Origin: Bergeyella sp.
GTDB taxonomy: Bacteria > Bacteroidota > Bacteroidia > Flavobacteriales > Weeksellaceae
Reading direction: 5' to 3'
DNA length: 64,000 nucleotides
NCBI GenBank assembly: GCA_030263285.1
Contig: SZYB01000003.1
Location: 124,001-188,000 of the forward strand
Shown: positions 1-64,000 of the stretch, one piece after another
Layout of the letters: each line of letters opens with the position of its first letter
Position numbering within the stretch: the first letter of the stretch is position 1
Translations under genes and position numbers: made by a program
The notes under the pieces: model-generated
Database searches by the model: none
Seen by the model: the letters and a program-made list of their open reading frames with translations, nothing else
Told to the model about the DNA's origin: nothing

Positions 1-12
1 ATATTTGTCCTC

Positions 13-1032
13 ATGGTTTTGGTTACAGGAGGTACAGGGATTTTGGGGAGAGTACTTGTTTTGGATTTGCTCAGGCGGGGTAAGAGCGTGAGGGCAACAA
101 AAAGAGAGTCCAGTGACATAAACGAGGTGCTGAGGTCTTATCATTTTTACACGGACAATCCCAAATTTTGGTTTGACAAGGTAGACTGGGTAGATCTGGA
201 TTTAGAAGACACAGATTCTATAGAGCATGCCATGGAGGGGGTAGAGGAGGTCTATCACAGTGCTGCGAAGGTGAGTTTTGATCCTGCAGAGAGAAAGGAG
301 CTTTACAAAATAAATGTCGAAGGGACAAAAAATATCCTACAAGCAGCGATAGATGTCTCTGTGAAGAAGTTTTTGATGGTGAGTTCTATCGCGGTATTGG
401 ATCCGCGGGCAGAGCAAACCGGCGCGGATGAGTCCTCTTATTATAATGCAGAACAAAGACACTCTGCTTATGCAGAGTCAAAGCATTTTTCCGAAATGGA
501 GGCATGGCGTGCTTCTGCAGAGGGGATGAATGTGGTGATTATAAATCCCGGTATTATCATAGGGAGTGGAAATTGGCTGCAAAGCAGTGGACTGATTTTT
601 GAGGCGGCTAGCCGTTCCAGATATACATTTTCCGGAGGTTCTTCCTATGTAGATGTGAGAGATGTGTCGAAAATAGCCATATCTCTTATGGAAAAGTCGA
701 TATTCGGAGAGCGGTTCGTTCTGGTTTCGGAAGAAAAATCTTATAGAGAAGTTACACAGCAGATAAGGAAATTTATGGGAAAATCTGGGACAATTGTCAT
801 TCCCAATCGGTTGCTTTATTTTTCCGTAGCACTAAAGGGACTGAGTTTTTTATTTCCCAGACTAAGACTTATCACCAAAACCAATATAGGGGCACTTACT
901 CGTAGAACTGCCATATCCAATGAAAAAATAAAAAAACATGTAGAGGTAGAATTTATTCCTGTGAAGGATAGTATTGATTTCCACCTAAAAAATTATGTAA
1001 ATGACAAAACTATGTCTAAAACTATATCTTAG
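13..1032 (+). CDS. NAD-dependent epimerase/dehydratase family protein (extended SDR)
   Basis: A 339-residue extended short-chain dehydrogenase/reductase. The N-terminus carries the Rossmann motif GGTGILG (residues 6-12) and the active-site pair Tyr153/Lys157 lies in YAESK. Proteins of this family act on nucleotide-sugars, sterol-like or aldehyde substrates in the cytoplasm; the substrate cannot be read from the sequence. The start fits because the Rossmann strand begins at once. The bases just before it (ATATTTG at 1-7) look like the end of a Bacteroidetes -7 element cut by the window edge. The next gene, mvaD, begins shortly after its stop, so the two may be cotranscribed. Confidence 0.85.
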   Translation: MVLVTGGTGILGRVLVLDLLRRGKSVRATKRESSDINEVLRSYHFYTDNPKFWFDKVDWVDLDLEDTDSIEHAMEGVEEVYHSAAKVSFDPAERKELYKINVEGTKNILQAAIDVSVKKFLMVSSIAVLDPRAEQTGADESSYYNAEQRHSAYAESKHFSEMEAWRASAEGMNVVIINPGIIIGSGNWLQSSGLIFEAASRSRYTFSGGSSYVDVRDVSKIAISLMEKSIFGERFVLVSEEKSYREVTQQIRKFMGKSGTIVIPNRLLYFSVALKGLSFLFPRLRLITKTNIGALTRRTAISNEKIKKHVEVEFIPVKDSIDFHLKNYVNDKTMSKTIS

Positions 1033-1078
1033 TCATATGCATAAAAACATGCTTTTTTTAAACCCTAAAAAGCAGACA

Positions 1079-2134
1079 ATGGAGGAGGAATTTATAAGTT
1101 GCTCAAGTTATCATATAAAAAATCATCAGGTGTCTTCGGTGTGTTCTTCCAATATTGCTCTTATCAAATATTGGGGGAAATACAAAAATCAGATTCCCGC
1201 CAATCCGAGTATAAGCTATACTTTGGATCGTTGTAGAACACAAACAAATATTGAATTTACAAAAGGAGCACCTTTTTCCGTAAAAGTGTTTCTTTCTGGG
1301 AAAAGGGAGGTGTCATTTTCGGAGAAGATAGAAAAATATTTTCGGGGGGTTTCCAGGTATCTTCCATGGGTAGAGGAGGGGAGGTATGTGATTACGACAG
1401 AAAATACCTTTCCGCACAGTTCTGGTATTGCGAGCAGTGCCTCGGGTTTTGGTGCAATAGCAAAGTGTTTGGTGCAACTGGATACGTCTTTTGGTCAACC
1501 CCAAGAGCCTGCTTTTGAAACGAAGAAGGCCAGTTTTTTGGCAAGATTAGGCAGTGGGAGTGCTTGCAGAAGTCTGTATAAAGGATTAGTAGTCTGGGGA
1601 AAGACAGAAGGTTTGGCAGGGAGTTCGGATCTTTATGCCGTTGTCTATCCGCCCGATAAGGTGCATCCGGTTTTTAAGAATTTTAATGATTGGGTGCTTC
1701 TTATCCATAAGGGGCAGAAGATGGTTTCGTCTACTTTGGGACATAGCCTTATGGAAAATCATCCTTATGCAGAAATAAGATTTACCCAGGCTTGCAAAAA
1801 TTTTTCGGACTTACAGAAAATACTTTTGGAAGGTGATATAAAAGAATTTATCCGTTTGGTAGAGCATGAAGCGCTTACCCTTCATGCCCTGATGATGATG
1901 AGCCGTCCTGCCTTTATACTCATGAAGAGGGGGACTCTGGAGGTTATAGAAAGGATTTGGTCGTTTAGGAAAGAGACTGGCTTGGATTTGTTTTTCACCC
2001 TTGATGCCGGAGCAAACGTGCATTTACTTTTTCCTGAGGGGCCGGAAACAGAAAAAATAAAATCGTTTATTGTTTCGGAATTGTTGGCTTATTCGCAGGA
2101 TCATACTTTGATAAAAGACGAGATTAATTTTTAG
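1079..2134 (+). CDS. mvaD: Diphosphomevalonate decarboxylase
   Basis: A GHMP-kinase-fold enzyme that converts mevalonate diphosphate to isopentenyl diphosphate with ATP, in the last step of the mevalonate pathway. The GHMP phosphate-binding loop reads PHSSGIASSASGF, followed by the family motif GSGSACRS. Near the C-terminus TLDAGAN carries the expected catalytic Asp. The frame is open further upstream, but the ATG at 1079 is preferred because homologous sequence begins soon after it and the earlier codons overlap the preceding gene. About 351 residues is normal for the family. The mevalonate route is typical of Flavobacteriia; idi is found at 14 kb in this window. Confidence 0.93.
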   Translation: MEEEFISCSSYHIKNHQVSSVCSSNIALIKYWGKYKNQIPANPSISYTLDRCRTQTNIEFTKGAPFSVKVFLSGKREVSFSEKIEKYFRGVSRYLPWVEEGRYVITTENTFPHSSGIASSASGFGAIAKCLVQLDTSFGQPQEPAFETKKASFLARLGSGSACRSLYKGLVVWGKTEGLAGSSDLYAVVYPPDKVHPVFKNFNDWVLLIHKGQKMVSSTLGHSLMENHPYAEIRFTQACKNFSDLQKILLEGDIKEFIRLVEHEALTLHALMMMSRPAFILMKRGTLEVIERIWSFRKETGLDLFFTLDAGANVHLLFPEGPETEKIKSFIVSELLAYSQDHTLIKDEINF

Positions 2135-2161
2135 GATTAAGAAAATGGAAAATAAAATTCA

Positions 2162-2539
2162 ATGAAAATACATCATGTAGCCCTTATAGTTTCGGATTAT
2201 GAGCGATCAAAAAAATTTTATACCGAGATTTTGGACTGTAGTGTGATAAGCGAAGTGTACAGAGAAGAAAAGAATTCACACAAGTTGGATCTGGAAACGG
2301 ACGAGGGAGGGAGGCTGGAACTTTTTTCTTTTCCTCATCCTCCTGCCCGCCAAAGTTATCCAGAAAGTTGCGGACTCAGACACCTTGCTTTCGAGGTGCA
2401 GGATGTACCGCAAAAAAGAGAAGAATTTTTGTCCAAAGGCTTAGATTGTGAGGAGATAAGGATTGACGAATGGACAGGAAAAAAATTTTTCTTTACCGTA
2501 GATCCTGATGGTTTGCCTTTGGAGTTTTATGAATCATAA
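2162..2539 (+). CDS. VOC family protein (glyoxalase-like, YaeR/SMU1112c type)
   Basis: A 125-residue single vicinal-oxygen-chelate module. The expected metal ligands of a glyoxalase I-like fold are visible: a His in the opening KIHHVAL, Glu in RLELFSF, His in LRHLAFEV and Glu in LEFYES at the C-terminus. The family includes metal-dependent lyases and dioxygenases acting on small cytosolic molecules; the substrate is unknown. It lies 27 bp after mvaD and 17 bp before purK in the same direction, so it is probably part of one transcript with them. Confidence 0.85.
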   Translation: MKIHHVALIVSDYERSKKFYTEILDCSVISEVYREEKNSHKLDLETDEGGRLELFSFPHPPARQSYPESCGLRHLAFEVQDVPQKREEFLSKGLDCEEIRIDEWTGKKFFFTVDPDGLPLEFYES

Positions 2540-2556
2540 TTTACTATAGAACACGG

Positions 2557-3684
2557 ATGAGAATAGGGATATTGGGGGGCGGACAGCTGGGCAGAATGTT
2601 TATACAGGAAGCGCTGAAATATGATAATGAATTTTATGTTTTAGATCCGAGTGCAGATTGTCCAAGTGCAAATATTGCGCAGGTGACATTGGGGAACTTC
2701 AATAATTATGACGAGGTCTTAGCTTTCGGACAGGGAAAAGAGGTATTGACCATGGAGATAGAGCACATAAATGTGGCGGCTCTGGAGACTTTGGAAAAAC
2801 AGGGGGTAAAGGTGATCCCGAGTCCGGGTATCGTAAAGATGATTCAGCAAAAAATTTTGCAAAAAAGATTCTACAAAGAAAAGGGAATCCCGAGTCCGAA
2901 TTTTTCTGTATACAGAAAAGGAGAGGCTGTTCCCGACAGATCATTTCCTTTTGTCCAAAAACTCAATACGGGGGGATATGACGGGAAAGGGGTACAGGTG
3001 ATAGAGAATAAAGGGCAGCTCAGTCTGTTATGGGAAGAGGATTCTGTATTAGAAGATTTGGTAGAGGTAAAAAAGGAACTTTCGGTTATTGTGGCAAAAA
3101 ATGAGAATGGAGAGACCCGAACTTTCCCAGTAACCGAGATGGTGGCAGATCCCGAACTCAATTTATTGGATTTTAATATTTGCCCTGCAGAAATTTCTCC
3201 TTCAGTCGGCTTGCAGGTACAGAATATCACGAGAAAATTTTTATCCTGTATTGATTCTCCGGGGCTTTTTGCAATTGAGCTTTTTTGGGATAAAAATGAT
3301 AAAGTTTGGGTAAACGAAATAGCTCCCAGACTTCACAATTCGGGACATCAGACCCAAGAGGGAAATTATAATTCTCAGTTCGAACAGTTTTATAGGGTTC
3401 TTTGCAATCTTCCGTTGGCAGATACGGGACACAGGGCGTTTTCCGGGATGCTCAATTTGGTGGGAGAAAAAGGATACGAAGGGAAAGTAATTTACGAGGG
3501 ACTGGAAGAGGTTCTACGGCTTCCAAAGACCTACGTTCACTTATATGGCAAAAAAGAAACCCGCTCTGGCAGAAAAATGGGACATATAAATGTGGTGGCA
3601 GACACCAGAGCAGAACTGGTGAAAAAACTCTCCCAAATAAAGTCCGGAGTGAAGGTACGGTCAAGAGGGCAGAGGGATATGTAA
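2557..3684 (+). CDS. purK: 5-(carboxyamino)imidazole ribonucleotide synthase
   Basis: An ATP-grasp enzyme of de novo purine synthesis that carboxylates AIR with ATP and bicarbonate to N5-CAIR, which PurE then uses. The N-terminal dinucleotide-like fold begins GILGGGQLGRM. The ATP-grasp core shows QKLNTGGYDGKGV and the metal-binding region VNEIAPRLHNSGH near residues 255-268. The length (375 residues) is usual. It is separated from the purM-N-H-D genes at 29-34 kb, and purE is not seen in the window. The three preceding genes run in the same direction with short gaps. Confidence 0.95.
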   Translation: MRIGILGGGQLGRMFIQEALKYDNEFYVLDPSADCPSANIAQVTLGNFNNYDEVLAFGQGKEVLTMEIEHINVAALETLEKQGVKVIPSPGIVKMIQQKILQKRFYKEKGIPSPNFSVYRKGEAVPDRSFPFVQKLNTGGYDGKGVQVIENKGQLSLLWEEDSVLEDLVEVKKELSVIVAKNENGETRTFPVTEMVADPELNLLDFNICPAEISPSVGLQVQNITRKFLSCIDSPGLFAIELFWDKNDKVWVNEIAPRLHNSGHQTQEGNYNSQFEQFYRVLCNLPLADTGHRAFSGMLNLVGEKGYEGKVIYEGLEEVLRLPKTYVHLYGKKETRSGRKMGHINVVADTRAELVKKLSQIKSGVKVRSRGQRDM

Positions 3685-3734
3685 ATCTGGTAATTAATTC
3701 GTAACTTGCCGAGTAAACATCAAATTTACGGGTT

Positions 3735-4463
3735 ATGAAAAAAGTGTTTTATCCCGCTTCTGAAAGGGGATATGTGGATCACGGGTGGCTAAAGGCTTTT
3801 CATAGTTTTAGTTTTGGGTCGTATTTCAATCCCAAGAAGGTTAATTTCGGGGCCCTCCGTGTTTTCAATGATGACACCATAGCGGGAGGGTTTGGTTTTG
3901 GAAAGCACCCTCATGACAACATGGAGATTATTACCATTCCTCTGGAGGGTCGTCTGAAGCATAAGGACAGTACAGGAAACGAAGGAGTTATAGAAAAAGG
4001 AGAAGTGCAGGTTATGTCTGCCGGGCTGGGGATTGAGCATAGTGAAGCCAATGCAGACAAAAGCGAGTTGTTAAAACTTTTTCAGATCTGGATTTTTCCG
4101 GATAAGAAAAATGTATCACCTAGGTATGACCAATTGGACTACACCGATAAGATACGGCCTAACGAATTTACTCTGCTGGTATCTCCTAACGGAGAGAACG
4201 AAACCTTGTGGATACACCAAAATGCCTGGATATCTGTTGCCGGTTTTGATTCTGGTTTGGAAAGGAAGTATTCGATAAAAGGGGGTGATAATGGGGTGTA
4301 CATCATGTTGATTGACGGGGAGATAGAAGTGGAAGATCAATTGTTCGAAAAACGAGATGCCATAGGAATCTGGGATACGGATTCGGTGGATATAAGGGCG
4401 AATAAAAAATCGGATATTCTTGTTCTTGATATTCCTATGGAGGTCCCCGGCTTTGTTCAATAA
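3735..4463 (+). CDS. Pirin family protein (YhaK-like bicupin)
   Basis: A 242-residue bicupin of the pirin family. The N-terminal cupin has the metal-binding set His58/His60 (HPHDNME), His102 and Glu104 (GIEHSEAN). The second half (about residues 135-240) is the other cupin barrel and keeps no obvious metal site. Pirins of this size include quercetin-dioxygenase-like and redox-sensing proteins; the role here is unknown. It follows purK by 50 bp and may be a separate unit. No regulator gene is adjacent. Confidence 0.88.
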   Translation: MKKVFYPASERGYVDHGWLKAFHSFSFGSYFNPKKVNFGALRVFNDDTIAGGFGFGKHPHDNMEIITIPLEGRLKHKDSTGNEGVIEKGEVQVMSAGLGIEHSEANADKSELLKLFQIWIFPDKKNVSPRYDQLDYTDKIRPNEFTLLVSPNGENETLWIHQNAWISVAGFDSGLERKYSIKGGDNGVYIMLIDGEIEVEDQLFEKRDAIGIWDTDSVDIRANKKSDILVLDIPMEVPGFVQ

Positions 4464-4594
4464 GTAACGAATCGTCTGATTTTCTTACCGTAAATGTTGC
4501 TCCACAACTTCCCCGGGGGCTTTTGGTAATGTTTGTGGTGGTGAGTGCTGGTCATTGTGATTTAATACTACTTTTCCAAAACTCAAGAAGAATA

Positions 4595-5444
4595 ATGCAA
4601 ATAGGACAAAAACAAAAGCTTAGGATAGCTGAGAAAGCGGACGAAGGATATTTTTTGGAGGGATCATGAGAGTATTTCTGTTTTTGTTTTCACGATTTTT
4701 TCTGATGATTTGTGGGAAATAGGAGATAAGGCAGAGGTATTTTTCTATGAGCAAGAGGGGAGGATCCAGAGCCACGATAGAGGACCTTTATGCAGAAGGG
4801 GGGAGCATTCTGTCATGGAATGTGTAATGAATCTGCCTTCCGGATTCTTTATGGATTGGGAGATGACAGGAGGCCTTTTTGTTCCTTACAAGCAACAAAA
4901 AGGAAAGATGCAAGAAGGTAAAAAATACCTTATGTAGGTCTATAAAGATATTGCTTCCCAGAGGATTACCGGAACCAAAAAATTTTAAGTTCAGTAATAC
5001 GGAAGCAGATTTTCCTTTTTAAAACTGGAGGATAGCGTTTCTCTTATTTATTGTTCAAAAAATGGATTTGGGGTGGAACGTGGTGATCGACCAAAAATAT
5101 TTTGGTCTTATTTGTTTCTCGGAGATATACAAAGAGCTGTTTCCCTTTCTGAAGAAAGGGGGTACATAAACATAAAGTCCATAAGAGAGGAAGGGAAGAT
5201 AGATGTCTGTTTGCAACCTTTCGGTTATGAAAATATAATATAGAGATCCATAAACAAAAAATCATGGAGGTTCTGGAGCAGAAATCGGGAGTATTATATG
5301 ATTATATTTGTCGGATGGGTCTTCTCCCGAGAGCATAAACAAGAGCTGAACATGAGTAAGAAAAACTTTAAAAAGGTCGTTATTGGGGGTCTCTACAAGG
5401 AAAATAAAGCAGAGTTATCCGCTGATAGAATGCCGATAGAATAA
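4595..5444 (+). pseudogene. Decayed CvfB/YitL-type S1 RNA-binding protein gene
   Basis: The stretch can be read as a relic of the S1-like RNA-binding family CvfB/YitL when frames are switched. It starts at ATG 4595 (MQIGQKQKLRIAEKADEG...) and stops after 24 codons at 4667. A second frame continues with DDLWEIGDKAEVFFYEQEGR. Around 4845-4937 comes a segment like the S1 core (FFMDWEMTGGLFVPY), ending in KKYLM and a stop. Later pieces include IREEGKIDVCLQPFGYENI (near 5180-5240) and the winged-helix C-terminus MSKKNFKKVV...LYKENKAEL (5352-5444). There are at least two frameshifts and several in-frame stops. The family assignment rests on remembered family features, not on an alignment. Confidence 0.8.
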
Positions 5445-5452
5445 GAAAGACT

Positions 5453-6658
5453 TCAGGAAAGTTCAAATAAAGTAATTTCGGGGTTGATGCCTACACGTCC
5501 GGGATACCCGATGACCCCGAATCCTCTGTTGACATAGAGATATCTGTTTTTGCTTTTATAAAGGTCAATCCATTTCGGGTACTTATATTTCACTGGAGAC
5601 CATTTGTGGTGTTTAAGATCGATCCCAAACTGCATGCCATGGGTGTGACCGGAGAGTGTGAGGGCTATGTATTCCGGGTGATTTTTTACTACATGATCGA
5701 AATGTGTGGGATCATGGCTCATGAGTATTTTTGTAGCCTTTTCGGGGATATTTTCTATGGCTTTGTCCAGATTTCCATATTGAGGAAGGGGAGGGATTCC
5801 CCAATTTTCTACGCCTATAATGTAGAGCTTTTCTCCCTTTTTTTCTATTGCGATGTGTTCATTCCTCAGGCAAACAAACCCGGCTTTTTTTTCCAGCGCT
5901 ATTAGTTCCTGTATGTTTTGTTGTTGCTCTTTTTCGGTGGAGAGAGCGTAGGATCCGTAGTCATGATTTCCCAGTACAGAATATTTTCCGTCTTTTGCCT
6001 TAATCCGAGCAAATAAGGATACAAAGGGTACAAATTCTTTCGCCAGATAATTCACCATATCTCCGGTAAAAAGTACAAGATCCGGTTCCTGCTGGTTAAT
6101 GATATCAATTGCTTTTTGGATTCTTTCGGGGTGAAAAAAACTTCCGCTGTGTACATCGGAAATTTGTACAATTCTGTATCCTCTGAAGGTTCTGGGAAGA
6201 TCTTTTAGTTTTAGGGAAATTTTTCTTACATGGTATCTGTATTTGCCGAAAATGATCCCATCCACCACCAATAAAGAGAAAATGCCTGCAATCCCTATGC
6301 CGATCAGACGCAGAAACTTTCTTCTTTCGGGATAGTGATTTTCTTTGGCAGAACTGGGAAAATGAAAAAAGCAAGTGAGGCTCCTAATAAGATCGTCCAC
6401 AGCCAAGAAAATAGTGACGAGTGCTTTTGGAAAGATAAAGCCAAGGAAAATACTTATGATGAGCTGGGTTTTCATTTGGTTATAAGGAGTGCCCTTAAGA
6501 GTAAGGAGGAGGTAAAAACTAAAAAGATAGGTCGCGATATTTATTGCCCAGTAGAACATTCTTTGCCAATATTGCGAAAAGAGGGTCCTGAAGGCCTGGT
6601 AATTATAAAACTCTAGAAGGAGTGAAACCACCGTTATTATGAAAAAAAAACCGCGCAT
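5453..6658 (-). CDS. Membrane-anchored metallophosphoesterase
   Basis: A calcineurin-like phosphoesterase with an N-terminal membrane part of about four hydrophobic segments (residues 1-140) and a C-terminal catalytic domain. The two-metal motifs are all present in order: ISDVHSG, GDMVN, GNHDYG and the C-terminal GHTHG. YkuE/YaeI-type relatives act on phosphate esters at the membrane; the substrate here is unknown. The start is set at 6658 (MRGFFF), because a longer reading would run into the upstream gene. It follows the KAS III-like gene by 28 bp on the same strand, so the pair is probably an operon. Confidence 0.87.
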   Translation of the reverse strand: MRGFFFIITVVSLLLEFYNYQAFRTLFSQYWQRMFYWAINIATYLFSFYLLLTLKGTPYNQMKTQLIISIFLGFIFPKALVTIFLAVDDLIRSLTCFFHFPSSAKENHYPERRKFLRLIGIGIAGIFSLLVVDGIIFGKYRYHVRKISLKLKDLPRTFRGYRIVQISDVHSGSFFHPERIQKAIDIINQQEPDLVLFTGDMVNYLAKEFVPFVSLFARIKAKDGKYSVLGNHDYGSYALSTEKEQQQNIQELIALEKKAGFVCLRNEHIAIEKKGEKLYIIGVENWGIPPLPQYGNLDKAIENIPEKATKILMSHDPTHFDHVVKNHPEYIALTLSGHTHGMQFGIDLKHHKWSPVKYKYPKWIDLYKSKNRYLYVNRGFGVIGYPGRVGINPEITLFELS

Positions 6659-6686
6659 CTTATTTTTTTGTGAGTAGGATAAATTT

Positions 6687-7775
6687 TTATCCTTCTCCTT
6701 TTTCCTTTGGAAATTTATAGACGATAGCATTAATATTCATTCCGGCTCCCACGGAAGTAAAAACGATATAAGAACCCTTTTTAAAGTTTTGTCCCTCAAA
6801 TTTTCCTTTTTTTATCAGGTCATACATAGTGGGCAGGGTGGCCACAGAGGAGTTGCCTAACCTCTGTATGGTCATCGGAGAAATGGCGTGATCATAGGTC
6901 TCTATACCGTAAAGTTTAAAAAGTCTGGATATAATGGCATAATCCATTTTAGCATTTGCCTGATGGATTAATATTTTGTCTATGTCGCGTATTCCGAGTC
7001 CGGCCTTGTCCATCGTGTCTTTTATGGCAATAGGCACATTTTTGAGTGCAAACTCATATATTTTTCTTCCCTTCATTCTGATGTATTTGTTTTTGGATTC
7101 AGAATGAGGATTCAGAGTATAGGAATGTTCCAAATAACAAATCTCCTCGCCGGTAAAGCACAAAGTATTTTCTGCAATGACCCCAACATGTTTTTCCTCC
7201 GTAGCCTGCAAGATTACTGCGCCTGCACCATCAGCAAATATCATTTTGTCTCTATCATAAGGATCAATAGCTCTGCTCAGGGTGTCAGAACCTATTACAA
7301 GTATGTTTTTCCCTTTTCTACTTTTAATAAGCGTATTTGCAAGGATAAAGGCCTCTACCCAGCCGGGACAGCCAAATATCATATCGTAGGGGATGCACTT
7401 AAGGTTACGAATCCCCAGTTTATGCTTGATGATTGCAGAGACAGAGGGCATAAAAGACCGATTTCCGTAAATATCTATCTCGCCCATATTGGTAGCACAA
7501 ATGATGTAGTCCAGCGATTCGGGATTTATCTTTGCCTCTTCCATAGCCTTTTTTGCCGCCCGAGTCCCCATATCCGAGTTGAGTTCATTTTCTTCTATAT
7601 ATCTCCTTTCCTTTATTTCCGTAATTTCTATAAACTTGTTGATGACCTCTTCATTAGGTTTTTCTATTTTCTGATGGTTTTCATCATAAAACTCAGAAGT
7701 CAGAAAATCTTTTCCGGATACTATCTTTTTCGGTATATAGCATCCGGAACCAATAATCACGGAATTAAGACTCAT
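6687..7775 (-). CDS. 3-oxoacyl-ACP synthase III family protein (FabH-like)
   Basis: A thiolase-fold condensing enzyme of 362 residues with the KAS III catalytic triad Cys136 (GCPGW), His271 (HQAN) and Asn308 (GNSS). FabH starts fatty-acid chains from an acyl-CoA and malonyl-ACP. Flavobacteria also carry FabH-like paralogues, including flexirubin-pathway DarB, and this sequence departs from classical FabH around its Cys motif. I therefore name only the family. No acyl carrier protein or other pigment gene is adjacent. Transcription probably starts from the -7 element at 7802-7809. Confidence 0.85.
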   Translation of the reverse strand: MSLNSVIIGSGCYIPKKIVSGKDFLTSEFYDENHQKIEKPNEEVINKFIEITEIKERRYIEENELNSDMGTRAAKKAMEEAKINPESLDYIICATNMGEIDIYGNRSFMPSVSAIIKHKLGIRNLKCIPYDMIFGCPGWVEAFILANTLIKSRKGKNILVIGSDTLSRAIDPYDRDKMIFADGAGAVILQATEEKHVGVIAENTLCFTGEEICYLEHSYTLNPHSESKNKYIRMKGRKIYEFALKNVPIAIKDTMDKAGLGIRDIDKILIHQANAKMDYAIISRLFKLYGIETYDHAISPMTIQRLGNSSVATLPTMYDLIKKGKFEGQNFKKGSYIVFTSVGAGMNINAIVYKFPKEKGEG

Positions 7776-7801
7776 AGCGGATTGATTAAAAAATGGTGCG
7801 G

Positions 7802-7809
7802 CAAATTTA
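7802..7809 (-). promoter_or_regulatory. -7 promoter element for the KAS III-like gene
   Basis: On the minus strand the bases read TAAATTTG, an exact match to the Bacteroidetes -7 consensus TAnnTTTG, 26 bp ahead of the start at 7775. It forms a divergent pair with the element at 7850-7857. No clear -33 TTTG was found. Confidence 0.55.
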
Positions 7810-7849
7810 AGAATAAAAGTCCGAATAAGGCTTAAAGAAAAATTATTGC

Positions 7850-7857
7850 TAAATTTG
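7850..7857 (+). promoter_or_regulatory. -7 promoter element for the 7877 gene and menG-porT
   Basis: TAAATTTG matches TAnnTTTG and lies 19 bp before the ATG at 7877, which would leave a leader of only about 13 bases. It is divergent from the element serving the opposite strand at 7802-7809. Confidence 0.55.
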
Positions 7858-7876
7858 CCCGAAGTTGAGTGTTTTC

Positions 7877-8446
7877 ATGAAAAAAAATCCGTCGCTTTTC
7901 GGTCTTTTGGTGGCTGTGGTTGCAGGGTTTGTTGCCTTTGGGATATATTTTTTATTCTTATCAAAGAAAGATCATTTTTTGGTGGATAACCCTACGGGAA
8001 GGGTATATTATTTCAGACTCAATAATGGGCAGGAAAAGATTATTCCCGGAAAGCAGTGGGTTAGTGTGGAAGTGGTGAAGGGCAAGAATACGATTGCGGT
8101 TTTTGATGATAAAAAGAACAAGATGTACGACTCCATTTTTGTTGTAAATAAGACCAGAGGACTGATCAATATCTCTCATTCGGAGTATTATATCAACAGG
8201 CAGTATTACGGTTACAATATTAATAAGGATTCACTTTTGGGGGAGTTGGGCAAGACGAAGATAGACGGTAAAGATTATTATGGTGCCCCAAAGCTTTTTA
8301 ACCGACTCTATACTGAGGATTTTTATTACAATGTAGACGAAAAGTATGATAAGGTGATTAAGAACATAGACAAGATAGAATCCAGAACTAAGATTTTCAG
8401 AAAACCAGATTTTTTAGTTTATTACAAAGAATATTATTCCTTATAA
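7877..8446 (+). CDS. Conserved-looking single-pass membrane protein of unknown function
   Basis: I do not recognise a named family. The 189-residue protein has one hydrophobic segment near the N-terminus (about residues 5-26) after a short KKNPS lead. This is followed by a soluble domain rich in Tyr, Lys and Asp with patterns such as YYFRLNNGQEK and ISHSEYYINRQYYGYN. The layout suits an inner-membrane anchor with a periplasmic domain. The ATG at 7877 is chosen over an in-frame TTG four codons upstream because it follows the promoter element at the usual distance. The stop is 2 bp before menG, suggesting cotranscription and translational coupling. Confidence 0.72.
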   Translation: MKKNPSLFGLLVAVVAGFVAFGIYFLFLSKKDHFLVDNPTGRVYYFRLNNGQEKIIPGKQWVSVEVVKGKNTIAVFDDKKNKMYDSIFVVNKTRGLINISHSEYYINRQYYGYNINKDSLLGELGKTKIDGKDYYGAPKLFNRLYTEDFYYNVDEKYDKVIKNIDKIESRTKIFRKPDFLVYYKEYYSL

Positions 8447-8448
8447 TT

Positions 8449-9171
8449 TTGAACTCAGTTACGCCTTACCAAAATCAGGAAAAGAACAAAAAAGAGCAGG
8501 TAGAAGCAATGTTTGACAACATTGCTTCTAATTATGATTTCCTCAACAGGATTTTGTCTCTCAAGATGGATGTATTGTGGAGGAGAGAACTAGTAGAATG
8601 GTTGACCGGAGAAAGTCCGAAAAAGGTGCTGGACGTGGCCACCGGTACGGGTGATCTGGCTATTGAAATACAAAAACATACCCGGGCACAAGTGGTAGGA
8701 CTTGATCTTTCACAAAAGATGCTGGAGGCAGGCCAGGAGAAGCTAAACAAAAAAGGACTGAACAATAAAATATTTCTCACCAAGGGAGATGCAGAGCATA
8801 TGTCTTTTGATGACGAAAGTTTTGACGCCGTTACGGTGGCTTTTGGTGCGAGAAATTTTCAAAATCTGGAGCAAGGGTTAAAGGAAATGAATAGAGTAGT
8901 GAAAAAGGGAGGAAGTGTATATATCTTGGAATTTTCTAAAGTGGAGGGTTTTTTGGGTCCTCTTTATGCTTTTTACTTTAAAAAAATACTTCCTAAAATG
9001 GGCAAAATTATTTCTGGAGATCAGAGGGCGTATACTTATTTACCCGATTCTGTGGAGGTGTTTCCTTATGGAAAACAGATGGAAGATAAATTGTCGAACA
9101 TGGGCTATCAGAATGTAAAATCTAAAAAACTCACTTTTGGGATAGCCACCATTTATAAAGCGGTCAAATGA
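8449..9171 (+). CDS. menG: Demethylmenaquinone methyltransferase (UbiE/MenG)
   Basis: A class I SAM-dependent methyltransferase that performs the last methylation in menaquinone synthesis. The SAM-binding motif is VLDVATGTGDLA (near residues 60-71), with the family segments MFDNIASNYDFLNR and KRVVKKGG-like MNRVVKKGG. The start is a TTG at 8449, immediately after the previous stop. The first ATG would cut into the conserved MFDNIA segment and remove the usual N-terminal extension. Flavobacteria respire with menaquinone only, so a ubiquinone role is not expected. porT follows after 1 bp, an order I recall from related genomes. Confidence 0.92.
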   Translation: MNSVTPYQNQEKNKKEQVEAMFDNIASNYDFLNRILSLKMDVLWRRELVEWLTGESPKKVLDVATGTGDLAIEIQKHTRAQVVGLDLSQKMLEAGQEKLNKKGLNNKIFLTKGDAEHMSFDDESFDAVTVAFGARNFQNLEQGLKEMNRVVKKGGSVYILEFSKVEGFLGPLYAFYFKKILPKMGKIISGDQRAYTYLPDSVEVFPYGKQMEDKLSNMGYQNVKSKKLTFGIATIYKAVK

Positions 9172-9172
9172 T

Positions 9173-9958
9173 ATGAAAAGAATCATTACACTGGTTTTGT
9201 TCATTGAGTTATTGGGCACTTCTTTTTTCATGGCTCAATTCAGAACTCGGAACAGAATGGATAATCTTGAAGGTTTTGATAAACAACAATACAGTTGGGG
9301 GTTTTATTTGGTTGCGAATCAATTTGATTATAAGATAGTCCTGGATCCCAAATATGGGATGAGTGATGATGGGCTGAATAACCTTATATCGTCAAAACCA
9401 TCCATGAGTTTTGGAGCGGGTCTTATTGGGAAGATGAGACTTAATGACAGTTTTGATCTGAGGTTTGAGCCGGGGTTGCAGTTTGTTCAGAGAGACCTTA
9501 CCTTCAATACCCAGAAGAACTCTCAATATTCAGGAGGTACCCTTCGGAATAAACCGTTTGATCCCTTAATTCTTTCAGATACGGATAAAGTGCGTGTCGT
9601 AAAATCTACTTACATAGATATGCCCTTGCTTTTGGAGTACCATGGAGATCGCTGGTACAACTCCCGACCTTTTTTTGCTGCGGGGGTCAATTATCTGGTC
9701 AATCTCCAAAGTAACCAAACCTCCACGAATGATAATCTACAAAAGATTTTCAGGTCTACCACCCATAATTTTGGGTGGACTGTGGAGATGGGTTTTCAGT
9801 TTTACTTTCATAGGTTTAAGTTTACGCCTGCCGTGAGGGGAACTTTTTTTACGAATAACGAGCTGGTAAAAGATAATCCCAATACGCCTCCTTATTGGGC
9901 TTCCGGTATCTCTTCTGCCCAGTCGAGGGCCTTTATGTTGGTGCTAAAATTTGAGTAA
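9173..9958 (+). CDS. porT: PorT-family outer-membrane beta-barrel protein of the type IX secretion system
   Basis: A 261-residue protein with an N-terminal signal peptide ending near FFMAQF, followed by alternating strands typical of a small outer-membrane barrel (e.g. SFGAGLIGKMRLNDSFDLRFEPGLQF) and a C-terminal strand ending in Phe-Glu (MLVLKFE). PorT is needed for type IX secretion in Porphyromonas and gliding flavobacteria. The assignment rests on the barrel pattern and on position directly after the menaquinone methyltransferase gene. A T9SS cargo protein is encoded at 60.4 kb, so the pathway should be active. A generic porin-family name is the fallback. Confidence 0.8.
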   Translation: MKRIITLVLFIELLGTSFFMAQFRTRNRMDNLEGFDKQQYSWGFYLVANQFDYKIVLDPKYGMSDDGLNNLISSKPSMSFGAGLIGKMRLNDSFDLRFEPGLQFVQRDLTFNTQKNSQYSGGTLRNKPFDPLILSDTDKVRVVKSTYIDMPLLLEYHGDRWYNSRPFFAAGVNYLVNLQSNQTSTNDNLQKIFRSTTHNFGWTVEMGFQFYFHRFKFTPAVRGTFFTNNELVKDNPNTPPYWASGISSAQSRAFMLVLKFE

Positions 9959-10001
9959 TTTATTTGGTTGGAGTCTGTAGTAAAAAGTGTTTGCTTTTTC
10001 T

Positions 10002-10030
10002 TTTGGGTTTGTATTTTTTTTGTATTTTTG
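10002..10030 (+). promoter_or_regulatory. Promoter (-33/-7) for the coiled-coil gene and zapA
   Basis: TTTG at 10002-10005 and TATTTTTG at 10023-10030 are separated by 17 bp, fitting the Bacteroidetes -33 TTTG and -7 TAnnTTTG pair. The first gene starts 24 bp downstream. Confidence 0.55.
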
Positions 10031-10054
10031 CTTTGAGTTAGAATTGATCCTGGC

Positions 10055-10357
10055 ATGCTTAGAGAACTGGAAGATAGCTTTTCGTTGCTGGAAAGGAGGA
10101 TTTTGAGGAAAAAGAAGGAATTTAGGGAGTTGGGAGAAAGTTACAGAGAAGTTTTGCAGGAGTTAGAGCAGGTAAGAGAGAAGTATAGAGAGGAGAGGAA
10201 GAGAAGTCAGGAGTTGGCAGAAGAAAACAGAAGGATAAAGCTCTTGTCGACGTTAGCGGGCAATCTGGAGCATAGTCGTTTGATGAAAAATCATATCAAT
10301 CGGTTGATAAAGGAGGTGGATTTCTGCATTGATCATTTGCGAAACAAAGGTTTGTGA
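10055..10357 (+). CDS. Small coiled-coil protein encoded next to zapA
   Basis: A 100-residue protein made almost wholly of charged heptad-like sequence (residues about 5-70, rich in Glu, Arg, Lys and Leu), predicted to form one long coiled coil, with a short C-terminal tail HIDHLRNKGL-like in NRLIKEVDFCIDHL. It overlaps the zapA start by 4 bp, indicating translational coupling. In other bacteria the coiled-coil partner ZapB bridges ZapA and the division apparatus. A similar role is possible here but is only inferred from position and structure. It has its own upstream promoter element. Confidence 0.75.
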   Translation: MLRELEDSFSLLERRILRKKKEFRELGESYREVLQELEQVREKYREERKRSQELAEENRRIKLLSTLAGNLEHSRLMKNHINRLIKEVDFCIDHLRNKGL

Positions 10358-10641
10358 TGATGGACGTGAGAAGGATCACCATCAACATAGCGGGAAGGAC
10401 CTATCCTCTCAATGTGCCTGCAGCGGAGGAAGAAATCCTCCGAAGGGTAGGGAAGCAGATAGAGAGTATGGTAAGGGATTTTGAAGCGAGTTTTGACGTA
10501 AAAGATAAGCAAGATGCTCTGGCCATGTGTGCACTAAAGTTGGGTGCCGGTGCCGAGATAGCAAGGCTGAATTACGATAAGAATATAAAATCTTCTGTAG
10601 AGCGGGTAAGGGGAATTCTTTCGGTTTCAGAAGATGAATAA
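10354..10641 (+). CDS. zapA: Cell division protein ZapA
   Basis: A 95-residue ZapA-family protein that promotes FtsZ filament bundling at the division ring. The N-terminal part (ITINIAGRTYPLNVPAAEEEILRR) is the typical ZapA beta-hairpin with the family's Y-P-L pattern. The middle includes the common segment DKQDALAMCALKL, and a helix follows for dimerisation. It overlaps the preceding coiled-coil gene by 4 bp. Its stop codon TAA is part of a TAAATTTG promoter element that appears to drive the structured RNA downstream. Confidence 0.88.
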   Translation: MMMDVRRITINIAGRTYPLNVPAAEEEILRRVGKQIESMVRDFEASFDVKDKQDALAMCALKLGAGAEIARLNYDKNIKSSVERVRGILSVSEDE

Positions 10642-10646
10642 ATTTG
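10639..10646 (+). promoter_or_regulatory. -7 promoter element for the candidate 6S RNA
   Basis: TAAATTTG overlaps the zapA stop codon. The predicted transcription start (about 10651-10653) falls just ahead of the first base of the closing helix of the RNA at 10657. This is the placement expected for an independently transcribed RNA. Confidence 0.6.
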
Positions 10647-10652
10647 GTTTCG

Positions 10653-10826
10653 ACTGCCTACAATGGTTCTAACACATTTAAGGTAAACTCAACGTTAAAC
10701 AAATACCGAACGAAAGTTCGCTTGATGGCGTGCCGATATTGTTTCGGATTACAAAAAGTGAAAATCAGTTCAAATCTTGTAAAGATGGGGTTTACTCTCA
10801 ATTTTTGAGCCATTGTAGGTTTTTTT
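10653..10826 (+). ncRNA. ssrS: Candidate 6S RNA (6S-Flavo-like) between zapA and rny
   Basis: A non-coding stretch bounded by a perfect 10-bp helix: CCTACAATGG at 10657-10666 pairs with CCATTGTAGG at 10810-10819, followed at once by a run of seven T. Inside it, GTAAACTC (from about 10682) pairs with GGGTTTAC (near 10788-10796). A terminal hairpin CGAAC-GAAA-GTTCG and a smaller CCGA/TCGG hairpin sit in the middle. This gives the long, interrupted rod typical of 6S RNA, the RNA mimic of open promoter DNA that binds RNA polymerase. The 6S gene lies next to zapA in many proteobacteria, and a 6S-Flavo RNA family is known in Flavobacteria. It has its own -7 element. No covariance search was run. 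Confidence 0.68.
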
Positions 10827-10874
10827 GTGGATATAAAATAAATTAACACTACTTTTCATTACAATAACGTACAT

Positions 10875-12446
10875 ATGACAACTACTGTAATTATTATGTG
10901 CCTTTTGGCTCTTATGGCGGGAGTTGCACTTGGGGTATTCTTTTCGAGGAGTGCTTTAAACTCCAAAGCCCGGTTTATCTTAGAAGATGCGAAAAAAAAC
11001 GCAGAAAATATGATAGAGAAGGCAAAAGTGCAAGCAGAATCTGCTAAAAAAGAAAAACAACTTCAAGCTAAGGAAAGGTTTTTAGAGTTAAAATCTCAGC
11101 ATGATCAGGATATTCAGTCTCGAGAGAAAAAAATACTTGAGATGGAGAAAAGAATAAAAGAAAAAGAACAAAAACTAAATGAAGAGCTTAGTAAATCTGG
11201 TAAGCTGGAGAAAGATCTGGACAAACAAATTGCGGACTATTCAAAGAAAAATGAAATTATAGAAAAGAAAAGAGTTGAGCTGGATGCTATCATAACACAG
11301 AAAGTAGATATACTAGAAAAAATATCCAATTACTCGGCGGCGGAGGCGAGATTAGAACTTATAGAATCCTTAAAAGTGGAGGCGAAAAGCAAGGCTCAGG
11401 CACATATACAGAGTATTATGGAGGAGGCGCAGATGAATGCAAAGAACGAGGCCAGGAAGATTGTCATCCAGACCATACAAAGAATAGGCACAGAGCAGGC
11501 GATAGAAAATTCAGTTTCTGTGTTCAATATAGAATCTGATGAAGTAAAGGGGAGAATCATTGGCAGAGAAGGGAGAAATATAAGGGCAATAGAGGCAGCT
11601 ACCGGAGTGGAAATAATAGTAGATGATACCCCTGAGGCTATTTTACTTTCGTGTTTCGATCCTATAAGGAGAGAAATTGCGCGTTTGGCACTGCATAAGC
11701 TGGTTACAGACGGAAGAATACACCCTGCGAGAATAGAGGAGGTGGTAGATAAAACACGCAAACAGATAGAGGACGAAATTATAGAGGTAGGAAAAAGAAC
11801 TGTGATAGACTTAGGTATACACGGGTTACATCCCGAACTTGTAAAAATAGTGGGGAGGATGAAATTCCGGTCTTCTTACGGTCAAAATCTTTTGCAGCAC
11901 TCCAGGGAGGTGGCTAATATTTCTGCTACTATGGCAGCAGAGTTGGGGCTCAATGTGAAACTGGCAAAAAGGGCAGGTCTTTTGCACGATGTAGGAAAAG
12001 TGCCTGAGCAGGAGTCAGAACTTCCTCATGCACTTTTGGGAATGCAGTGGGCAGAAAAATATGGTGAAAACAAAGAGGTAGTGAACGCAATAGGTGCACA
12101 CCATGACGAGATTGAGATGACTTCTTTACTGTCTCCCATTGTACAGGTTGCAGATGCAATATCGGGAGCGAGACCTGGAGCGAGAAGACAGGTTTTAGAA
12201 TCCTACATACAAAGGCTAAAAGACCTAGAATCGGCAGCGTTGAGTTTTGACGGAGTTTCCAGTGCTTATGCCATACAGGCGGGAAGAGAACTTCGGGTGA
12301 TGGTAGAGAGTGGGAAGGTAAACGATAACGTGGCAGCACAGTTATCTTATGATATTTCAGAAAAAATACAGAATGAACTCACCTATCCTGGGCAAGTAAA
12401 AGTGACGGTAATAAGGGAAACCAGAGCTATAAATATAGCGAGATAG
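10875..12446 (+). CDS. rny: Ribonuclease Y
   Basis: A membrane-anchored endoribonuclease that starts mRNA decay. In order: an N-terminal transmembrane helix (about residues 4-24), a long charged coiled coil (30-180), a KH RNA-binding domain with [15 protein letters not shown], and an HD metal-dependent hydrolase domain whose core is LLHDVGK with upstream His in LLQHSREV and downstream AIGAHHDE. The length (523 residues) is standard. It follows the candidate 6S RNA and its terminator by about 50 bp; TACTTTTC near 10849 could be its own weak -7 element. Confidence 0.96.
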
Positions 12447-12479
12447 AAAGAAGGTAGGGTTGGTTTATTGAAAAAATTA

Positions 12480-12842
12480 ATGAAAAAGGTTTTTTATTTA
12501 AAAAGCTGTAGCACTAATAAGAGGATCATGTCTGTTTTGGATCTCTCTTCTTGGGAATTAAGAGAAATCAAATCTACTCCCGTCACAATAAAAGAGTTGG
12601 AAGAGATGCATGAGAGAAGTGGTTCATTTCGGGCACTTTTTAGTAGAAAATCTGGTCAGATCAAAATAAGAGGAATAGATTCTTCCTCCTTAGAAGAGAA
12701 AGACTATAGAGCCTTAATACTGGACCATTATAGCTTTCTGAAGCGTCCTGTTTTTCTCACGAAATCCGATATTTTTATAGGATCCGATAAAGACAATCTG
12801 GCAAGGCTTTACGAATACTTTGATAGGAGTCAAAAGGGTTAG
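12480..12842 (+). CDS. ArsC/Spx-family thioredoxin-fold protein
   Basis: A protein of about 120 residues resembling the arsenate reductase (ArsC)/Spx family of glutaredoxin-like proteins. The N-terminal strand and active-site loop read VFYLKSCSTNKRIM, keeping the family's first Cys but with Asn in place of the second Cys of CxxC. Later segments VTIKELEEM and FLKRPVFLTKSDIFIG match the usual family layout. The ATG at 12480 fits the family start better than the TTG at 12468. Whether it reduces arsenate is uncertain, as no ars genes are nearby. Confidence 0.72.
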   Translation: MKKVFYLKSCSTNKRIMSVLDLSSWELREIKSTPVTIKELEEMHERSGSFRALFSRKSGQIKIRGIDSSSLEEKDYRALILDHYSFLKRPVFLTKSDIFIGSDKDNLARLYEYFDRSQKG

Positions 12843-12859
12843 GTAAATTTAAAAATTCT

Positions 12860-13945
12860 CTACACAAAAGGAGTTTTCGTGACTTTTGCGGGGATATTTT
12901 TGTTTCGTATTTGGATAAAAATTTCGCTGCCTGGTTTGGAATGGGCAGTTTTTACATATCCTAACCCCAATCCTGTTTTTTTTATAGGACTCATGGTGCC
13001 AGATGTAACTTTCCCTATTACGTTTTCTCCCTGACCAAGGATAGAGTAGCCTTTTCTAGGGATGGCTGTTTCCTGCATTTCAAAGCCTACAAGCTTCCTC
13101 TGCATTCCTTTTTTCTTTTGTTCGGTTAAGAATTCTTTATCTATAAAACTGGTTTTGTCCAGTTTTGTAATCCATCCCAGTCCAGCTTCCAGAGGAGAGG
13201 TAGTATCGTCTATATCGTTTCCGTAAAGACAAAACCCCTTCTCTAGTCTCAGAGTATCCCTCGCCGCTAGCCCACAAGGGATTATCCCCTCGTTTTTCCC
13301 TGCTTTCAATAAATTATTCCACAGTGTGGTGGCCAATTTGTTTTTACAGTAGATTTCAAATCCCCCACTTCCCGTATATCCGGTATTCGAAATAATAAGG
13401 TCTTCCTCTATCCCTTCTACAGTACCCATAGTAAAATGGTAGTAGGGAATTTTTGATAGATTTACGGAAGTGAGTCCTTGTAGAATTTTCATGGCCAAAG
13501 GTCCCTGTAAGGCTATTAATGAAGTCTCATCCGAGATATTGGTCATTTTTGCCCGGTATTTTTCATTATGTTTTGTAAGGTGCTGCCAGTCTTTTTCTAT
13601 ATTGGAAGCGTTTACAACAATAAAATATTTTTCTTCACTCATCTGATAAACAATGAGATCATCTACGATCCCTCCTCTTCCGTTCGGCATACAGGTATAT
13701 TGTGCTTTTCCGTCCTTTAGCAGATCGAGGTTATTACTCGTTACGTACTGTAGGAGATCCTTGGCTCCTTTTTTTTCTATCACAAACTGTCCCATGTGAG
13801 AGACATCAAAAATTCCTGCTCTTTCTCTTACTGCATAATGCTCTTCTATAACACTGGAATACTGTACGGGCATCTCATATCCTGCAAAGGGAATCATCTT
13901 CGCTCCCAGAGCAATGTGACTGTCAAAAAGCGATGTTTTTTTCAT
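12860..13945 (-). CDS. gcvT: Glycine cleavage system aminomethyltransferase (T protein)
   Basis: A 361-residue T protein that transfers the aminomethyl carbon from lipoylated H protein to tetrahydrofolate. The N-terminus begins with the typical KTSLFDSHIALGAKMIPFAG and has VRERAGIFDVSHMGQ. The folate-site region LRLEKGFCLYGNDID and the C-terminal barrel (about residues 275-361) are present. It is the last of three closely spaced minus-strand genes (dedA, idi, gcvT). The other glycine-cleavage genes are not in this window. Confidence 0.95.
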   Translation of the reverse strand: MKKTSLFDSHIALGAKMIPFAGYEMPVQYSSVIEEHYAVRERAGIFDVSHMGQFVIEKKGAKDLLQYVTSNNLDLLKDGKAQYTCMPNGRGGIVDDLIVYQMSEEKYFIVVNASNIEKDWQHLTKHNEKYRAKMTNISDETSLIALQGPLAMKILQGLTSVNLSKIPYYHFTMGTVEGIEEDLIISNTGYTGSGGFEIYCKNKLATTLWNNLLKAGKNEGIIPCGLAARDTLRLEKGFCLYGNDIDDTTSPLEAGLGWITKLDKTSFIDKEFLTEQKKKGMQRKLVGFEMQETAIPRKGYSILGQGENVIGKVTSGTMSPIKKTGLGLGYVKTAHSKPGSEIFIQIRNKNIPAKVTKTPFV

Positions 13946-13966
13946 AAGAATAAATGAAAGGTATTT

Positions 13967-14476
13967 TTATAAATATTCTTTATATTCTCGAAGAATAATC
14001 TTAAACCATGCGGTAAAATTTTCCGGTTTTTCTCGCATCTCATTACTCAGTGCTTCCACAGAAATATATCTAACTTCCGCTACCTCTCCTGGGTTTAGTA
14101 AAAATCCTCCCTCGTATATCCCTGCGAAAACATAATCCAGCTCGTGCTCCCAGAGTCCTTTTCCCACGTAGGCTTTATAAATGAAATGAAACTTTTCATC
14201 AATGGGAACAGAAACGCCCAGTTCTTCCTTTAATCTTCTTACAGCTCCTTCTTTGTAGGATTCTCCATCTTTTGGGTGAGAACATACCGCATTGGTCCAT
14301 AGAAGAGGGGAGTGATATTTATTTTTTGCTCTTTTTTGTAAAAGAATTTCGCCTCTAGTGTTAAAAATAAAAACCGAAAATGCCCGGTGTAGTATACCAT
14401 TTTTGTGTGCTTTTATTTTTTCCATAAGCCCTTTTTTTTGGTCTTTTTCGTCTACAAGCACTACAAAATCACACAT
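13967..14476 (-). CDS. idi: Isopentenyl-diphosphate delta-isomerase, type 1
   Basis: A Nudix-fold isomerase interconverting isopentenyl and dimethylallyl diphosphate. The catalytic Cys lies in TNAVCSHP, the Nudix-like helix in AVRRLKEELGV, and the catalytic Glu in HELDYVF. The length (169 residues) is normal for bacterial type 1 enzymes. It works downstream of MvaD (encoded at 1.1 kb) in isoprenoid supply for menaquinone and undecaprenyl carriers. It is 21 bp upstream of gcvT and 16 bp downstream of dedA. Confidence 0.94.
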   Translation of the reverse strand: MCDFVVLVDEKDQKKGLMEKIKAHKNGILHRAFSVFIFNTRGEILLQKRAKNKYHSPLLWTNAVCSHPKDGESYKEGAVRRLKEELGVSVPIDEKFHFIYKAYVGKGLWEHELDYVFAGIYEGGFLLNPGEVAEVRYISVEALSNEMREKPENFTAWFKIILREYKEYL

Positions 14477-14492
14477 AAAAAGCTACAGTTTT

Positions 14493-15161
14493 TTATTTTT
14501 TATTTCTTTTTCCAAAGAAAAGTTTTAGGAGAACTGGCAGTGTAGTAACCAACACAATAGCCAGTATAATATATTCTAAATGGGCTTTTAGATTAATACC
14601 AAACTGAGTGAGAAAAAATTTGTCAAGATAGTGCCCGGCATATATTAAAATAAAAGACCAAAGTATTCCCCCTATAATATTATCTCTTAAAAATTTTTTT
14701 TTGTCTATTTTCACAATTCCTGCAACGATGGGGATAAATGTTCTTATAATAGGTAAAAATCTGGCCATAATCACAGCAAGAGAACCGTGTTTTTCAAAGA
14801 AGTCATGCGCCTGATAAAGATATTTTTTTTTGAACCAAAAAGAATCCTCTTTCTTGTACAGAGAATCTCCTGCCCTGTATCCAAAATAATAACCCGTTTC
14901 GTTACCTACGATGGCTGCTAAAGAAATGCACAGTGCTAGGATGCTGGTCTCAATAAAATCATTCTGAAAAATACCAAAAGTTCTGTTTATAATCTCGTGA
15001 GAGTAAATACCGGAGACGAAGAGAAGACTGTCTCCCGGAAGAAAAAAACCGATGAAAAGCCCTGTTTCTGCAAATACGATGAACAAAACCAACCAAAATC
15101 CTCCCAGTTTGATATAGAATTCCGGGTTTAAAAGATCTTTCCAGCTGTCTAAGTGCTCCAT
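14493..15161 (-). CDS. DedA family membrane protein
   Basis: A polytopic inner-membrane protein of about 222 residues. Family marks include the early loop ETGLFIGFFLPGDSLLF (near residues 30-47) and the re-entrant-loop segment MARFLPIIRTFIPIVAGI (about 135-152) with its conserved Arg. DedA proteins are thought to help recycle or flip lipid carriers and to support envelope homeostasis. The start at 15161 (MEHLDSW) is preferred to a longer reading because a -7 element lies just upstream of it. Confidence 0.9.
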   Translation of the reverse strand: MEHLDSWKDLLNPEFYIKLGGFWLVLFIVFAETGLFIGFFLPGDSLLFVSGIYSHEIINRTFGIFQNDFIETSILALCISLAAIVGNETGYYFGYRAGDSLYKKEDSFWFKKKYLYQAHDFFEKHGSLAVIMARFLPIIRTFIPIVAGIVKIDKKKFLRDNIIGGILWSFILIYAGHYLDKFFLTQFGINLKAHLEYIILAIVLVTTLPVLLKLFFGKRNKK

Positions 15162-15180
15162 GATAAACAAAAATTCCCAG

Positions 15181-15212
15181 CAAAAGTACTCCAATTACAA
15201 GAGCAAACCAAA
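15181..15212 (-). promoter_or_regulatory. Promoter (-33/-7) for dedA-idi-gcvT
   Basis: On the minus strand TACTTTTG (15181-15188) is an exact -7 element and TTTG at 15209-15212 lies 20 bp upstream as a -33 element. The start codon at 15161 follows within 20 bp. Confidence 0.6.
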
Positions 15213-15257
15213 ATTATACACGATTTCAGAAATTATATGCTGTGTCTATCTATTGCT

Positions 15258-16370
15258 TTACAGGGAGGGAGAATCTCTGGAGACAGAGCTGCCATCATTC
15301 ATCAAAAAAGCTTTCAGAAAAGGGGTGATATTTCCGTTCATTACTCCGTCTACGTCGGAGGTTTCGTAGGAGGAGCGCACATCTTTGATCAGCTTGTAGG
15401 GGTGCATCACATAATTTCTTATTTGACTTCCCCATTCTATTTTCATTTTGTTTGCCTCTATTTTGCTCCGCGCTTTCATTCTTTCTTCCAGTTCTATTTC
15501 GTAAAGTCGGGATTTCAATAGCTGTATTGCTTTTTCTTTATTTTGGAGTTGAGATCGGGATTCGGAATTTTCTATTGTGATTCCTGTAGGCTCGTGTCTA
15601 AGACGCACGGCGGTTTCTACTTTATTTACGTTTTGTCCACCTGCACCGGAGGATCTCATGGTCTCAAAAGAAATGTCTGCAGGATTTATGATGATTTCTA
15701 TAGAGTCATCTACTAAGGGATAGACATAAACGGACGCAAAACTGGTATGTCGCTTAGCATTGCTGTCAAAAGGCGAAATCCTGACAAGTCTGTGCACGCC
15801 ATTTTCACCTTTTAGGTATCCGAAGGCGTATTCTCCGTCTATTTCCAGGGAAACCGTTTTTACTCCTGCAATATCGCCTTCCTGATAGTTGAGTACCTGT
15901 ACCTTGTAGTTTTGTTTATCTGCCCACATGCTGTACATTCTCATAAGCATAGAGGCCCAGTCACAACTCTCCGTACCTCCTGCTCCGGCAGTGATTTGGA
16001 TGACGGCAGAAAGTTCATCCCCCTCTTGAGAGAGCATGTTCCGGAACTCTATGTTTTCTATTTTTTCTATAAGTGTTTCGTGGGTGTTTTGAAGTTCTTT
16101 TTCGCTATCGGGATCTTCTTTTGAAAATTCCATCAAGACTTGCATGTCCTCAAGAAGAGAAGAAATTTCCCCAAAGCCGTCTATCCATCTTTTTTTTGTT
16201 CTCAATTGCTTCAGAAATGCCTCTGCAGATTTTGAATCCTCCCAAAAGTCGGGAGCGAAAGTCCTTTCCTCATCGTTTATGAGTTCTATTTTTTTTTGAT
16301 CAATTTGCAGATACCGCCTTAGGGCTTCTACACGAGCCTGAAGTTCTTTTATATGATCGTTTGTTATCAC
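15258..16370 (-). CDS. prfB: Peptide chain release factor 2
   Basis: Release factor 2, reading UAA and UGA stops. The anticodon-like SPF tripeptide is visible in [10 protein letters not shown] and the peptidyl-tRNA hydrolysis motif GGQ in [13 protein letters not shown]. The reading frame is continuous from the start: the region that in many bacteria holds an in-frame UGA for programmed frameshifting (after LRRYL) here reads directly into QIDQKK. The factor is therefore not autoregulated that way. The length (370 residues) is standard. Confidence 0.96.
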
Positions 16371-16493
16371 AAGTGGCTTTTTAGGGCTGAATTTAAAAAA
16401 AAATTAACTTTTTACAGAAATAAATTTTTATTATGTTTACCGGAGGTTTTGAATACAAATTGAACTAGAGGATCTGTTTAAACTGGAGAGTCT

Positions 16494-17351
16494 ATGCTGA
16501 AAGAGAATGCACTGAAGGGAAAATTAGTATTGGTGACTGGAGGCGGAAGTGGTCTGGGGAGGTGTATGACGGAGCATTTTTTGTCGTTGGGAGCAGAGGT
16601 GGTCATAAGCTCAAGGGATAGAGAAAAGCTGGAAAATACCGCAGCAGATCTAGAAGAGGTTGTGGGCAGGAGGCCCGGTGTAGTTTCTTGTGATATAAGA
16701 AGTTGGGAGGAGGTGGAGAATATGAGAAAAGAAATTATGAAAAGGTACGGAAAGATAGATGCATTGGTTAATAATGCTGCGGGTAATTTTGTTTCTCCTA
16801 CTGAAAGGCTGTCTGCCAATGCCTTTGATACAATACTTGATATTGTCTTAAAAGGAACTAAAAATTGTACATTGTCTCTAGGAAAATATTGGATAGATGA
16901 GAGGGTGCCGGGTACGCTGCTCAATATTGTGACCACTTATGCGTGGACGGGTTCTGCCTATGTGGTGCCTTCTGCTTGTGCGAAGGCGGGTGTATTGGCG
17001 ATGACGAGATCTCTGGCGGTAGAGTGGGCAAAATATTCCATACGTTCAAATGCCATAGCGCCTGGGTTGTTTCCTACCAAGGGAGCACAGGAGAGACTGT
17101 TGCCGGGAGACCTAAAAGGTAAGTTCGATTTGACCCAAAAAGTGCCGGTGGGAAGGGTAGGAAACCCGCAGGAGCTCGCCTGCCTTGCTGCCTATCTTTT
17201 GTCGGACTATTCGGCCTTCATTAACGGGGAAGTCGTTACCATAGATGGGGGAGAATGGCTGGGAGGAGCAGGACAATTTAACTTCCTAAGAGATCTGTCT
17301 CCAGAAAATTGGGAGGATATAGAAAAAACGGTAAAAGGTAGAAAGCTATAA
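16494..17351 (+). CDS. SDR family oxidoreductase, 2,4-dienoyl-CoA reductase-like
   Basis: A 285-residue classical-size SDR. The cofactor motif is TGGGSGLG (near residues 15-22) and NNAAGNF marks the central strand. The usual YxxxK Tyr is replaced: the catalytic region reads VPSACAKAGV, which resembles the Ser/Lys arrangement of 2,4-dienoyl-CoA reductases of the DECR type. The C-terminal DGGEWLGGAGQFNFL also fits that group. The likely role is NADPH-dependent reduction of unsaturated acyl-CoA in beta-oxidation. It is a single gene, convergent with tsf. Confidence 0.82.
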   Translation: MLKENALKGKLVLVTGGGSGLGRCMTEHFLSLGAEVVISSRDREKLENTAADLEEVVGRRPGVVSCDIRSWEEVENMRKEIMKRYGKIDALVNNAAGNFVSPTERLSANAFDTILDIVLKGTKNCTLSLGKYWIDERVPGTLLNIVTTYAWTGSAYVVPSACAKAGVLAMTRSLAVEWAKYSIRSNAIAPGLFPTKGAQERLLPGDLKGKFDLTQKVPVGRVGNPQELACLAAYLLSDYSAFINGEVVTIDGGEWLGGAGQFNFLRDLSPENWEDIEKTVKGRKL

Positions 17352-17387
17352 AAAACCAGAGTGTAATTGACTTGCTCTCTGGTTTTT
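17351..17387. terminator. Bidirectional intrinsic terminator between the SDR gene and tsf
   Basis: AAAAACCAGAG (17351-17361) is complementary to CTCTGGTTTTT (17377-17387). The A run on one side and T run on the other allow termination in both directions between the two convergent genes. Confidence 0.75.
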
Positions 17388-17416
17388 GGTATGGTATCTC
17401 TTGCAGAAATATGAGG

Positions 17417-18241
17417 CTACCCTAGGGCTACCCTTATGAATCTTTCTATTTTAAGATCTTTATTTATGCTCTTCACATAATCGGTGACAGACATGTTGCT
17501 GTCCTTTATAAAAGACTGATGCATTAGTGTGTTATCTCTGTAGAATCTTTGCATTTTCCCTTTAAGAATATTTTCTATAATGTTTTCTGGTTTTCCCTCT
17601 TTTAGAAGAACTTCTTTTTCTATTTCAAGTTCTTTATTGATGACTTCCTGAGATACCTTGGTTTCATCTAAAGCAATAGGATTCATAGCGGCGATCTGCA
17701 TAGAGATGGCTTTTGCTACTTCTTCTCCTCCTTCTACTTTTGCAGAAAGAGCAGTAATGGCTGCTATTTTATTTCCAGCATGTATGTAAGAGCCTAGATA
17801 TGGTCCTTGAATGGTCTCAAAAGAACTGATCTCTATTTTCTCCCCTATAATGCCTGTTTGTTCTGTCAGTTTTTCACTTACCGTAATTCCGTGAAAGTCG
17901 GAAGCCAAAAATTCATCCTTTGAGGCGTAGTTAATCGCCTGCTCCGCCAATTCATAGGCGAGTTCTACAAAGCTCTCATTTTTGGCAACAAAGTCGGTTT
18001 CGCAGTTTAAAGAAATAATGGCACCCAAAGTATTGTCCTCATTTAGTCTTGCAATCACGACTCCTTCGGTAGATTCTCTATCGGCTCTATTTGCTGCGAT
18101 TTTCTGTCCTTTTTTTCTTAATATTTCTATGGCTTTCTCAAAGTCTCCCTCAGACTCTACCAATGCTTTTTTGCAATCCATCATACCAGCTCCTGTGATA
18201 TTTCTCAATTTTGCAACGTCTTTGGCTACAGGTGTATACAT
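17417..18241 (-). CDS. tsf: Translation elongation factor Ts
   Basis: The nucleotide exchange factor for EF-Tu. The N-terminal UBA-like domain reads LRNITGAGMMDCKKAL and the key contact motif is TDFVAKNESF (near residues 82-91). The length (274 residues) is normal for Bacteroidetes. In most bacteria tsf directly follows rpsB; here rpsB is absent upstream and is replaced by about 800 bp without a supported gene. A -7 element at 18305-18312 suggests it is transcribed alone. Confidence 0.96.
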   Translation of the reverse strand: MYTPVAKDVAKLRNITGAGMMDCKKALVESEGDFEKAIEILRKKGQKIAANRADRESTEGVVIARLNEDNTLGAIISLNCETDFVAKNESFVELAYELAEQAINYASKDEFLASDFHGITVSEKLTEQTGIIGEKIEISSFETIQGPYLGSYIHAGNKIAAITALSAKVEGGEEVAKAISMQIAAMNPIALDETKVSQEVINKELEIEKEVLLKEGKPENIIENILKGKMQRFYRDNTLMHQSFIKDSNMSVTDYVKSINKDLKIERFIRVALG

Positions 18242-18304
18242 AATGTTTTTATCTTTATGGTGATTTTAATACTCTTCTTAGGCAGAGTTTTATTATTTTT
18301 CGTG

Positions 18305-18312
18305 CAAAGGTA
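18305..18312 (-). promoter_or_regulatory. -7 promoter element for tsf
   Basis: On the minus strand TACCTTTG matches TAnnTTTG, 64 bp ahead of the tsf start. No convincing -33 element was seen. Confidence 0.45.
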
Positions 18313-19053
18313 AAGATTTTTTGTGGATTATGGTATCTCTCTAAGTAAGGGAGGCTTCTTTAGTAAAAATTTGTTAAATATAATACACTGTACGATATGG
18401 AAAACCATAAAACAAAATATGAGAAAGTTACCAGGGTGTTGATGTTTTTGTGTGTTAGCCTTTTGGTGAGTACATAGGTAAAGTATACGGTAGAGCAGGC
18501 AGAAAAATCTTCGAATAGTTAAGGTTGTTCCGGATTTATAAAAGAAAATTCAAATCATGCTAGATCCCCCGGTCTAAAACGTGAGTTGGTATCACTTCTT
18601 ACAGCAGGCAGAGGGGATTACAACAGAGCAAAGAATACTCCCCCCCCCTTCTTCGGTTTTTTTCCTATCCCATACTTCAGCTCCTCATGTTAAAAGTTCA
18701 AATTCCAATTCCAAGACGGCACACCTTCTTATCCATAATGATGTTTAATGTTTAAGGCTGATCCCAATCAATAAACCAGAAGCCCATATCCATATCGTGA
18801 ATAATTTCTGCTGCTCCCCCCCCCATAAAATACATAACGCACATATAAGGAACGAGCTGGGAGCCTTAATATGGTTTTCTTGGCTTCAAATGCCAACTAC
18901 CTATTTGCTTCCCACCTAAATGAAGTTATAAACTGAACACGATCACCTGTTAGTAACCATATAACGCAACCCAGTCGCTGAACTCCGATATGCAAATTGT
19001 CTCTGGAGGGGTATAAAAAAGAAACAACTTGCGTTATTATTTTCCTAACTGTT
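18313..19053. other. Gene-poor stretch with two nine-base C tracts, probably decayed
   Basis: No intact gene is supported here. A start-like segment at 18397 (MENHKTKYEKVTRVLMFLCV, signal-peptide-like) stops at a TAG after 26 codons. Further open pieces continue in the same or other frames (for example VKYTVEQAEKSS), but none is recognisable. Two runs of nine C, at 18640-18648 and 18816-18824, stand out. They could be slippage sites of a former phase-variable gene or simply expanded homopolymers in decaying DNA. It lies where rpsB would be expected upstream of tsf. Confidence 0.5.
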
Positions 19054-19425
19054 TTACTTGTTCTTGAGTAAGTCCCTGATTTCTGCAAGTAAAACTTCCT
19101 GCTGGGAGGGTGTTGCGGCTGTGGCTGCTTCTTTTTTTCTCATCTTGTTTACCAAGTTTATGATAACAAAAAGAACAAAAGCGATGCAAAAGAAGGTGAG
19201 CACTGCAGAGAGGAAGTTACCATAGGCGATACCGTTCCATTTCAGTTTACTTACATTTTCTACCCTGGCAGCCTTTAAAAAAGGATTGAGAATCAAAGGG
19301 GTAATAATGTCATCTACGATGGAGGAGACGATTTTCCCAAAGGCAGCACCGATAATTACCCCTATGGCCAGATCAAGCACATTGCCTTTAAAGGTAAATT
19401 CCTGAAATTCTTTAAAAAACTTCAT
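19054..19425 (-). CDS. mscL: Large-conductance mechanosensitive channel
   Basis: A 123-residue MscL. The pore-lining first helix has the family signature FTFKGNVLDLAIGVIIGAAF, followed by KIVSSIVDDIITPL. The second helix is near residues 68-92 and the C-terminal bundle ends in LLAEIRDLLKNK. It forms a homopentamer in the inner membrane that releases solutes under hypo-osmotic shock. It sits 22 bp downstream of metG on the same strand and may be cotranscribed. Confidence 0.95.
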   Translation of the reverse strand: MKFFKEFQEFTFKGNVLDLAIGVIIGAAFGKIVSSIVDDIITPLILNPFLKAARVENVSKLKWNGIAYGNFLSAVLTFFCIAFVLFVIINLVNKMRKKEAATAATPSQQEVLLAEIRDLLKNK

Positions 19426-19447
19426 ATATGTTTAGGTTTAAGGTTTG

Positions 19448-21484
19448 TTATCCTATCTCGGTTCCATTTTCTACATTTCTATCCTCTGGGACCACAAAAG
19501 AAAATTTTCCGTCAGATTTTGTAGTGAGAAGAAGCATACCTTGGGATTCTATGCCTCGTATTTTTCTGGGAGTCAGATTTAATAGAGCCACTACTTGCTT
19601 TCCCACTAGAGATTCTGGAGAGAAGCCTTCTGCAATTCCCGATACTACGGTTCTCACCCCTACTCCCGTATTTATCTGCATTTTTAGAAGTTTATCAGTA
19701 TTTTCGACCTTTTCCGCAGACAGGATGGTAACTGTTCTTAGGTCAATTTTGGAAAAATCTTCAAAATCTATTAGCTCTTTCATCGGCTTTACTCCACAGT
19801 TTTGGAGGTCGTTTTTAGTTTTGGTGAGCAAAAGCTTTTGTATTTGTTTTTCGATTTCATTGTCCTCAATTTTAGAAAAGAGTAAAGAAGGCTCCCGTAT
19901 AAGATGTCCGGTAAGGATAAGTGGAGATCCAGACTCTAATTTTTCCCAATCTATAGGTGCTAAGCGAAACATATTAAGGAGTTTCTCAGAGCTAAAGGGC
20001 ATGAAAGGCTCCGAGAGATGCGCGAGCCCTGCGGCGATTTGTGCTGCAATAAATAGAGTTTGTTCCGTCTTTTCTTTATCACGAGAAAAAGTTTTCCAAG
20101 GTTTTCTGTTCTGCAGGTAAAGATTTCCAAAACGAGCCAGATCCATAAGCGTGCTGAGTGCATTCCTGAATTCATACTTTTCCAGAGACTTTCTTATTCC
20201 CCGGGTGGTTTTGGATATCTCCAAAAATTCGGAGGCTTCAGCCGTTCCCTTTGGAACCTTTCCACCATAATATTTATGGAGAAGGACAGTCACCCTGTTA
20301 ATGAAATTTCCGTAAATGCCTACCAGCTCAGAGTTGTTTTTGGTTTGAAAATCTTTCCAAGTAAAATTATTATCCTTCGTCTCGGGAGACGAGGAGAGAA
20401 GCACATATCTCAAAACGTCTTGTTTACCCGGAAAGTCTTCCAGATATTCATGGGCCCATACCGCCCAGTTTCTGGAGGTAGATATTTTTTCGTTCTCAAG
20501 GTTGAGGAATTCAAAAGCAGGCACATTACCCGGTAGGATATAATCCCCGTGTGCCTTAAGCATAACCGGGAATATAATGCAGTGAAAGACAATATTATCC
20601 TTGCCTATAAAATGAACTAACTCTGTAGAGGGATCTTTCCAATAATCTTTCCAGTTTTTCCCTGTTTTCTCTGCCCATTCCTGGGTGAAAGAAATATAGC
20701 CAATAGGCGCATCAAACCAAACGTACAGCACTTTACCTTTGGCCTTTTCAAGTGGAACAGGAATACCCCAATCCAGATCCCGAGTCATAGCTCTCGGTTT
20801 CAAGCCCTCGGTAAGCCAAGATTTTACTTGTCCATACACATTAGATTTCCAGTTTTTTTCATGACCTTTTATAATCCAATCCTGTAAGAAGTCTTCGTAT
20901 TCGTTTAAGGGTAAATACCAGTTTTTGGTAGATTTTAAAACCGGAGTATTTCCGCTAAGCATGGATCTCGGCTCCATGAGCTCCGAGGGAGAAAGAGTAG
21001 TACCGCAGGATTCGCATTGGTCTCCGTAAGCATTTGGGTTGCCACAATTTGGGCAAGTTCCCACGATGTATCTGTCGGCCAAAAACTCTCCTGCTTTTTC
21101 GTCAAAATATTGTTCAGAGATTTCTTCTATAAAAGATTTCTTTTTGTAGAGGGTAGAAAAAAAATCCTGACTTACCGCATAGTGTTTTTTGGAGGTGGTT
21201 CTGGAATAATGGTCAAAAGAAATACCGAGTTTATCAAAAGTGTCTTTTATAAGACTGTGGTACTTATCCACAATATTCTGTGGGTTTGTATTCTCTTTTT
21301 TTGCTCTCATGGTGATAGGAATACCATGTTCGTCGGATCCACAAATAAATACAACGTCTTTTCCCACTTTTCTGGAAAATCGGGCATACACATCCGAGGG
21401 GATATATACCCCCGCCAGGTGTCCTATGTGTATAGGGCCATTTGCATAAGGCAGAGCCGAAGTAATGAGTGTTCTTTTTGACAT
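19448..21484 (-). CDS. metG: Methionyl-tRNA synthetase
   Basis: A class I synthetase of 678 residues. HIGH is at residues 19-22, and the KMSKS loop appears as the variant KISTS in NLENEKISTSRNW. The zinc knuckle shows CPNCGNPNAYGDQCESCG. The C-terminus has an EMAP/Arc1p-like tRNA-binding domain (about residues 570-678) with FSKIDLRTVTILSAEKV and SQGMLL. The promoter is probably at 21505-21532, divergent from the ilv leader. Confidence 0.97.
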   Translation of the reverse strand: MSKRTLITSALPYANGPIHIGHLAGVYIPSDVYARFSRKVGKDVVFICGSDEHGIPITMRAKKENTNPQNIVDKYHSLIKDTFDKLGISFDHYSRTTSKKHYAVSQDFFSTLYKKKSFIEEISEQYFDEKAGEFLADRYIVGTCPNCGNPNAYGDQCESCGTTLSPSELMEPRSMLSGNTPVLKSTKNWYLPLNEYEDFLQDWIIKGHEKNWKSNVYGQVKSWLTEGLKPRAMTRDLDWGIPVPLEKAKGKVLYVWFDAPIGYISFTQEWAEKTGKNWKDYWKDPSTELVHFIGKDNIVFHCIIFPVMLKAHGDYILPGNVPAFEFLNLENEKISTSRNWAVWAHEYLEDFPGKQDVLRYVLLSSSPETKDNNFTWKDFQTKNNSELVGIYGNFINRVTVLLHKYYGGKVPKGTAEASEFLEISKTTRGIRKSLEKYEFRNALSTLMDLARFGNLYLQNRKPWKTFSRDKEKTEQTLFIAAQIAAGLAHLSEPFMPFSSEKLLNMFRLAPIDWEKLESGSPLILTGHLIREPSLLFSKIEDNEIEKQIQKLLLTKTKNDLQNCGVKPMKELIDFEDFSKIDLRTVTILSAEKVENTDKLLKMQINTGVGVRTVVSGIAEGFSPESLVGKQVVALLNLTPRKIRGIESQGMLLLTTKSDGKFSFVVPEDRNVENGTEIG

Positions 21485-21504
21485 GTAGGAGACCTGAATT
21501 TCTG

Positions 21505-21532
21505 CAAATATAGTGTATATCCCCCAATCAAA
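21505..21532 (-). promoter_or_regulatory. Promoter (-33/-7) for metG
   Basis: On the minus strand TATATTTG (21505-21512) is the -7 element and TTTG (21529-21532) the -33 element, 16 bp apart. The metG start lies 21 bp downstream. Confidence 0.55.
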
Positions 21533-21683
21533 AAATATGAGGAAAATGGATACGGTAATGAATACTCCATTTTAAATAGAAAATATGTTATAGTGCCGAA
21601 TACTTGATACATTCAGACAATAAAAAAATAACTCTGTTTACAAAAAAATAATGAAATGGATTTTTTCATGTAAAAAAAGTTTT

Positions 21684-21691
21684 TACCTTTG
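21684..21691 (+). promoter_or_regulatory. -7 promoter element of the ilv operon leader
   Basis: TACCTTTG matches TAnnTTTG. Transcription would begin near 21695, only a few bases before the ATG of the leader peptide at 21700, so the leader peptide would be translated from a nearly leaderless end. No -33 TTTG is apparent. Confidence 0.6.
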
Positions 21692-21699
21692 TTTTGGTT

Positions 21700-21789
21700 A
21701 TGAGTCGTTTTATTCTCGTCAGCGTTTTCATTATTGTTCTTGTCGTAGGTACGGCAGAAGGGGGTGCTAGGTGTTGCATAATTGGGTAG
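21700..21789 (+). CDS. ilv operon leader peptide (attenuator)
   Basis: A 29-codon reading frame starting at ATG 21700 and ending with TAG 21787-21789. Twelve of 29 residues are the regulated amino acids: five Ile, five Val and two Leu, with an uninterrupted IIVLVV block at codons 11-16 and another Ile pair near the end. It lies between a -7 promoter element and an intrinsic terminator, directly ahead of the isoleucine/valine biosynthesis genes. This is the classical arrangement for attenuation: ribosome stalling on Ile/Val/Leu codons when charged tRNA is scarce would prevent the terminator from forming. The composition, position and hairpin are seen; the mechanism is inferred from the enterobacterial model. 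Confidence 0.82.
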   Translation: MSRFILVSVFIIVLVVGTAEGGARCCIIG

Positions 21790-21808
21790 AAGTAATAAAA
21801 ACATATAG

Positions 21809-21840
21809 AAGCCACTCTCTTTTTTAGGGGAGTGGCTTTT
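21809..21840 (+). terminator. Attenuator terminator ahead of ilvD
   Basis: AAGCCACTC (21809-21817) pairs perfectly with GAGTGGCTT (21830-21838), with further wobble pairs toward a T-rich loop, and is followed by more T. It begins 19 bp after the leader-peptide stop. An upstream GGGTG (within the end of the leader frame) could pair with CACTC of the 5' arm to form a competing antiterminator. Confidence 0.82.
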
Positions 21841-21923
21841 TGGCTTTGTTCGTTGTATAAAGGGCAAGTAAAGGTCTGTACGGTCTATACCTCAAGTTAT
21901 AAAATCAAAATACAAAAGTTAAT

Positions 21924-23612
21924 ATGTCTAAAGAGCTAAACAGATTTTCAAAAACGCTTACACAGGATCCCACACAGCCTGCTACTCAGGCAATGTATTA
22001 TGGGATAGGATTCCGTAAGGGAGATTTTGATAAAGCTCAGGTGGGAATTGCAAGTATGGGATACGATGGGAATACCTGTAATATGCATCTGAATTCTTTG
22101 GCAAAAACAGTAAAGGAGGGGGTAAAGAAAGAGGGGTTGATAGGTCTTGTGTTTCATACGATAGGGATTAGTGACGGGATGACTAACGGTACCGATGGGA
22201 TGCGTTATTCTCTTATTAGTCGGGATATCATCGCAGACAGTATAGAGGCGGTGTGTGCGGGTCAATATTATGACGGTCTTGTCACCGTTCCCGGATGCGA
22301 TAAAAATATGCCGGGTTCGCTCATCGCTATGGCCAGGCTTAACCGTCCTTCTATCATGGTATATGGGGGGAGTATTGCTCCTGGAAATTACAGAGGACAA
22401 AATCTGAATATCGTTTCTGCGTTTGAAGCATTGGGAAATAAGATAGCCGGAAAACTCAGTGACAAGGACTATGAGGGAATCATACAAAATTCTTGTCCCG
22501 GTGCGGGGGCATGCGGGGGCATGTATACTGCAAATACCATGGCTGCTGCCATAGAGGCTTTGGGCATGTCGCTTCCTTATTCATCTTCTTATCCTGCAAT
22601 TAGCCATGAAAAAAAAGAAGAATGCCTTGATGTGGGGCATCATATAAAAAAATTATTGGAGAAGGATATAAAACCTGCAGATATCATGACCCCCGAGGCA
22701 TTTGAAAATGCTCTGAAGATCGTTATTGTTTTGGGTGGAAGTACCAATGCCGTGTTACACTTTGTTGCTATTGCCAAGAGTATTGGTTACGACCTATCGA
22801 TAGATGATTTCCAGAAGATTAGTGATAAGACTCCCGTGCTTGCGGATCTAAAACCCAGTGGACAATATCTCATGCAGGATCTCTATGAAGTGGGGGGCGT
22901 GCCTGCCCTTATGAGGTATATGTTGGATGAGGGAATGTTGCACGGAGATTGTCTCACAGTCACGGGAAAAACCCTTGCAGAAAATTTGGACTCTGTAACT
23001 TCTGTCATAAAAAGGGATCAGAATATTATAAGAGATATCAAAAATCCCATTAAGAAAACGGGACATATCCGCATCATGTACGGGAATTTGGCAGAAAAAG
23101 GATCTGTGGCCAAAATTACAGGAAAAGAGGGAGATTTCTTCCGGGGCAAAGCGGTTGTGTTTGATGGGGAAAAGGAATTCATAAAAGGGATAAAAAAGGG
23201 GAAGGTAAAGGAAGGAAACGTGGTGGTAATTAAAAACGAAGGACCAAAGGGTGCGCCAGGAATGCCGGAGATGCTGAAACCCACTTCCGCCCTTATGGGG
23301 AGTGGACTGGGGAAGAATGTAGCGCTGATCACAGACGGCAGATTTTCTGGGGGTACTCACGGTTTTGTGGTGGGGCATATCACGCCGGAAGCTTTTGAGG
23401 GAGGACTTATCGGGATGGTAAAAGAAGGGGACATCATAGAGATAGATGCTGTAGAAAATACGATACATCTTTCTATTTCAGAAGAGGAGATAGGGAGGAG
23501 GAAATCAAACTTTGTGCCGCCCGATTATAAGGTGAAACACGGAATTTTGTATAAATATGCAAAATCTGTGGCCGATGCTTCCGAAGGCTGTATTACAGAT
23601 AAAATAGATTGA
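21924..23612 (+). CDS. ilvD: Dihydroxy-acid dehydratase
   Basis: An Fe-S enzyme that dehydrates 2,3-dihydroxy-3-methyl acids to the 2-keto acids of valine and isoleucine. Expected cluster-ligand cysteines lie in [17 protein letters not shown] and [12 protein letters not shown]. The C-terminal [19 protein letters not shown] motif is present. The length (562 residues) is standard. It is the first structural gene after the leader peptide and attenuator and is followed after 43 bp by ilvB. Confidence 0.97.
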
Positions 23613-23655
23613 TATTGCCTAATAAAATAAAAATCGGACTAGGAACGTGTAAATC

Positions 23656-25395
23656 ATGGAGAAACCAGTAGCCCAAGAGAAGAAAGGTTTTCAGAAAATA
23701 AAAAAGAAACAAGTGTCGGGTTCCAAAGTAGTTTTGGAGGCTTTACTCTCGGAGGAAGTTCATACGATATTTGGATATCCAGGTGGGGCCATTATGCCTA
23801 TTTATGATGCTTTGTATGATTTTGATCAGTATTTAAAGCATATACTTGTAAGACATGAGCAAGGGGCAATACACGCAGCACAGGGCTTCGCAAGAAGTTC
23901 AGGAAAGACGGGGGTGGTATTTGCTACCAGTGGTCCGGGAGCCACAAATCTGGTTACAGGTCTTGCCGATGCGATGATAGACAGTACACCTTTGGTTTGT
24001 ATTACAGGACAAGTTTACGCTTCTCTTTTGGGTACAGATGCTTTTCAGGAGACAGACATTGTAAATATTACTTCGCCGGTGACAAAGTGGAATTATCAGA
24101 TTACCGATGCAGAAGAAATTGCTGAGGTAATTGCCAGAGCGTTTTATATCGCCAATACCGGACGTAAGGGACCTGTTTTGGTAGATATCACAAAAAATGC
24201 GCAACTGCAGTTATTTGATTTTTCAGGGTATACAAGATGTCATCACATAAGAAGTTATAGACCCGAGCCCGAAATACGAAAAGAGTATATAGATCAAGCG
24301 GCAAAACTAATCAATCGGGCAAAAAAACCTTTTGCGCTTTTTGGGCAAGGGGTTATTTTGGGCAAGGCAGAAAAAGAGCTGAAAGATTTTTTAGAAAAAA
24401 CGGGTATCCCTGCTGCGGCTACTGTGATGGGGCTTAGTGCGTTGGAGACTCACCATCCGTTGTATGTAGGGATGTTAGGTATGCACGGAAATTATGCTCC
24501 CAATATAATGACCAATGAGTGTGATGTGCTTATTGCAATAGGGATGAGATTTGATGACCGGGTGACGGGACGGCTGGACAAATATGCAAAGCAGGCAAAA
24601 GTTATTCATTTGGATATAGATCCTTCGGAGGTAGATAAGAATGTAAAAACAACAGTTCCTGTGTGGGGAGATTGTAAAAAATCTCTCATTTTACTTACGG
24701 ATAAAGTAAACAAATCGAGTCACAAAACGTGGCTGGAAAAATTCAGGAATTTGGAAAAAGAAGAGATAAAAGAAGTAATAGAAGGGGAGCTGAACCCGAA
24801 AGGCGAGGTGATGAGTATGGGAGAAGTTATTAAAGTACTTAATGAACTTACAAAAGGAGATGCGATTATTGTAACCGATGTGGGGCAACACCAGATGGTG
24901 GCGTGCAGGTATGCAAAGTTTAATCATTCAAAATCAAATATCACTTCCGGAGGATTAGGGACTATGGGGTTTGGTTTGCCTGCAGCAATAGGAGCATGGT
25001 ATGGTGCGCCGGAAAGAACCGTGGTGGCTGTTGTGGGGGATGGGGGTTTTCAGATGACTCTTCAGGAGTTGGGTACCATTATGCAATTTGGTGCCAAAGT
25101 GAAAATCTTGATTCTTAATAATGAGTTTTTGGGGATGGTGCGTCAGTGGCAACAGTTGTTTCATGACAGAAGATATTCTTCGGTGGCTATTACAAGTCCG
25201 GATTTTTTGGCTTTGGCAAAGGCATACGGAATAGCTTCTCAGAGCATATCAAAAAGGGAAGATCTTTTTTCTGCCCTGAAGGTAATGCTGGACCATGAAG
25301 GTTCTTACCTGCTGGAGGTAATGGTAGGTAAGGAAAATAATGTATTTCCCATGGTGACTCAAGGGTCTTCGGTTTCAGAAATTCGTCTCAAATAA
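23656..25395 (+). CDS. ilvB: Acetolactate synthase, large catalytic subunit
   Basis: A thiamine-diphosphate enzyme that condenses pyruvate with pyruvate or 2-ketobutyrate. The activating Glu is in LVRHEQGAIHAAQG, and the ThDP motif runs from GDGGFQMTLQEL to LNNEFLGMVRQW. The FAD-binding middle domain is about residues 210-360. The length (579 residues) is usual. It pairs with the regulatory subunit encoded 18 bp downstream. Confidence 0.97.
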   Translation: MEKPVAQEKKGFQKIKKKQVSGSKVVLEALLSEEVHTIFGYPGGAIMPIYDALYDFDQYLKHILVRHEQGAIHAAQGFARSSGKTGVVFATSGPGATNLVTGLADAMIDSTPLVCITGQVYASLLGTDAFQETDIVNITSPVTKWNYQITDAEEIAEVIARAFYIANTGRKGPVLVDITKNAQLQLFDFSGYTRCHHIRSYRPEPEIRKEYIDQAAKLINRAKKPFALFGQGVILGKAEKELKDFLEKTGIPAAATVMGLSALETHHPLYVGMLGMHGNYAPNIMTNECDVLIAIGMRFDDRVTGRLDKYAKQAKVIHLDIDPSEVDKNVKTTVPVWGDCKKSLILLTDKVNKSSHKTWLEKFRNLEKEEIKEVIEGELNPKGEVMSMGEVIKVLNELTKGDAIIVTDVGQHQMVACRYAKFNHSKSNITSGGLGTMGFGLPAAIGAWYGAPERTVVAVVGDGGFQMTLQELGTIMQFGAKVKILILNNEFLGMVRQWQQLFHDRRYSSVAITSPDFLALAKAYGIASQSISKREDLFSALKVMLDHEGSYLLEVMVGKENNVFPMVTQGSSVSEIRLK

Positions 25396-25413
25396 AAGAG
25401 TATTTTTTAGCAC

Positions 25414-26004
25414 ATGGAAAAGAAAGAATATACCATATCATTGTTTACAGAAAATACTATAGGTCTTGTGGTAAGGATTGCGGGGGTATTTTCCAGAAGA
25501 AAGATCAACATAGAGAGTATGGGCACTTGCCCCTCCGAGGTAGAGGGAATCCATAGGTTTACTATTGTGATTCACGAAACGGAGGAAATGCTCAAAAAAC
25601 TTTGCAGACAGCTGGAGAGACAGGTAGATGTACTCAAGGCCTACTACAATACGGATGAAGAAATAGTTTGGCAGGAACAGGCGCTTTACAAGGTTCCGGC
25701 CAAGATCATAGAAGAGAAAGTGTACGTAGAGCGACTATTAAGGAAGTTTGGGGCGTCGGCAGTCGTGATCAGGAAGGACTATATAGTCTTTGAGACCACG
25801 GGGCACAGAGAGGAGATTGATGCGCTCACGGAAGAACTCACAAAATATGGACTTATAGAGTTTGTGAGGGGGGCCAGAATTGCCATCATAAAAAATAGCG
25901 AGGGTTTTCATAAAAAATTATTGCAGTTTGAAGACAAGGAGCCTGCATCTCATATCGTAAAAAATGAGTACTTGGACAAAAGGGATAACATTTTTAGCAT
26001 GTAG
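25414..26004 (+). CDS. ilvN: Acetolactate synthase, small regulatory subunit
   Basis: A 196-residue regulatory subunit that confers feedback inhibition by branched-chain amino acids. The N-terminal ACT domain (about residues 5-75) starts with SLFTENTIGLVVRIAGVFSR and has RKINIESM. A second ACT-like C-terminal domain (about 90-165) follows. It is somewhat longer than the enterobacterial IlvN and close to IlvH-type subunits. It lies between ilvB and ilvC with short gaps. Confidence 0.94.
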   Translation: MEKKEYTISLFTENTIGLVVRIAGVFSRRKINIESMGTCPSEVEGIHRFTIVIHETEEMLKKLCRQLERQVDVLKAYYNTDEEIVWQEQALYKVPAKIIEEKVYVERLLRKFGASAVVIRKDYIVFETTGHREEIDALTEELTKYGLIEFVRGARIAIIKNSEGFHKKLLQFEDKEPASHIVKNEYLDKRDNIFSM

Positions 26005-26039
26005 ATAAAAGTAAATTTCACAAAAAAATAAGATAAAAC

Positions 26040-27521
26040 ATGGCAAATTACTTCAATACACTCACATTTAGAGAGCAGCTTAAACAGCTGGGTCAGGCAG
26101 AGTTTATGGATCATTCAGAATTTTCGGATGGAGTAAGTGCTCTGAGAGGGAAAAAAATAGTGATCGTGGGATGCGGGGCGCAGGGACTTAATCAGGGACT
26201 TAATTTGAGAGATAGCGGATTGGACGTTTCATATGCTTTGAGAAAAGAGGCGATAGACAAAAAAAGAGATTCTTGGAGAAATGCCACAGAAAATAACTTT
26301 AATGCGGGTACCTATGAAGAATTGATCCCGACGGCAGATTTGGTGATCAATCTTACACCGGACAAACGGCACACTGCAGTGGTAAATGCGGTGCAACCTC
26401 TTATGAAAAAGGGGTGCACGTTTTCTTATTCTCACGGATTTAACATTGTGGAGGAGGGGATGCAAATTCGTAAGGATATTACCGTAATTATGGTAGCCCC
26501 AAAATGTCCAGGCTCTGAGGTAAGAGCAGAGTATTTGAGAGGGTTTGGGGTGCCCACACTCATAGCCGTACATCCGGAAAATGATCCCGAAGGAAAAGGC
26601 TGGGCAGAGGCAAAAGCCTATTGTGTAGGTATTGGGGGGCACAGAGCAGGGGTTCTTAAGTCTTCTTTTGTGGCAGAGGTAAAATCAGACCTTATGGGCG
26701 AACAAACTATTTTGTGTGGTCTTCTTCAGACGGGGTCTATTCTTTCTTTTGACAAAATGGTAGAAAAAGGAATAGATGCAGGATATGCTTCAAAATTGGT
26801 GCAATATGGGATTGAGGTAATTACGGAAGCCCTTAAGCATGGAGGGGTGAGTGGCATGATGGACAGGTTAAGCAATCTGGCAAAGATTAAAGCTTATGAG
26901 CTTTCTGAGGAGCTCAAAACTATTATGAGGCCTTTGTTTCAGAAGCATCAGGATGACATTATTTCGGGGCATTTTAGTAAAACCATGATGGAAGACTGGG
27001 CAAATGGAGATGCCAATCTCCTCAAGTGGAGAGCGGAAACCGGCGAAACTCCGTTTGAGAAGACCCCTGCGGGAAATAAAAAAATAAGCGAGCAAGAATA
27101 TTTTGATAATTATCTGCTTATGGTAGCCTTTATAAGAGCAGGGGTAGAGTTGGCGTTTGAGACTATGGTAGAGACAGGCATAAAAGCAGAATCGGCGTAT
27201 TACGAATCTCTTCATGAGACACCACTTATTGCCAATACCATTGCGAGAAAGAAATTGTTTGAGATGAACAGAGTAATTTCAGACACAGCAGAATACGGTT
27301 GTTATCTGTTTGATCAGGCATGTAAGCCTCTTTTGTCAGATTTTATGAAAAAAATTGATACAGAGGTGCTGGGTAAAAATTATAATGAAGGCAAAGAGGG
27401 AACCGTAGACAATATCTATTTGGTAGAAATCAATGAAAAACTCCGCAATCATCCGGTAGAAGTTGTGGGGAGGAAGTTACGCAAAGCGATGACCGCCATG
27501 AAGGCGACAAAGACGGTTTAG
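26040..27521 (+). CDS. ilvC: Ketol-acid reductoisomerase, class II
   Basis: The NADPH- and Mg-dependent enzyme for the second common step of valine and isoleucine synthesis. The Rossmann motif is [13 protein letters not shown], and [19 protein letters not shown] is the central active-site segment. The length (493 residues) and duplicated helical C-terminal region mark the long class II form found in plants and enterobacteria, not the short class I form. It is 35 bp after ilvN. Confidence 0.96.
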
Positions 27522-27651
27522 AGGTGTAGTGTCATTCTTATTTTTTTATCAATTATAGGGGGGATATACAATAATAAAGTCACTGCAGAAAATACCTGTA
27601 AGCGGGGGGATCTATAAAAAAATGAACTAAATAAATAGTTTTTAAAAATTT

Positions 27652-28914
27652 ATGAGGGGTAAAGCTTCTGTTCCTTCTCTGGAATCTGTACGCAAAGCGC
27701 AGGAAAATATAAAGGAAATTGTAAAGACTACCCCATTGGAAAAAAGTGATAGGCTTTCTTCAAGATATGGGGCTCAGATTTTTTTTAAGAGAGAAGATTT
27801 ACAACCCGTACGTTCTTACAAATTGAGGGGGGCTTATAACAAAATTAAAAACTTGTACAAAAATAATCTCACTTCCAGGGGGGTGGTGTGTGCCAGCGCG
27901 GGAAATCATGCTCAGGGAGTAGCACTTTCCTGTCATTATCTCAAGATAAAGGGATATATTTACATGCCTGTTACCACACCGAGGCAAAAGTTGGAACAAG
28001 TCAGGATGTTTGGTGAAGATCAGGTAGAAATTATTTTGACAGGGGATACTTTTGATGAGGCAAAAGTGGCAGCGCAAAATTTCAGTGAGACCAACGGGGT
28101 ACCGTTTATTCATCCTTTTGATGATATGCAAATCATTGAAGGGCAGGCGACACTTGCTTTGGAGATTCTCAATCAGGTCGGTAAGAACATAGATTATATC
28201 TTTGTGCCTGTGGGCGGAGGAGGGCTTATTTCTGGTGTTATTGCTGTTTTTTCGGTATTGTCACCAGAAACTAAAATCATAGGTGTAGAACCTAAAGGAG
28301 CATCTTCCATGAAAAATTCTATAGAGGTAGGCAAAAATGTTTCACTTGCGGAGATAGATAAATTTGTGGATGGGGCAGCCGTGCAAAAGGTAGGTGAGCT
28401 TACTTTTGAAATTTGTAAGGAGTATCTGGATATTTGTGCGGTGGTAGATGAGGGCAAAATATGCGAAATCATTCTGGAATTATATAACAAAGATGCGTTG
28501 GTTTTAGAGCCGGCGGGGGCGCTTTCTATTGCGGTATTAGATGATTTTAAAGTGCAGATTTTTGGGAAAAATGTAGTATGTGTCCTCAGCGGCAGTAATA
28601 ATGATATCACCCGTATGGAGGAAATAAAGGAAAGAGCAATGTTATACGGAGGACTTAAACATTATTTCAGAGTAAAATTTCCTCAGCGTCCGGGTGCACT
28701 TAAAGAATTTGTTCTACATGTTTTGGGGGAAGAAGATGATATTACTTTTTTTGAATATGCCAAAAAAAATTCCAGAGAGACCGCTTCTGCTATTGTAGGC
28801 ATAGAGCTCAGAGATCGTGGGGAGTTTCAAGGACTTTTCCAAAGAATGAAGGATAGGGGATATTTTGAGGATTATCTTAATGAAAATCCCGACGTGCTGA
28901 ATATGTTTATTTGA
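27652..28914 (+). CDS. ilvA: Threonine ammonia-lyase (threonine deaminase)
   Basis: A PLP enzyme converting threonine to 2-ketobutyrate, the committed step to isoleucine. The PLP lysine is in VRSYKLRGAYNK, the substrate loop in CASAGNHAQGVA and the phosphate-binding glycines in VGGGGLISG. A single C-terminal ACT-like domain (about residues 335-420, starting HYFRVKFPQRPGAL) indicates allosteric control and a short-form enzyme. It follows ilvC after 130 bp, a gap with no hairpin or promoter that I can support. Confidence 0.95.
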   Translation: MRGKASVPSLESVRKAQENIKEIVKTTPLEKSDRLSSRYGAQIFFKREDLQPVRSYKLRGAYNKIKNLYKNNLTSRGVVCASAGNHAQGVALSCHYLKIKGYIYMPVTTPRQKLEQVRMFGEDQVEIILTGDTFDEAKVAAQNFSETNGVPFIHPFDDMQIIEGQATLALEILNQVGKNIDYIFVPVGGGGLISGVIAVFSVLSPETKIIGVEPKGASSMKNSIEVGKNVSLAEIDKFVDGAAVQKVGELTFEICKEYLDICAVVDEGKICEIILELYNKDALVLEPAGALSIAVLDDFKVQIFGKNVVCVLSGSNNDITRMEEIKERAMLYGGLKHYFRVKFPQRPGALKEFVLHVLGEEDDITFFEYAKKNSRETASAIVGIELRDRGEFQGLFQRMKDRGYFEDYLNENPDVLNMFI

Positions 28915-29025
28915 GTCTGTTTTATCCATAGGGAAAATGGAATGTGGATAGGTGGATAAAAAGGGAGATGTTCTGTTTATTGTATAAGAGATATTTCCTA
29001 ATTTCGCGGGGTTATAAAAGCAGAA

Positions 29026-29103
29026 ATGAAAACCCAATATATTTTTTCTCGAGGTCTTGATCTGGGAGAACGTTCTGTTACAATTGATGAACTAAACCGA
29101 TAG
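29026..29103 (+). CDS. Putative 25-codon leader reading frame ahead of purM
   Basis: An ATG at 29026 opens a 25-codon frame ending in TAG at 29101-29103, inside the start of a terminator hairpin. A weak promoter (TTG 28980-28982, TAATTTCG 28999-29006) lies just upstream. The peptide begins MKTQYIFSRG and ends DELNR; it is not enriched for one amino acid, so classical attenuation by tRNA charge is not obvious. The overlap of the stop codon with the hairpin suggests coupling of translation to termination, but the frame may also be accidental. Confidence 0.4.
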   Translation: MKTQYIFSRGLDLGERSVTIDELNR

Positions 29104-29133
29104 TCTTTTTGGGACGATCGGTTTTCTATTTTA
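29094..29133 (+). terminator. Intrinsic terminator ahead of purM
   Basis: AAACCGAT (29094-29101) pairs with ATCGGTTT (29117-29124), with an inner GTC/GAC pair and a T-rich loop, followed by TCTATTTT. It may end the ilv transcript or act as an attenuator for purM. Confidence 0.68.
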
Positions 29134-29150
29134 ACCGTAAAAATGCAGAG

Positions 29151-30140
29151 ATGAGTGATACCTATAAATCCGCCGGGGTAGATAAAGAAGAGGGATACAA
29201 AGCCGTGGAGAAAATAAAAAATGCGGTGAGAGAAACTCAAAACCAAAGGGTACTTAACGGTATAGGGAGCTTTGGAGCTTTTTATGATATAGGTGGTTAT
29301 AAAAATCCTGTCTTGGTGAGTGGAACCGATGGAGTAGGCACAAAACTGAAGATAGCACTGAAACATAAAAATTATCGGTCTATAGGAATAGACTGTTTTG
29401 CCATGTGTGCAAATGACATCATATGTCATGGAGCAAAACCTCAGTTTTTTTTGGATTATTTGGCTTGTGGGAAGCTCCAGGCAGAAGTAGCAGCAGAGAT
29501 AGTATTGGGCATGGCAGAAGCTTGCAGGGATAATGACTGCGCCTTAATAGGGGGAGAAACGGCAGAAATGCCCGGTATGTACAAGTCGGGTGATTATGAT
29601 GTGGCCGGTTTTTGTGTCGGTATTGTAGAGAAAGAAGAGATCATAGATGGATCAAAAATTGGTGTGGGAGACCAAATTCTTGCGCTTCCTAGCTCGGGTT
29701 TTCATTCTAACGGATTTTCTCTGGTAAGGAAAATATTTTCTGATACAGATGAAATTTTTGATGGAAAACCTTTGTACGAGACACTCCTCATTCCCACAAA
29801 GTTGTATTACAAGACTGTACAAAAAGTCAAGGAAAAGTCAAAAGTTAAGGGGATTGCTCACATTACGGGCGGTGGTCTTATAGAAAATGTCCCGAGAATC
29901 ATCCCTAAAGGTTTAAATGCAAAAATTGAGACGGCACGGATAAATGTCCCTAGCATTATGCGGGAGATAGAGAAAAGAGGGAATATAGACCACAAAGAAA
30001 TGTTCGGTATTTTTAATATGGGGGTTGGGATGGTGCTTGTCACGGATCCCGAATCTGCAGGCAAAATAATGCAAGAGGTGGAAGAATCATACTTTATAGG
30101 AGAAATAGTAGAGGGTGAAGAAAGGATAAATTTAGTATGA
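29151..30140 (+). CDS. purM: Phosphoribosylformylglycinamidine cyclo-ligase (AIR synthetase)
   Basis: The ATP-dependent ring closure of FGAM to AIR, fifth step of purine synthesis. The family motifs SGTDGVGTKLKIA, CANDIICHGAKP, GGETAEMPGMY and HITGGGLIENVPR are all present in order. The start at 29151 (MSDTYKSAGVDK) matches the family N-terminus; the frame is open a few codons upstream but that part overlaps the terminator region. At about 330 residues the length is usual. It is the first gene of purM-N-H-D. Confidence 0.96.
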   Translation: MSDTYKSAGVDKEEGYKAVEKIKNAVRETQNQRVLNGIGSFGAFYDIGGYKNPVLVSGTDGVGTKLKIALKHKNYRSIGIDCFAMCANDIICHGAKPQFFLDYLACGKLQAEVAAEIVLGMAEACRDNDCALIGGETAEMPGMYKSGDYDVAGFCVGIVEKEEIIDGSKIGVGDQILALPSSGFHSNGFSLVRKIFSDTDEIFDGKPLYETLLIPTKLYYKTVQKVKEKSKVKGIAHITGGGLIENVPRIIPKGLNAKIETARINVPSIMREIEKRGNIDHKEMFGIFNMGVGMVLVTDPESAGKIMQEVEESYFIGEIVEGEERINLV

Positions 30141-30202
30141 TTGTTTTTTTATTCTGATGTATAGGAGGAAACGGTGTCATGTAAAAAGCGGAGCGAAGAT
30201 AA

Positions 30203-30769
30203 ATGAGTAAGAAGAACATTGTAGTTTTGGCTTCTGGCTCGGGAACCAATTTTCAGAAGATCATGGAGGCTTGTGAAAGGGGGGAGATCAGGAATTCTCA
30301 AATCACAAAGCTTGTCGCAGACCGGGAGTGTTTTGCCTTGGAGAGAGCAAGAAAAGCGAAGGTAGAGGCGTTACTTTTGTCCAGAGAAAACTTTTCTCAG
30401 GAGTGGGGGTATTGTATTCCCAAAAATACCGATCTTATAGTTTTGGCAGGTTTTCTCTCTATTCTTTCTCCGGCGTTTTGTGCGCTATGGGAGGGAAAAA
30501 TGATTAATGTGCACCCTTCTCTTTTGCCAAAATATGGAGGGGTGGGGATGTGGGGAAACCGTGTTCACGAAGCAGTAATTGCAGCTGGAGAAAAGGAGAG
30601 TGGCGCTTCTGTACATTTTGTGACTTCCGAGATAGACCAGGGAGAAGTTATTTTGCAAGGGAAAGTAAGTGTAGAAAAAGGAGAAACGCCGGAATCTTTG
30701 GCCAGGAAAGTTCGTGAGGTAGAATACGATATTTTGCCCAAAGCCATAGAAAAAATATTCAATGTTTAG
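30203..30769 (+). CDS. purN: Phosphoribosylglycinamide formyltransferase
   Basis: Folate-dependent GAR transformylase, third step of purine synthesis. The N-terminal substrate motif is LASGSGTNFQKI, and the catalytic segment includes INVHPSLLPKYGG with the key Asn and His. The later HFVTSEIDQGEVI supplies the conserved Asp. The length (188 residues) is usual. It lies 63 bp after purM. The following 188 bp before purH contain a run of eight G at 30841-30848 and no gene that I can support. Confidence 0.95.
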   Translation: MSKKNIVVLASGSGTNFQKIMEACERGEIRNSQITKLVADRECFALERARKAKVEALLLSRENFSQEWGYCIPKNTDLIVLAGFLSILSPAFCALWEGKMINVHPSLLPKYGGVGMWGNRVHEAVIAAGEKESGASVHFVTSEIDQGEVILQGKVSVEKGETPESLARKVREVEYDILPKAIEKIFNV

Positions 30770-30957
30770 AAGTAACGAGTAAACGAGATAAAAAAACTGT
30801 CGTTAAGTCCGATTGCTGGTGGTGTAAGAAATTCGATGGAGGGGGGGGTCCTATGAACTTTCGGGTAACTTTTCTTGGTAGAAAAGATCTAGTTCTGTCA
30901 ATGAAGAGTGTAGGTGCCTAGAGAGATTACATTTTTAAGAAATAAAATAAAAAATAC

Positions 30958-32484
30958 ATGGGGAAAAGAGCCTTAATAAGTGTATCAGACAAAACCAATC
31001 TTATTCCTTTTGCTTTTTTTTTAGAAGAAAAAGGATACGAATTGATCTCAACGGGTGGCACCTTTGCTTATCTGGAAGCAGCAGGGATTTCTCCCGTTTC
31101 TGTAGAAGAGATTATAGATTTTCCGGAGATGTTTGATGGCAGAGTAAAAACGCTGCATCCAAAAATTCATGGAGGCCTTTTGGCTATCCGAGACAATGCG
31201 GAACATAGGGAAATGGCAAAAAAGCATGGGATAGAGATGATTGATCTTGTGGTGGTAAATTTATATCCTTTTTTTCAGCAGGTACGTAAAGAAATTTCTC
31301 TGAAAGAAAAAGTAGAGTTCATAGATATAGGTGGTCCTTCCATGCTTCGTTCGGCAGCAAAAAACTTCCGTTTTGTAACAGTAATCACCGAGACAGAAGA
31401 TTATGAAAGAGTCAAAAAAGAAATTGCTGATCATGGAGACACTACAGAGGCCACCAGAAAGAGGCTTGCAGGGAAGGTCTTTAACCTCACTTCTGCCTAT
31501 GATGCGGCTATTTCTCAGATGTTGCTGGAGGAAGATTCCCCTAATTGCTATCCTGCTTACCTCAATGCTTCTTACAGAAAAAAAATGGATCTTAGGTATG
31601 GGGAAAATCCTCACCAGACGGCGGCATACTATGTATCTACTTTTGAAAATGGAGCACTTAAGGATTTTGAAATATTAGGAGGAAGGGACTTGTCTTTTAA
31701 TAATCTCAGGGATATGGATTTGTGCTGGAGGGTGGTTTCGGAATTTAGCGAAGTGCATGCCTGCTGTGCTGTGAAGCATTCTACACCTTGTGGTGTGGCA
31801 GTAGGAGAGTCATCATTAGACACGTATAAAAAAACGTATGACTGTGATCCTGTTTCTATTTTTGGGGGAATAGTGGGGGCAAATTTTATGATAGATGCTG
31901 CGACAGCCAGGGAATTGAATAAAACATTTCTGGAGATAGTAATGGCACCGGATTTTTCTCCGGAGGCACTGCAGGAATTGAGAAAGAAGAAAAATCTCAG
32001 AATCATAAAAATTCGGCGGCTTGTTTCCGGAAAAATCTCTTGGGTAAAGACAGACGGTGGCATGTTGGTACAGAGTCAGGACGAGCAGTTATATCAGGAA
32101 TTGCGGGAAGTGACAGACAAAAAATCTACGGAAGAAGAGAAGAAATCACTTCTTTTTGCCTTAAGGGTAGCGAAATATGTAAAATCGAATGCAATAGTGG
32201 TTACCAACGGATCTCAAGCACTGGGCATAGGGGGAGGCCAGGTGAATAGGATATGGGCGGCGCGGGAGGCCATTGAAAGGGCGAAGGAAAAGTATGAGGG
32301 GGATTTATTTTTAGCTTCGGACGCTTTTTTTCCCTTTAGGGATGTGGTAGATTTGTGTGCAAAAGAAGGTATAAAAGCGATTATTCAGCCCGGGGGTAGC
32401 ATGCGGGATGCGGAGTCTGTAGAGGCAGCTAACGAACATGGGATTCTCATGCTGTTTTCGGGCATACGACATTTCTCGCACTAA
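30958..32484 (+). CDS. purH: Bifunctional AICAR transformylase/IMP cyclohydrolase
   Basis: Catalyses the last two steps to IMP. The N-terminal MGS-like cyclohydrolase domain (about residues 1-195) begins KRALISVSDKTNLIPF and has the STGGT and FPEMFDGRVKTLHPKIHGG segments. The C-terminal transformylase has RYGENPHQTA, CCAVKHSTPCGVA and SDAFFPFRD. The length (508 residues) is normal. A separate promoter upstream is possible but no exact -7 element was found. Confidence 0.97.
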   Translation: MGKRALISVSDKTNLIPFAFFLEEKGYELISTGGTFAYLEAAGISPVSVEEIIDFPEMFDGRVKTLHPKIHGGLLAIRDNAEHREMAKKHGIEMIDLVVVNLYPFFQQVRKEISLKEKVEFIDIGGPSMLRSAAKNFRFVTVITETEDYERVKKEIADHGDTTEATRKRLAGKVFNLTSAYDAAISQMLLEEDSPNCYPAYLNASYRKKMDLRYGENPHQTAAYYVSTFENGALKDFEILGGRDLSFNNLRDMDLCWRVVSEFSEVHACCAVKHSTPCGVAVGESSLDTYKKTYDCDPVSIFGGIVGANFMIDAATARELNKTFLEIVMAPDFSPEALQELRKKKNLRIIKIRRLVSGKISWVKTDGGMLVQSQDEQLYQELREVTDKKSTEEEKKSLLFALRVAKYVKSNAIVVTNGSQALGIGGGQVNRIWAAREAIERAKEKYEGDLFLASDAFFPFRDVVDLCAKEGIKAIIQPGGSMRDAESVEAANEHGILMLFSGIRHFSH

Positions 32485-32508
32485 AAAATTATTCATAGAT
32501 CTACAAAA

Positions 32509-32540
32509 TTTGAATTACAGGAGGCAAAAATGTACATTTG
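32509..32540 (+). promoter_or_regulatory. Promoter (-33/-7) for purD
   Basis: TTTG at 32509-32512 and TACATTTG at 32533-32540 are 20 bp apart, a good match to the Bacteroidetes -33/-7 pair, 64 bp before the purD start. Confidence 0.65.
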
Positions 32541-32604
32541 CACGAGGGATGAATCCTTATAGCCTTTATATCACGTATTTATACCATATACATTACATAA
32601 TCAC

Positions 32605-33843
32605 ATGAGAGTACTTATTGTAGGAAATGGGGGGAGAGAATCGGCAGTTGCCGAAAAATTGAAATCGGATTCGAGAATTACCCGGCTTTATTTTGCCAAC
32701 GGGAATGCCAGCACGGAAAGGCTGGGAAAAAATATAAATTATGCTCGGATCTCCGAACTGAGGGATTATGCGCTAAAGGAAAAAATAGACCTTACGATTG
32801 TGGGTCCGGAGGCTCCTCTGGTAGAGGGTATTGTAGATGATTTCAAGCAGCACAATCTTAGGATATTTGGTGCGAAATCCAGATCGGCACAGTTGGAAGG
32901 GAGCAAAACTTTTTCTAAGAAGTTTATGCAGAAATATGGGGTAAAAACAGCTAGGGCAAGGATATTCGACTCTTTTTCCAAGGCGGTGGAATATGTAAAA
33001 AAAGAAGATTATCCCATCGTAATTAAAGCCAGCGGACTGGCGGGTGGAAAAGGGGTAGTGATTTGCGAGACACTTGAGGAGGCGGAAGCTGCTCTGCATG
33101 CCTTTATGATTTCTAAAATGTATGGAGATGCGGGAATACAAGTGGTGATAGAAGAATATCTTCGCGGTTTTGAGGCCTCTGTCATTGCGTTTTCAAACGG
33201 AGAAAAACTCTTTCCCTGTATTCCTGTAAAAGATTACAAAAAGGTAGGTAATGGGGATAAAGGTCCTAACACAGGGGGGATGGGGAGTGTGGCTCCTAGT
33301 CCGGAGTTTACCCCAACACATTTCCAAGACTTTCAAGAAAGTATTTTATTTCCCACGCTTAACGGACTAAAAGAAGAACATCTGAACTTTAAAGGCTTTA
33401 TTTTTTTTGGGTTGATGATCACAGAAAAAGGAACGTATCTTCTGGAATATAATATGCGGCTGGGAGATCCGGAAACGCAGTCATTGCTGGCACTTTTAGA
33501 AAATAATTTATTGGATGTGATAGAGGATTGTCTGGAAGGGAAAGAGATCGCCCTTAAATTTTCTGACCAAAAGGCAGTTTGTCTCGTCATGTGTTCCGGA
33601 GGATATCCGGGAAACATTGAGACGGGATATGAGATTACTGGGACAGAAAAAGTAAAGTATAGCCATCTACTTTATGCCGGAGCTCAGTATAGAGGAGACA
33701 GGATTGTTACCTCCGGAGGGAGAGTCCTGAATCTGATAGCCAAAGGAAGTACTTATGAAGAAGCCAGAGAGAGAGTATATTATGATGCTCATCAGGTAAA
33801 ATTTGATTACAATTTTTATAGGAACGACATAGGAGAGTTTTAG
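32605..33843 (+). CDS. purD: Phosphoribosylamine-glycine ligase (GAR synthetase)
   Basis: ATP-grasp enzyme for the second step of purine synthesis. The N-terminal motif VGNGGRESA, the ATP-grasp segments VIKASGLAGGKGV and VVIEEYLRGFEASV, and the family motif GDKGPNTGGMGSVAPSP are present. The metal-binding LEYNMRLGDPETQ is near residue 290. The length (412 residues) is usual. It follows purH with its own promoter between, so the purine genes may be expressed from more than one start. Confidence 0.97.
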   Translation: MRVLIVGNGGRESAVAEKLKSDSRITRLYFANGNASTERLGKNINYARISELRDYALKEKIDLTIVGPEAPLVEGIVDDFKQHNLRIFGAKSRSAQLEGSKTFSKKFMQKYGVKTARARIFDSFSKAVEYVKKEDYPIVIKASGLAGGKGVVICETLEEAEAALHAFMISKMYGDAGIQVVIEEYLRGFEASVIAFSNGEKLFPCIPVKDYKKVGNGDKGPNTGGMGSVAPSPEFTPTHFQDFQESILFPTLNGLKEEHLNFKGFIFFGLMITEKGTYLLEYNMRLGDPETQSLLALLENNLLDVIEDCLEGKEIALKFSDQKAVCLVMCSGGYPGNIETGYEITGTEKVKYSHLLYAGAQYRGDRIVTSGGRVLNLIAKGSTYEEARERVYYDAHQVKFDYNFYRNDIGEF

Positions 33844-33908
33844 CGGTAAGGAAAAAAAACTCAGTCCTGGATTTGGGTCCTTTATTTTATAAAAAAGTCA
33901 AAAAAACA

Positions 33909-35438
33909 ATGGAAAGAGGGATACTAGTTCTGGATTTCGGTTCACAATATAATCAGCTTATAGCCCGAAAGGTAAGGGATATGGGGGTATATTCGGAAGT
34001 GGTCTTTCACGACATTTCTTTTGAGGAGGTAAAGAAAAAAAATCCGGTGGGCATCATTCTTTCGGGAGGCCCCAGTTCTGTAAATGCGCAGGGGGCACGT
34101 TTGGTAGAGAAAGCCATTTTGGGGTCTGGAATTCCCATCTTGGGTATTTGTTATGGAATGCAGCTCTTGGCACATATTATGGGGGGGCGGGTAAAGAAAG
34201 GCAAAAAAGGAGAATATGGAAAGTCCTTATTCACAGTAGAAAAATACAGTGTATTACTGGAAGGAGTTTCTCCTCAATCTACCGTCTGGATGAGTCATTT
34301 TGATCAGGTGGAGGCAGTGCCGGAAGGTTTTAGTGTCTTGGGAAGATCGGATGTGATTGCTTCTATGGCTTATGAGGAAAAAAACATCTTTGCCGTGCAG
34401 TTCCATCCAGAAGTCTCTCATACCGAAGAGGGAGAAAAAATTCTTAGGAATTTTGTTTTTGAGATATGCAGAGCAAAAGAAAACTGGAAGCTTACGGGTT
34501 ATATAGACCGTTCGATAAAAGAGATCAAGGAAAAAGTAGGGAAAAATCGTGTGATTCTTGGGTTATCGGGGGGGGTAGATTCTTCTGTGGCAGCGGTTCT
34601 TATTCATAAAGCAATTGGCGATCAACTTACCTGCATTTTTGTAGATACCGGTCTTTTGAGGAAAGACGAGGGTAAAAAGGTGATGGAAACCTACGGGGTA
34701 CATTTTCATATGAACATAAAGCAGGTGGATGCTTCAGAAATTTTTCTCTCCAAATTAAAAGGTGTAGGAGATCCGGAAGAAAAAAGAAAAATAATAGGAA
34801 GAGCGTTTGTGTCAGTCTTTGATGAGGAATCAAAAAAGCATACCTCTGCAAAATTTTTGGCGCAAGGGACGATATATCCGGACATAATAGAGAGCGCCTC
34901 TGTAAAAGAACCTTCTTCTGTTATTAAGTCTCATCATAACGTAGGCGGGCTTCCGGAAGATATGCGACTCACTTTGTTAGAGCCTTTGAGAGAGCTTTTC
35001 AAAGATGAGGTAAGAAGGGTAGGGGTAGAGCTGGGCATTCCTTCTGAATTGGTGTACAGGCATCCTTTTCCGGGTCCTGGTCTAGGAATAAGAATTTTGG
35101 GACCGGTGAACAGAGAAAAAGTAAAAATTTTGCAGGAAGCGGATAATATCTTCATACAGGAGCTTTATAATCAAGGTTTGTATGATAAGGTTTCTCAGGC
35201 TTTTGTGGTTTTATTACCGGTAAAATCTGTAGGGGTGATGGGAGATGAAAGAACATATGAGTATGCTGCTGTGATAAGGTCTGCAAACACCGTAGACTTT
35301 ATGACTGCTACCTGGAGCAGGCTTCCTTATGATTTTCTAGAATGTGTTTCTGGCAGGATTACAAATGAGGTAAAAGGAATTAACAGGGTGACGTATGATA
35401 TTTCAAGTAAACCCCCGGCTACAATTGAATGGGAGTAG
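33909..35438 (+). CDS. guaA: GMP synthase (glutamine-hydrolysing)
   Basis: Converts XMP to GMP with glutamine and ATP. The N-terminal class I glutamine amidotransferase has the triad Cys81 (GICYGMQ), His166 and Glu168 (FHPEVS). The ATP pyrophosphatase domain has the P-loop GLSGGVDSSVAA, and the C-terminal dimerisation domain ends KPPATIEWE, the family hallmark. The start at 33909 (MERGILVLDFGSQ) is chosen since the family begins directly with this strand. It lies 66 bp after purD. Confidence 0.97.
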   Translation: MERGILVLDFGSQYNQLIARKVRDMGVYSEVVFHDISFEEVKKKNPVGIILSGGPSSVNAQGARLVEKAILGSGIPILGICYGMQLLAHIMGGRVKKGKKGEYGKSLFTVEKYSVLLEGVSPQSTVWMSHFDQVEAVPEGFSVLGRSDVIASMAYEEKNIFAVQFHPEVSHTEEGEKILRNFVFEICRAKENWKLTGYIDRSIKEIKEKVGKNRVILGLSGGVDSSVAAVLIHKAIGDQLTCIFVDTGLLRKDEGKKVMETYGVHFHMNIKQVDASEIFLSKLKGVGDPEEKRKIIGRAFVSVFDEESKKHTSAKFLAQGTIYPDIIESASVKEPSSVIKSHHNVGGLPEDMRLTLLEPLRELFKDEVRRVGVELGIPSELVYRHPFPGPGLGIRILGPVNREKVKILQEADNIFIQELYNQGLYDKVSQAFVVLLPVKSVGVMGDERTYEYAAVIRSANTVDFMTATWSRLPYDFLECVSGRITNEVKGINRVTYDISSKPPATIEWE

Positions 35439-35538
35439 TTTCTCAAGAGTCTAGGGTCTTTGTAAAGGCTTTACTGGTCAATAACCAATTGTTGGAGGAG
35501 TGTTTTGCAACGAGTTAAGCCTAAAAACGATAAATGAA

Positions 35539-36567
35539 ATGAAAAAAAAGACAACTGTTTTTCTTGTTCTTTGTCTGTTTGTGGTTTCTTGTAATAAGGA
35601 AAATGAGATATTAGAAAGGCTGGATGAGTACATGAAGTCTAGAGAAGCCAAGGGATATCATTTTGGTGATGATTTGGCTCTGCCTAAAGAGGTGATAAAC
35701 TATGCAGATGGCATAGAGATCAGTTTTGGGGAGAGAAAAATATCTGGCACACGTATCGATGACGGATATTATATGTTGGGGGAGAATAACATAACGTTTC
35801 ATATCAGGAAAAAAAATGGGGGGATGCTTTACCGGGATGCTACCGTTAACGTTTATTCCAGAAGGATACCTGAAAGTTTGGGCTACGAAATCGTTAGGGA
35901 ATATCCTCATGATCCTGAGAGTTTTACACAAGGTTTTCAGATTCAAGGGGATGAAGTATACGAGAGCGATGGACAAAACGGAAGTTCCAGAATATGGAAA
36001 TACAAGTTGGGAAGTATCACTCCTATCGTGCAAGCAAGACAGGAAGACGAGTATTTTTCCGAAGGCGCTACACTGGTAGGAAATAAAGTATATCAACTCA
36101 CTTGGAAGAACAGGGTAGGCTTTATCTATGATAAAAATAGTCTGAAAACCATTTCAAAATTTTCTTATCCGTCGGTGATGGAGGAAGGCTGGGGGCTTAC
36201 TTATGACGGAGAATCTCTCATTGCCTCCGACGGAAGTAGCAGATTATATTTTTTGGATCCGGAAAATCCCACAGAAGTAAAAAAAATAATTTCGGTGGCG
36301 AGCAATACGGAAGCCCACAAAAATATCAATGAATTGGAATACTATAAAGGGGCGATCTATGCAAATGTTTGGCAAAAACCTTATATATTGAAAATAAATC
36401 CGGAAAATGGAGAAGTCTTGGCAAAGATAGATTTTATCCAGATAGCAAAAGAAAATACGAAAGGGGTAGATGACGTGCTGAATGGAATAGCTTTCAGAGG
36501 AGAAAACATGTTCATTACGGGAAAAAACTGGTCGAAGATCTATGAGATAAGAACGGAGCAAAAGTAA
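35539..36567 (+). CDS. Glutaminyl-peptide cyclotransferase, lipoprotein
   Basis: A bacterial/plant-type glutamine cyclotransferase forming N-terminal pyroglutamate on secreted proteins. A lipoprotein signal is seen at the N-terminus, with the lipobox Cys in LFVVSCNKE (about residue 18). The beta-propeller domain (about residues 115-340) starts with the typical YPHDPESFTQGF and continues YESDGQNGSSRIWKY; the later NELEYYKGAIYANVW segment is also characteristic. N-terminal pyroglutamate is common on T9SS-exported proteins in this phylum, which would give it a role here. Confidence 0.88.
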   Translation: MKKKTTVFLVLCLFVVSCNKENEILERLDEYMKSREAKGYHFGDDLALPKEVINYADGIEISFGERKISGTRIDDGYYMLGENNITFHIRKKNGGMLYRDATVNVYSRRIPESLGYEIVREYPHDPESFTQGFQIQGDEVYESDGQNGSSRIWKYKLGSITPIVQARQEDEYFSEGATLVGNKVYQLTWKNRVGFIYDKNSLKTISKFSYPSVMEEGWGLTYDGESLIASDGSSRLYFLDPENPTEVKKIISVASNTEAHKNINELEYYKGAIYANVWQKPYILKINPENGEVLAKIDFIQIAKENTKGVDDVLNGIAFRGENMFITGKNWSKIYEIRTEQK

Positions 36568-37049
36568 AGAAATGCCGAAAACAAGGCAAAGAGGATATTT
36601 TTTACATGGGAAGCAAAAAATATTCTTTTTTAATAAGGATGGTGTTTTTTTATCCTCTTTTTCAAGTTTTTGTATGCTCAAAGGTTTTAGTTATCAGGTT
36701 ATTAACGGTTTTGTGCATATTACGGTTACTGGGAATAGGGGGCTGGTGAGCACCATCTACTAGGTTACTTGAGGTTTATTACGGAGGGAAAGCGCAAGTA
36801 GGAGGATGTAGATCATAATCCGCATCTGGGAGACTTTCAACGAAACATGAAAAGATGGTTTTTTTTCCTTTGCAGCTCTATTTTTTTGAGAAGTAGATTA
36901 AGACACGTGAGTGAGATGGGGGAGATTGGAGAAGGCAGTGCTCAAGACCAAGCAATTTACGAAGATGTTTATATCTTTGCTAAGAGCTTACATGAGATGA
37001 AACTTTTTCGGATACAGATTACCGTAATTACCCAGAGTTTTTTGGTCTC
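36568..37049. other. Gene-poor stretch, probably decayed
   Basis: No gene is firmly supported. A reading frame from 36847 has a signal-peptide-like start (MKRWFFFLCSSIFL) and then GSAQDQAIYEDVYIFAKSLHEM before running out of frame; a +1 reading continues as DTDYRNYPEFFGLM. This looks like the remains of a small secreted protein, but I cannot name a family. The preceding 36575-36770 has only hydrophobic low-quality frames. Confidence 0.4.
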
Positions 37050-37547
37050 ATGAAGTTTTTGTTTGGCCACCGGATCTTCTTATTTGCCTATTTGGCCTTT
37101 ACGCTTTCCTTGAGTGTTGTTTCTTGTAAGAAGGAAATATCAGATTCAGATTTGCAATCTAAGGCATCTGCCAAAATTACAGTCTTTCCCAATGCATCAG
37201 TGGAGGTGAGAGACGGGGTGGTTACTCTGTCTGGAAAATTTGCTTCCCAGGAAGAAAAGGATGTAGTCATCCATGATATAAGGGCGATAGAGGGAGTAAA
37301 ACAGGTGGACGATTTCGGGGAGATAGTCTCTCCGGTAGAGGTAGAGGACCTTTCTGCTTCCGTAAGTTCTGCCACACAGCAGAAGGTAGCCGATGCACTT
37401 AAGGATTTTCCTTCCGTAAGGGTAGGGATAGTAAACGGAGAACTTACCCTTACCGGGAACGTATCCCCTACTCAGGCACGTAAAATCAAAGAATCTATAG
37501 ATGCGCTCAGGGTAGGAAAAGTAAACTTTAATTATGCCGTAAAATAA
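37050..37547 (+). CDS. BON domain lipoprotein
   Basis: A 165-residue lipoprotein with the lipobox Cys in SVVSCKKE (about residue 26) and two BON-like modules. The first covers about residues 38-88 (SVEVRDGVVTLSGKF, then IEGVKQVDD) and the second about 105-165 (VRVGIVNGELTLTGNV, ending VGKVNFNYAVK). BON modules bind phospholipid or envelope surfaces and occur in osmotically regulated and secretin-associated proteins. The gene directly downstream is a broken SH3-like relative, so the two probably formed an operon. Confidence 0.85.
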   Translation: MKFLFGHRIFLFAYLAFTLSLSVVSCKKEISDSDLQSKASAKITVFPNASVEVRDGVVTLSGKFASQEEKDVVIHDIRAIEGVKQVDDFGEIVSPVEVEDLSASVSSATQQKVADALKDFPSVRVGIVNGELTLTGNVSPTQARKIKESIDALRVGKVNFNYAVK

Positions 37548-37556
37548 ATTTTTATT

Positions 37557-37896
37557 ACGAGTGCTTTACAGGAAAAATATGCAAGTGTAATATTGACAGC
37601 TCAGTCTGCGGGAGTTTCGAATCTTAAAGTTTAAGAGTAGAAAGGTGTGCTGTATGTGTCGGGAGACGCCCAGGATAGTGTCTCAAAGGATGCGGTTTGG
37701 GATACACTGGGCATAATGAGACTTGCTTTATAGAGTGAAGGTGTTGGATCTTACTTCTGAGGCGCGCCTTACTGTTGCGACAAAAGATTCTAACGTTACT
37801 TTGCTGGAGTATTCTTCACAAGAATGGCGGAGAATAAAAGCCGCAGACAGAACCGAAGGGTGTACTTATGTGAGGTATCTGAAAAGCTTAGCGTGA
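37557..37896 (+). pseudogene. Broken BON/SH3-like (LysM-less YgaU-type) envelope protein gene
   Basis: Reading from 37557 gives a protein-like sequence that starts at ACG where ATG is expected (ACG AGT GCT TTA CAG), then LQEKYASVILTAQSAGVSNL and, after two in-frame stops near 37626 and 37632, KGVLYVSGDAQDSVSKDAVW. A further stop at about 37731 and a frame continuation give an SH3-like tail: LDLTSEARLTVATKDSN, then WRRIKAADRTEGCTYVRYLK, ending TGA 37894-37896. The loss of the start codon plus several stops indicates true decay. The domain name is from remembered family pattern, not a search. Confidence 0.75.
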
Positions 37897-37929
37897 CTAA
37901 ACAAATAGTTCTTATCTGGTAGAATTTAC

Positions 37930-37963
37930 AAAGGCTGTCCCAAAAAATGGGACGGCTTTTATT
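37930..37963 (+). terminator. Intrinsic terminator
   Basis: AAGGCTGTCCC and GGGACGGCTTTT form an 8-9 bp GC-rich stem with loop AAAAAAT and a T tail, downstream of the decayed SH3-like gene. It would end the BON-gene transcript. Confidence 0.78.
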
Positions 37964-38000
37964 CTTAATGATAAACGACAAAAAATATCAAAGAGTATTT

Positions 38001-38040
38001 AGTTATTATTATTTTGTCAACTGACAAAATAATAATAACT
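38001..38040. repeat. Perfect 18-bp inverted repeat with 4-nt spacer
   Basis: The arm at 38001-38018 (AGTTATTATTATTTTGTC) is the exact reverse complement of 38023-38040, separated by AACT. The stem is AT-rich except for the GTC/GAC nearest the loop. It has no T tail, so it is not a standard terminator. It could be an operator, a cruciform or recombination site, or the relic of a mobile element. Confidence 0.75.
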
Positions 38041-38925
38041 CCCCTGCTTTGTATTTTAGATCGTAGAGCATGTTTTTTTGAGTCCCATAAATTCTATTAC
38101 AAACAATATTTTATTATGAAATACAGGTCAGTTTTTTTTAGTTTTCGTTTTGCTTTCCGAAGTTTGTTTACCACAAGTGGGCTACAGGGGAATGACGGTG
38201 GGGGTAAAATTTCTTCGTCGCTTATCGTAAAGAGTTTTTTGATTTTGAGATAAGAAGGGTAACCGGTATTCTGGGATAGGGTGAGTATCCAGTGATATTG
38301 ATTTTTGCTCCCTAGAAATATAACTACGGGGAACAAGCACGATTAAAATTAACTTAGTTTTAACAACGGAAGTGTTTTTTAGAGGAATGCATTTCGACAA
38401 GATCTAAGCTGGAGTAAACTCTTGATACAGTCTCCCGATAGAAGGGCAAAGAAGGAGCCTAGGGTTTTGCTCATCCGTGAAGGGTAGTCTAATTTAGGTG
38501 TGTATGGTAGGGACGGTCTAGGGGGCAGGTGGGGATCCTACAAGTTTATTTATAGATTGTTTCTTAGTCTGAATCTTAATTAACAAGTTATAGGGTGCGT
38601 TTATATATTACTTCAATACTATTCTTTATGGAGTTATTTGAGGTTGATATTATTTATTTTTTTACAAACTGTTTTTGTACAACTGAAATAATTATTTATT
38701 GATAAAATGATTATAATCGCAAACTAAACAAATTTTAGAAATTTCATGTCAGTTTATTGGCCGCTGTAAATCAAAATATTATTTTGTGGAATGAACTCCG
38801 TACAAATTTTGTATCAAGGCGTGATCTTTCCAAAATTTAAAACTATATTTATGTCTGTTTTTGGAAAAGAGCAGCGTCATGTTTTCTTTTTCCTTTGGCT
38901 TAAGGTAGAATTGTAGAATTATTGT
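38041..38925. other. Gene-poor stretch, probably decayed
   Basis: No gene is supported over about 880 bp. A short frame at 38119 begins MKYRSVFFSFRFAFRSLF and stops after about 45 codons; a 21-codon frame begins at 38850 (MSVFGKEQRHVFFF). Neither has a recognisable family. The region is AT-rich near 38640-38760. No tRNA, riboswitch or clear promoter for the following symporter gene was seen. Confidence 0.45.
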
Positions 38926-40356
38926 ATGGGTACATTTAGGTTTTTTAGGTGGATAGGTGTGGCGGTGATTTTCGTCTCCGGTATTTTTTACGCCATTAAT
39001 TTTTTTTATTCCTTTTCAGAGGAAATAAGAATCGTCAACAATATTTTTTTAGCTTTTGGGCTGCTTTTTTTCGCTTTAGGTAAACGCAATCTTACTACCT
39101 GGATTTTTGTTTGTATTATTTTGGGTGTCATCGTAGGGGGCGATTATCCTTCTGTAGCGGTTTCTTTAAGACCGCTGAGCCAGGGTTTTATAAAGTTGGT
39201 AAAAACCATTGTGGCACCGTTGCTTTTTGCAAGTTTGGTATATGGTATCGCTGGGCATTCAGATCTGAAACAAGTGGGAAGACTGGCGTGGAAATCTTTG
39301 GTGTATTTTTATTCTGCTACTACCATCGCTCTTATCATAGGTCTTATAGCCATTAATATCACAAAGGCAGGCGTAGGAATTGATGCCTCAAAAATTCCTC
39401 ATCAAGAACTTCCCAAAATTTCTCCCACAAAGACATCTGATATGGAGTCTCTGGAGAGAATTCCGGAAAATTTTCACTGGATATACAAAACAAGTGCTTT
39501 CTTTAGGGATATTTTTCCCGAAAATCTCGTAAAGTCGGTCTATGAAAATCAGATTCTGCAAATCGTGATTTTTGCTATAATTTTTGGAGTTGGGCTTGCC
39601 CAGCTGCCGGAAAAAAGGAAGAAACCATTAGTGGATTTCATGGATAGTCTTGCGGAGACAATGTATAGGTTTACTCATATCATTATGTATTTTGCTCCCA
39701 TCGGAGTGGGGGCAGCTATGGCTTATACGGTGGGGCATATGGGCATGGGAATTCTAAAATATTTGTTTATGTTGCTTTTTACCCTTTATGTAGCGTTGGT
39801 TGCATTTGTTTTGTTGGTGCTTTTGCCCATTGCACTGTATAACAGAGTCCCGATAAAAAATTTTTTAAGAGCCATCAAAGAGCCTGTGTCTATTGCTTTT
39901 GCCACGACAAGTTCGGATGCGGCTTTGCCTATTGTGATGAGAAATATGGAGAAATTTGGGGTACCCAGGAAAATCGTTTCTTTTGTGATCCCTACGGGAT
40001 ATAGTTTTAATCTGGACGGTACTACGCTCTATTTGTCACTGGCTTCTATCTTTGTGGCGCAAGCTGCGGGCATGCAGCTATCTGTTGCACAGCAGTTTTT
40101 TATAGGTCTTACCCTTATGATTACAAGCAAAGGAGTGGCGGCCATTCCTAGGGCTTCGCTTATTGTGCTTATTGCCACTGCAGATCAGTTTGGTTTGCCT
40201 GTTTTCATCATTGCTGCAATTTTGGGGATAGATGAACTCATGGACATGGGAAGAACTACGGTAAATGTAATAGGAAATTGTCTGGCTTCCGTAGTGGTGT
40301 CGAAATGGGAAAATGAATTCGATGAACAAAAAGCATTGTCTTTCAGAGAGGAATAA
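38926..40356 (+). CDS. Dicarboxylate/amino acid:cation symporter (DAACS family)
   Basis: A 476-residue inner-membrane transporter with multiple hydrophobic segments. The family core motifs are present: the serine-rich hairpin AFATTSSDAALPIVM, the NMDGT-type motif here as SFNLDGTTLYLS, and hairpin 2 as SKGVAAIPRASL. Such proteins take up glutamate, aspartate or C4-dicarboxylates with Na+ or H+. The residue set does not let me name the substrate. An N-terminal pair of helices precedes the family core. It stands alone, following a long gene-poor region. Confidence 0.92.
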   Translation: MGTFRFFRWIGVAVIFVSGIFYAINFFYSFSEEIRIVNNIFLAFGLLFFALGKRNLTTWIFVCIILGVIVGGDYPSVAVSLRPLSQGFIKLVKTIVAPLLFASLVYGIAGHSDLKQVGRLAWKSLVYFYSATTIALIIGLIAINITKAGVGIDASKIPHQELPKISPTKTSDMESLERIPENFHWIYKTSAFFRDIFPENLVKSVYENQILQIVIFAIIFGVGLAQLPEKRKKPLVDFMDSLAETMYRFTHIIMYFAPIGVGAAMAYTVGHMGMGILKYLFMLLFTLYVALVAFVLLVLLPIALYNRVPIKNFLRAIKEPVSIAFATTSSDAALPIVMRNMEKFGVPRKIVSFVIPTGYSFNLDGTTLYLSLASIFVAQAAGMQLSVAQQFFIGLTLMITSKGVAAIPRASLIVLIATADQFGLPVFIIAAILGIDELMDMGRTTVNVIGNCLASVVVSKWENEFDEQKALSFREE

Positions 40357-40396
40357 ATTTTGTCGATATAAATACCAAAAAAAAATACACAAAATG

Positions 40397-40404
40397 TATC
40401 TTTG
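40397..40404 (+). promoter_or_regulatory. -7 promoter element for the E2 gene
   Basis: TATCTTTG matches TAnnTTTG and lies 23 bp ahead of the ATG at 40428. No well-spaced -33 element was seen. Confidence 0.5.
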
Positions 40405-40427
40405 TCCCGAGATCAAAAAAATCTAAA

Positions 40428-41843
40428 ATGTCCGAATATAAATTAGTGCTCCCGGCGATGGGAGAGGGGGTGATGGAGGCAACTATTGTCAGTTGGTTAG
40501 TAGCAGAGGGCGACAGGGTAAAAGAAGATGATAGTGTAGTAGAGATTGCTACAGATAAAGTAGATTCGGATGTTCCCACTCCTGTTTCAGGAAAGGTTGT
40601 TTCTATCCTAAAAAAGAAAGATGAGACAGCACGGGTGGGGGAGGTTATTGCCATTATTGAAATGGAAGGAGCAGGTCAAGTGCGGGACACAGGAGAGAAC
40701 AAAGAAACGCACAAAGAATCTTCAGCGCCCGGTCATTCACAAGATTCCTTCGGAGAGAAGGAGGAGGATGCGCAGATCTCCATATCTGAATCTGATGCAG
40801 AAGTCATTACGGAATTGGAGCGCCCTTTGCATTTAGCTTCAGCAAAAACAATAAATTTGGAAGAGTCCGAATCCTATTTTTCTCCTTTGGTTCGTTCTAT
40901 GATCCGGGAAGAGAAAGTAACAGATCGCGAGCTTTCCATGATAAAGGGTTCGGGGCTTAATAACAGAATAACCAAGGAGGATATTCTGGAGTTTTTAGAC
41001 AGACGTGCACATTCCGGCAGTGCCGATGATGATACAAGAGCATCCTCCCTAGAAGGTTATTCAAGTATAGTTTCTGATGAAGCTAGATCCGAAAAAAAGG
41101 AAAAAGGTTTTGTTTCCTCAACGTCTGCCTCTGATGGAGACGAGGTGATCCCCATGGACAGAATGAGAAGGATCATTGCGCAAAATATGGTGAGATCAAA
41201 ACAAATTGCCCCTCATGTTACCTCTTTTATAGAGACCGATGTTACCCGTATAGTACAGTGGAGAAATAAATTCAAAAATTCTTTTCAGCAAAGAACAGGA
41301 GAGAAGCTTACTTATACGCCCATCTTTGTAAAAGCTGTGGTAAAGGCTATTGAACATTTTCCTCTCGTCAATATTTCGGTACAGGGGGAAGAAATAATAA
41401 AGAAAAAAAACATCAATATAGGTATAGCCACGGCTTTACCGGACGGAAATCTTATAGTGCCTGTTATAAAAAATGCAAACCAACTTTCGTTGTTTGGGCT
41501 TGCAAAAGCGCTCAATGATATCGTGTACAGAGCGAGAAATAAAAAGCTGAAACCCGAAGATACACAGGGAGCTACTTATACGATTTCCAATATAGGAAGC
41601 TTTGGAAATCTCATGGGGACACCTATTATTCCTCAACCTCAGGTCGCTATACTGGCAATTGGGGCGATTATGAAAAAACCGGTTGTTTTGGAGACAGATT
41701 CCGGTGATGCGATCGCAATACGCAGTATGATGTTTATGTCTCATTCTTATGATCACAGAGTGGTAGACGGATCGTTGGGAGGGCTGTTTCTGAAATATGT
41801 TCACGATTACTTACAAAATTGGGACTTGAGTAAAGAAATATAG
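40428..41843 (+). CDS. 2-oxoacid dehydrogenase E2 component (dihydrolipoamide acyltransferase)
   Basis: Three domains are visible: an N-terminal lipoyl domain (residues about 1-78) with the lipoylated Lys in EIATDKVDSDVP; an acidic Ser-rich linker and peripheral subunit-binding domain near 145-190 (FSPLVRSMIREEKV, then IKGSGLNNRITKEDIL); and the catalytic acyltransferase domain ending with HxxxDG as SYDHRVVDGSLGG. The substrate is not certain: in Flavobacteriia similar stand-alone genes belong to the branched-chain complex, but pyruvate and 2-oxoglutarate E2 share the motifs. E1 and E3 are not adjacent. Confidence 0.92.
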   Translation: MSEYKLVLPAMGEGVMEATIVSWLVAEGDRVKEDDSVVEIATDKVDSDVPTPVSGKVVSILKKKDETARVGEVIAIIEMEGAGQVRDTGENKETHKESSAPGHSQDSFGEKEEDAQISISESDAEVITELERPLHLASAKTINLEESESYFSPLVRSMIREEKVTDRELSMIKGSGLNNRITKEDILEFLDRRAHSGSADDDTRASSLEGYSSIVSDEARSEKKEKGFVSSTSASDGDEVIPMDRMRRIIAQNMVRSKQIAPHVTSFIETDVTRIVQWRNKFKNSFQQRTGEKLTYTPIFVKAVVKAIEHFPLVNISVQGEEIIKKKNINIGIATALPDGNLIVPVIKNANQLSLFGLAKALNDIVYRARNKKLKPEDTQGATYTISNIGSFGNLMGTPIIPQPQVAILAIGAIMKKPVVLETDSGDAIAIRSMMFMSHSYDHRVVDGSLGGLFLKYVHDYLQNWDLSKEI

Positions 41844-41852
41844 AGATGTTGT

Positions 41853-43196
41853 ATGTTACTAAAGCTCATCAAATATATAATAGATACACTCGGCAATGCG
41901 TTTGAACAGATCAGTAACGACAGAGTTCGTTATAATTTACTTCAGGCCATACCATTTTGGTTCTGCTCTATTGTTACAGGACTTTTGGCAGTGATCTATG
42001 CTAAAATTTTTCATTGGGGAGAAGATATTATCAGGCTGATGATGGCTTGGCATTCATGGACCATTTTTGTTATTTCTCCCGTTTGTTTTGTTTTTTCTTG
42101 GTGGCTGGTTTATCGTTTTGCTCCTTATGCAAAAGGGAGTGGAATTCCTCAGGTGATGGCAGCGATAGAAATGTCCAACCCTAAGGAGGGCAAGGGCATA
42201 AAGTATCTTTTGAGCATCAAAATTATTCTCATCAAAATAGTTTCTTCTTTGGTGTTGGTAATAGGGGGAGGAGCTGTAGGACGGGAAGGTCCCACAATCC
42301 AGATTGCGGGTTCGGTTTTTCATAAGGTAAACGAATATTTGCCTGCTTGGTGGCCCAGAGTTTCGAAAAGGAATATGATCATGACGGGTGCAGCTGCGGG
42401 ACTTGCAGCCGCATTTAATACGCCTATGGGGGGAATAGTTTTTGCAGTGGAAGAATTGGCAAAAACACACATTCGATACTTTAAAACGGCTCTGTTTACC
42501 GCTGTAATAGTTGCGGGTCTTACGGCACAGACATTTGCTGGATCTTATTTATATTTTGGATATCCCAAAACTCAGGGGGTCACCTTGATGGTGATGTTTC
42601 CTGTAATTCTTGTATCTGGAGTATCCGGGGTTTTGGCAAGTAAATTAGCGCAGTGGATGCTTGCAATCCATGCATGGAAAAAAAAACTGAAGACCCCGGG
42701 ACAAAATATCATTTTTCTTCTTCTCACCGCTTTTTTAGTCGCTGGCATAGCCTATTTTATCAGTCCTCTTATTTTGGGTTCTGGGAATGATTTGATAGAG
42801 AAAGTATTATTTACTTCAGATAAAAATGAAGCATGGTATGTTCCTCTATTTAGGATGTTGGGACCGGCGCTTTCTTTCACCTCCGGAGGAGCGGGAGGGG
42901 TATTCGCCCCTGCTTTATCCGCAGGCGCCAGCATAGGTTCTGTAGTTTCCGGATGGTTGGGGATTACTCCACATGAGAGTAATGTCGTGATTCTTGCAGG
43001 GATGGTGGGTTTTCTTACGGGCATTACAAGAGCTCCTTTTACTTCTTCTATTCTTGTACTGGAAATGACCGACAGGCATTCTCTGGTATTTCACCTCATG
43101 CTTGCAGGGATGGTTTCTTCTTTAGTTTCCTTAGCCATCAGCAGGAAATCTCTCTATGATGTGCTCAAAGATACTTATCTAAAGGAGCTCACGTAA
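41853..43196 (+). CDS. ClC-family chloride channel or H+/Cl- antiporter
   Basis: A 447-residue multi-pass ClC protein. The chloride-selectivity motifs appear in order: GSGIP (residues 95-99), GREGP (143-147, including the gating Glu145) and the third GGVFAPAL. No C-terminal CBS domains are present. Many short bacterial ClC proteins are exchangers involved in acid resistance or chloride homeostasis; the sequence alone does not settle channel or exchanger. It starts 9 bp after the E2 gene and its end overlaps the opposite-strand TIGR01777 pseudogene. Confidence 0.93.
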   Translation: MLLKLIKYIIDTLGNAFEQISNDRVRYNLLQAIPFWFCSIVTGLLAVIYAKIFHWGEDIIRLMMAWHSWTIFVISPVCFVFSWWLVYRFAPYAKGSGIPQVMAAIEMSNPKEGKGIKYLLSIKIILIKIVSSLVLVIGGGAVGREGPTIQIAGSVFHKVNEYLPAWWPRVSKRNMIMTGAAAGLAAAFNTPMGGIVFAVEELAKTHIRYFKTALFTAVIVAGLTAQTFAGSYLYFGYPKTQGVTLMVMFPVILVSGVSGVLASKLAQWMLAIHAWKKKLKTPGQNIIFLLLTAFLVAGIAYFISPLILGSGNDLIEKVLFTSDKNEAWYVPLFRMLGPALSFTSGGAGGVFAPALSAGASIGSVVSGWLGITPHESNVVILAGMVGFLTGITRAPFTSSILVLEMTDRHSLVFHLMLAGMVSSLVSLAISRKSLYDVLKDTYLKELT

Positions 43197-44091
43197 ATAT
43201 GCTATCTAGGGCTAGGGCAGAGCTAAGTGATGGATATTTAAGCTCAAATCCGGAACGTTTTATCTTTTCGTTGGAAGCTCTGTTCCTTCCAGAAATCATT
43301 TCGCTCATTTCTTCTAGAAAAAGCCGAACGGCAAATGCCGGGATGTTTATGGAAAAGAAATATCTGTTCATATTTTTCGCAAGTTTTTTCATGAACATTT
43401 TTTGTGTGGTATATTCATCCGATACTGTGTTATAAGAACCATACATGGGTGTTTTACAGCGTGACAAAATAGGGCATAAAGAATCCTCTATTATGTATCC
43501 AGTTAATCCATTGTTTGCCGCTGCCAAATTCCTGAAGCGAGGATGATTATTCGTTATTTTTTTTAATGCCTCAAGGAAGCCTTTCTTGGAGGAAAGGACA
43601 GCTGAAATTCTTAATTTGACGATCCTTTCCGTGATCACCGAGAATTCGTCGGCTGCATTTTCCCAGGCATTACATACCTCAGAGAGAAAATCACATCTCT
43701 TTCTTGGATCTTTTTCGGTCAAGAGAGCATTTGAAGTAAAACTTCCATAATAATTAATTCCGGAAGCAGAGATGAAGCAGGATAAAGACATTTTTCTTTT
43801 GACACATTCATCAAGCAGGAAACGGGCGAAAGTACACGACTTTCAAGAATCTCTCTTTTATAAGGCAGGTGTCCATCTTTTATTGACGGGAGCCCCTGCT
43901 AAATGAATTATAGCTTCCATATTTTCCAACGCTTCCGGATCAATTACTTCTTTTTTGTAATCCCAAAAAAATAATGGGAACCGAAAACATTTCTCCTTGT
44001 AAGCATTTTTACGCAGTGACCATTTTTTGCCAGTTTTTTCCTTCAGCAGACTTCCCATAAGACCTGTTGCCCCGCTCATGGGGATATTCAT
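43189..44091 (-). pseudogene. Broken TIGR01777 (YfcH-like) NAD-dependent epimerase gene
   Basis: The N-terminal part from ATG 44091 (MNIPMSGATGLMGSLLKEK) runs through WDYKKEVIDPEALENMEAIIHLAGAPVNKRWTP and is then broken by a frameshift near 43860. A middle piece, KREILESRV, is in another frame. A further shift brings in FARFLLDECVKRKMSLSCFISASG, continuing to 43189 through NYYGS, FLSEVCNAWENAADEFS, GSYNTVSDEYTTQKMFMKKL and a C-terminal DUF1731-like tail ending ALALDSIFT. Family YfcH/TIGR01777 proteins are uncharacterised oxidoreductases. The join of two complete halves with at least two shifts supports recent inactivation. It follows the DUF493 gene. Confidence 0.85.
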
Positions 44092-44113
44092 TAGATTCCG
44101 GTTATATAATGGT

Positions 44114-44419
44114 TTACAGCACAATCACCTCTTTTACTAACGAAACTTCTTTGTAGATTTTTATTACTTGATCTGCGTCAATGACAAATGCATTTACGCT
44201 GAGGGAGGTATATTTTGCATTTTTGCTTTCTCTGTTTGTAAAGGTGGTTTTTATTCCGTCAAATATTCTATATATCTCAGAAAACTTGGATGTATTGTTG
44301 GGAAGAATAAATTTAAAAAGATAATTTTCCGGGAAATCATGGGTTTCGTCAAGTTTTTCTTTCAGAGAAGCATAAAACTCGTCGGTTTTTCTCTGTGCGT
44401 TAGAATCCAAAATTATCAT
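44114..44419 (-). CDS. DUF493 family protein (YbeD-like)
   Basis: A 101-residue protein resembling DUF493 (YbeD): short alpha-beta sandwich with FKFILPNN, the mid-region FDGIKTTFTNRESKNAKYTSLSVNAFV and C-terminal helix ADQVIKIYKEVS. E. coli YbeD resembles an ACT-like regulatory domain and has no assigned activity. It is the first gene of a minus-strand unit with the broken TIGR01777 gene, and a -7 element lies at 44445-44452. Confidence 0.8.
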   Translation of the reverse strand: MIILDSNAQRKTDEFYASLKEKLDETHDFPENYLFKFILPNNTSKFSEIYRIFDGIKTTFTNRESKNAKYTSLSVNAFVIDADQVIKIYKEVSLVKEVIVL

Positions 44420-44444
44420 GTGCGGTTTTTTTCATTATTTCCGA

Positions 44445-44452
44445 CAAAAGTA
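44445..44452 (-). promoter_or_regulatory. -7 promoter element for the DUF493 gene
   Basis: On the minus strand TACTTTTG matches TAnnTTTG, 25 bp ahead of the start at 44419. Confidence 0.5.
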
Positions 44453-44589
44453 CGAATTAAAATAATGGATGTAGTAGGGCATATTTTTTTGTACAGTATA
44501 ACAATCCAAAAACTTGGTTAACTTTGCCAATCAATATATAATAAATAATTAATGAAATACAAGGGTTTTAAACTTTTTTGTTTTTTTCC

Positions 44590-44597
44590 TAGCTTTG
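44590..44597 (+). promoter_or_regulatory. -7 promoter element for the M23 peptidase and bactofilin genes
   Basis: TAGCTTTG matches TAnnTTTG and lies 26 bp ahead of the TTG start at 44624, which helps support that start. Confidence 0.55.
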
Positions 44598-44623
44598 CCG
44601 CTGGTTTGTAAGATTTAAAGATT

Positions 44624-45436
44624 TTGAAAAAGAAAACATCAGTCATTATAATAGACGAGGGAGGAAAAGATAACAGAGTACTTCAGGTGCCTACGAGAAT
44701 ATTGCTTAACTGGAAGAAGTACATGCTCTTTTTTAGTGGGGTTATTGCTGTTTTGTTGGTTGTTTTGGGTGTTTTTATCTATCAGAAAACCAGTGCGTTT
44801 TATCAGGAAAAATTAGCTAAGGCGAATAGAATTAGAAGTCTTATAGACATAAAAAAAATGAAGAAAGCTTTTAGATATATAGACAAAGGTGTATATGACA
44901 TCAATTCTTTTCTTGAAGAAAGAGGTTTAGAAAAGCTTAAGATCAAAAATACGGGTGGGGTGAGTCAGGATTTTGACATCACAGATGTCAATGAGTTTGC
45001 AGATTACTATAAAACTAAGATCGAAAAAATAAAATTAAAGCTGGAAAATACCCCTCTGGGAGCTCCCGTTTCTGGACAAATTACTTCAGGCTTTGGTTTT
45101 AGGACGAATCCGTTTGGTTATTTTAATACAGAGCATCATTCGGGAATTGATTTTAAAGGAAATATAGGAGATCCTGTGAGGGTATCTGCGGGGGGTAAGG
45201 TAGTTTTGGCCGGAGTTAATGGAGGGTATGGAAACTGTGTTATCGTAGAGCATGGAGGAAAACTAAAGAGTTTGTATGCTCATCTGAGCAAAATTTTAGT
45301 GAAAGTAGGGGAAGAGGTGTCTTCCGGTCAGCTTATAGGAGAATTAGGAAATACAGGGAGAAGTACAGGATCCCATTTACATTACGAAATAATGAGTGAT
45401 GGTAAAAAAACAGATCCGAAACCTTTTATTAATTAA
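44624..45436 (+). CDS. M23 family metallopeptidase (LytM-type)
   Basis: A 270-residue membrane-anchored peptidoglycan endopeptidase. One transmembrane helix (about residues 32-55), a helical linker and the C-terminal LytM domain (about 145-270) are seen. The zinc-site signature is complete: His and Asp in HHSGIDFKG, and the HLHYE motif at SHLHYEIMSDG. The TTG start at 44624 is used because no suitable ATG precedes the membrane segment. The gene is 6 bp before a bactofilin gene, a pairing well known in many bacteria, where the peptidase is placed by the bactofilin scaffold. Confidence 0.92.
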   Translation: MKKKTSVIIIDEGGKDNRVLQVPTRILLNWKKYMLFFSGVIAVLLVVLGVFIYQKTSAFYQEKLAKANRIRSLIDIKKMKKAFRYIDKGVYDINSFLEERGLEKLKIKNTGGVSQDFDITDVNEFADYYKTKIEKIKLKLENTPLGAPVSGQITSGFGFRTNPFGYFNTEHHSGIDFKGNIGDPVRVSAGGKVVLAGVNGGYGNCVIVEHGGKLKSLYAHLSKILVKVGEEVSSGQLIGELGNTGRSTGSHLHYEIMSDGKKTDPKPFIN

Positions 45437-45442
45437 CAAGAT

Positions 45443-45910
45443 ATGTTGTTTAAATTGAGAAGTGGCGAGAAAGTAAGAAAGGATAATAATGTAGACAATA
45501 TCCCCATTACTACGGTCATAGGTTCGGAAATATTTATTTCAGGGGATATAAAGGGAGCACAGGTGATAAAGATAGATGGGAGAATAAGAGGAGATGTTGA
45601 AGTGGAAAAAAGAATAATTTTAGGAGAAAAGTGTTTTCTGGAGGGAAATCTCAAGAGTCATAGTATTATTATTTATGGCAAGATTGTAGGTAATGTAGAA
45701 TCTGTAGATCTCACACTCATGAGTACAGGAATGGTAGATGGAGATATCACTACAGAAACTTTAGAGATAAATAAGGGGGGGCGGTATAATGGCAAGCTTA
45801 CGATGAAGGAAAGACCGGAGAGTACAGATATAGGGCACAACGCCGGGGTTCACAAAGTAAGTGATAGGAAAAATGTGAAAAAGTCTATTGGTCAATCTTC
45901 AAATAAATAA
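45443..45910 (+). CDS. Bactofilin family cytoskeletal protein
   Basis: A 155-residue bactofilin (DUF583, polymer-forming). The beta-helical core (about residues 20-120) shows the repeated short strands typical of the family, for example FISGDIKGAQVIKIDGRIRG, EKCFLEGNLKSHSIIIYGK and VDGDITTETLEINKGG. Bactofilins form filaments at the membrane that guide cell-wall enzymes. It directly follows an M23 peptidase gene, which probably works with it. The C-terminus is polar and likely disordered. Confidence 0.9.
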   Translation: MLFKLRSGEKVRKDNNVDNIPITTVIGSEIFISGDIKGAQVIKIDGRIRGDVEVEKRIILGEKCFLEGNLKSHSIIIYGKIVGNVESVDLTLMSTGMVDGDITTETLEINKGGRYNGKLTMKERPESTDIGHNAGVHKVSDRKNVKKSIGQSSNK

Positions 45911-46007
45911 CCAGAATATTAGAAAAAGCTACCTCTTTATCCTGTTTTTCTTTTCCTTTATCAATTTCAATTCACTTATATTCTTGTTTTTTCTTACTTC
46001 CTTAAAG

Positions 46008-47162
46008 ATGAAAAAGATCGCTTTTTTACTTTGCAATACGTCGTTCGTTCTTCTCTCCGTACTATTTTTATCCATTACGGTATTTTCTTGTGGTAAGGAA
46101 GATAAATATCATCAAGATTATGATACGGAGGATTTTCGTATTCTAGGGGATACCATTGAAGTAGTTGAAAATTCAAAAATTCAAAAACAGCTAGGCTTTC
46201 AGGAAGTTTTTCCACAGGAATTCAGAGCGGAGCTCACTACGGCCGGCATCGTAAAAGCCATTCCCAACAAATATGCAAGAATTACGCCTCCCTTTGCGGG
46301 AAAAGTTCTGAAATCTTATGTGAGATTGGGTCAGATGGTTTCTGCGGGTTCTCCTTTATTTGCCATGAGTTCGCCCGATTATTTTGCTGCACAGAAAGAA
46401 TACTTTGATGCTGTACAGGAATTAAAACAAGCAGAAAGAAATTATAAGCGACAGCAAGATCTCGTGGAGCATGGAGTAGGAATAAAAAAGGAATTAGAGG
46501 AAGCGGAAACGGTTTACAGGATGAACCAGTCTGCGGTTTCCAATTCCGAATCCATTCTCAAGGTTTTTAATATGAATTTCCCAAAGATTTCTCTGGATCA
46601 GAAGCTTATTGTGAGGTCACCCATCGCAGGGCAGGTGATAGAAAATTTTATTGTGATCGGTCAGTATGTAAAAAAGGACGAAGACGATCCTCTGGTTATT
46701 GTGGCAGAGGTATCAAAAGTATGGGTAGTAGGACAAATAAAGGAGAAAGACTTGGCTCTTGCTCGGGGGCTGGAAAACGTGGATATTAACATTGCTTCTT
46801 ACCCTGGTAAAAATATCAAAGGAAAAATTTTTCATGTAGGGGAATCGGTAGACGAAAATACGAGAAGTGTAGAGGTTCTTATAGAGTGTGATAATAGAGA
46901 AGAATTCCTAAAACTAGGGATGTATGCCACAGTTCATTTTAAGCGGGAAAGTGAGATGAAAATTATCATTCCATCGGAAGCCGTATTTCAAGGTGAGAAT
47001 GAACAATTTGTATTTCTGAAGGTGGGCAGAGATAAGTTTATGAGAAAATCTATACACACCGAAGGCACTTCAAAGGGTGGTAATATTGTTGTTGCTTCCG
47101 GTCTAGAGCAGGGAGATACTATCGTAAGTAAGGGAGGTATTTATTTACTGGATATAAAATAA
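46008..47162 (+). CDS. Heavy-metal RND efflux periplasmic adaptor, lipoprotein
   Basis: A membrane-fusion protein of the CusB/CzcB type. The N-terminus has a signal peptide with the lipobox Cys in TVFSCGKED (about residue 26), followed by barrel-sandwich (lipoyl-like) halves near residues 85-125 and 205-240, a helical hairpin between them, and a C-terminal beta domain. The start is placed at 46008 (MKKIAFLL) because upstream codons add only a second hydrophobic stretch. It links the RND pump (encoded next) to the TolC channel. Confidence 0.9.
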   Translation: MKKIAFLLCNTSFVLLSVLFLSITVFSCGKEDKYHQDYDTEDFRILGDTIEVVENSKIQKQLGFQEVFPQEFRAELTTAGIVKAIPNKYARITPPFAGKVLKSYVRLGQMVSAGSPLFAMSSPDYFAAQKEYFDAVQELKQAERNYKRQQDLVEHGVGIKKELEEAETVYRMNQSAVSNSESILKVFNMNFPKISLDQKLIVRSPIAGQVIENFIVIGQYVKKDEDDPLVIVAEVSKVWVVGQIKEKDLALARGLENVDINIASYPGKNIKGKIFHVGESVDENTRSVEVLIECDNREEFLKLGMYATVHFKRESEMKIIIPSEAVFQGENEQFVFLKVGRDKFMRKSIHTEGTSKGGNIVVASGLEQGDTIVSKGGIYLLDIK

Positions 47163-47200
47163 AAAATAGACATGCAATTTTAGTTTTTAGATTTTTCGGT

Positions 47201-50200
47201 ATGAACAGAATTATACAATTAAGCCTCCAGAAGAGACTCGTTTTTTTCTCCTTATTTGTACTCTTGGCTTTGTTTGGGTATTATTCTTGGAAACAGTTGT
47301 CTGTCGAAGCCTATCCGGATATTGCAGATGTAACTTCACAGGTGGTTACTCAGGTGCCGGGATTGGCTGCTGAGGAGATAGAACAACAAATTACTATCCC
47401 TATAGAGCGTCAGCTGAACGGGCTTCCCGGGATGCATGTGATGAGAAGCAAAAGCACATTTGGGCTTTCCATTATTACGATTGTCTTCAATGATGGAATA
47501 GATGATTACTGGGCAAGAATGAGAATACAGGAAAGGCTCAATGAGTTGGAACTTCCCTATGATGCAATGCCCAGGTTGGATCCTCTTACTTCTCCCATCG
47601 GAGAGATATACCGATATATTATAGAGGGAAGAGATCATGATTTGAGAGAGCTTACAGATCTGCAGAATTTTGTCATTATTCCCAGGATAAAGCAGGTTTC
47701 TGGTGTCGTGGATGTAACCAATTTTGGGGGCATTACGACCCAATATCAGGTGGAGATCAATCCACAAAAAATGGAGCAGTATAACCTTTCATTAAAGGAG
47801 GTAATAGAGACCATAGAAAATAATAACACCAATGCAGGAGGGAGTATCCTGACACGTGGAAATTTGGGGTATGTAATACGGGGTATCGGGCTCATAAAGG
47901 ACTTGAATGACCTGGGGAAGACGGTAGTAAAAAGTGAAAAGGGAGTTCCTGTTTTCCTAAATGATATCGGGGAACTTAGATACGGAAATCTTGAGCAAAA
48001 AGGCACACTAGGCTATACAGATAGGGAAAAAAATTATTCGCAGAGTATAGAGGGGATAGTTCTTTTACTGAAAGGTGAAAATCCTTCTGTAGTACTGGAG
48101 GGGATACATAAGGCGGTAAAAGAGCTTAATGAGGATATTCTTCCCCCGGGGGTGAAAATTCATCCTTTCATGGACAGAACCGATTTGGTAAAAACTACCC
48201 TAAATACCGTATCTCATACTTTGCTGGAGGGGATAGGCCTGGTTATTATAGTACTCATTGTTTTTTTAGGAAGCTGGAGGGGAGCATTGTTGGTAGCTAT
48301 TACCATCCCTTTGTCGTTGCTCATTGCTTTTCTACTCATGTATTTTACTAATATTCCAGCAAATTTACTGTCTCTAGGGGCGATAGACTTTGGGATTATT
48401 GTGGATGGTTCTATTGTTATGCTGGAGACTATTCTCAAGAAAAGAGAAGAAAATCCAGATGAACCCTTAAACGAAAAGACTATTTATAAGAAAGTGAGCG
48501 AGGTAGCCCGACCTATTTTTTTTGCAACGGTTATTATCATTACGGCTTATTTACCTTTATTTGCTTTTGAAAGAGTAGAAAAAAAATTATTTACTCCCAT
48601 GGCCTTTACTGTGGGATATGCTCTTTTTGGAGCTCTATTGGTGGCCTTATTGCTTATCCCCGGACTTGCCTATACGATTTATAAAAAGCCTCAGAAAATT
48701 TATCATAACAAGTGGCTTTCGTTTTTAGGTCAGTGGTATCATGGTGCGATAAAAAAGATCATGGAAAGACCCAGAAGAGTGTGGATTCCTCTTGTCATTA
48801 CCGTAGTGTCTTCAGTTTTTCTTACGATGCGTGTGGGTAAAGATTTTCTTCCACCATTGGATGAAGGATCTATTTGGTTGCAGGTGCAGTTGCCTCCGGG
48901 TATTTCCGTGCAAAAATCAAGAGAGATGAGTGATATTTTCCGTGCCAGAACCATGAAATATGGAGAGGTAACTTATATCATGGTACAATCGGGAAGGAAT
49001 GATGATGGTACGGATCCATGGACGCCTTCTCACTTTGAAGTTTCGATTGGTATAAAGCCTTACAAAGAATGGCCGAGAGGGAAAATTAAGGCAGATCTTA
49101 TAGAAGAGCTTTCAAAGGAGTACGAACAGTTACCGGGGTATACTGTGGGTTTTTCGCAACCTATGATCGATGGGGTTATGGATAAGATCTCGGGGGCGCA
49201 TAGTGAGTTGGTGGTAAAAGTATATGGAGAGGATTTTAAGGAAACCCGCAGGATAGCAGATAAGGTTTTAAAACTTCTTAAAAAAGTTTCGGGGGCTGTG
49301 GATTTGGCTATAGATCAGGAACCTCCTTTACCTCAACTCCAGATTTTGGCAGATAGAGATAAGATAGCGCAATATGGGCTCAATGTTTCGGATGTGGCGG
49401 AGCTTATAGAGGTGGCAATAGGGGGAAAGGCTGTTTCTCAGATTTTTTCCGGCAACAAAGTATATGATATTATTTGTCGGTACGACGAAAAAAGCAGAGA
49501 TACCCCGGAAAAAATTGCCAATCTCATGCTTACTTCTACTACGGGCGCAAAAATTCCGCTCTCTCAGGTTGCTACCGTAAAACTGGCCACCGGAGAAAGC
49601 ACCATTACCAGAGAGATGAATAAAAGGCACCTTACGGTAAAGCTCAACATAAGGAACAGGGACCTGAACTCTCTGCTGAATGAGGCGCAAAAAAGCATAG
49701 AAGAGAATATAAAATATGATCATAAGAAATACCATATAAAATGGGGAGGGCAGTTTGAAAATCAAAACAGAGCGTACACAAGACTTTCGGTCATTGTACC
49801 GATTGCCCTGGCTATTATGTTTTTACTGCTTTACGGAATGTTTGGAGAGTTTCATCAAGCGGTTCTGCTTATGAGTATTGTACCGTTGGCGCTGTTTGGG
49901 GGGATGCTTGCCCTTAACATTCGGGGAATGACGCTTAATGTATCTTCTTCGGTAGGTTTTATTGCTCTTTTTGGAGTGGCGATACAGAATGGAGTGATTA
50001 TGATCTCCCATATCAATGAGCTGAGAAAATCGGGTCTGGGTCTTATGGAGTCTGTGATAGAAGGTTCTGGAGATAGGTTTCGTCCAGTACTTATGACGGC
50101 CACGGTGGCAGTACTGGGTTTGTTTCCGGCTTCTTTAGCGACAGGAATAGGATCAGACGTTCAGAGACCTCTGGCTACAGTTATCGTGTATGGACTTCTA

Positions 50201-50329
50201 TTTTCTACCATCATTACACTTTTTGTATTGCCAGCTCTTTATTATATGGTGGAAAGGAAATGGGGAAAGGTATCACCTCATCACATTCAGAAGAGAAGAT
50301 TAATCACGGATAGAAATGAACAGGGATGA
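47201..50329 (+). CDS. CusA/CzcA-family heavy-metal RND efflux pump
   Basis: A 1042-residue inner-membrane RND permease with two sets of transmembrane helices and two large periplasmic loops. The HME-RND motif in TM4 reads DFGIIVDG...E (Asp396, Asp402, Glu409), the form found in divalent-cation CzcA/CnrA pumps. This suggests Co, Zn, Ni or Cd export, although copper cannot be excluded. It lies between its adaptor and the TolC gene, giving a complete tripartite system. The metal is inferred from the motif only. Confidence 0.94.
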   Translation: MNRIIQLSLQKRLVFFSLFVLLALFGYYSWKQLSVEAYPDIADVTSQVVTQVPGLAAEEIEQQITIPIERQLNGLPGMHVMRSKSTFGLSIITIVFNDGIDDYWARMRIQERLNELELPYDAMPRLDPLTSPIGEIYRYIIEGRDHDLRELTDLQNFVIIPRIKQVSGVVDVTNFGGITTQYQVEINPQKMEQYNLSLKEVIETIENNNTNAGGSILTRGNLGYVIRGIGLIKDLNDLGKTVVKSEKGVPVFLNDIGELRYGNLEQKGTLGYTDREKNYSQSIEGIVLLLKGENPSVVLEGIHKAVKELNEDILPPGVKIHPFMDRTDLVKTTLNTVSHTLLEGIGLVIIVLIVFLGSWRGALLVAITIPLSLLIAFLLMYFTNIPANLLSLGAIDFGIIVDGSIVMLETILKKREENPDEPLNEKTIYKKVSEVARPIFFATVIIITAYLPLFAFERVEKKLFTPMAFTVGYALFGALLVALLLIPGLAYTIYKKPQKIYHNKWLSFLGQWYHGAIKKIMERPRRVWIPLVITVVSSVFLTMRVGKDFLPPLDEGSIWLQVQLPPGISVQKSREMSDIFRARTMKYGEVTYIMVQSGRNDDGTDPWTPSHFEVSIGIKPYKEWPRGKIKADLIEELSKEYEQLPGYTVGFSQPMIDGVMDKISGAHSELVVKVYGEDFKETRRIADKVLKLLKKVSGAVDLAIDQEPPLPQLQILADRDKIAQYGLNVSDVAELIEVAIGGKAVSQIFSGNKVYDIICRYDEKSRDTPEKIANLMLTSTTGAKIPLSQVATVKLATGESTITREMNKRHLTVKLNIRNRDLNSLLNEAQKSIEENIKYDHKKYHIKWGGQFENQNRAYTRLSVIVPIALAIMFLLLYGMFGEFHQAVLLMSIVPLALFGGMLALNIRGMTLNVSSSVGFIALFGVAIQNGVIMISHINELRKSGLGLMESVIEGSGDRFRPVLMTATVAVLGLFPASLATGIGSDVQRPLATVIVYGLLFSTIITLFVLPALYYMVERKWGKVSPHHIQKRRLITDRNEQG

Positions 50330-51612
50330 AAACGATAACTCTAGTTCTTAGTTTTTGGGGTCTGTTATTTTTTGAGGAATGCAATGCACAGAAGGTAGAC
50401 ACGGCTTTTGCAAAAGAGAAAATAGAATACAAAAGATATCTGGCAGAGGTAGGAAAAAGCAATGCAGCCTATGCGGCAGAAAAATTTAATATAACTATAA
50501 GCAAAGCCTTTGTAGATGCCTCCAAAGTATTTCCGGATCCAGAGTTGGAAATGGGATGGAACGATCACGGACAAAGGAGAATGAATATGGGATATGGGTT
50601 TGTCACCTCGGTAAATTGGACATTAGAGCTTGGAGGAAAGAGAAGGTCTAGAATAGACCTAGCAAAAAATGAGGCATTATTATCGGAATTTTTGTTAGAG
50701 GATTATTTTCGTAATCTTCGGGCAGATGCCACCCTTGCTTTTCTGGAGGCAATTCAAAAGCGTCTTTTGCTAGAGGTACAGCATAACTCTTATGCTCAGA
50801 TGAAGAAAATATCCGATTCGGACAGTATCAGATATCACTTGGGAGATCTCTCGGAGGTAGATGCAAAACAGAGTAATCTGGAGGCAGGAGTGCTGCTCAA
50901 TGAGGTGTTTTCCGCCGAAGCAGAATTTAAAAATTCTCTTACCCAACTTTCCCTACTTATGGGAAAGGACATGAGCGATACGCTAATGTATCCTCTGGGT
51001 AAATTAGAAAATTTTTATAGAGACTTTTCCCTGAAAGATCTCATACTTGAGGCTCAAAATAAAAGAGCAGATCTTAAAGCCGCTCTACAAAGCAACCGGG
51101 TCTCTCAAAGTATGCTAAAACTTGCAAAAGCAAATAGAGCTTTAGATTTGGGTTTGTCTTTGGGCATGGAATATGATGCGTACAACAGGAACTATATAGC
51201 GCCTACTCCCTCTCGTTCTACTATTAACGTAGGGGTTGCAATTCCTATAAAATTCTCCAACAACAGAACAGGAGACCTTCGTGCAGCACAGTACAGATTA
51301 TTGCAATCTCAGCAGGAGTACAGACAAATAGAACTTGTGATACAGAGCGAGGTAGTGCAAGCCTATCATACCTACCTTGCAAGACAAAAACAGGTAAAAC
51401 AGTTCAATTTGGGTTTACTTAGGGAGTCAAAAGTCATTTTGGAGGGGAAGATATACAGTTATAAAAGAGGGGAAAGTTCGCTTCTGGAAGTACTTAATGC
51501 CCAGCGTACACATAACGATGTACAGAAAGATTATTATGATACGCTTTATAGTTATGCAGCGGCTTTGGTAGAACTGGAGCGCACGGTAGGGATTTGGGAT
51601 ATCGATTTTTAA
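50326..51612 (+). CDS. TolC family outer-membrane efflux protein
   Basis: A 428-residue outer-membrane channel component with a cleavable signal peptide ending near ECNAQ and long alternating helices plus strands as in TolC/OprM/CzcC (for example LAKNEALLSEFLLEDYFRNLRADATLAFLEA). The C-terminal repeat has YKRGESSLLEVLNAQRTHND, a common TolC-family signature. It overlaps the RND pump stop by 4 bp, so the two are cotranslated. It is the exit duct of the metal-efflux pump. Confidence 0.92.
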   Translation: MKTITLVLSFWGLLFFEECNAQKVDTAFAKEKIEYKRYLAEVGKSNAAYAAEKFNITISKAFVDASKVFPDPELEMGWNDHGQRRMNMGYGFVTSVNWTLELGGKRRSRIDLAKNEALLSEFLLEDYFRNLRADATLAFLEAIQKRLLLEVQHNSYAQMKKISDSDSIRYHLGDLSEVDAKQSNLEAGVLLNEVFSAEAEFKNSLTQLSLLMGKDMSDTLMYPLGKLENFYRDFSLKDLILEAQNKRADLKAALQSNRVSQSMLKLAKANRALDLGLSLGMEYDAYNRNYIAPTPSRSTINVGVAIPIKFSNNRTGDLRAAQYRLLQSQQEYRQIELVIQSEVVQAYHTYLARQKQVKQFNLGLLRESKVILEGKIYSYKRGESSLLEVLNAQRTHNDVQKDYYDTLYSYAAALVELERTVGIWDIDF

Positions 51613-51623
51613 AACAAAAAGAT

Positions 51624-52358
51624 ATGAAACGGTTATATACCTTTATTGTTTTGTTTGTCTTTCATACGTATTTTTATGCTCAGGAAAGAGTAAAAGATTT
51701 TCCGCGGAAGGAGAGCAGAGAGGAAGAAATTTTTGGAAAGGTTTACTGGAGAGTAAAGGCCGGGCTCAACATATCCGATATCGGTGGAGAAGATATAGAT
51801 TATATTTTTTTAGATAACAGAACCCGTAACAAAATGGGGTACATGTTGGGAGCTTGCGCGTATACCTGGTTCTCAAAAAAATGGGGTTTGAGCCACGGAT
51901 TATCCCTCAACCAAAGAAATATAGGGGTTAATATTTCGGACAAAATAAACGGAAAATACAGTACTATATTCAGAGAACATTATATAGAAATGGCTCCGAT
52001 AACGGCAATGTACCATATAAGGGATTTTAAGGTTTTTGCGGGACCCTATGTTTCGACTTTGGTAGCTGCGAGTATAGACAGAAAAGATAAAGAGGGCAAC
52101 GTTTATAAGGACACGAGTATTTTTGGGTCGGCAGATAACAACGAAGAAGAAAGCAGGTATATGCAAAAATTAGATTATGGTTTTGAGTTGGGGGTAGACT
52201 ATGATATAAATAGTAAAATGAGCTTGGGAGCGACTTACAATTTGGGATTTGCAGATATTTTTCAGTACGCAAACAGTTACACCAATGGGTCTGGAAAGAC
52301 AGACAGAATAAGAATTTATAATAGAGGTTTTGTCTTTACACTGAGTTACAAATTATAA
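51624..52358 (+). CDS. Outer-membrane beta-barrel protein of unknown function
   Basis: A 244-residue protein with a signal peptide (MKRLYTFIVLFVFHTYFYAQE) and then a beta-barrel-like pattern (VYWRVKAGLNISDIGG, KKWGLSHGLSLNQRN, LEYGFELGVDYDINSKMSLGATYNLG as spaced strands). It ends in a C-terminal aromatic strand, FVFTLSYKL. It resembles the porin/PorT-like barrel family (PF13568 type). It begins 11 bp after the TolC stop, so it is probably transcribed with the metal-efflux genes, but its function is unknown. Confidence 0.75.
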   Translation: MKRLYTFIVLFVFHTYFYAQERVKDFPRKESREEEIFGKVYWRVKAGLNISDIGGEDIDYIFLDNRTRNKMGYMLGACAYTWFSKKWGLSHGLSLNQRNIGVNISDKINGKYSTIFREHYIEMAPITAMYHIRDFKVFAGPYVSTLVAASIDRKDKEGNVYKDTSIFGSADNNEEESRYMQKLDYGFELGVDYDINSKMSLGATYNLGFADIFQYANSYTNGSGKTDRIRIYNRGFVFTLSYKL

Positions 52359-52388
52359 GCTTGTCTTTGGCGCTACTCATCCGCAAAA

Positions 52389-52437
52389 TAAAAAGCTACC
52401 CCCCCTCCCCTGTTCTTTTCTAAGGGACGGCTTTTTT
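52389..52437. terminator. Candidate terminator between the barrel gene and metE
   Basis: AAAAAGC(T) near 52389-52396 can pair with GGCTTTTTT at 52429-52437, with an inner TCCC/GGGA pair. It contains a run of seven C (52399-52405) that interrupts the stem, so the hairpin is imperfect. The two genes are convergent. Confidence 0.45.
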
Positions 52438-52478
52438 GATAAGGCTGAAAGAATTTTATCTCTCGTTCTTAAAAATTT

Positions 52479-54785
52479 TTAGGATGCGTTTCTCGCTTCT
52501 TTGGCAGCGTCTACCATACGCTGTAGGGCGGCTTCGGTCTCTTCCCAGTTTCGGGTCTTGAGTCCGCAGTCAGGGTTTACCCAGAGTTGTGCGGGGGGAA
52601 TTACTTTTTTTGCTTTATCCAGAAGATCGAGTATTTCTTCTTTGGATGGCACTCTGGGGGAGTGTATGTCGTACACACCGGGACCTATATCGTTAGGATA
52701 TTTAAAATCTGAGAATGCATTAAGCAGTTCCATCTGACTTCTGGAGCATTCTATAGTGATTACATCTGCATCCATCAGTGCAATCGATTGTATAATATCA
52801 TTAAACTCAGAATAGCACATGTGCGTATGAATCTGCGTCGAATCTTTCACACCACATGACGAGATCAAAAAACAATTTACTGTCCATTGCAGGTAGAATT
52901 CCCAGTTTTTCTTTCTTAGAGGCAAGCCTTCTCGTATGGCGGGTTCGTCTATTTGGATAATTTTTATTCCGGCTTTTTCCAGGTCTGTCACCTCGTCTCT
53001 TATGGCAAGGGCAATCTGCTTACAGGTAAGAGACCTAGGCTGATCATCCCGTACAAAGGACCATTGGAGGATGGTAACAGGTCCTGTGAGCATCCCCTTT
53101 ACCCATTTAGAGGTAAGAGACTGGGCATAGGTAGACCAAAATACCGTCATTGGGTGAGGTCTGGATACGTCTCCGTAAATGATAGGAGGTTTTACGCATC
53201 TGCTTCCGTAGCTCTGCACCCAACCATTTTGTGTAAACGCAAATCCGTCCAGCTGCTCACCAAAATATTCTACCATATCATTTCTTTCAAATTCTCCATG
53301 TACCAGCACATCAATTCCTAAATTTTCTTGTTTACGAACGGTTTCTTCTATCTCTTTTTTTATGAGACGGTCATATTCTGCCTGGGTGAGCTCCTGTTTT
53401 TTCAGACGTGCTCTCCAGCTTCTCACTTCTTTGGTCTGAGGAAAAGATCCTATGGTCGTGGTAGGGAATAAGGGGAGCTTTAGGGTGTCTTGCTGAATCT
53501 TTTTTCGAATAGCAAACTTACTTTTTCTTCTGGCAAAGGTGTCATCTGTAGATTCTATCCTTTTCTTTACTGGATTTTTATGAATAAGGCCGGAGTTTTT
53601 CCTATTGTCTATAGATTTTTGGTTGTCACAATAGAGTTGTAAAAACTCTTCTCTAGGCTTCTCTTCCGAGAGTTCTCTGAGCGTGCATATTTCTCTCAGT
53701 TTTTGTTTGGCAAAGGCAAGCCAATCTTTTATTTCTGCAGAGAGTGTTTCTTCTTTCGTTTCCAGATCCAGATCACAGGGGGAGTGCAGGAGAGAGCAAG
53801 ATGAGGAGATAAATATTCTGTCTTTCCCTAGTTTTTCTTTTGCTTTCTTTATGATTTTCAGAGATTTGGAAAAATCGTTTTTCCATATATTTCTTCCATC
53901 TACCACTCCCAGTGATAAAAAGGATTTTGGGGGAAATGAGGAGAGAACCGAGTCCAGCTGATTAGGATCTCTTACCAAATCGATATGCAGCGCGTCTACG
54001 GGAAGTTGGGCAGCCAAAGAGACCTGATCCTTTAGACCTTCAAAATAGGTGGCAACTAAAAATTTTAGTTCGGGGAAAGTTTCTTTTATTTTCGCGTAGG
54101 TCTTTACATAAAGATTTTCTGCTTTTTTGTTTAGGTCTAGAGCGAGAAAAGGCTCGTCCAACTGAATCCATTCTGCACCATTGTCCCTGAGCTCTGTAAA
54201 AATTTCAAAATATATTTTTAAGAGTTTCGGAAGAAGATTTAGTTTATCAAAATTCTCGTCTTTTTCTTTGCCTAAAAGTAAATAGCTAACGGGACCTATA
54301 ATCACAGGTTTTGCTTTAAATCCTGCATTTTTTGCTTCTATAAATTCCTCTGTAATTTTTTTTGATAAAAAAGAAAATTCCTGATTTTTATAAAATTCTG
54401 GCACTATATAATGGTAGTTGGTGTCAAACCACTTGGTCATTTCCATGGCGGTGATATCGTATCCTTCTTTTTGATATCCCCTTGCCATGGCAAAATAGAT
54501 ATCTATAAGAGAATTATTAAAATGTCGGAGAATTTCGTTATATCTCTTGGGTACAGCGCCTAATGTAAGAGATAGGTCAAGAACGTGATCATAAAATGAG
54601 AAATCGTTTGTAGCCACAAAATCCATTCCTGCATTTTTTTGTAGAGTCCAGTTTTCCAAACGAATTTTTTTGCCTACTTCTATAAGTTCATCTCTGGAAA
54701 TTTTTCCGCTCCAGTATCGTTCTGAAGCTTTTTTCAGCTCTCTTTCGCTCCCTATTCTCGGGTAGCCTAGAATGTGTGTTTGCAT
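52479..54785 (-). CDS. metE: Cobalamin-independent methionine synthase
   Basis: Transfers a methyl group from 5-methyltetrahydropteroyltri-L-glutamate to homocysteine. A 768-residue protein with two TIM barrels: the N-terminal one starts MQTHILGYPRIGSERELKKA, and the catalytic C-terminal one begins near residue 440 with TTTIGSFPQT. The zinc ligands are visible in IHTHMCYSEF (His and Cys), VITIECSRS and VNPDCGLKTR. No cobalamin-dependent metH is nearby. No riboswitch or attenuator structure was seen ahead of it. Confidence 0.97.
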   Translation of the reverse strand: MQTHILGYPRIGSERELKKASERYWSGKISRDELIEVGKKIRLENWTLQKNAGMDFVATNDFSFYDHVLDLSLTLGAVPKRYNEILRHFNNSLIDIYFAMARGYQKEGYDITAMEMTKWFDTNYHYIVPEFYKNQEFSFLSKKITEEFIEAKNAGFKAKPVIIGPVSYLLLGKEKDENFDKLNLLPKLLKIYFEIFTELRDNGAEWIQLDEPFLALDLNKKAENLYVKTYAKIKETFPELKFLVATYFEGLKDQVSLAAQLPVDALHIDLVRDPNQLDSVLSSFPPKSFLSLGVVDGRNIWKNDFSKSLKIIKKAKEKLGKDRIFISSSCSLLHSPCDLDLETKEETLSAEIKDWLAFAKQKLREICTLRELSEEKPREEFLQLYCDNQKSIDNRKNSGLIHKNPVKKRIESTDDTFARRKSKFAIRKKIQQDTLKLPLFPTTTIGSFPQTKEVRSWRARLKKQELTQAEYDRLIKKEIEETVRKQENLGIDVLVHGEFERNDMVEYFGEQLDGFAFTQNGWVQSYGSRCVKPPIIYGDVSRPHPMTVFWSTYAQSLTSKWVKGMLTGPVTILQWSFVRDDQPRSLTCKQIALAIRDEVTDLEKAGIKIIQIDEPAIREGLPLRKKNWEFYLQWTVNCFLISSCGVKDSTQIHTHMCYSEFNDIIQSIALMDADVITIECSRSQMELLNAFSDFKYPNDIGPGVYDIHSPRVPSKEEILDLLDKAKKVIPPAQLWVNPDCGLKTRNWEETEAALQRMVDAAKEARNAS

Positions 54786-55189
54786 CTACTATTGATTATT
54801 ATTAATTATTTATAAAAATAGTTTATCAGATGTTTCCTATATCTTTAAAAAAAGTAAACGCGATACAGACGAATGCATCTACTTCAACCAGAATTACTTA
54901 TGGACGAAACGCGATTTCCCACTATAAAAATGAAACAGGTAAACCAGCGGTCAAACTATAATACGTAAATGTAGGGATTATATTTTCTTTTTTTGCTTTA
55001 TAGGACATAGTATATGCGAAAAATTAAATTTTAGAGCAATTTGAACTCTCAATAATTTCACAAACATCCAAAAGAGATTACTTTTTATAAAATGCTGTAT
55101 ATAAAACATTTAAATATGATTAATGATTTAACCTATCAAAAATCATAGGTGAAATATTTTTTTATTAATGAAATGTTAGAGATAAAACC
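54786..55189. other. Intergenic stretch between metE and the TonB-receptor gene
   Basis: No gene is firmly supported. A 43-codon frame (54830-54961) begins MFPISLKKVNAIQTNASTST and contains a 9-base direct repeat, AAACGCGAT, at 54856-54864 and 54907-54915, 51 bp apart in the same frame (N-A-I in each). It may be a remnant, a small protein or chance. The rest is AT-rich with no clear structure. Confidence 0.4.
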
Positions 55190-55197
55190 TATTTTTG
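55190..55197 (+). promoter_or_regulatory. -7 promoter element for the TonB-dependent receptor
   Basis: TATTTTTG matches TAnnTTTG, 18 bp before the ATG at 55215. I looked for a Fur-type inverted repeat nearby and did not see one. Confidence 0.5.
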
Positions 55198-55214
55198 TTT
55201 GTTCTAAATAAAAT

Positions 55215-57356
55215 ATGATAATGAAGTCTTTGAATCTTTTTGTTGCAATTGTGTTTTTTACCAATTCGTTTGCACAAAGTAATAGTACCAAGGTAAAAAT
55301 AAAGGATTCTTTGCGGCATAATCTTGAGGGAGTAATAGTCACCGCAACACGTTCGCCACAGGACGTCAAAAAATCGACAACCTCTGTTTTCGTGCTGAAC
55401 AAACAAGATATCAAAGATCAGTCTTTAATATCATCAGATATCAGTAATATACTGGGCTTTAGCGTCCCGGGGTTTGCTTTTGGAAACAATCAGGTGGGCA
55501 ACAGAGGTCAAACCCTTAGAGGTAGAGATGTCTTGGTCATGATAGATGGTATTCCTCAGTCCAGTCCTCTAAGAAAAAGTGACAGAAATATAAGAACTAT
55601 AGATCCCTCTGTAATAGAAAGGATAGAGGTAGTAAAGGGGGCTACTTCCATATATGGAAACGGAGCAGGAGGAGGGATTGTAAACTATATTACGAAAGCT
55701 CCGGATAAGAATAACGACAGGTACATTTCTGGTAAAACCGTATTTGGATTTACGAGCCATAATTTTCTTAACGATAAAATGTTTCGCTCTGAGGGGGGAG
55801 CGGGCCCAAGGGTGTCACAAAGTTTCTACGGACGTATAAAAAAAATAGATTACATCGTCAGCGGAACTTACACACGTACGGGGGTTAGGATAGACGGGGA
55901 AGATCAAATTCAGAATCCGCGTTATGGTCTGGGAGAGAGTAATATATATAATGTATTTGCCAAAGTGGGATACAATATAGATGACAAGAGTAGGATGGAA
56001 CTCATGTATAACTATTTCTCCAGCCTTCAAAATTCGAAATATATTCTGAAAAAAGGCAAGTACGGACAGATTCCTTCCACCGGAATTTTGGGAAAAAGAA
56101 GAGGGGTAGAAGAGGGAACAAAGTATAATCACAATGCCTATCTGAGTTACAGGAATAAAGAGATATTTAGAAATACAAGTTTGGCATCCACTTTATATTT
56201 CCGAGACTTTTATACCATCTACGACTACAGAGGACCTAAAAGATGGGTGACGGGGGGACAGGCGGGTATCTCGGACAAAAAATATGGTCTGAGGACAGAT
56301 TTCAATACCGTGTTTAGGAAAAATGATAAAGCTTACCTGTATCTTACTTATGGTTTAGATTTATTAAAGGAAAATACCATTCAACCCTTGGTAGACGGTA
56401 GGATTTGGGTGCCCGATTTGGAATTAAATTCTCTGGCGCCGTTTGTACAAGGAAGGTTTTTGTTATCACCTGAACTTACCCTTAATACAGGCTTGAGATG
56501 GGATTTGATCAACGTGAAAGTGCCTGATTATACTACACTTCCTTCTGGAGATGAAATTGCTTATGACATCAAGGGTGGGACTCTTCGGTACAAAAACTTA
56601 TCCTATAATCTGGGGGTAAATTACGGCTTTACAGAAAATTTCCAATTCTATACTTCTTATTCCAGAGGATTTAGTATTTACGATTTAGGCAGAACTTTAA
56701 GAGCCGCAAAGACCAATGTTTTGGAGAATATAGAGACCGATCCTGTGGTGGTAGACAGCTATGTTGTCGGGGTCAATACCCAAGTGTTGAAGACAGTTAA
56801 TTTATCGGCGAGTTATTTTTATAATTATGCCCCTCTGGGTACAGAATTGCAGTCTGTCAATGGTTTTTGGGTAGTAGACAGAGCGCCGCAATATGTTCAG
56901 GGAGTAGAGGTTATTGCAGAGGCAAACCCTATAAAAAGTGTTCATTTGGGGGTATCTTATGTCTATCAGGAAGGGAAAAAAATAGGGAAAAATGATGAGA
57001 GAACTTACCTCAACGGAACGAGTATAGCAGCTCCCAGGCTAAATTCTTACATTAGGTACGGTAAAAGCAGATACGAGTTGGGATTGTACCATCTCTACTC
57101 CTTTAAAAGAGACAGGTTTTCTCCCAATGCGAAAACAGGTCTCTATAAAGAGGGAGAAGGCCCGGTCAGTGCTTTTGGAATTGTAAACCTACAGGGCAGG
57201 TATAAAATTAACAGATCCATGAATGTAGGGTTGGGGATAGAAAATCTTTTCAATAAAACCTATTTCACACCCACGGCAATGTTTACTGCAAGAGATAATG
57301 AATACGTAAGAGCCAACGGAAGATATTATACTGTTTCGGTAAGCTATAAGTATTAA
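55215..57356 (+). CDS. TonB-dependent outer-membrane receptor
   Basis: A 713-residue receptor with a signal peptide (ending near NSFAQS), a plug domain (about residues 35-150) with LEGVIVTATRSP, RGRDVLVMIDGIPQ and VKGATSIYGNGAGGGIVNYIT, and a beta-barrel with a C-terminal aromatic strand (YYTVSVSYKY). No long N-terminal signalling extension and no carboxypeptidase-like domain are present, so it is not SusC-like. The plug and barrel features resemble siderophore/FecA-type receptors; the ligand is unknown. No TonB, ExbBD or iron regulator genes are adjacent. Confidence 0.9.
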   Translation: MIMKSLNLFVAIVFFTNSFAQSNSTKVKIKDSLRHNLEGVIVTATRSPQDVKKSTTSVFVLNKQDIKDQSLISSDISNILGFSVPGFAFGNNQVGNRGQTLRGRDVLVMIDGIPQSSPLRKSDRNIRTIDPSVIERIEVVKGATSIYGNGAGGGIVNYITKAPDKNNDRYISGKTVFGFTSHNFLNDKMFRSEGGAGPRVSQSFYGRIKKIDYIVSGTYTRTGVRIDGEDQIQNPRYGLGESNIYNVFAKVGYNIDDKSRMELMYNYFSSLQNSKYILKKGKYGQIPSTGILGKRRGVEEGTKYNHNAYLSYRNKEIFRNTSLASTLYFRDFYTIYDYRGPKRWVTGGQAGISDKKYGLRTDFNTVFRKNDKAYLYLTYGLDLLKENTIQPLVDGRIWVPDLELNSLAPFVQGRFLLSPELTLNTGLRWDLINVKVPDYTTLPSGDEIAYDIKGGTLRYKNLSYNLGVNYGFTENFQFYTSYSRGFSIYDLGRTLRAAKTNVLENIETDPVVVDSYVVGVNTQVLKTVNLSASYFYNYAPLGTELQSVNGFWVVDRAPQYVQGVEVIAEANPIKSVHLGVSYVYQEGKKIGKNDERTYLNGTSIAAPRLNSYIRYGKSRYELGLYHLYSFKRDRFSPNAKTGLYKEGEGPVSAFGIVNLQGRYKINRSMNVGLGIENLFNKTYFTPTAMFTARDNEYVRANGRYYTVSVSYKY

Positions 57357-57445
57357 GCGAGAGGTTTAGCGGTTTATTTCTAATCTACAGGGTAGCTTTG
57401 CTTTAATGGGCAGAGATACTGTGTATTACATAATAACTGATACGT

Positions 57446-57907
57446 TTAGTTATAAATATTTAGGATTTGGGTGGTGGGGTCATAGTAAGAGAAGTAGGTT
57501 TTTGGGGGGATGCTGGCTACTTGGATAGGCTGGCCTGTGCGGAGTATCCATTCTGCACCATCCTTTGGAGACCTTATTTTGATATCATTTATTACTTCCA
57601 GCGTGGTATCGGTGTCCGGACAAATATGGGGAGCATTTCTGTCGTATGCTTTAAACTCATTTTTATCTATCCTTACAACGATGAGTCCTCTGCTACCGGA
57701 TAATGGTTCATCTATTATATAGCTCCATCCTCCTATATTTTGTAACCTATAGTAAGAAGGAAGGTTTAGATTTATAGATACATTGATTTGAGAAATAGGA
57801 AAGCAACTCACAGTATCTCTTCTGGAATCGCAACTGGCGGGTAAAAAAGCGAGGACATACAGAGAAGAGATATACAAAAATCTGGAAGGGCGAAACTTCA
57901 TGGACAT
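57446..57907 (-). CDS. Rieske-like lipoprotein lacking obvious cluster ligands
   Basis: A 153-residue protein with a lipoprotein signal and lipobox Cys in LPASCDSR (about residue 27). The C-terminal part has the overall layout of small Rieske-type lipoproteins (LIVVRIDKNEFKAYDRNAPHICPDTD, then SPKDGAEWILRTGQPIQ, ending TQILNIYN), but the paired Cys-X-His and Cys-X2-His ligands are not both present. It may keep the fold without a 2Fe-2S cluster. The start at 57907 is near an ATG at 57901; either is possible. It is convergent with the TonB-receptor gene. Confidence 0.65.
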   Translation of the reverse strand: MSMKFRPSRFLYISSLYVLAFLPASCDSRRDTVSCFPISQINVSINLNLPSYYRLQNIGGWSYIIDEPLSGSRGLIVVRIDKNEFKAYDRNAPHICPDTDTTLEVINDIKIRSPKDGAEWILRTGQPIQVASIPPKTYFSYYDPTTQILNIYN

Positions 57908-57932
57908 AAAAAAAATTATATATTTGCAACAG

Positions 57933-57940
57933 CAAAGTTA
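57933..57940 (-). promoter_or_regulatory. -7 promoter element for the Rieske-like lipoprotein
   Basis: On the minus strand TAACTTTG matches TAnnTTTG, 25 bp before the start at 57907. Confidence 0.5.
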
Positions 57941-58014
57941 GCAAGATGCTGAATTGTTTTCCGGCGAACGTCGGATTATTTTTTTATATTTTCATCACAA
58001 AATAAACCAAGATT

Positions 58015-58485
58015 ATGGCAACGTATGTAACGAAAGAAGGATTGGAGAAAATGAAGATCGAACTGGAGCAGTTGGAAACAATAGAAAGGCCAAAAATAAC
58101 ACAACAGATAGCCGAAGCAAGGGACAAGGGGGATTTGTCAGAAAATGCAGAATACGATGCGGCAAAAGAAGCGCAGGGAATGCTTGAGATGAGAATATCC
58201 AAATTGAAAGATATGATAGCCGGTTCAAAGATTATAGATGAATCTCAACTTGATAACTCAAAAGTTTCTATTCTTACCACTGTTCTTTTAAGGGATAATA
58301 CAACAAAAAAAGAGCAAAAATTTACATTGGTTCCGGAAAACGAAAGCGATCTTAAATCGGGAAAGATATCGGTAAACACTCCTATTGCAAAGGGGCTTTT
58401 GGGTAAAGCGGTAGGAGAGACCGCAGATATTTTACTGCCCAACGGTAATAAGCTTTCGTATCAAATTTTAGAAATATCTTTGTGA
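58015..58485 (+). CDS. greA: Transcription elongation factor GreA
   Basis: A 156-residue Gre factor that stimulates transcript cleavage by backtracked RNA polymerase. The N-terminal coiled coil (about residues 5-75) includes the basic segment EARDKGDLSENAEYDAAKEAQG, with its acidic tip residues for metal binding, and the C-terminal domain ends IAKGLLGKAVGE...SYQILEISL. It is followed after 41 bp by a HIT-family gene, a pairing I recall from related Flavobacteriia. Confidence 0.95.
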   Translation: MATYVTKEGLEKMKIELEQLETIERPKITQQIAEARDKGDLSENAEYDAAKEAQGMLEMRISKLKDMIAGSKIIDESQLDNSKVSILTTVLLRDNTTKKEQKFTLVPENESDLKSGKISVNTPIAKGLLGKAVGETADILLPNGNKLSYQILEISL

Positions 58486-58526
58486 TGCCCAATCTTAGTA
58501 TTGACGCCTAAAAATTTCAAAATCTC

Positions 58527-58922
58527 ATGGGTTCGATATTTACCAGAATAGTGAATAGGGAGATTCCCGCTTATATTATTGATGAGGACGGAGGTCATCT
58601 CGCATTCTTGGATGCTATGCCCCTGGTGGAGGGGCATACACTTATAATTCCCAAAAAAGAAACAGACTGGGTTTTTGATCTGGAAGAAAAAGAGTTCAGA
58701 AATCTTTGGAGTTTTGCCCGGAAGGTAGCGAGAAAGCTGGGGAGAGCTTATCCTGAAAAAAGAGTTACGGTTTCTGTGGTAGGGTTTGAAGTTCCCCATG
58801 CCCATATTCATCTTATGCCTGTTTCAGAAATGAATGAAATGAATTTCACCAACAAAAGGCTCAGATTCAGTCCTGAAGAGTATTTAAGTATTCGGGATAA
58901 GATCAGACATACGACGCTCTGA
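58527..58922 (+). CDS. HIT family nucleotide-binding protein
   Basis: A 131-residue histidine-triad protein. The active-site motif HAHIHLMP (from VPHAHIHLM) gives the His-X-His-X-His triad; the N-terminus IFTRIVNREIPAYI and the helix VEGHTLIIPKKE are also characteristic. Members hydrolyse adenosine phosphoramidates or dinucleoside polyphosphates. The physiological substrate is unknown here. It follows greA and precedes clpX. Confidence 0.93.
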   Translation: MGSIFTRIVNREIPAYIIDEDGGHLAFLDAMPLVEGHTLIIPKKETDWVFDLEEKEFRNLWSFARKVARKLGRAYPEKRVTVSVVGFEVPHAHIHLMPVSEMNEMNFTNKRLRFSPEEYLSIRDKIRHTTL

Positions 58923-58996
58923 ATAAATAGTTTGAGTGAATACGGGTAGTAGATGTTTTTTAGATTTTTTTTGAAGTAAAAAAGTAGAACTGAATT

Positions 58997-60166
58997 ATGC
59001 AGTCCAATCAATGTTCGTTTTGTGGAAGAAGTAAAAGTGAGGTGGAAATGCTGGTTTCCGGACAAGAGGCATACATTTGTAATCAGTGTATAGGTCAGGC
59101 TTATTCTATTGTGAAAGAAAGTGATTCTGATACAAAAAATAATAAGGAGCTTTCCCTTGAAAATTTAAAAAAGCCTCGTGAGATAAAAGCGTTTTTAGAC
59201 GAATATGTTATAGGTCAGGATCGGGCAAAAAAGCAACTTTCTATAGCGGTATATAACCATTATAAAAGACTGCTGTATACCGAGAAAAAAGAAAAAAATG
59301 ATGTGGAGTTGGAGAAGTCAAATATCATTATGATAGGAGAAACGGGAACCGGCAAAACGCTCTTGGCAAAAACCATAGCAAGAGAGCTGGATGTTCCTTT
59401 CTGTATAGTAGATGCCACGGTACTTACGGAAGCAGGTTATGTGGGAGAGGATGTAGAAAGCATTCTTTCCCGGTTGCTGATGATGTCGGATTACAACGTG
59501 GAGAAGGCGGAAAAGGGAATTGTCTTCATAGATGAGATAGATAAGATTGCTCGTAAGTCTGACAATCCCAGTATTACCAGAGATGTTTCCGGAGAGGGGG
59601 TGCAACAGGGGTTATTGAAACTTCTGGAAGGAAGTATCATAAATGTTCCTCCGCAGGGGGGTAGGAAACATCCGGACCAGAAGTATATCCAAATCAATAC
59701 TCAAAACATACTTTTTATAGCGGGTGGAGCTTTTGACGGGATTCAGGATATAATAGAGCGAAGACTGAATAAACAGGTAATTGGTTTCAACAAGGAAAAG
59801 ATAGAAAAAGCCGGAGATAAAGAGGAGTACGTTTTGAGTGAAATCAATGCCATAGACTTGAGGGCCTTTGGTCTGATTCCGGAACTTTTGGGACGTTTTC
59901 CCATTATTACTTACCTGGATAAACTCACAAAAGAATCGATGATAAGGATAATGAAGGAGCCCAAAAACTCTATAGTAAAGCAGTTTGTAGAGCTTTTTAA
60001 AATGGATGGCGTAGAATTGGAGTTTACAGAATCTGCCGTAAATACCATTGTAGAAGAGACGTTGGAAAAGGGTTTAGGTGCACGAGGCTTGAGAGGTACT
60101 ACGGAAAAATTTTTAGAGGACTACATGTATAACGTGGGTTCAGAAAAAAAAATTACCCTGTTGTAA
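58997..60166 (+). CDS. clpX: ATP-dependent Clp protease ATP-binding subunit ClpX
   Basis: The AAA+ unfoldase that feeds substrates to ClpP. The N-terminal zinc finger reads [10 protein letters not shown]...CNQC (Cys4). The Walker A motif GETGTGKT, pore loop GYVGED, Walker [10 protein letters not shown] and sensor regions (IAGGAFDGI) follow, and the small domain ends [13 protein letters not shown]. At 389 residues it is a little shorter than the commonest forms, mainly at the C-terminus. No clpP is adjacent. A palindrome with a T tail just after the stop is its likely terminator. Confidence 0.96.
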
Positions 60167-60170
60167 GTGT

Positions 60171-60190
60171 AGCTAAAATTTTAGCTTTTT
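60171..60190 (+). terminator. Weak intrinsic terminator after clpX
   Basis: AGCTAAAATTTTAGCT is a perfect 16-base palindrome followed by TTTTT, right after the clpX stop. The stem is short and AT-rich, so efficiency may be low. Confidence 0.45.
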
Positions 60191-60315
60191 AAATAATCAT
60201 ATTTTTTCCGAAAAATATATTTTAAAAAAAACGGTATACTATTTGAGTTGGTCTTTGAGTTTTAGTGCGAAAAGATATAATTTGTAATTTTTTTAGTGTA
60301 TTGAGTAATTTTTTG

Positions 60316-60323
60316 TAAATTTG
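60316..60323 (+). promoter_or_regulatory. -7 promoter element for the T9SS cargo gene
   Basis: TAAATTTG matches TAnnTTTG, leaving a leader of about 55 bases before the ATG at 60385. The upstream region is AT-rich without a well-spaced -33 TTTG. Confidence 0.5.
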
Positions 60324-60384
60324 TTTCGCTATAAGGTTATTTGAAAATGTGTTTGATATTTAATAAACGAAACTCCGATATTTT

Positions 60385-62394
60385 ATGAGAAAAATATTAT
60401 TTTCAGCGTTGTTGTTTGGTGTCTATTGCTTGAATGCTCAGCAGGGGGATGTGCTTACTTATGTGGGAGATGAGGCTTTGGTCACGGTAAAGTCAAACAC
60501 TTTGGTGTATTCGGGAGGGGGCTGGAAAAATGATGGCAAAGGAGTGGTGAATAACTCCGGAAATATTATGATAGTGGGCGATGGTACGCAAAAATTTGAT
60601 GTTTCCAGTAAGTCGTCCTTTAATTTGTTGTTTAACGAGTCCGATTCTAAAAAGGAGGATTATGGACAGCTGTATGTATCGGGGATACCTCAGTCCAATA
60701 TTAGTGGCGTTGTCAACAAAGAGTACATGGCAGACTGGAATGTAGGCGAGACGGCGTTGCAGCAGATGGCTTTTCCTTTTCATAATTTGTCTTTGGATAA
60801 TCTGGATAGTGCATTGGGAAGTTATTTAAATAAGACGAATAACTCACTTGGGAGCAGGGGAGGCAGGGTTTATCCCAACAGTATTTTTAGGTGGAATAAT
60901 GCCAAGGCAAGATATGATCAGCTCGTTGCGGGTAATGCTTCTGCTTCCATAGGCAATCCTACAGATTATTTTATCGTTCCTAGAAGGAATGCTTCCGGAG
61001 CTGTTGTATGGGATGCAGCAAAAGACAAAAAGATTTTTTCCGGGACTCCCGTTTCCGATGTTTCCGGAAAAACTACGGTAACCTTGGAAGTTGCTCTCCC
61101 TGAAATTAATTTTGGAAATAAGGGAGCGAACAGAAACTGGTACAGGGAAAGATATTCTTCTTATATATATGATCCTTTTGAGGATAGTTCTGTTTGGTCG
61201 GCGTCTTACGGTAGAAACTTATCCCAGTTCGGAAATCCTTTTCTGACCAATATGGATCTGACCAATATACCATCAGGTTCTTTGGATGGCAAGGATGCGT
61301 CTGGCATATCAATCAGAGATATAGTGGGTATTGCCTATACGGCCGGTGACGCTGGGAATTTTTCAATCAAGGGAGGTACTACGGTAAATAATGAGGGAAT
61401 GGTTATTGCCAAGACAAATAACAGTGGTATTTTTCAGGTTGGGGATATTAAAAATACGCTTGTAATGAAGCCTTTAAGCGCGGTAATGATAAAGTTTTCT
61501 ACTGACCAGAGCGCCAATCCTCAGAAATTAAATCTCAACAATACGAGGAGGTTTGCGAAGACTGCCAGAACCGGTACAGATTATTCCGTGACTGCTTCCA
61601 GATCGGCAAGTGCGGAAATCGCTAATGACCTGAATATGAGATCTGTCCCAGTGGATAGGCTGGTAAAACAGCTTGCGGTGATTCTCAAAGACAAGAGCGG
61701 GAGGGTTATGGGAAGAACCTATTATGCGGTGGCACCTAACTCGGTGACGGGGAGAAAGTATGGGACACCTTCTCTGCAGAGTGAAGCGGTGGAAGGAGCT
61801 GCGATCTACACGCTGGAAGAAAGCATAGACGGGGGAGCGGATAAAGATTTTTCAAATAAACTATATATCAACGAGGCAAACGAAATTTCGTTCAAAGGAA
61901 AAGAGCTTCCGCTTGTCGTAGCAGGAGATAATTCGCAGTATACACTTGATTTTGAGCTGTATGAGGGCGGAGTAGAGGTGAAAAACGGAAGATCTGATTT
62001 GCCTAGCGGGGAGTCTTTCTACTTGAGGAAGGGGAATACAATCACTAAACTAACTTCCGGAAAAACTATGCCGATTTCTTCGGGGAATTACGGTTTGTAC
62101 TATGGTGCACCGGGCACTCGTGCTTTTGATATTAAGGAAAAAGCTCTTGACTCCAGATCTGCGGTTACCGTAATTCTGAAAAAAGGTAAAGACTGGGTGA
62201 TATCGTTCTCAAAAGACTGGAAAAGTGCCGATGTGGAGGTGTATTCTGCTACCGGTCAACTTGTTTATTCGGAGAATGGAATCAACACAGGTAGTCTGTA
62301 TACAATACCAATGGAGAGCACAACAAGAGGATTGTTTTTAGTGAAAACCACCTCAGAGAAAGGGGATATTGTGACTAAAAAGATGATTAAGTAG
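60385..62394 (+). CDS. Type IX secretion cargo protein with type A sorting domain
   Basis: A 669-residue surface or secreted protein of unknown activity. An N-terminal signal peptide ends near CLNAQQG, and the C-terminal sorting domain (about residues 590-669) has the type A pattern: WKSADVEVYSATGQLVYSENG, then IPMESTTRGLFLVKTTSEKGD and a terminal KKMIK. The large middle region is Ser/Gly/Asn-rich with repeated short strands and no catalytic motif I recognise. It may be an adhesin or structural coat protein. PorT, needed for its export, is encoded at 9.2 kb. Confidence 0.87.
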   Translation: MRKILFSALLFGVYCLNAQQGDVLTYVGDEALVTVKSNTLVYSGGGWKNDGKGVVNNSGNIMIVGDGTQKFDVSSKSSFNLLFNESDSKKEDYGQLYVSGIPQSNISGVVNKEYMADWNVGETALQQMAFPFHNLSLDNLDSALGSYLNKTNNSLGSRGGRVYPNSIFRWNNAKARYDQLVAGNASASIGNPTDYFIVPRRNASGAVVWDAAKDKKIFSGTPVSDVSGKTTVTLEVALPEINFGNKGANRNWYRERYSSYIYDPFEDSSVWSASYGRNLSQFGNPFLTNMDLTNIPSGSLDGKDASGISIRDIVGIAYTAGDAGNFSIKGGTTVNNEGMVIAKTNNSGIFQVGDIKNTLVMKPLSAVMIKFSTDQSANPQKLNLNNTRRFAKTARTGTDYSVTASRSASAEIANDLNMRSVPVDRLVKQLAVILKDKSGRVMGRTYYAVAPNSVTGRKYGTPSLQSEAVEGAAIYTLEESIDGGADKDFSNKLYINEANEISFKGKELPLVVAGDNSQYTLDFELYEGGVEVKNGRSDLPSGESFYLRKGNTITKLTSGKTMPISSGNYGLYYGAPGTRAFDIKEKALDSRSAVTVILKKGKDWVISFSKDWKSADVEVYSATGQLVYSENGINTGSLYTIPMESTTRGLFLVKTTSEKGDIVTKKMIK

Positions 62395-62421
62395 ATTTTG
62401 TAATCCAGAAAAAAATAAGTT

Positions 62422-62664
62422 ATGAATGTAAAGATGCTATTAAAGAAAAAGTTTGCTTCTATGGTTGTTTTTCTTGTTGGTTTTGTTTCTATTTTCGCGC
62501 AGGAAGTTCCTCCCCCGCCTGTAATACAAAGAGGTATTGGAATAGGTGGGCAAGATGATAGTCCTGTTGATATGTACGTATGGGGATTGTTGTTTCTCGC
62601 CATAGGGATGATTTTGTACTGCGGGAATAGATTGTTTTTTAGCAAGCCCAAGAGTAGTATTTGA
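62422..62664 (+). CDS. Small membrane protein with signal peptide
   Basis: An 80-residue protein with an N-terminal signal-like segment (about residues 13-28, ending IFAQ), a Pro-rich linker (EVPPPPVIQRG) and a C-terminal transmembrane helix (VWGLLFLAIGMILYCG) with a basic tail. Similar small proteins commonly follow T9SS cargo genes in Chryseobacterium-like genomes; the function is unknown. It lies 28 bp after the T9SS cargo gene in the same direction and ends 28 bp before a terminator. Confidence 0.7.
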   Translation: MNVKMLLKKKFASMVVFLVGFVSIFAQEVPPPPVIQRGIGIGGQDDSPVDMYVWGLLFLAIGMILYCGNRLFFSKPKSSI

Positions 62665-62691
62665 TATTCAAATCATAGAGTCTAAAAAATT

Positions 62692-62722
62692 AACTCATTG
62701 AATTATACTTCAATGGGTTTTT
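62692..62722 (+). terminator. Intrinsic terminator
   Basis: AACTCATTGAA (62692-62702) pairs with TTCAATGGGTT (62709-62719), including one G-T pair, and is followed by TTTT. It ends the T9SS cargo/small-protein transcript. Confidence 0.72.
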
Positions 62723-62752
62723 GTTGTCGTGTATCAATGCCAAATTTATTTT

Positions 62753-64000
62753 ATGAAGGTTCTTTTTTCATTTCCATTGGTTTTTTGTCTGTTTCTTTTT
62801 TCCAATGGTACAGCTCAGTTTTCGGTTAGTGTACACATAGAAGGAAAAAGTTCTCAAGAAGCATTTAAAGAAGCTTATCTGTATACTATTTCCGGTACCA
62901 AAGATGTACTTGTTTCCAAAATAACTCCGGTAAACGGGAAAATATTTTTCAAGTATCCCAAAGAGTATTTCGGAATACAAAAGCTGTATTTCTCTTATCC
63001 TAATACCGTGGTCAATTTTATTTCGGAAAATAAAGATGTGGAGATCATGCTAAAAGTAAATGGGGATAAACTGCAGGACATCAATTATCTCGATGAGTCG
63101 AATTTTCTTATGGATAAGATGCAGGATATCATAAGAAAAAAAGAGAACGTTTTGCCTATTCTACTTCGAGTAGAAACTTTTTATAAAAAGTCCGATAATT
63201 TTTACAAGGTTCTGGAGAAAGAAATCAGTGCCTTGTCCTCATCTTTTAAGATGGATACGGATAAGCACCCTTTTATTTCATTTTTTCATACCGGCTATTT
63301 AAAATATGTTCATCAGGAATCGTCCGCTAGTTTGGCTTCTGATGATATAGTTAATTTTCTTGCCAATTCCAATGAGATGCTGGAGACGTCCACGTTGGTC
63401 AGACCCATACTTCTGAATTTGTTGAAAGTTTCCAACAAGTCCAACAATGGCAATGAGACCGTGGTCAATAATTTATTCTCTAAGGTAGATATAGAAAGTT
63501 CCAGAGGGCAGATGCTTTTGTCCGAGTTGATAGATGTTTTTGATGCTTATGGCATGGCTTCCCTCAAGAACAAATACCTGGAGCAAGCGAAGAGCCTTAA
63601 ATGCATCATAGGGGACCGATTATCACGTACGTTGAATTCGAATAAAAATGTAGAATTGGGTTCGACATTTGAGAATACAAATCTGGAAAATCCGGTAAAT
63701 ACCAAAGCAAAAACACTTTACGATATTCAGGCAAATAAGAAAGTGGTGGTATTCTGGGCCTCCACATGCTCTCATTGCGAAAAATATATTCCACAGTTTA
63801 TTCCTTACTATAAGAGGCTAAAGAAAATGAAAACGGAAATTATCGGTTTATCTTTGGACTCTGATAAAGAGAGTTACCTAGAAAAAGCAAAAAATTTCCC
63901 TTGGCCTAATGCATCGGAGCTTAGAGGATGGAATAGCTCTTATTCTCAAAAATATAATGTGCATGCCACCCCTACCTATTTTATCCTGAATAGCAAGAAC
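62753..64000 (+). CDS. TlpA-like thioredoxin-domain protein (3' end beyond window)
   Basis: An open frame from ATG 62753 to the window end (416 codons visible). It begins with a signal peptide ending near NGTAQF. A long N-terminal domain of unknown fold (about residues 20-305, with VSVHIEGKS and a central helical part) is followed by a thioredoxin-like domain whose active site reads FWASTCSHCEKY (CxxC as CSHC). Proteins of this design in Bacteroidetes are periplasmic TlpA/DsbE-like disulfide reductases. The end is cut by the window, so the C-terminus is not seen. Confidence 0.85.
   Translation, partial: MKVLFSFPLVFCLFLFSNGTAQFSVSVHIEGKSSQEAFKEAYLYTISGTKDVLVSKITPVNGKIFFKYPKEYFGIQKLYFSYPNTVVNFISENKDVEIMLKVNGDKLQDINYLDESNFLMDKMQDIIRKKENVLPILLRVETFYKKSDNFYKVLEKEISALSSSFKMDTDKHPFISFFHTGYLKYVHQESSASLASDDIVNFLANSNEMLETSTLVRPILLNLLKVSNKSNNGNETVVNNLFSKVDIESSRGQMLLSELIDVFDAYGMASLKNKYLEQAKSLKCIIGDRLSRTLNSNKNVELGSTFENTNLENPVNTKAKTLYDIQANKKVVVFWASTCSHCEKYIPQFIPYYKRLKKMKTEIIGLSLDSDKESYLEKAKNFPWPNASELRGWNSSYSQKYNVHATPTYFILNSKN

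Follow-up and report, generated by a model that had tools for sequence, protein, structure and literature searches.

In the 64-kb window (i.e., the whole stretch of DNA that was analysed), a structured element is located between zapA and rny, the gene of RNase Y, and all of them are on the same strand (Table 1). The start of zapA is overlapped by the gene of a 100-aa coiled-coil protein, which occupies the position of ZapB, and this order is conserved through the phylum; directly downstream of rny, at 12468-12842, there is an Spx/ArsC-like small protein (TIGR01617, 28.6 bits, below the cut-off of 75). The element itself is closed by a perfect 10-bp helix, in which CCTACAATGG (10657-10666) is paired with its complement CCATTGTAGG (10810-10819), enclosing 143 nt, and the run TTTTTTT follows directly on the 3′ side of this helix. 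Upstream of it, TAAATTTG overlaps the zapA stop codon TAA (10639-10641). The helix, the enclosed bases (about 143), the T run and the element over the zapA stop, on which the first-pass annotation had based its proposal of a 6S RNA gene, are thus all confirmed.

Table 1. Features of the zapA-rny interval and its neighbouring genes, with positions in the window.
Feature	Position	Strand	Basis
Coiled-coil protein of 100 aa in the position of ZapB	10055..10357	+	conserved upstream of zapA
zapA	10354..10641	+	PF05164 53.5 bits, E 3e-14
TAAATTTG, exact TAnnTTTG, possible promoter; RNA start would be near 10651	10639..10646	+	not conserved
Predicted 6S RNA core, from the closing helix through the T run	10657..10827	+	full-length R3 model match
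Closing stem P1, 5′ strand	10657..10669	+	pairs with 10807-10819
Inner stem P2, 5′ strand, GGTAAACTC	10682..10690	+	fold, alignment
Central bubble, 5′ strand, AACGTTAAACAAATACC	10691..10707	+	predicted pRNA start region
Apical stem with internal loops, like an upstream promoter duplex	10708..10771	+	helices 3-6 covary
Central bubble, 3′ strand, AAATCTTGTAAAGATG	10772..10787	+	AAATCTTG resembles a -7 element, putative mimic
Inner stem P2, 3′ strand, GGGTTTACT	10788..10796	+	fold
Closing stem P1, 3′ strand	10807..10819	+	fold, alignment
T7 run, putative 3′ end	10820..10826	+	T run conserved in alignment
rny (RNase Y)	10875..12446	+	TIGR03319 629 bits; PF12072 E 9e-30

6S RNA is a folded RNA with the appearance of an open promoter, on which RNA polymerase is held back as growth declines. 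The interval is predicted to fold with -51.5 kcal/mol (z -4.5), which none of 200 shuffles equalled, and the fold has the shape of the 6S class, that is, a long closing stem, a large central bubble and an interrupted apical stem. When the window was scanned for perfect 10-bp helices with a span of 100-200 nt and a following T6, one was found on the + strand (the element) and none on the - strand; among 200 dinucleotide-shuffled 64-kb windows, each scanned on one strand, 22 contained at least one. Since such a helix is not rare in shuffled sequence, it is weak evidence by itself, and the decision falls to the comparison across genomes.

For this comparison, 41 RNAs from Flavobacteriales relatives were aligned, and the RNAalifold consensus contained 39 pairs, 28 of them with compensatory changes. 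Four doubtful pairs were removed, and in the 35 pairs that were counted 97.6% of the cells are paired and both sides have changed in 25, with none of 500 shuffles as high. The covariation was 0.446, compared with 0.041-0.097 for slid partners; the pairs were counted on the same alignment that had yielded the consensus, which favours the structure, but the contrast is too large to rest on the shared alignment alone. In the closing stem P1, 9 of the 12 pairs counted have changed on both sides and 99.6% of the cells are paired, the corresponding proportion in the inner stem P2 is 98.4%, and the apical helices 3-6 also covary. That is to say, the structure is kept by compensatory changes, as is expected of the 6S class.

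At the gathering thresholds, Rfam gives no match in the 64-kb window. In a permissive search of 361 nt, the best two of ten matches were RF01693 Bacteroidales-1 (38.2 bits, E 5e-5, gathering 60), which is described in Rfam as a suggested 6S-Bacteroidales, and RF01685 6S-Flavo (38.0 bits, E 1.9e-4, gathering 85), both at the element, on the right strand and over the full model length. The search against the 6S models, by which the first-pass annotation wished its proposal to be judged, therefore succeeds permissively, while no model reaches its gathering score. Over the whole genome RF01685 has a single match, at the element, and RF00013 (gathering 46.4 bits) has none up to E 10. Among 59 genomes, namely the organism's own and those of relatives in its family and order, RF01685 at E<=1e-3 matches 43, exactly once in each, and never above the cut-off.

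Much stronger matches are obtained with a full-length model, R3, whose 17 training RNAs belong to Flavobacteriales but not to the family of the window organism; 10 of the 17 come from genomes with RF01685 hits above the cut-off. R3 finds 10657..10827 in the window with 79.5 bits and E 8.2e-16, and in the whole genome the element (E 2.2e-14) is its only credible match, the next best having E 5.05. Two further models were made, R1 from 41 order-level (Flavobacteriales) RNAs and R2 from 19 RNAs in the zapA-rny slot of other classes. Over 392 genomes of the phylum, R1 matched 61, once in each, in searches whose stricter filters lose weak matches; three of these genomes are Bacteroidales, where the match is at the same place as that of RF01693. 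Applied to individual loci, R1 recovers all five Bacteroidales-1 places (L192-L196, E 7.7e-10 to 1.2e-6), R3 also finds the Bacteroidales-1 loci, and R2, although trained on other classes only, finds four RNAs of family f22 that were known from R1 (E 7e-10 to 1.7e-5). The ssrS of E. coli is not found by R1, R2 or R3, and the window element is missed by R2; a direct bridge from R2 to ssrS was rejected after R2 gave nothing up to E 10 on E. coli and L001. The chain to canonical 6S RNA therefore runs through intermediates: RF01685 and RF01693 reach the element at E of about 1e-4 and R3 at 8e-16, and the zapA-rny slot is where the matches of R1, R2 and RF00013 coincide.

Compared with the known families, the element shares with RF01685 the core ACTCAAC ... 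GGRGTTT, the order of the stems and the position, and R3 with its ten RNAs from genomes with over-cut-off RF01685 hits links the two; the differences are the score, far under the gathering value, and the extent of the model, which spans 108 positions without the closing stem. RF01693 is tied to the element by its own match and by the loci that R1 and R3 find, but that match is below the cut-off, and in the five Bacteroidales genomes examined the RNA is not between zapA and rny. With the canonical RF00013 and ssrS of E. coli, the element has the overall shape and the zapA-ssrS order in common, whereas this genome has no RF00013 match up to E 10, the 3′ bubble strand of the element is AAATCTTG and not CCCACYGTG, and the downstream gene is rny instead of fau.

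Taken together, the sub-threshold Rfam matches, the family-level held-out model, the covariation and the bridging to Bacteroidales-1 and RF00013 bear out the proposed identity. The element has a conserved structure with compensatory changes, is homologous to 6S-Flavo and Bacteroidales-1, is present in a single copy and has a fixed place between zapA and rny, and it is very probably the 6S RNA of this genome. With high confidence it is the only 6S RNA gene here, its predicted product being an RNA of ~170-177 nt that would act as a polymerase decoy and be released via a pRNA. As far as excerpts of the papers go, a 6S RNA with pRNAs has been found in Bacteroides by dRNA-seq (PMC7366714), a 6S RNA has been detected in Flavobacterium psychrophilum (PMC9723704), and 6S-Flavo is treated as 6S RNA (PMC2864571); the RNAs of these papers are not equated here with the sequences matched.

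As for the mechanism, P1 and P2 would correspond to a downstream duplex, followed by the bubble, and the apical stem to the upstream promoter duplex, so that together they would mimic an open promoter. The RNA, which is presumably expressed, would accumulate, bind the housekeeping RNA polymerase holoenzyme and keep it occupied; release would come about when the polymerase copies the 6S RNA as a template for a short pRNA, which is predicted to start in the 5′ strand of the bubble. The 3′ bubble strand is mostly [AT]AA[AT]CnTG across Bacteroidia and mostly CCCACYGTG in other classes, and, judged from sequence, the Bacteroidia form may resemble the promoter element TAnnTTTG, in the very position in which this element would be expected if the RNA mimics a promoter. 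The score of this -7 mimic is 3.7 of 6 in 24 Bacteroidia RNAs and 2.4 of 6 in 22 other-class RNAs, a weak contrast, the 8-mers being placed by eye.

The position of the RNA gene is highly constant in Flavobacteriales. In L001-L043, zapA is directly upstream of the RNA in 43/43 loci, rny is downstream in 42 (in the remaining one the contig ends), and the coiled-coil gene is upstream of zapA in 40. A pattern search starting from the RNA gave at least 118 named contigs, the best 80 of which belong to Chryseobacterium and Kaistella (both members of the window organism's family), to Weeksellaceae, and to assemblies named only Flavobacteriia, Flavobacteriales or Flavobacteriaceae. Among the matches listed, 112 of the 118 named loci have both zapA and rny in place; in the other six one gene is missing from the stretch, and in four of these six (L088, L093, L104 and L123) the RNA lies at most 270 nt from an end. 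Eight loci were dropped, namely L040, L066 and L139, where the helix search found nothing, and five others without zapA by tblastn. In L162-L191 and L202-L211 all three genes are present in 40/40, some genomes being repeated.

Beyond the order, the slot was followed through rny, which was matched in 118 of 148 genomes at E 1e-60 (the 30 others were left out). About 81 genomes of other classes have rny, of which 40 were taken (about one per genus); one locus (L242) is cut by a contig end, leaving 39 loci of families f28-f49, and L239, a chance second match, was left out. Many of these zapA-rny gaps fold as a 6S RNA with GGGAG, CAGGCC, GTGGAAG, CCCACC and AAGAACC/GGTTCTT. On the 39 whole genomes, the best RF00013 match has E<=0.082 in ten, all ten in the zapA-rny slot, and every match outside the slot has E above 2; it exceeds the cut-off in one genome (G094, 47.1 bits) and is not convincing in 29. 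Of the 20 slots that had been kept out of R2, this model matched 19 (E<=5.2e-7) and missed L230, so that 38/39 slots of other classes are filled with a 6S-like RNA. In 37 of these 38, zapA is directly upstream; the exception is L229 (family f33), where the 6S RNA is directly upstream of rny and the gene before it is not zapA but that of a different protein. Nine zapA ORFs were checked, eight of them from other classes, and all pass the Pfam cut-off.

Within Bacteroidia the RNA is not always in the slot. On 65 loci, R1 has nine matches with E<1, each of them located in a slot and on the right strand, and in family f17 the slot is filled in 4/4 loci (E 9.6e-7, 8.9e-4, 0.0058 and 0.044). The slot has no 6S match with either R1 or R2 in 21 loci of f18-f23, f25 and f26, and zapA is still upstream of rny on the same strand in 19 of them. 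Ten of these genomes carry the 6S RNA at another place, which is close to rplT or dnaJ in some Bacteroidales and close to serC or other genes in f22; one of the ten is from f19 (gene names read from translations). Because the same slot holds RF00013-type 6S RNA in the other classes, parsimony favours a slot that is probably ancestral to the phylum Bacteroidota. The zapA-6S link, which the first-pass annotation had expected to reach from proteobacteria to this phylum, is seen in the window as a 6S gene directly downstream of zapA on the same strand; it extends to other classes of the phylum, and is older than was thought.

The RNA may owe its transcription to the zapA operon, to TAAATTTG or to both. 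The TAnnTTTG promoter element spans -12 to -5 according to the accessible part of one study (PMC9723704), and TAAATTTG is an exact copy whose G is 10 nt before the helix. A 6S gene with its own sigmaA promoter at this site and its own terminator, independent of zapA, comes close to an even chance; relocated 6S genes point the same way, with the exact element 5-20 nt upstream in 7/10 (0.6 expected). On the opposite side, it occurs in 2/41 Flavobacteriales slot loci against 1.4 expected in shuffles and in 0/112 named Weeksellaceae loci, among the matches listed, and the idea that the slot has a TAnnTTTG promoter conserved across loci was rejected. Of the separate promoter that had been proposed, the exact site therefore stands and its use is not established, since it is not enriched among relatives. 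The proposed terminator fares similarly: the alignment shows conservation of the T run that follows the closing helix, and the scan of the + strand found no compact intrinsic terminator hairpin, so the 3′ end is placed only putatively at the T run. The relocated genes with the exact element are L192-L196, L198 and L200.

Alternatively, the 6S RNA could arise mainly by read-through from zapA with help of Nus factors and boxA, followed by processing, which is a real possibility but below even. The boxA consensus is given as GYTCTTTAANA in the portion of the source available (PMC5725501). Its core, the motif GYTCTTT, is found in 14/31 leaders of other classes and f17, in seven families (0.3 expected in shuffles), in 8/41 Flavobacteriales slot leaders (0.2 expected) and in 0/20 empty zapA-rny slots, the leaders being related so that the counts are not independent events; it is also found in 1/10 relocated 6S genes. 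These counts cover 41/43 Flavobacteriales, 112/118 named (among the matches listed) and 31/41 other-class/f17 leaders; the last were counted only from 7 nt upwards, for which 10/41 are too short, and L229, having no zapA, was left out. Against read-through in this organism, GYTCTTT is absent from the 15-nt leader of the window and from all 112 named Weeksellaceae leaders, among the matches listed. Since the window leader has no boxA, TAAATTTG may really be used as a promoter in this genome.

The loci with GYTCTTT between the zapA stop and the 6S RNA are L240, L241, L243, L254, L255, L259-L264, L213, L214 and L273, as well as L002, L003, L006, L007, L010, L033, L039 and L043. In the 16S leaders, exact GTTCTT occurs only in f17 (L293 and L305, 2/30 leaders, both of one genome); most Flavobacteriales have variants such as GTTCATTG or GATCATTG, and this genome has AGTTCATTGACATT. 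The likeness of the 6S leaders to those of rRNA is therefore only partial. In L010, L011, L012, L014, L025, L029 and other Chryseobacterium-type loci, an inverted repeat GGAAAAG...CTTTTCC surrounds the zapA stop just before the 6S RNA, and it is possibly a processing hairpin or a degenerate boxA.

RNase Y cleaves RNA, and the co-directional pair of zapA and rny surrounds the RNA in every Flavobacteriales locus with both genes; the structure could accordingly belong to the zapA-rny mRNA, as its 5′ leader or as an element for 3′ processing, e.g., for autoregulation of RNase Y, instead of being a free 6S RNA. This is very improbable, given the homologous RNAs at unrelated loci away from rny in Bacteroidales and f22, the exact TAnnTTTG just upstream of most relocated copies, and the RNA of L229, which precedes rny without zapA. 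A chance inverted repeat, to which the shuffled windows lend some plausibility, is refuted by conservation and covariation in 41 sequences and deserves practically no credence.

In E. coli K-12 the order is zapA, 41 nt, ssrS and fau, and for beta- and gammaproteobacteria the accessible part of PMC7641849 gives the order as zapB-zapA-ssrS. The window copy of the coiled-coil protein has no ZapB hit in the Pfam search; with PF06005 (cut-off 31.5), the counterpart in L227 passes at 32.8, and that in L228 is weak at 21.1, below the cut-off. The zapA-6S order in Bacteroidota, to which the survey was confined, and in Proteobacteria is likely due to common ancestry. A broader reading, speculative and on balance unlikely as a whole, would be that a zapB-zapA-6S transcription unit already existed before Bacteroidota and Pseudomonadota diverged; that the 6S precursor of Bacteroidota was transcribed from this unit behind an rRNA-type boxA antitermination element; that lineages moving the 6S gene swapped boxA for a private TAnnTTTG promoter; and that the 3′ bubble strand in class Bacteroidia changed from CCCACYGTG to [AT]AA[AT]CnTG, tracking the TAnnTTTG promoter specificity of that class, so that there was coevolution of the mimic RNA with the sigma factor. 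Neither the zapA-6S-rny synteny nor the boxA-like leader was found in the open-access literature; subscription papers were outside this scope, and an earlier description in Wehner 2014 (6S dissemination) is possible. In the accessible text or titles of that literature, work joining 6S RNA and zapA concerns proteobacteria, and the only co-mention found of boxA and 6S RNA concerns Shigella invE.

The RNA is thus of a known kind, and what is new, as far as searchable papers go, is the synteny across the phylum and the boxA-like leader. First of all, Rfam cut-offs miss the 6S RNA in this family, none of 59 genomes passing that of 6S-Flavo although 43 have a match, and gene order and intermediate sequences make it possible to connect RF01685, RF01693 and RF00013. 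Moreover, 6S RNA is found beside zapA in Bacteroidota as well as in Proteobacteria, and one may ask why an RNA that silences polymerase stays near a gene of the division ring. Finally, to judge from the boxA-like leaders, the synthesis of 6S RNA may be linked to the machinery that transcribes ribosomal RNA, which can be tested.

Follow-up and report, generated by a model that had tools for sequence, protein, structure and literature searches.

A putative Ile/Val/Leu leader-peptide attenuator ahead of the ilvDBNCA operon of Bergeyella sp. and its counterparts in the Bacteroidota

The ilvDBNCA operon of Bergeyella sp. is preceded by a promoter element, a short reading frame rich in isoleucine, valine and leucine, and an intrinsic terminator, and this element is very probably a ribosome-mediated transcription attenuator of the operon. 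The window analysed here is a stretch of 64,000 nucleotides from contig SZYB01000003.1, in which a sequence-only reading had proposed that translation of an Ile/Val/Leu leader peptide attenuates transcription. The support for that proposal is mainly comparative, and the recurrence of the architecture in relatives, the co-variation of leader tails with terminator arms and a predicted switch placed where the regulatory codon block ends argue strongly for it. Genes of the ilv locus and its neighbours were named with NCBIfam models. All five ilv genes lie on the forward strand and score above the model cut-offs: ilvD, the first regulated gene, encoding dihydroxy-acid dehydratase (21924-23612; NF002068/TIGR00110); ilvB and ilvN, encoding the large and small subunits of acetolactate synthase (23656-25395, TIGR00118; 25414-26004, TIGR00119); ilvC, encoding a long-form ketol-acid reductoisomerase (26040-27521; NF003557); and ilvA, encoding threonine ammonia-lyase (27652-28914; TIGR02079). 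The products of the operon are isoleucine and valine. It is flanked by a divergent metG upstream and by purM-purN-purH downstream, and the ilv transcript probably ends at a terminator-like hairpin between ilvA and purM (29094-29124). Other attenuators were sought in the same genome: hisG is absent, and no leader could be recognised for a leuA-like gene in the 5.2 kb examined.

The element opens on the forward strand with TACCTTTG (21684-21691), a TAnnTTTG sequence corresponding to the Bacteroidota -7 promoter element and lying 8 nt before the leader ATG at 21700. Transcription would be expected to start at about 21695-21698, which would leave only a few nucleotides of 5' untranslated region on the leader mRNA, and the leader is probably translated from a near-leaderless end. 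Ribosomes of the Bacteroidota mostly work without Shine-Dalgarno sites. In Flavobacterium psychrophilum, transcript mapping identified TAnnTTTG as the -7 box and 5.5% of mRNAs as leaderless (PMC9723704). An element of this type also precedes the first-leader ATG in most relatives, mostly by 14-20 nt, and in one Chryseobacterium clade by 4 nt, compared with 8 nt in the window.

The leader frame, MSRFILVSVFIIVLVVGTAEGGARCCIIG (21700-21789, forward strand), has 29 codons followed by a TAG stop (21787-21789); its assignment rests on the sequence and on analogous leaders in relatives. Isoleucine, valine and leucine make up 12 of its 29 residues, and codons 11-16 (21730-21747, forward strand) form the block Ile-Ile-Val-Leu-Val-Val (IIVLVV), taken as the regulatory codon block from the sequence and the ribosome scan described below. 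The promoter element, the frame and its block are as first read from the sequence. Richness in these residues is common, however, with about 20 of the 687 short ATG frames in the window equally rich, and Ile/Val/Leu content by itself was rejected as evidence for an attenuator. An Ile/Leu/Val-rich frame followed by a terminator no more than 60 nt away is seen a single time in the window, both strands scanned; 120 dinucleotide-shuffled strands gave four weak cases (about 0.03 per strand), whose hairpins were all far weaker.

An 18-nt spacer separates the leader stop from an intrinsic terminator on the forward strand (21808-21841), whose predicted stability of -21.0 kcal/mol agrees with the earlier description of a strong terminator before the ilv genes. 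The hairpin is GC-rich, with a 14-bp stem and a UUUU loop (5' arm 21808-21821, loop 21822-21825, 3' arm 21826-21839), and the U-run spans 21837-21841. Translational attenuators, too, are built of a leader peptide followed by a hairpin; in that case the hairpin would gate ribosome access to ilvD. Such control is very unlikely here: the GC-rich hairpin carries a U-run, which recurs among relatives, and ends about 80 nt short of the ilvD AUG, which hence lies outside it. Under the preferred reading, transcription attenuation, the competing structure is a predicted antiterminator formed by CAGAAGGGGGUGCUA (21755-21769, forward strand), a segment within the leader frame (region 2), and nucleotides 21809-21824. 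This helix has 13 bp and a predicted energy of -14.6 kcal/mol, and no other part of the leader transcript pairs better with the terminator 5' arm than its leader strand. It contains the GGGTG/CACTC pairing noted previously, which is real but forms only part of the longer helix. Antiterminator and terminator are predicted to be mutually exclusive, with the position of the ribosome controlling which of them forms.

The window's own antiterminator is weakly significant. A first estimate confined to the hairpin arm gave p = 0.46 and was discarded; extending the estimate into the loop yielded the 13-bp helix, yet p was just about 0.05 by dinucleotide shuffling of the leader and 0.27 by synonymous recoding. 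In a restricted comparison the window's leader tail was not superior to non-cognate tails.

A ribosome scan, in which the RNA was covered to 12 nt past the A-site codon and the remainder folded up to the terminator loop, places the switch at the end of the codon block. With equilibrium folds and an assumed footprint, the terminator 5' arm has a pairing of 0.79-0.80 for A sites at codons 1-16, which drops to 0.38 at codon 17 and 0.16 at codon 18, so that the largest loss falls directly after codon 16, the last valine of IIVLVV. An equally large contrast was obtained with 7 of 300 dinucleotide-shuffled leaders. In equilibrium folding of the ribosome-free transcript, the terminator arm is still held in the antiterminator (pairing 0.80), and no 1:2 protector hairpin is predicted in the window leader.

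In the mechanism we propose, RNA polymerase would start a few nucleotides ahead of the leader AUG, followed by a ribosome translating the leader. When charged Ile-, Val- or Leu-tRNA is scarce, the ribosome would stall in the IIVLVV block and leave 21755-21769 free to pair with the terminator 5' arm (21809-21824); with the antiterminator formed, polymerase would continue into ilvD. When the amino acids are ample, the ribosome would move past codon 16 and mask 21755-21769, and the terminator would form, ending the transcript at about 21841. Transcript start, leader translation, termination and the response to amino acids are all predicted here from sequence. Because the terminator is more stable than the antiterminator (-21.0 versus -14.6 kcal/mol), the switch must work kinetically. 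With a protector hairpin missing from the predicted fold, a leader that is no longer translated should let polymerase read through and not cause super-termination.

Comparable leaders are widespread in the phylum. We compared the ilvD loci, with upstream DNA, of 80 named genomes (Chryseobacterium, Epilithonimonas, Pedobacter, Sphingobacterium, Niastella and others) and further relatives, searching mechanically for ATG frames of 12-50 codons with at least one third Ile/Val/Leu and a terminator within 60 nt after the frame. Leader plus terminator was found upstream of ilvD in 59 of 91 loci, the window's included (against one found downstream and three on the reverse strand), in 33 of 40 family loci of a second set and in about 17 of 40 loci of a phylum-wide set, the last from nine or so families; these loci are related to one another and the counts are not independent. 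Across the Bacteroidota, about 120 distinct leaders rich in Ile/Val/Leu, each with its terminator, precede ilvE or ilvD; in most relatives the leader stands before ilvE, itself upstream of ilvD. Examples are MNINTNIISNLIIVISQKRGGNRCV in Pedobacter, MNNTIIILVILVIIGFRW in Epilithonimonas, MYQLLSVIIIVIIIPLRL in Chryseobacterium and MHSGKKHTITGLITAIIIVVVIIIPATHGGGTCM in a Sphingobacteriales metagenome-assembled genome (L100). Four loci of family f37, outside the window's class (L163, L165, L166 and L171), carry Ile/Val leaders of another type, for example MLSIIISLVIIQVIGIPYQPGKVL, directly before ilvD, so this kind of leader extends past the window's class within the phylum.

Conservation in relatives, which the sequence-only reading had made the main check of its proposal, thus holds for the architecture and for the co-variation described below, but not for the exact leader. 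No ortholog of the window leader was found among the sampled loci, and leader sequences differ wholly between lineages except for the Ile/Leu/Val block. The two loci with the nearest ilvD (L003 and L011), which have a similar arrangement and no upstream ilvE, are without a leader. In L011 (G007), the ilvD, 79% identical to that of the window, is stop-interrupted and split, which suggests decay of branched-chain amino acid synthesis; a close ilvD is missing from about half of the family genomes sampled. In the sampled Sphingobacterium and Parapedobacter loci (for example, L037-L045, L055 and L084), no leader or terminator was found within about 3 kb upstream of ilvD, under relaxed settings too, in contrast with Pedobacter of the same order. 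Counts of substitutions by codon position, made for leaders within close groups as a test of translation, showed no excess of third-position change and give no proof that the leaders are translated. The tail of the window leader (EGGARCC) resembles Pedobacter and Sphingobacteriales tails (KRGGNRC, QGGVIC) more than those of its own family, possibly through descent, transfer or convergence; speculatively, its odd end (RCCIIG) may derive by a single-base shift from a Pedobacter GGxRCV tail, although no intermediate was found.

Several loci carry more than one leader. Two Ile/Val leader and terminator modules stand in series before ilvE or ilvD in ten loci (L035, L044, L049, L056, L119, L121, L127, L132, L149 and L160), in L035 at -1360 and -1206 from ilvD. 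The second tandem leader usually lacks its own promoter element, as seen in Chryseobacterium arrays, so that polymerase would need to get past both attenuators. In seven Pedobacter loci (L036, L064, L067, L071 and L075-L077), a long leader rich in Leu codons lies farther upstream, probably before ilvE, and between ilvE and ilvD there is a distinct Ile-rich leader that has a TAnnTTTG to itself. These double leaders possibly split leucine and isoleucine control inside one cluster.

Leader tails and terminator arms vary across lineages yet match each other. Among 26 representative leaders, cognate tail/arm duplexes have a mean energy of -13.4 kcal/mol, compared with -9.45 ± 0.53 kcal/mol for permuted pairs, and none of 20,000 permutations was as good. 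The antiterminator pairing of 96 of 123 distinct leaders is better than that of 95% of their own shuffles. In the ribosome scan, the antiterminator is lost by the stop codon in 118 of 119 leaders, and in equilibrium folding it is kept without a ribosome in 97 of 119. These observations also bear on a reading in which the frame is the gene of a functional small membrane protein and the hairpin marks where that gene ends, with a separate, unseen ilvD promoter in 21842-21923. The peptide is hydrophobic and resembles a single transmembrane segment, and small proteins before operons exist, leader genes being treated broadly in PMC4833913. We nevertheless regard this reading as highly improbable, since terminator arms co-vary with leader tails, leaders of different lineages share only the Ile/Leu/Val block, unlike a conserved protein, and the second leader of the Chryseobacterium tandem arrays has no promoter element of its own.

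The position of the predicted switch is likewise regular across leaders, as attenuation by a stalled ribosome would have it. Relative to where the Ile/Leu/Val block ends, the switch codon falls at -1 to +2 codons in 72% of 118 leaders, compared with 19 ± 4% under uniform placement. The distance from the stop is almost equally regular (r = 0.90 each for block end and stop), so block end and stop are not fully separable by this measure. A further rival would make the frame incidental, the terminator being governed instead by an RNA-binding protein, a trans-acting RNA or an as yet unknown ligand-binding RNA. It draws on the frequency of Ile/Leu/Val-rich short frames and on the marginal significance of the window's antiterminator, but against it stand the recurrence of the same type of peptide between promoter and terminator in numerous families and a helix switch that, in that 72% of leaders, comes where the codon block ends. 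An Rfam scan of the whole window also returned zero families at the gathering score, T-box and amino-acid riboswitches included. We consider this rival unlikely.

The ilvGMEDA (ilvL) and ilvBN (ivbL) operons of enteric bacteria have the classical leader-peptide attenuators. The window shares with them an Ile/Val/Leu-rich leader, an intrinsic terminator and a competing antiterminator before ilv genes. It differs in having no detectable sequence relation to them, no predicted 1:2 protector hairpin, a near-leaderless start without a Shine-Dalgarno sequence and a Bacteroidota promoter. Lacking the protector hairpin, it does not belong to the enteric three-hairpin subtype (1:2, 2:3, 3:4). Outside the enterics, leader-peptide control is described for the Corynebacterium ilvBNC leader, modelled with three hairpins in C. 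glutamicum (PMC11857589, PMC10272879), and a leucine-rich ilv attenuator for Staphylococcus aureus (PMC5794164); both belong to other phyla, and their leader sequences are unrelated to the window's. Within the phylum, mapped 5' regions of F. psychrophilum gave strong clues of leader-peptide attenuation before amino-acid operons (PMC9723704, 2021). That work has in common with ours the phylum and the inferred mechanism at amino-acid biosynthesis operons, and differs in that its main text has no named ilv operon and no comparative or switch analysis. The Bacteroid-trp RNA motif (RF01692, listed in PMC2864571), which takes its name from trp, is among the candidate cis-regulatory RNAs of Bacteroidetes and has no match in the window at the gathering threshold. 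Short frames reminiscent of leader peptides are mentioned in PMC7366714, and PMC4833913 cites the comparative survey of classical attenuation by Lopatovskaya et al. (2010). The literature searched contained no paper on ilv attenuation in Bacteroidota. It is thus fair to say, as had been said of this locus, that such control is far less described in Bacteroidetes, with the qualification that prior reports exist (PMC9723704, PMC2864571).

The novelty is modest: this kind of attenuator is already known, and what is added is how widely it occurs, together with the near-leaderless leaders and the tandem attenuators of relatives. More tentatively, these loci may be instances of a phylum-wide, fast-evolving class of minimal two-helix branched-chain attenuators on leaderless or near-leaderless mRNA, without a protector hairpin and with a switch set by the position of the codon block; the tandem modules of many Weeksellaceae would then possibly act as a two-input gate, and the default without translation would be to read through, the reverse of the enteric arrangement. 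Ile/Val/Leu leader-peptide attenuation would on this evidence be common before ilv genes in a phylum that mostly does without Shine-Dalgarno sites and in which it is barely documented. The many natural variants of one switch, near-leaderless and tandem forms included, would make the minimal needs of ribosome-polymerase coupling in Bacteroidota directly testable.
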